Below, in pieces: positions 1 to 23,127 of a stretch of DNA of 23,127 nt. The number at the start of each line of letters is the position of its first letter. The first letter of the stretch is position 1. The position numbers and the translations under genes were made by a program. The notes beneath the pieces are model-generated. The model was not told where the DNA came from and did not search any database. It saw nothing but the letters and a program-made list of their open reading frames with translations. This DNA comes from a virus: positions 1 to 23,127 of the IMG/VR virus record IMGVR_UViG_3300025781_000081. One strand, written 5' to 3'.

Positions 1-133
1 GAACAGTGATGTTGGATTGACACCTAACTATTTGGTAGCAACAACGGCGGTTGGAACAGTCCCTGTAATAGTGACTGTTCCAACCGCCGTTGTTGCTACC
101 AAATAGTTAGGTGTCAATCCAACATCACTGTTC
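1..133. repeat. 61-bp perfect inverted repeat (fold-back) at the contig end
   Basis: Bases 1-61 are the exact reverse complement of 73-133, leaving an 11-nt centre (62-72). The right arm is the natural coding sequence of the minus-strand gene starting at 444; the left arm is a mirror copy of it. A perfect palindrome ending exactly at base 1 and lying inside a coding sequence is most simply a fold-back chimera from amplification or assembly at a contig edge. A covalently closed hairpin telomere would look similar, but those normally lie between genes. Confidence 0.9.
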
Positions 134-444
134 GATGTACCACCAACTGGATTCCATCCCCACTGGATGTCTCGTGATCCACCTGCTTGATAACCCAACG
201 CATCCAAACCAGAAGTGTCATAAGTCGTATCTGGCCTTGGTTGCCTAACCGCCTGCGGATCATCAACTGGATACATACCCAATTGAAGCTGCGGCTGATC
301 TGGATCCCAGCACTCAGGACAAACTTTCAGTTGATATAGTTTAGTCTTTATAACCTCAAACTTCAACTCTTTTAGCTTGTACCTGAAGCCACATCGATCA
401 CACTGGGCAATCGAATATTTTCCAGAAGCAAACCTATTTCCCAT
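28..444 (-). CDS. Zinc-ribbon virion-region protein, 3' end corrupted by fold-back
   Basis: The 138-aa reading frame has two CxxC pairs (C15/C18 and C42/C45), a zinc-ribbon arrangement, in an N-terminal part starting MGNRFASGKYSIAQ. It resembles a small protein family often found beside connector genes in environmental phages, with an acidic/proline/glutamine-rich middle (residues 48-70). Its ATG overlaps the stop of the preceding gene (TAATG at 444-446), so it is co-transcribed and probably translationally coupled. Only residues up to about 127 are trustworthy: from base 62 downward the sequence enters the mirror arm, so the last ~11 residues and the stop codon are artificial. The real protein is probably longer. 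Function unknown; a structural or head-completion role is inferred from position only. Confidence 0.7.
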   Translation of the reverse strand: MGNRFASGKYSIAQCDRCGFRYKLKELKFEVIKTKLYQLKVCPECWDPDQPQLQLGMYPVDDPQAVRQPRPDTTYDTSGLDALGYQAGGSRDIQWGWNPVGGTSNSDVGLTPNYLVATTAVGTVTITGTVPTAVVATK

Positions 445-1400
445 TACGGACTACCTGACCCAATGAACTGTTGACGTGGAACAAACCTGATAGCAGCTTT
501 CTCACGGTCTTCACCAGCTGCAATATCAAATTGCTCATCGTAATACTGTTTCAACATCTGGATCCTGGGCATCAACTCAGGAACTTTCATAGCAATATGG
601 TACGCCAAACCTGCTGCAACGGCCGGCAGGAAGCGGAAATTCATGTCTTGGGTACTTACCCCTGAACCAGCGTCTTGAACACGTCTGAGGCGCCAATAAA
701 CGAATGTATAGGTGGTAGATGCATCTGGTGTTGGCCACACTGTTACTGCTGGCAATTGAGCCACATAGATCGGTGCAGTAGCTGCATGGCTGGCTGCAGT
801 GGTGTTGTTCTGCCCACGACTGCAGTTGGATAAAACGTTACCAGAAATGTACTGGTAATAAATGGTTTCGCTATCAATCGTTATATAGCCTTGAGCAGCT
901 AAGTTAACGGCTGATGAAATTGTGATGGTTGTATCGGTAGCGCCTATGCTAGATGATAGGGTTACTGCCGTACCGATCTGGTCATACAAAGGGTTAGTCT
1001 CACCCGAAAGTCTCTGTACCCATACTTGAATCGGCCTTGCTTGAGTCAGCTTGTTTGGAATAGTGGCATAGGTAGAAACACTAATACGAGTAATTGTCAG
1101 GTCAGCCTGATTACTGGTTTGGTTAGCATTTGTACGAATCACATGATCCAGCAAATCAATCGTGTCAGTTGGCAATGGATATGTGTTCAAACCAGGAGCC
1201 ATCGTGAATGATCCCTGCTCTATGGTCCACATATTGATGCCACGATTCTGCCACTCGATGGTCATCAGGTTCATTGAACGACGAGCAGTGCGCAGGTCAT
1301 AGCCTGTACGCATTTCACGACCGGCACGCTCCCACGCCTCTTCCGCCAATTCGGTGAAATCTAGGTCAAAGGACGTTGTACCAGTAGTTAAATTAGTCAT
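444..1400 (-). CDS. Virion structural protein, connector/head-completion-like
   Basis: This 318-aa protein opens with a helical segment (ELAEEAWERAGREMRTGYDL, residues 17-36, then ARRSMNLMTIEW) and closes with another helical region rich in Met/Arg (about 265-310). This style is seen in phage head-tail adaptor or stopper proteins. Between them sits a beta-rich insert (about 143-205) with the phage-typical pattern of repeated Thr/Ser/Ile and a CSRGQNNTT motif, an Ig-like or carbohydrate-binding-type module. It is the first large gene after the small basic proteins and overlaps its downstream neighbour by one base. No clear Shine-Dalgarno precedes the ATG: the space is occupied by a copy of the 20-bp palindrome at 1406-1425. 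The assignment to connector proteins is inference from architecture and position. Confidence 0.7.
   Translation of the reverse strand: MTNLTTGTTSFDLDFTELAEEAWERAGREMRTGYDLRTARRSMNLMTIEWQNRGINMWTIEQGSFTMAPGLNTYPLPTDTIDLLDHVIRTNANQTSNQADLTITRISVSTYATIPNKLTQARPIQVWVQRLSGETNPLYDQIGTAVTLSSSIGATDTTITISSAVNLAAQGYITIDSETIYYQYISGNVLSNCSRGQNNTTAASHAATAPIYVAQLPAVTVWPTPDASTTYTFVYWRLRRVQDAGSGVSTQDMNFRFLPAVAAGLAYHIAMKVPELMPRIQMLKQYYDEQFDIAAGEDREKAAIRFVPRQQFIGSGSP
808..827 (+). repeat. Dispersed 20-bp palindrome, copy 1 (diverged)
   Basis: TTCTGCCCACGACTGCAGTT, two end mismatches to the consensus ATCTGYCCACGACTGCAGAT. It lies inside the structural gene 444-1400 and encodes CSRG on the minus strand. Because similar phage modules carry a C-x-R-G motif here, this copy may be partly protein-constrained and is one of the weaker ones. 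Confidence 0.5.
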
Positions 1401-1405
1401 GTTCT

Positions 1406-1425
1406 ATCTGCAGTCGTGGACAGAT
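1406..1425 (-). repeat. Dispersed 20-bp palindrome, copy 2 (intergenic)
   Basis: ATCTGCAGTCGTGGACAGAT on the plus strand. It is the exact reverse complement of the copy at 19086-19105, with identity ending at both 20-bp edges. It lies in the 30-bp gap between two minus-strand genes, immediately upstream of the ATG at 1400, where a ribosome binding site would be expected. Confidence 0.85.
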
Positions 1426-1430
1426 GATAA

Positions 1431-1679
1431 TCAAGAAGCTGCACGCATATTATCAATCAAATTAGGATAGGGTCTTCCTGCCTTCTTTGCTGATGCTTTA
1501 GCTTTAGCTTTCTTCGCAGCACTAAGCTTTTTGTGTTTCTTGGCTGGGTTTGGTTTATCCCAAACCTCGCCTCCACGCTTGTAGAGCGATACATCTTGGG
1601 GATGATCCTTACGATGTATCGTCTTCTTACCAGGCATTTTGGATGGGTTAATATCACCCATCCCACGACTGGCTAGCAT
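1431..1679 (-). CDS. Small lysine-rich basic phage protein
   Basis: The 82-aa protein has a very basic C-terminal half with AKKHKK and KKAKAKASAKK clusters and ends in NLIDNMRAAS. The block MGDINPSKMPGKK (from Met7) followed by RKDHPQDVSLYKRGGEVWD is familiar from small proteins in environmental phage virion modules. Met7 (1661) is an alternative start. The upstream ATG at 1679 is preceded by GGTGGCAAGG at short spacing and overlaps the previous stop by 7 bases, so I keep it with reservations. It shares an xGGx motif with the two genes upstream. Nucleic-acid binding or a virion role is possible from charge; function is unknown. Confidence 0.7.
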   Translation of the reverse strand: MLASRGMGDINPSKMPGKKTIHRKDHPQDVSLYKRGGEVWDKPNPAKKHKKLSAAKKAKAKASAKKAGRPYPNLIDNMRAAS

Positions 1680-1891
1680 GCCTTGCCACCATGAGACATA
1701 TGCTTCTGGTGCTTGTGCAAATGCTCCACTGTATCGTGGTGCAACTTGTGACCAGCAGCATGTTCTTTATAGTGGTGATGGTGGTGAACGTGTCCACCAG
1801 CCTCGTGCTCAGCCATCATCTCATGGTGCATTTTGTGCTCATGGGGATGCTCATGACCAGCAGGATGAATATGTCCGTGACTGTGTTTCAT
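1673..1891 (-). CDS. Extremely histidine-rich small protein (26 His in 72 aa)
   Basis: By my count 26 of 72 residues are histidine, including HVHHHHH in the middle and alternating HxH patterns at the N-terminus (KHSHGHIHPAGHEHPHEHK). Acidic residues are scattered throughout, and the protein ends SHGGKAC. The start has a clear AAGGAG seven bases upstream of the ATG. No fold is recognisable; the composition suggests binding of zinc, nickel or copper, or charge-tunable binding to DNA. It sits between a His/Lys-rich protein and a Lys-rich protein in one operon. It is not an antisense shadow: it has its own ribosome binding site and tight spacing with both neighbours. Function unknown. Confidence 0.7.
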   Translation of the reverse strand: MKHSHGHIHPAGHEHPHEHKMHHEMMAEHEAGGHVHHHHHYKEHAAGHKLHHDTVEHLHKHQKHMSHGGKAC

Positions 1892-1901
1892 GGTTTACTC
1901 C

Positions 1902-2657
1902 TTATTTCTTGTGGTGGATTTTGCCACCGTGCTTCTTTGCATTGATGATAGGACCGTCACCGATGGTATTGCCCTTCATCTTTTCTTGCAATGCTCTTGT
2001 GTGACCACGCTCTTGGATCTTGTGTTCGCCATGCTTGAGGTTACCTTTTCTCAAATCACCGCTTTTCTCCATCTTAGATGGCTCCATGCGAACGTCACCG
2101 CCCTTAGCATAGTGGTGCTTAGTAGCTTTACCGCCGTGCTTAAGAACTTTCTCGCCCATGTCTTTGGAATGGGGTTCACCCTTCTCCATAGTCTTGCCAC
2201 CGGCTTTCATCGCCATCTTGAGGTGATGGTGAGCCATCTTCATGTGATGAGCATGCTCTTCGTGATGAGCTTTACCGCCATGTTTCATAGCCATGCCAGG
2301 AGCAACAGGAGCTGCCATAGGAGCAGGAGCTGCTCTACGACGTGCTGCCATAGCGCCCAACAAAGCTGCGGCTTTGGGGCTCATACCATCGGCTGCCATT
2401 TTCTTTGTGTGACCGCCACGCTTCATAGCTTTGGCTTCGTGCTCTTCTTCACCTGCAATGCGGCGAAGTTCTTTTGCTTGATTTAACTCATGCATTTTCT
2501 CTGATTTCATATTACCACCTTGTTTAAATGTGCGGCCTTTGTCCGCTTTACTGAACTCCTGCCCCACACTGCGAGGGACTCCTACTTTCTTGGCGAACGA
2601 CGCTGAGTGAGCAATCGCTTCCATGAAATTGTGCTGTTTTTTGCTAGACGATGGCAT
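1902..2657 (-). CDS. Lys/His-rich phage protein with repeated xGGx motifs
   Basis: The 251-aa protein begins MPSSSKKQHNFMEAIAHSAS, followed by FAKKVGVPRSVGQEFSKADKG, a conserved-looking N-terminal domain found in many environmental phage proteins. The rest is low complexity and strongly basic, with short glycine-pair repeats (KQGGN, KRGGH, KAGGK, three KHGGK, AKGGD), an Ala/Pro-rich stretch (about 104-122) and a His/Met-rich stretch (about 125-150). A GGAG lies seven bases before the ATG, and the gene overlaps the upstream stop by 14 bases. The composition suggests a DNA-associated or virion-packaged protein, but no enzyme motif is visible. It could also be a disordered scaffold. Function unknown. 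Confidence 0.75.
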   Translation of the reverse strand: MPSSSKKQHNFMEAIAHSASFAKKVGVPRSVGQEFSKADKGRTFKQGGNMKSEKMHELNQAKELRRIAGEEEHEAKAMKRGGHTKKMAADGMSPKAAALLGAMAARRRAAPAPMAAPVAPGMAMKHGGKAHHEEHAHHMKMAHHHLKMAMKAGGKTMEKGEPHSKDMGEKVLKHGGKATKHHYAKGGDVRMEPSKMEKSGDLRKGNLKHGEHKIQERGHTRALQEKMKGNTIGDGPIINAKKHGGKIHHKK

Positions 2658-2889
2658 GGGTATTCTCCACTAGTCGATCAATCTTTGCTTCCAACCTGTC
2701 CAACCGATCCAACACTCTGTTGATATCGGCATGGACTTCTGCTTTTGTCACATACTCTTTTGCCATCTCTTCCCGTGTCCGGTTTAGCAAAATAGTTATG
2801 CGTTGCAATTCTGCTGATTTCTCTCTCAACACCCAGCCTAAAATACCGACAAGCAATGAGAGAACTGCATTCCACATGGTCGTATCCAT
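2644..2889 (-). CDS. Small membrane-anchored coiled-coil protein
   Basis: I start this gene at the ATG at 2889, which overlaps the previous stop as TAATG, giving 81 aa beginning MDTTMWNAV. A longer in-frame extension to 2928 uses a non-ATG codon inside the neighbour and is less likely. Residues 5-20 form one hydrophobic helix (WNAVLSLLVGILGWVL). The remainder is heptad-patterned coiled coil (LQRITILLNRTREEMAKE, then INRVLDRLDRLEAKIDRLVE). The layout, an N-terminal anchor plus a long amphipathic helix, resembles small phage lysis-associated or XhlA-like membrane proteins with the order reversed. That role is inference; no holin or endolysin is visible in this window. Confidence 0.7.
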   Translation of the reverse strand: MDTTMWNAVLSLLVGILGWVLREKSAELQRITILLNRTREEMAKEYVTKAEVHADINRVLDRLDRLEAKIDRLVENTHAIV

Positions 2890-3179
2890 TAGACATACTT
2901 CCCTTTTGTGTGTCCTCTTACGGCACAACCATCAGCACATTTCCACACACGCAAACTTTTGTTAATCCGGCTGTTTGGGTCGTTGGCTGTCTTGGATGAA
3001 GTTAACTTTTTCTTCATCCCCTCCATCCTGGCACAGAAGCTTTTTTTCCTTGATCCGCCCTCGGGTTGAGGAGCTTTTAAATGCATCCCCTCCTTCTCGG
3101 CCGATGCCCTTCCCTTGGCGTTTAGACCGCCATTCGGATTCTTCCCTTCTGCTCTTTGCCATGCTGGTGTCTTAGCCAT
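2889..3179 (-). CDS. Small basic conserved phage protein with SFCARM motif
   Basis: The 96-aa protein contains conserved-looking blocks: W-QR-EGKNPNGGLNAKGRAS (about residues 7-26), SFCARMEGMKKKL (about 47-59), DPNSRINKSLRVWKC and a C-terminal RGHTKGK. This combination is common in phage small basic proteins of unknown function. Three cysteines in the C-terminal half (C49, C80, C85 by my count) could bind metal. It overlaps the glycosyltransferase stop by eight bases (ATGGCTAA) and the next start by one, so translation is probably coupled. No clear Shine-Dalgarno of its own. Function unknown. Confidence 0.75.
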   Translation of the reverse strand: MAKTPAWQRAEGKNPNGGLNAKGRASAEKEGMHLKAPQPEGGSRKKSFCARMEGMKKKLTSSKTANDPNSRINKSLRVWKCADGCAVRGHTKGKYV

Positions 3180-3915
3180 TTACGACTTTCAGTTTGGACT
3201 CACGAATACCCTCTAATAGCGGTACAACAACTTCTTCTCTGAAGTCATTTGTAAATGTTTCGCTACCAATGTGGGGCAAGCTTATATCTACATCAACATG
3301 AACCTTGTAGCCCAGCTCTGTGGCTCGGTCACAAAATAAATAATCTTCACCTACATAGTTGTCGTCTTTGATTGCAAAATCAAACAAAGCATACATTCTT
3401 TCACCAGTAGGCTTGTTCTTATACGACCACTCAGGATGAGCTTCAATCATTCCTTCAATGACGTGACGCTGGATCAACATGAATCCTGTACCTATGCGCT
3501 TTACACGCATCATGGATCCTTCAAATTCCAACTCACCATCATCAGTCCAATACAGATCTGTAAAGAACTTCTTGTCTTTTGCTCTGCGTGGATATGTTCC
3601 AGCAGTGATATCTTTATCTGCGCTCTGAGCCATCAAACGAAGAATGTCGTCTGGCGTTACTATGACATCAGAATCAATAAACAAAAGCTCTGTGCACTTG
3701 GTCTTCAAAAACTCAGCAACAAGCGAGTTCCTGGCCATCGTGATCAAAGAGCAATTGGATATATCAGAAAGCGTAACGGAAATACCAAGACGCATAGCTT
3801 CAGGCATCAACTGTGCTATTGCGTATGCAGTCTTGATATTCAAGCGCCCATCATGGCATGGTATGCCAATGAATAGGTTCCTACCCTGCAGGATTGCTTG
3901 CTTAGTATTAGCCAT
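3172..3915 (-). CDS. Family 2-like glycosyltransferase (GT-A fold, DxD)
   Basis: The 247-aa protein has the signature of phage GT-A glycosyltransferases. An N-terminal IGIPCHDGRLNIKTA leads into a helix, then ITMARNSLVAEFLKT, then the nucleotide-sugar/metal motif FIDSDVIVTPDDI (DSD near residue 98), AGTYPRR, an acceptor-side RIGTGFMLIQRHVIE, and a late GEDYLFCDRATELGYKVHVD block. Such enzymes transfer sugars from nucleotide donors; in phages they may decorate virion proteins or host surface glycans, but the substrate cannot be read here. The start ATG lies in the last codons of the upstream gene (overlap of eight bases, no Shine-Dalgarno), indicating translational coupling within the virion operon. 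Confidence 0.8.
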   Translation of the reverse strand: MANTKQAILQGRNLFIGIPCHDGRLNIKTAYAIAQLMPEAMRLGISVTLSDISNCSLITMARNSLVAEFLKTKCTELLFIDSDVIVTPDDILRLMAQSADKDITAGTYPRRAKDKKFFTDLYWTDDGELEFEGSMMRVKRIGTGFMLIQRHVIEGMIEAHPEWSYKNKPTGERMYALFDFAIKDDNYVGEDYLFCDRATELGYKVHVDVDISLPHIGSETFTNDFREEVVVPLLEGIRESKLKVVNG

Positions 3916-4432
3916 AATGAATAGTTACAAATCCCATGTTTACCATGTACGCATAAATACCATTAATGCATAATTGACCCTCGCCTGGAACCAACAACTG
4001 TTGTGTAGCTGTTGCACCAGTCAATGTCTCATAAGTTGCAATCCAAATGTTTGTGTTTCCATAAACATATTGACAACCTGTGCCTGCATTTGTAACGGTT
4101 CCAGAATTGATATCTGTCATCGTAAAAGTATTGGCATCAGTAACAGTAATGATGTAATTACCGTCTGTAGCTGATACGCCAGAACTATTATTAAATGAAA
4201 TACCAACTGTTGTACCAGTCGTCAATCCATGTCCTGTTGAGGACACAGTAATTGTGTTTCCTGAGCGACCATAAGTAGCAGATGTAACAGGTGCTGTTGT
4301 TGTATCAAAAAATACAATGTTACCAGCCTGACTTGCATTGCCACATAAAGTAACTTGCTTCTTCCGGCAGCGGAACTTAGTCAAAAACCCTGATTGGTTT
4401 AAGTGCGCCGCTCTGACGTCTGTTTGCATCAT
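3908..4432 (-). CDS. Beta-rich virion protein with FCCH-like module
   Basis: I start at the first ATG at 4432, placed seven bases after AAGGAG. A TTG two codons upstream is too close to the ribosome binding site. The 174-aa product has a Thr/Gly/Ser-rich beta module (about residues 55-118) with GNTITVSSTGHGLTTGTTV followed by NYIITVTDANTFTMTD. This pattern is common in phage structural proteins and often labelled as a ubiquitin-activating-enzyme E1 FCCH-like domain. The C-terminus is hydrophobic and compact (QLLVPGEGQLCINGIYAYMV). It follows a rho-independent terminator, so its expression may rely on read-through or on the upstream stretch. A virion surface or tail protein is likely; the exact role is unknown. 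Confidence 0.7.
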   Translation of the reverse strand: MMQTDVRAAHLNQSGFLTKFRCRKKQVTLCGNASQAGNIVFFDTTTAPVTSATYGRSGNTITVSSTGHGLTTGTTVGISFNNSSGVSATDGNYIITVTDANTFTMTDINSGTVTNAGTGCQYVYGNTNIWIATYETLTGATATQQLLVPGEGQLCINGIYAYMVNMGFVTIHYG

Positions 4433-4449
4433 AATCAATCTCCTTGTTT

Positions 4450-4472
4450 AAAAACAAGGGGCCGAAGCCCCT
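4450..4472 (-). terminator. Rho-independent terminator, UUCG loop
   Basis: On the minus strand AGGGGC-TTCG-GCCCCT (stem six pairs, 4457-4472) is followed by TGTTTTT. It lies just after the stop of the gene at 4481 and before the ribosome binding site of the next gene. Confidence 0.85.
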
Positions 4473-4480
4473 AGGACTGA

Positions 4481-5203
4481 TTAGTCAAAGTTACCGTATG
4501 GGTAAGTTGTAGAGTTACCAATGTTTGCATCAAGCTGTGTATAACGAACTGCTGCTGTAATAGTACCAGCTGTTATCACGGGCAATGTAGTTCCTGTACC
4601 AGCGGTATAAGGAATCGTAAATGTAATCACAATTTGTGACATCAAACCAGCATAAGGACCAGTTCCTGATGTTGGAGAAATTGTAATGTCACCAGTTGTT
4701 GAATTGCTAGCAAGCAATTGAGCACCAGTTTGTGTGATTGTGTTGCGTGCTGCAGAAGCGTTTACAGAAGTAATGCTACCGTATGTAGTAGTATTAAATC
4801 CATTGCCCATGCTAGCAGTAACTGTTCCAAGAGTACCACCTGTAGCAGTAATAGCTACATTGGTGTCAATCAAAAAATCATTGATGTTTGAACCGTATGG
4901 TACATAAAACACGATACCACGATACAAAGTACCTGTACCGCCAGATCCTGCGTCAGCAGTGATGGTTGCAGCAACAGGAGGATATACCGTTGCCGAAGGT
5001 GTATAAACAACTGCGTTGGTATTGGGGATGCCATTACCATTTACAAATTGACCTGATACGCCAGCATAGCCAGCAGTACCGTTAGTTGTGTTTGTTAAAA
5101 CAATACTAGTCTCTTGAACTAGATCTGTATAACCTACATTGCGAAGTGGACCGAATCTGCTATCGCCAGATAGAATTGGACCTTCAAACGTTGCGCGTCC
5201 CAT
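4481..5203 (-). CDS. Glycine/threonine-rich virion structural protein
   Basis: The 240-aa protein is dominated by Thr, Gly, Ala, Ser and Val in alternating beta-strand patterns, with no Cys. It opens MGRATFEGPILSGDSRFGPL, a start typical of phage head or tail surface proteins located after the capsid gene. AAGGAG lies seven bases upstream of the ATG. It sits between a homing endonuclease insertion and a terminator, so it may be transcribed from the promoter near 5908 together with the endonuclease. Residues 105-125 contain a more hydrophobic strand (IVFYVPYGSNINDFLIDTN). A decoration or fibre-like role is likely from composition and context; no specific family is recognised. Confidence 0.7.
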   Translation of the reverse strand: MGRATFEGPILSGDSRFGPLRNVGYTDLVQETSIVLTNTTNGTAGYAGVSGQFVNGNGIPNTNAVVYTPSATVYPPVAATITADAGSGGTGTLYRGIVFYVPYGSNINDFLIDTNVAITATGGTLGTVTASMGNGFNTTTYGSITSVNASAARNTITQTGAQLLASNSTTGDITISPTSGTGPYAGLMSQIVITFTIPYTAGTGTTLPVITAGTITAAVRYTQLDANIGNSTTYPYGNFD

Positions 5204-5214
5204 AGTATTGCTCC

Positions 5215-5301
5215 TTATGCAAAAGTATTCTTGCCGATTGTTGCATCATCTGCTGGGGCAGTGGTGGCAAGAATGATTACCCAGTTCTCAATAATATACA
5301 C
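5215..5301 (-). pseudogene. Possible 3' remnant of a gene interrupted by the HNH element
   Basis: A reading frame of 28 codons from a GTG at 5301 to a TAA at 5215 ends ILATTAPADDATIGKNTFA, directly before the ribosome binding site of the next structural gene. The frame continues upstream a few codons into the HNH gene's 3' end and then hits TGA. There is no convincing start or ribosome binding site, but the C-terminal composition looks protein-like. It may be the tail of a virion gene whose 5' part was displaced when the HNH gene inserted. It could equally be chance; 85 bases is short. Confidence 0.3.
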
Positions 5302-5879
5302 TATTCCAACGGAGAGTCAACAATTTTGTTTGACTTTTTTAAGTTTTCCTCTTGGGTGATTACACGCAAATTCCAAGGCACGTGCAGGCCACAGACCTCC
5401 GGCGATATCAGCGGAATAATATGATCCACCACATACCTCTCTCCAGTAATCTTAGTTATCTTTTGAGCCTGTAAATACATTTCTCGCATTGCCAATTTCT
5501 GCTCTGGTGTAATCCATTTTGGCGTTGCACTACGATGTCTACGCTTACGAACACTCGTTAGTGCTTTGTAATATTCTGGATTATTTAACTTGTGTTTCTT
5601 TTTATAGTTATTAACTTCTTCTATTGGTCTTGCATTGGCTCTTGCTTTAACTGCTTCTTTATTTTTCTCATAGTATCTCCGACCAGCTGCTTTTGATGCT
5701 TCTGATTTAGGTTTATCTTTACGCTTCTCGTTATCAATTTTCCAATCTTCTTTCATGCATTCAACACACGAGCCTTTTGTTTTTCTTAAAGCCATGTGCC
5801 CACGACTGCAGATACGACCAGTAAAATAATACTCCGATCTTATTCTTTTAGCTTCTGCTCGGTTGTCTGGATAGTCCAT
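5301..5879 (-). CDS. Free-standing HNH homing endonuclease
   Basis: The 192-aa protein has an N-terminal zinc ribbon (C24 in ICSRGHM paired with CVEC about 13 residues on), a long basic linker (about 45-115), and a C-terminal HNH nuclease domain. The nuclease core is VDHIIPLISPEVCGLHVPWNLRVITQEENLKKSN: DH as the first HNH histidine, the central N in WNLR, and an N near the end in place of the last H. Such enzymes cut DNA at a target and move their own gene by repair. It sits alone between capsid and structural genes, behind a terminator with its own promoter-like sequence and GGGAG ribosome binding site, as expected for a selfish insertion. The flanking 28-codon remnant may be part of the invaded site. 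Confidence 0.85.
   Translation of the reverse strand: MDYPDNRAEAKRIRSEYYFTGRICSRGHMALRKTKGSCVECMKEDWKIDNEKRKDKPKSEASKAAGRRYYEKNKEAVKARANARPIEEVNNYKKKHKLNNPEYYKALTSVRKRRHRSATPKWITPEQKLAMREMYLQAQKITKITGERYVVDHIIPLISPEVCGLHVPWNLRVITQEENLKKSNKIVDSPLE
5794..5813 (+). repeat. Dispersed 20-bp palindrome, copy 3
   Basis: ATGTGCCCACGACTGCAGAT, one clear mismatch at position 3 of the consensus. It lies within the HNH gene and on the minus strand encodes CSRGH, part of its zinc ribbon. Like copy 1 it shares the CSRG reading, so protein constraint is a partial alternative explanation. Confidence 0.6.
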
Positions 5880-5907
5880 ATCGATCTCCCGTTATACGAT
5901 ACGGGTA

Positions 5908-5916
5908 ATTATAGCA
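5908..5916 (-). promoter_or_regulatory. Extended -10 promoter for the HNH gene
   Basis: The minus strand reads TGCTATAAT: a perfect TATAAT with the TGn extension, 29 bases upstream of the HNH start codon and directly after the capsid terminator. The -35 region is poor and overlaps the terminator hairpin, which is acceptable for extended -10 promoters. Between it and the ATG lies CCCGTATCGTATAACGGG, a weak hairpin whose 3' arm contributes to the GGGAG ribosome binding site. Confidence 0.6.
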
Positions 5917-5918
5917 TA

Positions 5919-5941
5919 ATAAAAAACCCACCGAAGTGGGT
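5919..5941 (-). terminator. Rho-independent terminator after the capsid gene
   Basis: On the minus strand ACCCAC-TTCG-GTGGGT (5926-5941) is followed by TTTTTATT. The stem lies 31 bases beyond the capsid stop codon, in the right orientation, with the stable UUCG loop. It would end the high-level transcript of the head genes. Confidence 0.9.
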
Positions 5942-5971
5942 CTTAAAACTAAGTATTTTAATACTTTTGTT

Positions 5972-6883
5972 TTAGAAAGAACCGCTAGATCCGAATACTC
6001 CGAGGGGATCGGACCATCCAAAGCTGTAACGCTCTCTGGCCTTGTAACGAACGTTCCCTGTATCAAAATCTCCGTCCATTGAATTTTGCAATGGTGTACG
6101 GATGAAGTGCTTCAATCCATTTGGCACGTCTGTGGTCAAGAACCATGCATTAACGTCTGTCAAGAAGTGGTTGATCGCATAGCCTTCGCCGATCGTACCG
6201 TTGTTCTCAATAGCGTTAATGTCATTGTTGTTTGTACCAACACGCAACTTAGTTTCGAGCAAACGGGTTGCTACGAACTGGAGTGAAGGAGGAACAATCA
6301 ACTTCTTGGGTTTAGCGGCGATCAAAAGGCCACGCTCGTCTGTCCAAGCAGCGATCTGAATAACTGCGCTCTCAAGAGAGGTTTCATTCAAGTCAGCTTG
6401 TGTGGAAGGAGTGTTGGCGTTTGTACCACCAGAAACCAAGGGGTGAGCTGTGCTAAACAAAGATACGCCGTCACCACCGAGGTAGGTAGAGGAGAATCCA
6501 TTGTTCAATACTGCAGCAGCTTTAACTTGCTTGGTGTAAGCCATGGCACGAGCCAAGCCTTTGGTGTAACGAGCAGACAAGCTGTCGTACAAGTTATCTT
6601 CAATCGCCTCTTCGGTGATTGAGAAACCCAAAGCAATGGTTTCGTGGTTATAGCGAGTTGTCCATGCCTCTTGTGCATTGTCATAACTGATGGCTGAGCC
6701 CTCGTTCTTGACTGGTGCTGCGGAGAATCCGGACAGTTTTGTTTCCTCTTCAAAGGAACGCTCTGATGTTTCGGTTTCATAAATTTCTTTATGCTCTTCG
6801 CCGTAACGAGCGTATTCCAAACCGAACAATGCGTTCAAGCCTGGGAGGAGTTCTTTCAATAGTTGTGCACGTGAAATAGCCAT
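5972..6883 (-). CDS. Major capsid protein
   Basis: The 303-aa protein has features of a Mu gpT/HK97-like capsid protein as found in environmental phages. These are an N-terminal MAISRAQLLKELLPGLNALFG, an E-loop-like region rich in Glu (YGEEHKEIYETETSERSFEEE, two runs), then ITEEAIEDNLYDSLSARYTKGLARAM, where subunits are probably arranged around a long helix. A beta-rich P-domain follows (LIVPPSLQFVATRLLETKLRVG), ending RYKARERYSFGWSDPLGVFGS. AAGGAG sits ahead of the ATG. Position between scaffold/decoration-like genes and a strong terminator supports a very highly expressed head gene. It would form the icosahedral shell using the HK97 fold; the fold is inferred from homology-like pattern, not shown. 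No protease gene is visible in the window, and the protein is short with no obvious delta domain. Confidence 0.88.
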   Translation of the reverse strand: MAISRAQLLKELLPGLNALFGLEYARYGEEHKEIYETETSERSFEEETKLSGFSAAPVKNEGSAISYDNAQEAWTTRYNHETIALGFSITEEAIEDNLYDSLSARYTKGLARAMAYTKQVKAAAVLNNGFSSTYLGGDGVSLFSTAHPLVSGGTNANTPSTQADLNETSLESAVIQIAAWTDERGLLIAAKPKKLIVPPSLQFVATRLLETKLRVGTNNNDINAIENNGTIGEGYAINHFLTDVNAWFLTTDVPNGLKHFIRTPLQNSMDGDFDTGNVRYKARERYSFGWSDPLGVFGSSGSF

Positions 6884-6896
6884 TTTAACTTACTCC

Positions 6897-7511
6897 TTAA
6901 ACACCAGTGGTGTCAGTGTACTGGTGCAAGTTAAACTTGACCAAAAATTCGTAATAGGTTGTTGATGAGCTATTGGCAGGACCAGTAGCTGTATCAGGAA
7001 CAACGTCAATTACACGGATTGGCAATGTATTAGTAGTATTGGCGGATGTACCGTCGATACCATAATAAGAATCGCCTGTGGTGGTGTTACCAGTCGTAAC
7101 TGAAATAGCTACGTTAGCGCCAACGATAGCACGTGTAAATGCTGTTGGTGTTGTGGTTTGACCATTGGTAGCAACTACCTTGAAGATGGCGTTAGGATCA
7201 TCTACGACATAAGCAAAAGCCATAGCTGTAGATGTAGATGCAGCAGCAGGATAATATTGACCATAAGCAGTTTGACCGCTTGAGTTCACATATGAGCATC
7301 CTACCAATACACCAACGCTGTCTCCAGAGTTAGTAGTTGTCTTGGCAACAATGTAACCGTTGGTGTCAACGGAAACAGTATCACCATTCAGGATAGCGGT
7401 AGCATAGCTAGGCGCTACAGGGATTTGACGGATCGCTCCGGCGTAAGGCAAACCATCAAGTCTATTGAGTGGTTTGAAGCCGTACGTCTTGCTGACGGTT
7501 GGGTAAGCCAT
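6897..7511 (-). CDS. Probable head decoration protein
   Basis: The 204-aa protein starts MAYPTVSKTYGFKPLNRLDGLPYAG, a conserved start in proteins located next to capsid genes. It continues as a Gly/Ser/Thr-rich beta protein (PVAPSYATAILNGDTVSVDT; later VIDVVPDTATGP) and ends in an aromatic EFLVKFNLHQY. AAAGGAG precedes the ATG. It lies 13 bases upstream of the capsid gene in the same transcript, the usual place for a decoration or capsid-stabilising protein. No cysteine-rich or enzymatic motif. The exact capsid-binding role is inference from position and composition. Confidence 0.65.
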   Translation of the reverse strand: MAYPTVSKTYGFKPLNRLDGLPYAGAIRQIPVAPSYATAILNGDTVSVDTNGYIVAKTTTNSGDSVGVLVGCSYVNSSGQTAYGQYYPAAASTSTAMAFAYVVDDPNAIFKVVATNGQTTTPTAFTRAIVGANVAISVTTGNTTTGDSYYGIDGTSANTTNTLPIRVIDVVPDTATGPANSSSTTYYEFLVKFNLHQYTDTTGV

Positions 7512-7530
7512 TTAAGGACTCCTTTAAAAA

Positions 7531-7983
7531 TTAACGACCTAGTGAAACCTCACTGCGTCTGTCTTTAAACAAAGGCATACGAGGATCATTGTTTTTCATG
7601 AACGTGTTGTCAACCGATTCCATCTGGGCCTTATTCTGATTGGCGTAGTACGCCTCACGTTGTTTAAGGAACTCTTCAGGAATACGACATAACAATAAAC
7701 CACCTACTTCAATATTGCCTTTGAAACGACCTTCTTGAGTGGCGTGCATCATCATCTCAGGATAATCTTCTGCTCTCACAGGCTCATATCCCTCACGAAA
7801 CTTAGAAGAAATATTAGCGGGATCGGCAGTGCCCATCATGCTAATACGAATATATCTATGTGTCCAACCAGGTCTAGGATCAGGCATAGGTAGAACTTCA
7901 GGTGGCCTCCAAGACTCGGGTCTGTAGGACTGAACTTCCCTTGTTTCTGTTTCTCTAGGTTTACGCACTTGATTTTCTGCCAT
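7531..7983 (-). CDS. Conserved virion-module protein of unknown function
   Basis: The 150-aa protein has a proline/arginine-rich N-terminus (about residues 1-40) and a compact core with RYIRISMMGTADPANISSKFREGYEPVRAEDYPE, then GGLLLCRIPEEFLKQREAYYANQ and an amphipathic tail. The pattern of an EGY-P-V/ED-P motif is common to small proteins encoded between scaffold and capsid in environmental phages, so I consider it a genuine member of the head module. The start is two bases after the upstream stop, with an AGGTGA element overlapping that stop. It might be a minor head protein or an assembly factor; no specific function is recognised. Confidence 0.7.
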   Translation of the reverse strand: MAENQVRKPRETETREVQSYRPESWRPPEVLPMPDPRPGWTHRYIRISMMGTADPANISSKFREGYEPVRAEDYPEMMMHATQEGRFKGNIEVGGLLLCRIPEEFLKQREAYYANQNKAQMESVDNTFMKNNDPRMPLFKDRRSEVSLGR

Positions 7984-7985
7984 GA

Positions 7986-8927
7986 TTATTCACCTCTTCT
8001 GTTTTGTTTAGCAACCTCTTTAGCATAGACTTCCAAAGGAATTCCAAGCTTTTTGGCGATATTTACCTGTGATGTTGTAAGCACGATCTTTTTGGCCGCT
8101 GTACTTCTTGTCGCAGGTGCAACATTCGATTTCTTAGGTGAAGGAGTCGCATCCACCTGTCTCTCAGACTCGAAAGCATCTGGGAAACGATTACGCATTT
8201 CGGCATCAATCCTCTGGTAATACTCGTCGCTAGTCGGATCAATTCGCTCGTCTTGCGTGAGTTCTTCGTGCAGTGCCAACGCATAACTTGTCATGCGACG
8301 GTTTTGCCCGAACCAGGGATTCCGTGAACGCCAGTTCTCCGTTTTGTGATGGAGCCTTGGTTGTTCCGGTTGCCGTTGTTGTATTTGTACCTCAGTTTGA
8401 GATTCTTGTAAAGGGGTAGGTTTAAAGTTCGCAATCTTGTCGGCTTTTAACACGACTGTAGTAAGCTCCCTTTGCGCCTCAGCAATAGCGCCTGAGTCCC
8501 CCGATTCATAGGCAATGCGCATCTTGGCTTCCGCCATTGCAATCTCATTGTCTACGACTTTCTTAGCCTGTTCTAAAAGAGCAGTGTGCCCTTGGTTCAA
8601 AGAACCCTTGAGCTTCTTGTTCTCTTCTAGTACAGCCTGAGCCAGCTTCAGTGCTTCTTCACGTTCACGAGCTGCAGCTTCTTTAGCTCTGCGCTCTTCG
8701 TGATAGCCCTTTGTGAAATGCTGGATGCGCTTCTTAACGCTTTCGTTGTAACTTTCCAACTCTTCGTCCGAAAAGTCCTTGGGCGCTTCAGCCATAGGCT
8801 TGCGTCCTCTGTCTTCTGGAGGAGTGTCGTCAACTACTTCCACTTCTGGTTCATCCTCTAATTCGAAGGAAACGTCGTTTCCATTTTCATCAGGGAATTT
8901 GTAAGGTTTAGTATCTAAATCAGCCAT
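7986..8927 (-). CDS. Scaffold-like coiled-coil protein
   Basis: The 313-aa protein has the layout of a phage scaffolding protein. There is an acidic, likely disordered N-terminus (residues 1-55, many Glu/Asp), a long charged helix/coiled coil (about 60-165, KRIQHFTKGYHEERRAKEAA and following), a Gln/Pro-rich linker with RNPWFG, and a basic C-terminal segment ending VYAKEVAKQNRRGE that could contact the capsid shell. AAGGA precedes the ATG. It sits between the GroES-like gene and head genes, upstream of the capsid gene, matching the usual order. No protease active site is evident. The role, to nucleate and shape the procapsid, is inferred from architecture and context. Confidence 0.75.
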   Translation of the reverse strand: MADLDTKPYKFPDENGNDVSFELEDEPEVEVVDDTPPEDRGRKPMAEAPKDFSDEELESYNESVKKRIQHFTKGYHEERRAKEAAAREREEALKLAQAVLEENKKLKGSLNQGHTALLEQAKKVVDNEIAMAEAKMRIAYESGDSGAIAEAQRELTTVVLKADKIANFKPTPLQESQTEVQIQQRQPEQPRLHHKTENWRSRNPWFGQNRRMTSYALALHEELTQDERIDPTSDEYYQRIDAEMRNRFPDAFESERQVDATPSPKKSNVAPATRSTAAKKIVLTTSQVNIAKKLGIPLEVYAKEVAKQNRRGE

Positions 8928-8936
8928 GTTAGTTCC

Positions 8937-9341
8937 TTATGCTGCACGTGAAATACCACGGGGATCTTGCACAACCGCTTCAACTTGATCATCTTTAATG
9001 ATCCTAAACTCTTTACCATGTATCTTGATTCGTGTTCCAGTATTGGGACGAACAATTACAAAGTCACCTTTCTGGCAAGATGGTCCACTTGGGAATCTTG
9101 ACTTATCGGCGTAAGCGTCAGGGCCTAACTCAATCACAAATAATACTGGTGACAGTACTTCTTCATAATGAATAGTGGTCCCAGCTTTGACCAATCCGCT
9201 CTCATACTCTTCATCGATGTCCGGTAAAACCGTTAGCAAATGAAATGTCTTGGGCGCAGGAATTTGTCTGGCTTTCTCTTCAGGCGTTTGGGGTAACGTT
9301 GTCGCAGTTTTCCCGTCTTGGCTAATCAATAATTCACTCAT
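8937..9341 (-). CDS. GroES-like co-chaperonin
   Basis: I start at the ATG at 9341, preceded by AAGGAAG at eight-base spacing. An in-frame start 12 codons upstream lies within the neighbouring gene and has no such site. The product is 134 aa. The core from about residue 40 matches the Cpn10 fold pattern: SGLVKAGTTIHYEEVLSPVL, FVIELGPDAY (the VLAVG-like turn), KGDFVIVRPNTGTRIKIHG (the GDIVIF-type strand), then KEFRIIKDDQVEAVV (the E-I-L-D-I-AVV ending). The N-terminal ~35 residues (QTPEEKARQIPAPKTFHLL) are an extension not found in GroES. The mobile-loop region is short. It probably works with the host GroEL to fold capsid proteins, as T4 gp31 does. Assignment is by pattern, not search. Confidence 0.72.
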   Translation of the reverse strand: MSELLISQDGKTATTLPQTPEEKARQIPAPKTFHLLTVLPDIDEEYESGLVKAGTTIHYEEVLSPVLFVIELGPDAYADKSRFPSGPSCQKGDFVIVRPNTGTRIKIHGKEFRIIKDDQVEAVVQDPRGISRAA

Positions 9342-9531
9342 CGTCGTCTTCCTTAAATCTCCGCACGAGGTCTTCAATCTCTTGTTGGCAGGTAGCTAGA
9401 CCTCGGATCACCCCCACCAATTCACGATAGGCGGCGTAATCGCTTACCCCACCATTCGCTATTACTTCAGTAATTTCGTCCTGACGAGTACGGACTTTCT
9501 TACTGAGATGTTCTAATATTTGTTGATTCAT
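9334..9531 (-). CDS. Small acidic helical protein downstream of portal
   Basis: The 65-aa protein is mainly helical: IL-HLSKKVRTRQDEITEVIANGG, then AYRELVGVIRGLATCQQEIEDLVRRFKEDDDE. Its ATG overlaps the portal stop as TAATG, and its end overlaps the co-chaperonin start by eight bases, so the three genes are tightly coupled. The size, helical character and position suggest a portal- or scaffold-associated factor, but there is no motif to prove it. Function unknown. Confidence 0.7.
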   Translation of the reverse strand: MNQQILEHLSKKVRTRQDEITEVIANGGVSDYAAYRELVGVIRGLATCQQEIEDLVRRFKEDDDE

Positions 9532-12017
9532 TATTCACCCCTTTTAGGCTGATTTAAACTGGCTTGTGCTCTGGCCATATCAATGGCTGCTTTCATGCGG
9601 GCTTCTTGTTCAGCCTGACGGATTTTCTGTGCATGCAACTGCTCATTCATAACCATCTCTTGCTGATGTGCCTGAGCCGATTGTTGAATTTCTTGGATTT
9701 TTGCAGCTGCTATAGCTTGTGGGTTATTACCCTGGGCTGCTTGTGCTTTCAACTGCAGTTCGGCTTGCTTGATCTGTAGATCGCCTTGGACCTTCTGTGC
9801 CTTTGTCTGTGCTTCCATCTGAGCAATCTGGAGCTGTGCCTGTTGCATTTGAACCATAGGATCTTGTGCCTGCTGCTGCGCTTGCTGCTGAGCTGCCTGA
9901 CCTTTGGACATTTGGAGAACCTGTTGAGCTGCCTGAGCAACCAGCTTGGCCAACTGAACTTCCATATCCTCTGGCAATTCTGCGTCTGGCTTGGGCAAGT
10001 TAACACCCAATTGTTGTTCAATCTTAGCTCTATACTGGAATGCCAAGTGCTCGGCAATGTGAGCCATGATTGCACCCTGCATCTGCTGGGCCATAGGACT
10101 CTGACCGATTTGAGCCATGAGTAAAGGATCGCTCATCATCGCTGAGTGAACTGCAATATGGGCGTCGTGGTCCTGATAGATAAAAGCTTTTGTAGGCTTT
10201 CCAGTCAAGAACGACATGTTCTCGGATACTGGATCCCTTGGCTTCTGGTCATCATCAGTGGGCACAAGTTTGTCTGCATTCTTGATACCCAAGACTTCCA
10301 ACATCTGTCTATGTAGATTAGGCAAGTTATAAATCTGGGGCGCTTGCTGTGCCATCTGCATAGCAGCTTGGTACTGCATGATTCTCTGAGCCATCGTAGA
10401 GGAATTTGGATCTGACACGGGGATAATTTCCACCGCATCATAGTCCTCTTGCTTGGCTTTTCTATCTGCAGTCGACGGCAGATACTCATAACGCTTAGGA
10501 GCAAAGTCTCTAATGATGTCCTTGAGTAACTTGAACTCTTGTTTCATGGAGTAGTGTACTCGGGCCTGTACAGCCGACATGGTTTTAAGCTGTCTCTCCA
10601 ACAAAGCCAGCGTAGTTCCCACAGGAGCATTGGCCGACATATCAGAAATATTCATGTCGCTGATCGCACCAAGCTTCCTTGCCTCGTCAGTGATCGTGGC
10701 CAACAAGCCAGCCAATACTTGACTGGGTTCTTTGTAAGGCAAGGTCATGATGTTGTCTTTGATCGACCCGCTCGGTACGTCTACATCCCTGAATTCTCCT
10801 GGAGCAATCGGGGTATCATCCCCTTTTACCCTCAATCCACGTGACTTTAGACCACCAGGTAGGTTAGCCAGTGATCCGGCATCTACCAACTGGCGAATGA
10901 TCATGGTTCCAGCACGGGCATATCCACCAATCAGGTGAATCAGACCAAAACCGTACGCTCCAAATCCAGGAATGTAGGTATATTGAACAAAATGCTGGCG
11001 TTTTAGGCGCTTTTTATCCCCATCTGTCCAGTTTCTGCGGATAGCAAGGACCTTTTGGGTACCTCTGTCTACTGTAATCACGTACGGCAGGGCGATTTCG
11101 TCCTCATCTTCATAGCCAGGTAGGTTGTAATCGACGTGGACTTCAAAAATTGAGTATCTGTCATCGTCAGTAATCGAGTATCCAGCCTCATCAGCCTTCT
11201 TTTTTTCAATATCTGTGGGTATTTGAACGGGTTCACCGAGCTCAATTTCCCTATAAAACCCCTCAACTTGGAGCTTTTTGATGTCGTTTTTGGTCTTTCT
11301 CATCACATGAGTGACCCGTTCACAGTGCATAACACCGCTAGAACCGTACGGCATGATCAAATCTTCAGCGCCAACATACATGGCAACCGCTCTACCCAGT
11401 GCTGGATCAGGGTAAATCTTCTTAAAAGCAGACCCAATTAGGCCCAAATTCAGCAATAAACGCTCATGTTCTGGCCTATATTCCAGCATTACATCGGTCA
11501 GTTCGTAGTTCATATCCTCCTGAACACGCTCTGCCATCTCTTGTTTTAACTGGTCAATAGCACCAATAATTTGGGTTTTTACAGGGCCAGCAGCGGGAAA
11601 ACACTCTCCAATCGTCTCGCTCTGGAACCTGATCGCAGCTTCAGTCAGTACTGTAGAGAAAACACCACACGCCCCATTCCAGGGTTCGGTCCTTTCCTCA
11701 TACTTCATGCCCAATACTTCTAGGCCCTTTACATATGTCTCAGCCCAATCCTTACGGCTATAGATATCCTGATCTACTAATTCAATCAGTTCAGCTGCAA
11801 TCGAATTCAGTTCGCCTTCGTCAAGGTCATCAGCCAGGTTAGCGTAGAAGTCGTCGTTGTGATTAATCGATTTATTAGGCTCTAAGTCAATATCGATCCC
11901 ACCGATACCGATGTGCATCTCTTCTGGGTCTTGGACTTCGATCTCAATATCAGGCTGTGGGCTGACATCTAAAGGAGGCACATCTGTATACAAAGCTTTG
12001 TCAAAATTGGTTGCCAT
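9531..12017 (-). CDS. Portal protein
   Basis: The 828-aa protein is located just downstream of the large terminase and is the largest structural gene here. The portal core (about 80-640) includes DWAETYVKGLEVLGMKYEER followed by TEPWNGACGVFSTVLTEAAIRF, a conserved block of P22-like portals, then PGGLKSRGLRVKGDDTPIAP and SANAPVGTTLALLERQLKTM, the kind of segment that forms the crown-proximal wing and stem. The C-terminal ~150 residues are extremely Gln/Ala/Met-rich coiled coil (QAAQQVLQMSKGQAAQQQAQ). Such an extended barrel-like tail is seen in some podovirus portals. It forms the dodecameric ring for DNA entry. The length is slightly above the P22 portal. The assignment rests on gene order plus conserved pattern. 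Confidence 0.85.
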   Translation of the reverse strand: MATNFDKALYTDVPPLDVSPQPDIEIEVQDPEEMHIGIGGIDIDLEPNKSINHNDDFYANLADDLDEGELNSIAAELIELVDQDIYSRKDWAETYVKGLEVLGMKYEERTEPWNGACGVFSTVLTEAAIRFQSETIGECFPAAGPVKTQIIGAIDQLKQEMAERVQEDMNYELTDVMLEYRPEHERLLLNLGLIGSAFKKIYPDPALGRAVAMYVGAEDLIMPYGSSGVMHCERVTHVMRKTKNDIKKLQVEGFYREIELGEPVQIPTDIEKKKADEAGYSITDDDRYSIFEVHVDYNLPGYEDEDEIALPYVITVDRGTQKVLAIRRNWTDGDKKRLKRQHFVQYTYIPGFGAYGFGLIHLIGGYARAGTMIIRQLVDAGSLANLPGGLKSRGLRVKGDDTPIAPGEFRDVDVPSGSIKDNIMTLPYKEPSQVLAGLLATITDEARKLGAISDMNISDMSANAPVGTTLALLERQLKTMSAVQARVHYSMKQEFKLLKDIIRDFAPKRYEYLPSTADRKAKQEDYDAVEIIPVSDPNSSTMAQRIMQYQAAMQMAQQAPQIYNLPNLHRQMLEVLGIKNADKLVPTDDDQKPRDPVSENMSFLTGKPTKAFIYQDHDAHIAVHSAMMSDPLLMAQIGQSPMAQQMQGAIMAHIAEHLAFQYRAKIEQQLGVNLPKPDAELPEDMEVQLAKLVAQAAQQVLQMSKGQAAQQQAQQQAQDPMVQMQQAQLQIAQMEAQTKAQKVQGDLQIKQAELQLKAQAAQGNNPQAIAAAKIQEIQQSAQAHQQEMVMNEQLHAQKIRQAEQEARMKAAIDMARAQASLNQPKRGE
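10464..10483 (-). repeat. Dispersed 20-bp palindrome, copy 4
   Basis: ATCTGCAGTCGACGGCAGAT on the plus strand; reading the minus strand gives ATCTGCCGTCGACTGCAGAT, matching the strong half-site exactly and the weak half at most positions. It lies within the portal gene and encodes STADR in a different frame from copies 1 and 3, so a shared peptide cannot explain all copies. Confidence 0.75.
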
Positions 12018-12025
12018 AATGGTTC

Positions 12026-13504
12026 CTAGTAATACGCTCTCTTGCGTCTAAAGTAAGTAGGCTCGTCCTCTTCGTCAGAGTCAAGCCTGAGAAATCCGCC
12101 CTTCCTGAATCTTATCAGAGCCTGACTGGTACTGTCCACGTAATCATCGTGCTCGGCATTGGGAAACCTAGCAACCTCTTCAATCACTTCATCAGCCCAT
12201 GACATCTCAGGAGCCCATACTTTACCCGACTTGAACAAATCAGTCACCGAGTTTAACCTAACAAACTTGTCATTTCCCCTTACCGGCGTATATTCATAGA
12301 TCGGTATTCCCATCCTCTGCAACTCATATATTAGAGGAGCACCAGCTGCTTTAGCCTCCACAATACAAGTGTCCGGCTCCCAATCCTTATACGCCTGATG
12401 TGCAGCACGCTTCAGTTCAGGAAACTCATACTTATCCCTGAACGCATCCAACAAGATGATATTAATATCTTTCGGGTCTTCATTTAGGTGGAATATCCCC
12501 CATGTCGTACACGCAGAATAGTCAGCCCTATCTGATTTAGTAAACGCCGTATCCCAGCTCTGGAGAATGAATTCACAAGTAGGAGCAGCGTTCCCAGTCC
12601 ACCTCTTCCACCATTCTCTCTTAACGATCGCACCTTCTTCACCTGTCGGAGTCTGTTGGTATTGTGCGTTCCACTTATATATACCAATCTCTTCCTTTAC
12701 CGCCAAGAGTTCTTTGAGGGGCCAGAATTCAGGCCATAGAGGATTACCGCTTGGCATAATAGCGGGCAATTCAATCACCTCCCACTCTTCGCCACTAGAA
12801 CTCTTCAGTATCTTCCCGGTCAAATCCCTATCCGACCAGCGGGTCATCACCAGACAAATCGCTCCTCCTGGCTGTAAACGTTGACGTGGACCAGACGTAT
12901 ACCACTCATAAACGTTATCAAATACTTCCGGATCGTTACTTGCGAGCTTAGCTTCCTGTTCAGAATGGGGGTCGTCGATGATCAATAAATCCGCACCCTT
13001 ACCTGTTACCGTACCTCCCACACCGATCGCAAAATAATCTCCACCCCTATTGGTCGCCCATCTACCCGCAGCTTTACTATCCGACTGTAGTCCTATCCCA
13101 GGAAAGACACTCTGATACTGAGGCGAGTCAACCAGGTTCCTGACCTTACGTCCAAAGCCAACAGCCAAGTCAGCCGTATTGGAACACTGGATTACTTTCT
13201 TCTGCGGGAATTTTCCTAGAAACCAAGAGGGAAACAGATTACTAGCAAATTCAGATTTGGTATGACGAGGACCTAGGTTAATGATCAGTCTCTTCAATTC
13301 ACCAGCAGCTATTCTCTCAAAGCATTTAGCCATGACAGCGTGGTGTCTACCGTGGATAAAGCCCGGCCACATCATCTTTACATAATGCAAAAAGTTCTCC
13401 TGAGCCTTTTCCCGCTCAATCGCTTCCCGGTATTCCGTCACCTGCGTCAGAAGAACTTCTGCATCTTCCTTGTCCAGCTTTCCTAATAGGTCATCTAATT
13501 TCAT
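12026..13504 (-). CDS. terL: Terminase large subunit
   Basis: The 492-aa protein has both terminase domains. The ATPase: Walker-A-like GPRHTKSE (78-85) after LIIN, Walker B LLIIDDPH (173-180, D177/D178), a TRWSDRD coupling motif (221-227) and an ELPAIM box. The nuclease: QSWDTAFTKSDRADYS starting near 315 (D318 as metal ligand), IVEAKAAGAPL (E near 390) and AEHDDYVDSTSQAL (D453/D454). It packages DNA into the procapsid through the portal. The ATG overlaps the stop of the LexA-like gene by four bases. The length is typical of the family. No frameshift or lost catalytic residue is seen. Confidence 0.93.
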   Translation of the reverse strand: MKLDDLLGKLDKEDAEVLLTQVTEYREAIEREKAQENFLHYVKMMWPGFIHGRHHAVMAKCFERIAAGELKRLIINLGPRHTKSEFASNLFPSWFLGKFPQKKVIQCSNTADLAVGFGRKVRNLVDSPQYQSVFPGIGLQSDSKAAGRWATNRGGDYFAIGVGGTVTGKGADLLIIDDPHSEQEAKLASNDPEVFDNVYEWYTSGPRQRLQPGGAICLVMTRWSDRDLTGKILKSSSGEEWEVIELPAIMPSGNPLWPEFWPLKELLAVKEEIGIYKWNAQYQQTPTGEEGAIVKREWWKRWTGNAAPTCEFILQSWDTAFTKSDRADYSACTTWGIFHLNEDPKDINIILLDAFRDKYEFPELKRAAHQAYKDWEPDTCIVEAKAAGAPLIYELQRMGIPIYEYTPVRGNDKFVRLNSVTDLFKSGKVWAPEMSWADEVIEEVARFPNAEHDDYVDSTSQALIRFRKGGFLRLDSDEEDEPTYFRRKRAYY

Positions 13505-13827
13505 TCCAGATTCCTAAAGTTAATATACACCGGCCTAACACTTCTTTCCATTCCCTTCACTTGCTTTAACACCCCAAGCCTAATCAACCGCTTAATGGTC
13601 TGATGCACATTCCCCAAGCTCCCCTTCTTCCTATAAGCAGCAATCTCCCTATAGCTCGGTGCAAAGCCATACATCTTCCAATACTCATCTATATACAAAA
13701 ACACTTCCTTCTGTACAGGCGTCATCTCTAATCCCTTCGCTTCCTCTTTCGTATAGTCACGCTTCTTCGCAACCATCTCCAGGTTAACTAAAATTTTTTT
13801 TGTATATTTTTTTTGCACTTTAGCCAT
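13501..13827 (-). CDS. LexA-N-terminal-like winged helix-turn-helix protein
   Basis: Residues about 36-100 of 108 match the LexA DNA-binding domain: MTPVQKEVFLYIDEYWKMYG, FAPSYREIAAYRKKGS (the recognition-helix region), then NVHQTIKRLIRLGVLKQVKG and a wing-like RSVRPVYI. There is no C-terminal peptidase, so this is not a self-cleaving LexA. The N-terminal ~35 residues are strongly basic; two runs of eight A (codons 5-7 and 10-12 area) lie in its first 12 codons. It is wedged between the small and large terminase genes, overlapping the large one by four bases. It may bind phage DNA at the packaging site or act as a local repressor. Both roles are inference. Confidence 0.8.
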   Translation of the reverse strand: MAKVQKKYTKKILVNLEMVAKKRDYTKEEAKGLEMTPVQKEVFLYIDEYWKMYGFAPSYREIAAYRKKGSLGNVHQTIKRLIRLGVLKQVKGMERSVRPVYINFRNLE

Positions 13828-13833
13828 AAAGAC

Positions 13834-14583
13834 CTACCGGGGGGTGTCCCCTTCCCCGGGTATCTGCAGTCCGACTGCAGATGGATTGCTATCTGCATCA
13901 GAATCTGATAATTGATTGGATTGTTCGTGTGGAATAGTATGCAATTCTGCGTAGGGTGCGTCAGAATCAAAAGTGGGGTCTGGGGTATCGGTGGGTTTGT
14001 CGTCCTCAGAATTTTCGGATCCCATAGTAAGCTCGGCCAATAAGGAAGTGGCATCCTTCTCAATAACGTCCTCAATATCTCCCGACATCAATCCCTTTAT
14101 TTCCTGCAATATTTTGGCCTTGATATCCTCACTTGAATGGATAACTTTTGTCTCGGATCGATGAGTGAACAATGAAACGTCCGTCATTTGTCCGATTATC
14201 TTACTGGCTTGAATCTTTGCCTGTGGCTTGGCATCAGGATCCGTCAACACGTTTACCAGGGAAGTAATGGCCAAGGATCGAAGGGATTCGGCATTTTGGT
14301 ATTTCATCGCCTCATTAGCCTGTTGAATGGCTTGTATGGTTAAACTAACGTGGGGCTTAGATTTAACCCTGTGAGCGCTAACCTTTACGTTATCCGGCTT
14401 GGCCTTTGTGTTATACGCTTTCCTGTAAGCTACTGTTGCTGGCTCACCTAGTGCGACTTGTTCAGCGAATGCTCTTTCTTTCGCTGTCAGCTGTGACTTT
14501 GGGATATGCAATATCTGATTGATGCTTTGTTCTTTTAGAGCATCTCTTAACTGTTTACGGCTTGGTTTATTGATTGTTTCCAT
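13834..14583 (-). CDS. terS: Terminase small subunit
   Basis: The 249-aa protein carries the small-terminase core at about residues 33-90: LTAKERAFAEQVALGEPATV, then AYRKAYNTKAKPDNVKVSAHRVKSKPHVSLTIQAI. This is the Terminase_2 pattern of a helix-turn-helix for recognition of packaging sites. The middle (about 90-170) is helical and suggests oligomerisation, while the last ~70 residues are acidic, Asp/Ser/Pro-rich and likely disordered. The extreme C-terminus is encoded by a perfect copy of the 20-bp palindrome family (13862-13882). The gene opens the rightward end of the late operon; no good ribosome binding site is seen, so the start is less certain than the identity. Confidence 0.82.
   Translation of the reverse strand: METINKPSRKQLRDALKEQSINQILHIPKSQLTAKERAFAEQVALGEPATVAYRKAYNTKAKPDNVKVSAHRVKSKPHVSLTIQAIQQANEAMKYQNAESLRSLAITSLVNVLTDPDAKPQAKIQASKIIGQMTDVSLFTHRSETKVIHSSEDIKAKILQEIKGLMSGDIEDVIEKDATSLLAELTMGSENSEDDKPTDTPDPTFDSDAPYAELHTIPHEQSNQLSDSDADSNPSAVGLQIPGEGDTPR
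13862..13882. repeat. Dispersed palindrome, copy 5 (perfect 10+1+10)
   Basis: Two perfect arms, ATCTGCAGTC and GACTGCAGAT, flank a single C. This copy has two strong half-sites (the others have one strong and one weak), with one extra base at the centre. It lies in the last codons of the small terminase, 30 bases from its stop, near the expected place of packaging recognition signals. A further ATCTGCAT half-like sequence occurs at 13891. Confidence 0.85.
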
Positions 14584-14617
14584 ATATTCGATTAAAGCAG
14601 AACATTAGATAAATTCT

Positions 14618-14647
14618 ATTAAAACACAAATACCTATTGATTGTCTA
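14618..14647 (-). promoter_or_regulatory. Candidate promoter for the packaging/late operon
   Basis: Minus strand: TAGACA (14642-14647; five of six matches to TTGACA), 18-bp spacer, then TTTAAT (14618-14623; five of six to TATAAT), about 35 bases upstream of the small terminase ATG. The spacing is one base longer than ideal. Sequence-only prediction. Confidence 0.45.
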
Positions 14648-14707
14648 TATCCCTTATGTATCTATCCCTATGGGGAGAATAAGCCATCGAACTGATTTCG
14701 GGCTTTT

Positions 14708-14727
14708 ATCTGCTCACGACTGCAGAT
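14708..14727 (+). repeat. Dispersed 20-bp palindrome, copy 6 (intergenic, control region)
   Basis: ATCTGCTCACGACTGCAGAT, two mismatches in the weak half. It lies in the divergent intergenic region, about 45 bp upstream of the candidate early -35 and upstream of both operons. This is the copy best placed to act as an operator. Confidence 0.8.
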
Positions 14728-14771
14728 AACTTTTAACTATCGGATCCTCAATTCCGATTAAAAAATACAAT

Positions 14772-14800
14772 TTGCAAAAGGGTATTGACAACACTATATT
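14772..14800 (+). promoter_or_regulatory. Candidate early promoter for the plus-strand small genes
   Basis: TTGCAA (14772-14777), 17-bp spacer, TATATT (14795-14800), 49 bases ahead of the first ATG. A perfect TTGACA lies at 14785-14790 but has no -10 partner at proper distance, so I treat the first pair as the promoter. Confidence 0.5.
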
Positions 14801-14849
14801 AATGGTTCGGTTCAGCAATATCTTATAACTTAACTTAAAGGGTAAACAC

Positions 14850-15140
14850 ATGAAAGCATATAAACACTTAGTTAAATTCGCATTGAAAAACAACTGCACT
14901 GTTTCAGTATTTGATGGCGAGTGTTGGGATGTTAAGAGATCAAAATCTTATAAGGAAATTATTGATTCAATCAATAGCGTTGAACTTGCCGAACTGCGCA
15001 TTAGACAAGGGGATGAAATTGTAGGATGGGCTAGTGTAATGGACTGCTTGAACTTTGAACCCGAAGAGACAGTTATCGATTACACCATTACCCCTTTTAT
15101 GAATGCTTGGGATGAATCATATAAAAGCGCAACAGTTTAA
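14850..15140 (+). CDS. Small conserved phage early protein, unknown function
   Basis: The 96-aa protein starts after AAAGGG seven bases upstream. It has a compact alpha/beta pattern: YKHLVKFALKNNCTVSVFDGE, WDVKRSKSYKEIIDSINSVE and AELRIRQGDEIVGWASVM, ending in an acidic/aromatic tail. I recognise the same short pattern (WDGE-W-VKRS-Y-EIID-I-SVE) from early-region phage proteins but no function. It is first in the plus-strand cassette, followed by a terminator-like hairpin, so it may be expressed more than the rest. Confidence 0.75.
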   Translation: MKAYKHLVKFALKNNCTVSVFDGECWDVKRSKSYKEIIDSINSVELAELRIRQGDEIVGWASVMDCLNFEPEETVIDYTITPFMNAWDESYKSATV

Positions 15141-15146
15141 AAACCT

Positions 15147-15164
15147 AGCCCTTCGGGGCTTTTA
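15147..15164 (+). terminator. Short UUCG hairpin followed by T's
   Basis: AGCCC-TTCG-GGGCT followed by TTTAA, right after the stop of the first plus-strand gene. The stem is five pairs and the T run is short, so it could act as a partial terminator or as an RNA-end protector between gene 1 and gene 2. Confidence 0.7.
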
Positions 15165-15182
15165 ACTCAAAGGAAATAAAAA

Positions 15183-15395
15183 ATGAATGAACAACAATTT
15201 ATCAATGAAGTGCGTCAATACGCCATGGACCATTACACCAAGGGCGGATGGGATTATGTGGTTGAGGCTTGGAGCGATGGGGACATTTTGGAATATTACT
15301 CAGATGCAAACGGAAACACTAAAAAAGCATTTAAAGCTATTTCAAAAGTAGTTAAAGAAAGATTTGACTATGCACAAGAGATCAGTAACGCTTAA
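15183..15395 (+). CDS. Small acidic protein, unknown function
   Basis: The 70-aa product is helical with aromatic residues: FINEVRQYAMDHYTKGGWDY, VVEAWSDGDILEYYSDA, then a C-terminal helix AFKAISKVVKERFDYAQEIS. AAAGGAAATAAAA precedes the ATG, and the same leader form (AACTCAAAGGAA) is repeated before the next gene. No motif recognised; its place in an early small-gene cassette suggests a host-takeover or accessory role, but nothing in the sequence shows that directly. Confidence 0.7.
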   Translation: MNEQQFINEVRQYAMDHYTKGGWDYVVEAWSDGDILEYYSDANGNTKKAFKAISKVVKERFDYAQEISNA

Positions 15396-15411
15396 CTCAA
15401 AGGAACTAAAA

Positions 15412-15579
15412 ATGTATTCAATCAAAAAAGTAATTATGCGAAGAGACGGATTAACCGAAGATGAAGCGGATGACTTGATTGCCGAAGCCCGTGAGATGGT
15501 GGCAAACGGAGAAAACCCCGAGCGGGTTTTAAGGATCGAATTCGGGCTTGAGCCGGATTATGTGTTCGACTTACTTTAA
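15412..15579 (+). CDS. Small acidic protein with EDEADDL helix
   Basis: I start at the ATG at 15412, after AAAGGAACTAAAA; an upstream non-ATG extension overlaps the previous gene and is unlikely. The 55-aa product (MYSIKKVIMRRDGLTEDEAD and on) reads as an amphipathic helix-turn-helix-like unit, ending in FGLEPDYVFDLL. The TEDEA-DLI-EARE pattern is a common short helical domain in phage proteins, sometimes DNA-associated. Function unknown. Confidence 0.7.
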   Translation: MYSIKKVIMRRDGLTEDEADDLIAEAREMVANGENPERVLRIEFGLEPDYVFDLL

Positions 15580-15580
15580 A

Positions 15581-15602
15581 CAAGCAAATCAAAGGGGAAA
15601 AC
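15581..15602 (+). repeat. Shared leader element, copy a (variant)
   Basis: CAAGCAAATCAAAGGGG and following A-rich bases before the ATG at 15603, one base different from the main leader (CAAGTAAATCAAAGG). It includes the Shine-Dalgarno AAAGGGG. Confidence 0.55.
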
Positions 15603-15878
15603 ATGAAAACTATTACTCTCAATTACTATCAAGATCCGGCTCACGGTTGGGTGAAGGCCAAATTGTCATTACTTCAAAAGCTTGGCATATTGGATCAAAT
15701 TAGCACTTATTCTTACATGAGAAAAGATAACGTATATCTTGAAGAGGATTGCGACCTTGGCCGGCTTTATAACGCATTAGACAATCAAGGGATAACTCTA
15801 AAGCTTAAAAGCTTTGTGGCTCGTGAGAAAAGATCTAAGATCCGCTCATACGATTATTTCAGCATTAAAAGGATTTAA
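15603..15878 (+). CDS. Conserved phage protein with NYYQDPAHGW motif
   Basis: The 91-aa protein begins MKTITLNYYQDPAHGWVKAK, then LLQKLGILDQISTYSYMRK, NVYLEEDCDLGRLYNAL and a basic C-terminus. I recognise this combination (NYYQDPGHGW-like opening, YLEEDCDL) as a recurrent early protein in unrelated environmental phages, but not its function. It has a strong AAAGGGG ribosome binding site and is followed after two bases by the next gene. No catalytic motif is visible. Confidence 0.75.
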   Translation: MKTITLNYYQDPAHGWVKAKLSLLQKLGILDQISTYSYMRKDNVYLEEDCDLGRLYNALDNQGITLKLKSFVAREKRSKIRSYDYFSIKRI

Positions 15879-15880
15879 AA

Positions 15881-16156
15881 ATGACATACTGGACTGAATC
15901 GCTCGGCCGAATTGAATTAGATATCAAAATGAAAGATGCACACATTGGCTCACACCAAGGCCAATGTGATGCCGATATCGCTCATTTATTAACTGTGCCA
16001 TACATCAAAAAACAATTGGCAAAACTGAACCCCGAGCTGGTGGCCAAGTGTTTAAAAGAATTTGGGGCTTGGGACTCCGAAGAATTGGCCAATCACGAGG
16101 ATAACCTAAGCCGGCTTTTGTGGGTGGCCTGTTGTGACCTAGTGGAAGGAAACTAA
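15881..16156 (+). CDS. Small soluble protein, unknown function
   Basis: The 91-aa protein contains IELDIKMKDAHIGSHQGQCD, DIAHLLTVPYIKKQLAKLNPELVAKCLKEFG and EELANHEDNLSRLLWVACCD. Three of its four Cys are in the C-terminal half. It begins two bases after the previous stop (AAAAGG upstream) and ends two bases before the GP88-like gene, so all three are in one transcript. It looks like a compact helical protein. Function unknown. Confidence 0.7.
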   Translation: MTYWTESLGRIELDIKMKDAHIGSHQGQCDADIAHLLTVPYIKKQLAKLNPELVAKCLKEFGAWDSEELANHEDNLSRLLWVACCDLVEGN

Positions 16157-16158
16157 AA

Positions 16159-16806
16159 ATGAAAACAATTATGCTCAAAAAAGATGCATCAATGCTTACT
16201 GGTGGATTGACTCAAACCTCTAAGATGCCTTGCAAATCTTATTCGCTCCCGACCGAGGCCTGTATTACCGGTTTCAAAATGTCCAAGGTGGCCGGCTCTG
16301 TTTGTGCCTCATGTTATGCCGATAAGGGCTTTTACTCGATGTATCAAAACACGATAAAACCGGCTCAATTCGCTCGTTTGGATTCAATCAATGATCCGGC
16401 TTGGGTTGACGCTATGGTGGCTCTAATCGGCTCGGATCCCTATTTCCGGTGGCACGACTCTGGGGACCTACAAGGGCTCTATCACTTCGAGAAAATCATA
16501 GAAGTGGCTAATTTAACTCCCAAAACAAAACACTGGCTCCCGACTCGTGAATACTCAATTATCAAAGCTTTTATTGCCAAAGGTGGAACTATCCCGAAGA
16601 ATTTAATTGTTCGACTCTCGGCCATGTATCCCGACAAGCCGGCCGTTATCCCTGCCTCACTCCAAGGGATTAAAGGGATTACAACATCAAATGTGCATAC
16701 AAGTAAACCAATAGGGAAAGCTTGTAAAGCGCCAAGCCAAGCCGGTGAATGCCGAGAGTGTAGAGAATGCTGGACCGACAAGACTATCAGTTATTTAATG
16801 CATTAA
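16159..16806 (+). CDS. GP88-family protein
   Basis: The 215-aa protein follows the order of the phage GP88 family: KMPCKSYSLPTEACITGFKM, SVCASCYADKGFY, FRWHDSGDLQGLYHFEKI, LTPKTKHWLPTREYSIIKA, IPKNLIVRLSAMYPDKP, and a C-terminal Cys cluster (ACKAPSQAGECRECRECW). The repeated Cys motifs and conserved WHDSGDL and LPTRE suggest a metal-centred protein, perhaps an enzyme, but the family's activity is not known to me. AAGGAAACTAAAA precedes the start. It is the largest gene in the early cassette, so it is the best candidate there for a catalytic function. Confidence 0.8.
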   Translation: MKTIMLKKDASMLTGGLTQTSKMPCKSYSLPTEACITGFKMSKVAGSVCASCYADKGFYSMYQNTIKPAQFARLDSINDPAWVDAMVALIGSDPYFRWHDSGDLQGLYHFEKIIEVANLTPKTKHWLPTREYSIIKAFIAKGGTIPKNLIVRLSAMYPDKPAVIPASLQGIKGITTSNVHTSKPIGKACKAPSQAGECRECRECWTDKTISYLMH

Positions 16807-16813
16807 AGGGGAA

Positions 16814-16993
16814 ATGATGAACTATACAGAATTCGAATATATACAAGCTGGTTACATGTATGAGAAAGCCAAAACAGTAGAAAGCGCTCGGGCTCGGCTC
16901 GAATTGATCCGGCATATGGTGGAATCGGAAACGATAGAGGACCGCTCAGAGGCTCGTTACTTGGTGGAAAGGGGACGCCAAGAGGCCAAATAA
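16814..16993 (+). CDS. 59-aa charged helical protein
   Basis: This ORF starts with two adjacent ATG codons after AAAGGGGAA and ends at a TAA at 16993. The product is a single charged helix pair: TEFEYIQAGYMYEKAKTVES, ARARLELIRHMVESETIEDR and EARYLVERGRQEAK. It fits exactly into the gap after the GP88-like gene, with good ribosome binding site and phage-like composition. Its antisense frame holds an unsupported longer ORF, which I reject. Function unknown. Confidence 0.75.
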   Translation: MMNYTEFEYIQAGYMYEKAKTVESARARLELIRHMVESETIEDRSEARYLVERGRQEAK

Positions 16994-17002
16994 ATGCCCG
17001 CT

Positions 17003-17027
17003 CCAAGCCCTTTTTCGAGGGTTTTGG
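17003..17027 (+). terminator. Weak imperfect terminator-like hairpin
   Basis: CCAA-G-CCCT-TTTTCG-AGGG-TT-TTGG: an imperfect 8-pair stem with a bulge, lying ten bases after the previous stop and ahead of the next leader element. A T run occurs inside the 3' arm. It may be a partial terminator; the evidence is modest. Confidence 0.4.
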
Positions 17028-17052
17028 GCGTCTCATTTTGAGCGCAATTCAA

Positions 17053-17071
17053 CCAAGTAAATCAAAGGAAG
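17053..17071 (+). repeat. Shared leader element, copy b
   Basis: CCAAGTAAATCAAAGGAAG lies before the ATG at 17080. The same core, CAAGTAAATCAAAG, is repeated at 17083-17096 as the first codons of the gene, an almost tandem duplication that probably arose by slippage or recombination. Confidence 0.7.
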
Positions 17072-17079
17072 AAAAAAGC

Positions 17080-17280
17080 ATGCAAGTAAATCAAAGCATA
17101 CAAAAGAAAATTCAATTGGTGGAACTAGTACTTTCGGATTATCTTTTTGACTTCGAAAGTGAACTGGATCCGCTAATTGATGCGCACGTCGCAATAGTAT
17201 CCGTGATGCGGGATTTAGAGATCCCATTTTTAGAGATCCAATTTAACCAAGTAAATCAAGGGGAGAAAAGCCATGTTTGA
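17080..17280 (+). CDS. Small acidic protein with leader-derived N-terminus
   Basis: I start at the ATG at 17080, eight bases after AAAGGAAG; an upstream non-ATG extension is unlikely. The 66-aa product begins MQVNQSIQKKIQLVELVLSD, of which the first residues are encoded by a duplicated copy of the leader. Its C-terminal FNQVNQGEKSHV is encoded by the next gene's leader (17245-17261). The middle is a hydrophobic/acidic helix (DYLFDFESELDPLIDAHVAI). It overlaps the next gene by eight bases. No family recognised. Confidence 0.7.
   Translation: MQVNQSIQKKIQLVELVLSDYLFDFESELDPLIDAHVAIVSVMRDLEIPFLEIQFNQVNQGEKSHV
17245..17261 (+). repeat. Shared leader element, copy c
   Basis: AACCAAGTAAATCAAGG followed by GGAGAAAAGCC before the ATG at 17273. 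It is inside the 3' end of the upstream gene (coding NQVNQG) and supplies the Shine-Dalgarno GGGGAG. Confidence 0.8.
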
Positions 17281-17470
17281 TATCGTGAACAATCCAATTC
17301 CAAAATCTGAGATGTGGGCCACTTTGTCTCTAAAGGACATTCAAGACTTTATCAACCAATTACCGGCAGAGGAAAGGGCAAACGCCTATCACGTCATGAT
17401 GTGGACCTTAAACGCTTGCCACAAGTTGGTGGATACGGAAATCCTATCAAAAGAAATATTTGCAAGTTAA
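17273..17470 (+). CDS. Small acidic protein, unknown function
   Basis: The 65-aa product has WATLSLKDIQDFINQLPAEE followed by RANAYHVMMWTLNACHKLVD and a short tail. This is helix-rich and similar in style to its neighbours. The ATG overlaps the previous gene's end by eight bases and follows GGGGAG. It is followed directly by another copy of the shared leader, beginning at its last stop base. No motif; probably a soluble early protein. Confidence 0.7.
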   Translation: MFDIVNNPIPKSEMWATLSLKDIQDFINQLPAEERANAYHVMMWTLNACHKLVDTEILSKEIFAS

Positions 17471-17494
17471 ACCAAGTAAATCAAGGGAAAGAAA
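17470..17494 (+). repeat. Shared leader element, copy d
   Basis: AACCAAGTAAATCAAGGG then AAAGAAA leads into the ATG at 17495. It begins at the last base of the previous stop codon, so it fills the whole gap between genes. Confidence 0.8.
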
Positions 17495-17689
17495 ATGTTA
17501 ACTAAAAAAGAAATTGAAGAAGCCGGTTATAAAGTACTGCCAAAAGGTGGCTGGATCGCAATAGATCCAAGTATTATTCCGAACGACTGGGAAACCATAT
17601 GCCAAAACTTTGGCGCTGATCCTGATTCTAAAGAATTGATCCTATGCGTTTGTGGCGTAAAAGAAATACACGAAGGGGAAGAAGAATGA
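17495..17689 (+). CDS. Small protein, unknown function
   Basis: The 64-aa product reads MLTKKEIEEAGYKVLPKGGW, then IAIDPSIIPNDWETICQNFG and DPDSKELILCVCGVKEIHEGEEE. A CVC pair near the end and a mixed alpha/beta pattern are visible. Its stop overlaps the next start (ATGA), so translation is coupled. Unknown family. Confidence 0.7.
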   Translation: MLTKKEIEEAGYKVLPKGGWIAIDPSIIPNDWETICQNFGADPDSKELILCVCGVKEIHEGEEE

Positions 17690-17895
17690 ATGCAATCGAC
17701 CAAGCTTTTTTTGATTGTTACACCAAAAATATCGCTCAATGCGATGACAAATACGTTCAACAATTCATTGAAATGATTAACCAAGACAACGCAAACTGGG
17801 ATGAATTCCCAAGTGAATACTATTCCCATCTAATGGATACGAATGTCGCATTTTTAATGGGTCTTGAATTTGGAAGGAAAAACAATGGATTATGA
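17686..17895 (+). CDS. Small acidic helical protein
   Basis: The 69-aa product starts at the ATG at 17686 that overlaps the previous stop as ATGA. An in-frame start 14 codons upstream would run deep into the previous gene. It is helical and acidic: AIDQAFFDCYTKNIAQCDDK, YVQQFIEMINQDNANWDEF and AFLMGLEFGRKNNGL. Function unknown. Confidence 0.7.
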   Translation: MNAIDQAFFDCYTKNIAQCDDKYVQQFIEMINQDNANWDEFPSEYYSHLMDTNVAFLMGLEFGRKNNGL

Positions 17896-18088
17896 ACAAC
17901 AAAAAGGCAAAAAGTACTTTTTAACCTATGCCGACCTCATTGCAATTGGTCGTGGCTTGGCTGTGGCCGATCAATATATCGATGAGAATGAGGATAAATT
18001 AGAGCATGACCAATATTTTGCGGACGACAAGGCAGAAGTGAGGCTTGCAAATGAAACATGGCATAGGACGTTTAAAAATGAAATGTAG
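17885..18088 (+). CDS. Small acidic protein, unknown function
   Basis: I start at the ATG at 17885, preceded by GGAAGGAAAAACA; an upstream non-ATG extension is less likely. The 67-aa protein contains YFLTYADLIAIGRGLAVADQ and YIDENEDKLEHDQYFADDKA, ending WHRTFKNEM. It overlaps both neighbours by 11 bases. It is helical and acidic. The LIAIGRGLAVAD segment is the only hydrophobic part and is too short and polar for a clear membrane span. Function unknown. Confidence 0.7.
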   Translation: MDYEQQKGKKYFLTYADLIAIGRGLAVADQYIDENEDKLEHDQYFADDKAEVRLANETWHRTFKNEM

Positions 18089-18185
18089 TATAGAAAAACG
18101 TGCACAATCCGGCACAGATTTGGTATTGGTGGTCCTATTTGTGGCGCCATTTATTTACTGTTGCGTTAAATGGGTGTTAACATGA
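18078..18185 (+). CDS. 35-aa single-pass membrane microprotein
   Basis: This short ORF starts at an ATG 11 bases inside the end of the previous gene and ends at a TGA overlapping the next ATG (ATGA at 18182-18185). AGGA lies upstream. The product has a basic head (MKCSIEKRAQSG) and one hydrophobic helix (DLVLVVLFVAPFIYCCVKWV) with two adjacent cysteines. The coupled overlaps at both ends argue that it is translated. Small phage membrane proteins of this kind can be superinfection-exclusion or host-membrane factors, but that is inference. Confidence 0.6.
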   Translation: MKCSIEKRAQSGTDLVLVVLFVAPFIYCCVKWVLT

Positions 18186-18358
18186 AATTTCGTGTGAAAA
18201 CTATCCTAGATGGCGTATCCTTTGAAATGCTCATAAGTGCCAAGGACCAAAAAGAAGCACTAAAAGAAATGACAGAGGTCGCTAATAATTATCCTGAGAA
18301 AAGGCTAGAAATTGTCTCAATCAAACCAGAAGTTCGTGATCTGCCTCACTCAGCATGA
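18182..18358 (+). CDS. Small protein, unknown function
   Basis: The start at 18182 overlaps the microprotein's stop as ATGA, which I prefer to an ATG four codons upstream. The 58-aa product begins MKFRVKTILDGVSFEMLISA, then KDQKEALKEMTEVANNYPEK and LEIVSIKPEVRDLPHSA, a compact beta-alpha-beta pattern. It overlaps the next gene by 47 bases if that gene starts at its TTG. Function unknown. Confidence 0.7.
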   Translation: MKFRVKTILDGVSFEMLISAKDQKEALKEMTEVANNYPEKRLEIVSIKPEVRDLPHSA

Positions 18359-18512
18359 GGATGGGCTTGTCTCTGTCTCTGCCGATATGGTGGGAGACGG
18401 AGAACAAGCAAATCAATTGGGGCTTGAAATCATGACCTCATTACAAATAGCCATGAAAAGGGGGGCGAACATCTACGTCTCGCCTACCCTCATCAACCAA
18501 GAAATGCAGTAA
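18312..18512 (+). CDS. Small protein, TTG start likely
   Basis: The 66-aa ORF has FVICLTQHEDGLVSVSADMV followed by a helix-rich NQLGLEIMTSLQIAMKRGAN, and ends NQEMQ. The best start is the TTG at 18312, seven bases after AAAGG; internal GTG or ATG codons lack ribosome binding sites. Its last 20 bases overlap the convergent primase-like gene. The protein-like composition supports translation. It is the last gene before the orphan leader at 18520. Function unknown. Confidence 0.55.
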   Translation: MSQSNQKFVICLTQHEDGLVSVSADMVGDGEQANQLGLEIMTSLQIAMKRGANIYVSPTLINQEMQ

Positions 18513-19293
18513 AGTTCTGACCAAGTAAATCAAGGCCATGCTTTTGGTGGTAGTCGTTCATGTCCCCTGTCTCAGGGCTTAACCAATACCGCCAACCTAT
18601 TTCCTTGGCTACCCTCTCTCCAGTTCCTGATTCATCGTTATCAGCTACCACGATCCCCGACTTGAAGTTGTGGGCAACCTTTTTCATATTGCCCGCACTG
18701 AAACAAATGTGGATCCGATACCGCATTTTTAGATGCCTTAGCACCGCTCTCAGGCTTAGCGCAGTCGCATACCCTTCCACAAGCAAATCAATTCCCTTGT
18801 TGTCGATAGTAAGCTTGGCTCCCGCCGTCCTTTGCCCCGACAAAAACTTCTTATTTCCAAGTGGATCAATGAGCTGACAACCGCATAAGTTGTCGCCTAT
18901 GCGCATCGGTACAACCAGTAAATCATTCCACACGAAACCCTTCTGAGTTGGAAAACCCTTCTTGGCCAAGTATGGATGCACGTCTTTTACGGCATTATTT
19001 AGGATGTGCGTTGCCTTTCGTACTGCGTTAAACTGATTTTTGCGTGTCTCTTCCTCACTTTTTGCAATCAAATTCATTACTTTGTATCTGTCCACGACTG
19101 CAGATGATCTCCAAATGATGGGCTCCGTCATTACCGCATGATTCTGAATGAACGCCATGTCCCCCATGAATTTAATCGCTCCGTTGCGTGAACTGGGATG
19201 CGTCTCGGTGGGATATCTTTTCCATACCCCAACCGGTGGTAAATGCTTCACAAGTATCCCGTGCATCTGCGCAAATGTAATCAAATCAATCAT
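18493..19293 (-). CDS. Toprim-domain primase-like protein
   Basis: The 266-aa protein carries a Toprim domain in its C-terminal half: LLVEGYATALSLRAVL with E173, then GIVVADNDESGTGERVAKEIG with D218/D220, and a later GDMNDYH. The N-terminal half has an FMGDMAFIQNHAVM segment like the DnaG-adjacent part of phage TraC-like primases, but no zinc finger. It is followed by the helicase gene (ATGA overlap with the start at 19293), forming a primase/helicase pair for replication. Its last codons include GLDLLG, encoded by the antisense of the orphan plus-strand leader at 18520, so its 3' end has probably been recently altered. It likely primes DNA or modulates the helicase. Confidence 0.85.
   Translation of the reverse strand: MIDLITFAQMHGILVKHLPPVGVWKRYPTETHPSSRNGAIKFMGDMAFIQNHAVMTEPIIWRSSAVVDRYKVMNLIAKSEEETRKNQFNAVRKATHILNNAVKDVHPYLAKKGFPTQKGFVWNDLLVVPMRIGDNLCGCQLIDPLGNKKFLSGQRTAGAKLTIDNKGIDLLVEGYATALSLRAVLRHLKMRYRIHICFSAGNMKKVAHNFKSGIVVADNDESGTGERVAKEIGWRYWLSPETGDMNDYHQKHGLDLLGQNFTAFLG
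18520..18535 (+). repeat. Orphan copy of the shared leader element, copy e
   Basis: ACCAAGTAAATCAAGG, a 16-base match to copies c and d, lies inside the minus-strand primase gene's 3' end. The following ATG (18538) opens only 14 codons before a stop, so no gene follows it. It marks where the small plus-strand cassette was cut off by a recombination event. Confidence 0.75.
19086..19105 (+). repeat. Dispersed 20-bp palindrome, copy 7
   Basis: ATCTGTCCACGACTGCAGAT, the exact reverse complement of copy 2. It lies inside the Toprim gene and on the minus strand codes SAVVD, a different frame from copies 1, 3, 4 and 8. It is the best evidence that the DNA motif, not a protein motif, is conserved. 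Confidence 0.85.
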
Positions 19294-21692
19294 CTAACCT
19301 TCCCCATCCTGTACAAGTATGCACGAATCTTCTTGTTCAAATACTTGGTACATTCCGCATTCGGTGGTATCGGCTTATCGCTTAAACCCTTGGGCCATAC
19401 CCCAAACCGCTCCCTGTAAGTGGCTAACGCTCTCTTCTCGCTCCATCCACTATTCCTCACATACCATTGGATCATTGACCAAAATTCCTGTTTCTGTAAG
19501 CCAGTCGAAGAAGCCTGCAACTCCATCATCTCACCAGCTACTGCAGCAACTTTGTTCTTACGCTCCCTGATATACCCGCAAGCACCGCAAATGTTGTCGC
19601 TGAACGCCCAAAATGCGTGACAACGTGGGCACTTGGCCTCCTCTTTCTCCTTCTTGGTTGGCTCTTTCTTGGCCTTTTCCTTACTGTCATCGAGCTCGGT
19701 TACCCCATTCTCGAACACATCGTCCCAATCCTCACGGAATCTTAAATAATTACCGGAGTTGTGAACTAAAAGCCCTTCACAAGTGAAGCTATTTCTTGGT
19801 CCGCAATCGAGTATGTCCCATACTTGCCTTTGGGTTTCTGTGAAGGTTTGTGATACCTTTGAACGATTTGGTCGAAACTTAGACCAGCGCTCAACAAGAA
19901 TCGCAAGGATGCGTCCGAATATCGAATTTCTGGATGCTCTAGTTTGAATTTGTGCATCAGAGGAGTCCATTTTGACGTTCGCCGATTGTTGGTATTGATT
20001 ACCTTCTTTGCCCAACGAATGTTGCCAGGCTCGTAATGCCCATCGTTGTTTATGCGGTCCAATTCCATATCCTTGTGCTCCTGCAAGCAACCCAAGTTCT
20101 GTTGAATCCAAAGAGCGCAGGAAATCGCTGAATCGAATTTGAATTGGATTCCCCTGCCACCATAATTTTGATACTGTGGATTGTTCTTGTTGTTGCATCG
20201 GGATTTCATGGCTGATGTTCTTGCATTCAGCCATTCTGGAACTTGCTTTGGTTGATTGCATGGCCTGCAACCTTTTGTGCGTCCACCCTCTAAGTTTGAC
20301 AAAGAAATTATTGACCGATAACCACAGGTCGTGCATTCGCAAAGAACATGCATGAATCTGCGTTGACGAGCGCCCAACCAAACCACATCTGGTGAAATAA
20401 CCATCACGCTGCCAAATTTTTTGCCTACCAATTCCAGTTGTGACAATGGCCTTCTGTTTTTCGGCACAGTACCCAAGCGAGCACCAACCCTCGTCTGTTG
20501 TGTAAACGAGGTGATCTGGGGTTGCGGTAAGTCCACAATATGTAATGACTGGTCTTTTTCCACGACTAACTACTCCTTTATGAGACACAAAATCATGTCC
20601 ATCCCATATTTTATCACTAATTAATATTTCTTCGATTTTGACTAGACCACGGTGCGTTAAAACTTTTTGTCCGCTTGCAATGCAGTGATCAAGCCACAAG
20701 GCAAACTTCTTATCCTCATATCCCCTCATCACCCGACCCATCTGCTGAATGTGGGATGAAAGTGACTTAGAGAATGGCCTCGCCGACACCCCTACCATCA
20801 CGTCAGGGACGTCAAATCCCTTAGTGAGTATGTCCGTAGCTATCAGGCCGTGGATCTCTGTATCGGGCTTAGAAAAGTCCTCGATGACCTTCTTCTTGTA
20901 GTCGTCATCCTCCCTGTAAGAGATGGATATGAAGTTGAATCCAGCTTCCTTGAACTTCTTTACCAAGTCCTCGCCATGTGCAACACCGGCGCAGAATACG
21001 ATCGTCTTCTTCGGACCGCCGTATACCTCCTGCGTTTTGGATATCCACTCTGCCACGATATCGCCTGTGATCTTCAGCCCTCGTGTGGTGACCTCATCCT
21101 GTGACCATTCCCCTGCGACTTTCTTGGCTCCATCCATGTCAATCTCTTTGGCAATAAATACCTTAAGAGGACACAGAACCCCTTGGTCGACCAGCTGTCT
21201 TGTCGTGACCGTCGATATAACGTTGTCATATACTTTGCCTAATCCTTTCGTGAATGGAGTTGCAGATAAGCCAACAACCATAACATCAGGGTTTGCGTTA
21301 ATGTATTCGATGGTTTTGGCTCTTGTTGTATGCGCTTCATCAATAATTAAAAGCTTTAATTCAGGAAAATCATCTCGTCTTTCCAATGTTTGCGCTGAAC
21401 AGACTTGTATGTTTTCATAGGGTCTGTATCTCCAATGGCCAGACTGAAGAACCCCATGATCGATGTTGTACGATTGAAGCCTTTTACTGGTTTGATCGCA
21501 TAAGACAATTCGATCCAAAATCATTGCTGATCTAGTACCTTTTTTGCCTGCCGCATCTAACATTGCAATTGCTATTTCAGTTTTTCCAGAACCCGTAGGA
21601 CTGGCAAGCATTTGTTTTTTGTATCCCTTTGCAAATCCTTCCCTTAGTTTTTGAATAGCGTCGTGTTGGTAATCTCTTAAATTTAAAGACAT
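19290..21692 (-). CDS. Helicase (superfamily 2) interrupted by an intein
   Basis: The 800-aa precursor is an SF2 helicase: Walker A PTGSGKT (residues 32-38), DEAH (118-121), SAT (143-145), QQMGRVMRGYEDKK motif VI (316-329). The mature helicase is 491 aa: residues 1-336 joined to 646-800. After motif VI the sequence LWLDH is followed by an intein from Cys337 to Asn645, then Ser646 and GNYLRF; in relatives LDHSGN is uninterrupted. The C-extein has a zinc ribbon (C688, C691, C702, C705) and a DNA-binding-type tail. It overlaps the Toprim gene by four bases. AGGAGAAAAC precedes the ATG. It would unwind DNA at phage replication sites; splicing must occur to make an active enzyme. Confidence 0.9.
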   Translation of the reverse strand: MSLNLRDYQHDAIQKLREGFAKGYKKQMLASPTGSGKTEIAIAMLDAAGKKGTRSAMILDRIVLCDQTSKRLQSYNIDHGVLQSGHWRYRPYENIQVCSAQTLERRDDFPELKLLIIDEAHTTRAKTIEYINANPDVMVVGLSATPFTKGLGKVYDNVISTVTTRQLVDQGVLCPLKVFIAKEIDMDGAKKVAGEWSQDEVTTRGLKITGDIVAEWISKTQEVYGGPKKTIVFCAGVAHGEDLVKKFKEAGFNFISISYREDDDYKKKVIEDFSKPDTEIHGLIATDILTKGFDVPDVMVGVSARPFSKSLSSHIQQMGRVMRGYEDKKFALWLDHCIASGQKVLTHRGLVKIEEILISDKIWDGHDFVSHKGVVSRGKRPVITYCGLTATPDHLVYTTDEGWCSLGYCAEKQKAIVTTGIGRQKIWQRDGYFTRCGLVGRSSTQIHACSLRMHDLWLSVNNFFVKLRGWTHKRLQAMQSTKASSRMAECKNISHEIPMQQQEQSTVSKLWWQGNPIQIRFSDFLRSLDSTELGLLAGAQGYGIGPHKQRWALRAWQHSLGKEGNQYQQSANVKMDSSDAQIQTRASRNSIFGRILAILVERWSKFRPNRSKVSQTFTETQRQVWDILDCGPRNSFTCEGLLVHNSGNYLRFREDWDDVFENGVTELDDSKEKAKKEPTKKEKEEAKCPRCHAFWAFSDNICGACGYIRERKNKVAAVAGEMMELQASSTGLQKQEFWSMIQWYVRNSGWSEKRALATYRERFGVWPKGLSDKPIPPNAECTKYLNKKIRAYLYRMGKVR
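19758..20684 (-). other. Intein (309 aa) with out-of-frame nested endonuclease
   Basis: Splicing motifs in the helicase frame: block A starting with Cys337 (CIASGQKVLTHRGLVKI), block B with TPDH (391-394) in LTATPDHLVYT, and block F ending LLVHN with H644/N645, followed by Ser646. Between about residues 410 and 620 the frame is open but not similar to anything, and the DNA encodes in the +1 frame an HNH-type endonuclease (19766-20563). Relative to the intein the endonuclease ORF begins at residue 377 and overlaps block B and block F in another frame. Normal full-length inteins carry the endonuclease in the same frame. See the finding. Confidence 0.85.
19766..20563 (-). CDS. HNH-type homing endonuclease nested out of frame in the intein
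   Basis: The 265-aa ORF starts at GTG at 20563, nine bases after AAAGGAG. The recognisable domain begins near residue 44: LELVGKKFGSVMVI, zinc cysteines C75/C77/C80 and C99/C102, SAMKSRCNN, YGGRGI (134-139), then the core LDRINNDGHYEPGNIRWA (168-185) as in phage HNH homing enzymes with an NNDGxYxPGN-RWA motif. Residues 1-43 and the C-terminal tail coincide with intein block B and block F coding, so they may be unimportant. It would cut an inteinless helicase gene and promote copying of the intein. It is translated independently of the helicase if the sequence is correct. Confidence 0.8.
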   Translation of the reverse strand: MEKDQSLHIVDLPQPQITSFTQQTRVGARLGTVPKNRRPLSQLELVGKKFGSVMVISPDVVWLGARQRRFMHVLCECTTCGYRSIISLSNLEGGRTKGCRPCNQPKQVPEWLNARTSAMKSRCNNKNNPQYQNYGGRGIQFKFDSAISCALWIQQNLGCLQEHKDMELDRINNDGHYEPGNIRWAKKVINTNNRRTSKWTPLMHKFKLEHPEIRYSDASLRFLLSAGLSFDQIVQRYHKPSQKPKGKYGTYSIADQEIASLVKGF

Positions 21693-21702
21693 GTTTTCTC
21701 CT

Positions 21703-21722
21703 GCCGGACATAGATCGCCGGC
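21703..21722 (-). promoter_or_regulatory. Hairpin just upstream of the helicase ribosome binding site
   Basis: GCCGG and CCGGC arms flank a ten-base loop in the 41-bp gap between the ParB-like and helicase genes. On the minus strand its 3' arm is directly before AGGAG, where it could tune helicase translation. It has no T run, so it is not a terminator. Confidence 0.45.
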
Positions 21723-21733
21723 TTGATCGTGGT

Positions 21734-22555
21734 TTATTTCTTAAGCTTTTTATTGAGTGCTGCAACGGTTTTCTTCAGCTCAGCATTCTCAGTCATAAAT
21801 TGATCTCGGCTTTTCTTTACCGCTACCAAATCGATCTTGAGCTTCCTGACCTCATCCCTGAGCTCGTCTATGGTCTGCATTGCAAGGACCTTCTCCTCGG
21901 GAGTGGCGTCATAGTACTTGATATCCAACTCGTCTTGGATGCCCTGATTCTCTTCTGATAACCTGGCAACCTCTGACTGAAGCATCTCGATGATTACGCT
22001 TTGATCCTCATCTGCAGTCGACTGCAGTTCCTTCTTTGGCTTCTCAGCTTTGGGCTTGGACTCTTTGACCTTCATCTCGATCTCTTTGCCGTTGCGCTTG
22101 AACTTGACCGTGTCAGGCTTATCGCCTCTCAATTGCTTACGCATCTTGGCCACGAATGTACCGCTCACGCAACATCTTCTACCGATCTCCCTGTCTGACC
22201 AATCCCCGAACTCGAAGTGCTCAATCATCTCCGTAACGTTCTTGATCTTGTCTTCTCTGGTGAATGGCTTGCCATGTAATCCATTGGCGCTCTTGGAATA
22301 AAGGATGGCCTCGGTCAATGTGCCGTTAACCACATCTGCCTTGATCTCTTTTTTACCATTCTTCTTATTGGCGAAGTACCTGTGGAATCCATCAGCCAAG
22401 TAATAGTTATTGCCGTCGTGAATGATGTGGACTGCAGGGAATTCAGCTCCCTCCTGCATCATCTCAGCATAGTCATTGATCATTTCCTCGTCTAGCTTGC
22501 AACGAGACTGTGTTCCACAATCAATACGAATCTTATCTAATTTAACCAACTGCAT
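21734..22555 (-). CDS. ParB-like DNA-binding protein with C-terminal coiled coil
   Basis: The 273-aa protein has a ParB/Srx-type N-terminal domain: LVKLDKIRIDCGTQSRCKLD, then a GERR-like box LADGFHRYFANK (about 53-64), an HTH region WSDREIGRRCCVSGTFVAKMRK (119-140) and a Lys-rich linker. A strong coiled coil follows (about 185-273, SEVARLSEENQGIQDELDIK and a VAALNKKLKK end). In plasmid and chromosome relatives such proteins bind centromere-like palindromes; in phages, regulatory or replication roles are common. No ParA is in the window. Copy 8 of the 20-bp palindrome lies in its own gene (22010-22029), so autoregulation is conceivable. The link between this protein and the palindrome is inference. 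Confidence 0.82.
   Translation of the reverse strand: MQLVKLDKIRIDCGTQSRCKLDEEMINDYAEMMQEGAEFPAVHIIHDGNNYYLADGFHRYFANKKNGKKEIKADVVNGTLTEAILYSKSANGLHGKPFTREDKIKNVTEMIEHFEFGDWSDREIGRRCCVSGTFVAKMRKQLRGDKPDTVKFKRNGKEIEMKVKESKPKAEKPKKELQSTADEDQSVIIEMLQSEVARLSEENQGIQDELDIKYYDATPEEKVLAMQTIDELRDEVRKLKIDLVAVKKSRDQFMTENAELKKTVAALNKKLKK
22010..22029. repeat. Dispersed 20-bp palindrome, copy 8
   Basis: ATCTGCAGTCGACTGCAGTT on the plus strand; near-perfect two-fold symmetry, with mismatch only at the last bases. It lies in the ParB-like gene, encoding QSTAD in the linker, in the same frame as copy 4 but not as copies 1, 3 or 7. Confidence 0.75.
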
Positions 22556-22702
22556 TTACTTTCCTTTCATTGTCCAACCGGCTAAGAAATATAGCCATTT
22601 TGTTTGGATGTTTTTGTTTAAATATCTACGACCGTTCCAAAGATCAGCCACCTCTTTTGTTTTCATTTTCATGTACTCTTCGAACTTCTTCCTAGCCTCC
22701 AT
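22556..22702 (-). CDS. 48-aa phage protein with WNGR-Y motif
   Basis: This short gene starts at ATG 22702, inside the end of the neighbouring gene (11-base overlap), and ends with TAA directly before the ParB-like ATG. The product reads KKFEEYMKMKTKEVADLWNG, then RRYLNKNIQTKWLYFLAGW, a pattern (DLWNG-x-x-Y-NK, W-YF-x-GW) that I recognise from many environmental phages but with no known function. The tight gene-to-gene packing and motif support it being real. Confidence 0.8.
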   Translation of the reverse strand: MEARKKFEEYMKMKTKEVADLWNGRRYLNKNIQTKWLYFLAGWTMKGK

Positions 22703-22940
22703 ACTCTTCCTTCCAATCAGGATTACTAAAAACTAAAACCGGCGTATCAATCCCGATGTATGCGCCTTCAATATTGAATAAGAAATACTCATAAGCTTCT
22801 TCTTCACTCATGCCATCATTCAATCTCATAACTTCCAACATGGCATCAGCGCTATAGACCAATACTTCCACTGTCATTTGGTCACGCCAGATATTGGCAG
22901 TTCCAATGACACATTCATCATAGCCATCCCACTGTTTCAT
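22692..22940 (-). CDS. Small acidic conserved phage protein
   Basis: The 82-aa protein starts MKQWDGYDECVIGTANIWRD, then VEVLVYSADAMLEVMRLNDG, MSEEEAYEYFLFNIEGAYIG and IDTPVLVFSNPDW. This MSEEEAxEYFxFNIEGAYIG pattern recurs in small proteins of environmental phages encoding ParB-like/helicase modules, always unknown in function. Its ATG overlaps the upstream stop (ATGA), and it overlaps the next gene by 11 bases. Confidence 0.8.
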   Translation of the reverse strand: MKQWDGYDECVIGTANIWRDQMTVEVLVYSADAMLEVMRLNDGMSEEEAYEYFLFNIEGAYIGIDTPVLVFSNPDWKEEYGG

Positions 22941-23127
22941 TTCTTCATGTTCCTAATGTAAATTGCAAATGATGATATGGTGTCCTCCCCAAAGCCTTTG
23001 AACTTCTCAATCTCCTGCGCCACTTCTTCAAGCACTTCGTTGCGCTTGTAGTTTTCATATGCAACATCAAACGCTTTGCTGGCCAGCTTCAGCTCATCCC
23101 GCAACGCCTGTTGTGTTTCTATGATTC
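22937..23127 (-). CDS. Partial conserved phage protein, N-terminus missing
   Basis: The last 62 residues of a gene entering from the window end are visible: IETQQALRDELKLASKAFDV, then KRNEVLEEVAQEIEKFKGFG, EDTISSFAIYIRNMKK and TGA. The helical pattern with EKFKGFGxDT near the C-terminus recurs in small phage proteins. The stop overlaps the next start (ATGA). Its start and length are outside the window; function unknown. Confidence 0.75.
   Translation of the reverse strand, partial: IIETQQALRDELKLASKAFDVAYENYKRNEVLEEVAQEIEKFKGFGEDTISSFAIYIRNMKK

Follow-up and report, generated by a model that had tools for sequence, protein, structure and literature searches.

The helicase gene of the phage DNA described here is interrupted by an element which very probably represents a conserved, dual-frame type of mobile intein, combining a Hint splicing domain, an independently translated HNH endonuclease in another reading frame, and homing. 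The window, that is the whole stretch of 23,127 nucleotides which was analysed (IMG/VR virus record IMGVR_UViG_3300025781_000081, positions 1 to 23,127), is a fragment of a tailed-phage genome. The element departs from canonical full-length inteins in their defining feature, since its endonuclease is not in the same frame. This dual-frame layout is a conserved arrangement, present in at least about 200 related phage and prophage inteins.

The helicase gene and its intein

The interrupted gene (19290..21692, minus strand, 800 codons) encodes a phage SF2-type helicase with ResIII/DEAD and Helicase_C domains (Pfam ResIII 3e-21, Helicase_C 4e-11). Genes for a DNA primase-like protein (18493-19293), a ParB-like protein (21734-22555) and a terminase large subunit (12026-13504) were identified as its neighbours.

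Based upon alignments, an AlphaFold model and the intein-free site of a sibling helicase, the intein was located at 19758..20684 (minus strand, 309 codons). Its residue 1 is Cys337 of the helicase, its block B reads TPDH, and it ends in LLVHN, followed by Ser as the +1 residue. The N-terminal splicing region (residues 1-86; 20427..20684, minus strand) includes blocks A and B and was recognized by conserved columns in 61 sequences, among which Cys1 and, within block B (residues 55-58; 20511..20522, minus strand), T55 and H58 are invariant. The C-terminal splicing region (19758..19838, minus strand), VWDILDCGPRNSFTCEGLLVHN, contains blocks F and G and is conserved in the intein alignments. Between the two lies a spacer (19839..20426, minus strand) where the intein frame is read through the HNH gene; it is free of stops, unconserved, shows HNH-like substitutions and is predicted to be disordered. 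The TxxH of block B is kept in 160 of 162 loci. The terminal residues are HN or SN in nearly all relatives, with C or S as the +1 residue, the window having HN and S.

The AlphaFold model of the intein (61 relatives) has pLDDT values of ~95 for residues 1-80, ~90 for residues 281-309 (~90-94 over the C-terminal splicing region) and ~40 for the middle. The top Foldseek matches of this model were inteins and intein-like (Hint) domains, and the Mtu RecA intein gave the best VIA-align result among solved inteins (Z 17.6, 120 residues, 2.0 Å). The two ends are predicted with confidence to adopt a Hint fold, and the middle, which overlaps the HNH gene, is predicted to be disordered. The Pfam Intein_splicing threshold was passed by one relative, and a PDB sequence search using the intein and HNH alignments returned weak intein matches only, with nothing relevant for the HNH alignment. 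The intein frame (19758-20684) also matches PHROG_26005, a group of unknown function (E 1.3e-7), which may consist of proteins carrying such inteins. An intron was rejected as the identity of the element, since no Rfam intron covariance model matched 19290-21692 at E <= 1. By every feature tested (nucleophile, TxxH, terminal Asn and +1 residue, Hint fold, precise insertion) the element resembles an intein, and on these sequence and model features it probably splices.

The overlapping HNH endonuclease gene

An ORF of 265 codons (19766..20563, minus strand), lying at +1 with respect to the intein frame, begins with GTG and ends with TAG. Comparison of its product to PHROGs revealed PHROG_374, HNH endonuclease (E 1.3e-29), and the protein is conserved in 59 relatives. 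A Shine-Dalgarno-like AAAGGAG (20573..20579, minus strand) is situated 9 nt before the GTG and is read in the intein frame as part of H-K-G-V. Three codons upstream of the start, an in-frame TAG (20570..20572, minus strand) shuts the HNH frame to read-in from above. The HNH stop TAG (19766..19768, minus strand) is located inside block G, in the Leu-Val-His-Asn codons, 8 nt before the end of the intein, and the same spacing was observed in 85 of 162 loci. The original prediction had given the coordinates of the helicase ORF, the intein and the HNH ORF, the residues Cys337, TPDH and VHN then Ser at 19758-20684, and a complete HNH ORF at +1 that has a GTG of its own and AAAGGAG nine bases before it; on recomputation the coordinates were all correct and each of these features was present.

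The HNH-like core motif, LDRINNDGHYEPGNIRW (20012..20062, minus strand), contains D169, R170, Y177 and N181, all invariant in the HNH alignment. It has DR at the position where the canonical HNH motif has a histidine. In the AlphaFold model of the HNH protein pLDDT is mostly 81-97 over residues 41-240, and disorder is predicted for residues 1-40, the part that overlaps block B. Taken together, the two AlphaFold models predict disorder in the intein where HNH sets the sequence, and in HNH where block B does. Searches of Pfam and NCBIfam with the HNH protein gave no matches, and Foldseek of the confident part of the model against the PDB gave no significant match; the name HNH therefore rests on the PHROGs sequence profiles.

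HNH starts in the relatives were sought within intein nt 90-200, the best Shine-Dalgarno being picked alike in all frames; this makes the comparison between frames even-handed, but single assignments are uncertain. On this basis the start codons of 158 loci were ATG (139), GTG (12) and TTG (7). A Shine-Dalgarno match of at least 6 nt was found at the HNH-frame start in 85 of the 158 loci, as compared to 12 of 316 tests on starts of the two remaining frames. Initiation at GTG is weak, and not every relative has a strong Shine-Dalgarno sequence. No promoter was identified on the coding strand within the nested region by a simple scan. Internal initiation is the probable route of HNH translation, judging by these sequence signals.

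Over the HNH gene of the window the intein frame contains no stops, and the third, unused frame contains 12. When synonymous codons were permuted, with the HNH protein and its codons fixed, a mean of 13.2 intein-frame stops in 202 codons was obtained and none of 2000 permutations was open; the chance of openness first put forward, e to the minus 11, was if anything cautious. None of the 54 HNH codons standing before AA, AG or GA ends in T, compared to 50 of 147 elsewhere (Fisher p = 1.6e-8). Since an intein-frame stop in the +1 register requires a T-ending HNH codon before AA, AG or GA, the avoidance of T at these places is avoidance of stops. In 162 loci no intein-frame stops were observed, with 9.3 expected per locus; these loci were recognized as open ORFs, so that the zero is in part due to their selection, and the argument is carried by the per-locus expectation and the rarity of broken frames.

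Codon-position conservation, which had been proposed as a test of both frames, was measured in +1 loci, using 23 independent pairs. Before the HNH start, substitution rates were 0.148, 0.092 and 0.367 at intein positions 1, 2 and 3 (intein-type), and in the middle 0.130, 0.092 and 0.344 at HNH positions 1, 2 and 3 (HNH-type). In the two overlaps they were damped, amounting by intein position to 0.127, 0.061 and 0.200, and to 0.092, 0.043 and 0.158. These rates indicate constraint on both proteins at the ends, whereas the middle of the intein frame can change freely provided that it remains open. The suggestion of selection on both frames holds for the end overlaps, where both proteins are conserved, but not in full for the middle, where the intein frame is only stop-free and otherwise unconserved and disordered by prediction. 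The results support the reading of the locus as real dual coding, with an endonuclease that would be made separately.

Distribution, mobility and alternative explanations

Relatives were collected by scanning viral contigs with the HNH and intein alignments, and bacterial genomes with the HNH alignment. The scans give the nearest 80 matches, and all locus counts are therefore lower bounds rather than a census. At least 177 non-redundant intein N-halves were found, of which 166 have HNH at +1 (163 complete inteins) and 5 at +2. Among the 80 bacterial-genome loci listed, 57 have a dual-frame intein, including one complete chromosome (L182); prophages in complete genomes are among the carriers. 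Named phages with this layout include Streptococcus phages Javan113 and Javan255 and Gardnerella phage vB_Gva_AB1, in whose records only the polymerase is annotated at the dual-frame locus. Wherever the host protein was examined, it was a helicase or a family A DNA polymerase (polA), and no fewer than three distinct insertion sites are used within the helicase relatives alone. Three loci (L323, L115 and L230) have two intein N-half matches in a single DNA polymerase or other ORF, apparently two inteins per gene.

The +2 register was identified in DNA polymerase A of EBPR siphovirus 2 and of four bacterial loci, and a scan with the +2 HNH set brought this class to at least 40 loci, the five seeds included. 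In EBPR siphovirus 2 the intein lies in the gp51 DNA polymerase (L089:2765-3637), and the feature table lists no HNH gene there. The intein frame is stop-free in the 17 +2 loci examined, where only 1 to 6 stops are expected, so that the evidence from each locus is weaker. The two registers imply two origins of the dual arrangement or a single switch of register. Relatives whose endonuclease shares the frame of the intein, named at the outset as the observation that would speak against the prediction, were looked for, and no credible case was found among at least 166 +1 and at least 40 +2 loci. Two apparent in-frame cases were rejected: the contig of L101 contains an indel that breaks the frame, and in L343 the frame is broken twice, the +2 layout being present in L338 and L341, which are closely related to it. 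Together with L187, which likewise has indels breaking the intein or HNH frame, they are usable as controls for decay or sequencing error.

An intein-free sibling of the helicase (92% amino acid and 88.5% nucleotide identity) was found at L012 and L013, with a seamless site in which WLDH is directly followed by SGNY. At L006 the intein is 90.7% identical at the nucleotide level and the helicase extein only 67.6%. The intein-free sibling, and an intein more alike than the helicase around it, show horizontal spread. The divergence of the intein ends and that of HNH are correlated over 59 loci (Mantel r 0.90; 0.74 with mainly intein residues outside the overlap), which indicates that the two travel together. 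The helicase of L010 contains one intein, and near AVWLCHSGN, at another known insertion site which is empty in this protein, it has Cys in place of Asp; this Cys is possibly the footprint of a lost intein. At L360 (2403-2876) a +2-class intein of 158 residues was found, in which an internal deletion has shortened HNH but left the intein frame intact. It is a natural and expected end stage of the homing cycle.

Four other explanations were weighed against a dual-frame intein. Two opposite single-base errors in the assembly, an alternative raised with the original prediction, could have put an ordinary in-frame endonuclease out of frame, and frame breaks confined to single loci do exist (L101, L187, L343). 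The same offset, however, recurs in at least 166 non-redundant loci, HNH has its own start, Shine-Dalgarno sequence and upstream in-frame stop, and the stop avoidance and codon-position constraint fit two frames; this artefact, refuted by the relatives and complete genomes, retains a negligible probability. The other alternative raised there was a decaying intein with compensating indels, in which HNH would be a remnant and the intein frame would be open only through selection on the host gene. The middle of the intein frame is indeed unconserved beyond its openness, and decay does occur, as evidenced by the truncated HNH of L360 and the interrupted HNH frame of L194. The HNH frame is, however, uninterrupted in 161 of 162 loci, and with HNH-type purifying constraint across deep divergence and conserved start signals we consider decay exceedingly unlikely as an explanation.

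A third possibility is that HNH is fused to the N-terminal half of the intein by programmed ribosomal frameshifting, with no internal initiation. In 74 of 158 loci the nearest upstream HNH-frame stop is more than 6 codons away, leaving a stretch of open HNH frame before the start, but in 73 of the 158, including the window, such a stop lies two or three codons upstream and excludes a fusion from upstream. Given also the Shine-Dalgarno sequence before the HNH start and the predicted disorder of the 40 N-terminal residues of HNH, frameshifting appears very unlikely. The element shares an out-of-frame HNH and an open host frame with the ShiLan insertion (PMC11855218), and like it might be retained in the host protein without splicing. 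Such a non-splicing insertion is highly improbable in view of the confident Hint fold, the conservation of C1, TxxH, the terminal Asn and the +1 Cys or Ser, and the position of the element at conserved sites of helicase and polA.

Proposed mechanism and relation to known systems

For the mobile dual-frame intein the following mechanism is proposed. In the helicase frame, ~85 residues at the start of the intein and ~28 at its end would form a class-1-like Hint domain (Cys1, TxxH, His-Asn, +1 Ser) which excises itself, and the ~195 residues between its halves would be a stop-free, disordered spacer. The same DNA read one base over would act as a free-standing HNH endonuclease gene, with translation probably starting internally at the GTG behind its own Shine-Dalgarno sequence and stopping inside block G. 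HNH would cut intein-free alleles, repair of which would copy the whole element, and splicing would keep the helicase functional. Beyond this, the balance tips slightly towards these elements being an undescribed and widespread intein class, in which splicing and homing are two overlapping genes, the two registers represent separate captures, twice over, of an HNH gene that was once free-standing, and the overlap may protect against loss of the endonuclease, since indels that break its frame would damage the host protein too.

Full-length inteins such as PI-SceI and TliVMA likewise have a Hint domain split by an endonuclease, conserved sites in replication proteins and a sporadic distribution. 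Their endonuclease is a domain of the same polypeptide, whereas here it would be a separate protein from another frame and the intein middle a disordered spacer. The HNH intein of Dalgaard et al. 1997 is reportedly full-length, with an in-frame homing endonuclease. Group I introns with HNH ORFs also combine a self-removing element with a separately translated endonuclease ORF; in the present case removal would occur at the protein level, the host frame stays open and Rfam intron models do not match. Free-standing phage HNH endonucleases (PHROG_374; Pseudomonas phage PfAn1) have a related HNH core, with 33% identity over residues 29-198. They are separate genes, whereas the HNH described here overlaps the splicing blocks with its C-terminus and with an extra N-terminal tail.

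The statement in the original prediction that in known full-length inteins the endonuclease is in the same frame needs a qualifier, since an out-of-frame HNH insertion without a splicing domain has been published. The ShiLan domain and the Pacc40 gp60 insertion were described by Arsenault, Gosselin and Gogarten (2025; PMC11855218). ShiLan and the window have in common a phage insertion open in the host frame, HNH out of frame and a GTG start, and the disjunct distribution of ShiLan suggests homing (PMC11855218). Neither a splicing domain nor a ribosome-binding site was found by its authors, who concluded that the methylase retains the insert (PMC11855218); in contrast, the element described here has a complete Hint domain and a Shine-Dalgarno sequence, and its hosts are helicases and DNA polymerase A. 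In a literature search the only close matches were the ShiLan work (PMC11855218) and the announcement of a genome in which a methylase contains an out-of-frame HNH (PMC12613952), two possibly overlapping works being beyond its reach. Both possibly overlap with the present finding, and priority is held back. One, a 2025 preprint by Gosselin et al., reportedly deals with actinobacteriophage inteins of non-canonical architecture, and the other, by Gorbalenya in 1998, is said to be on non-canonical inteins. Gosselin et al. (bioRxiv 2025.01.02.630785) and Gorbalenya 1998 are cited in PMC11855218 for overlapping frames in actinobacteriophages.

Standard annotation misses the endonuclease, and the mobility gene of a large group of inteins is consequently invisible in databases. 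The layout would decouple the dose of endonuclease from splicing. Frameshifts in HNH also break the host frame, so that one usual route of decay is restricted, and the long-standing question of how inteins keep or lose their endonuclease is now testable. Protein engineering could make use of natural inteins with a long disordered insert, and the study of overlapping reading frames gains about 200 dual-coding genes from nature.
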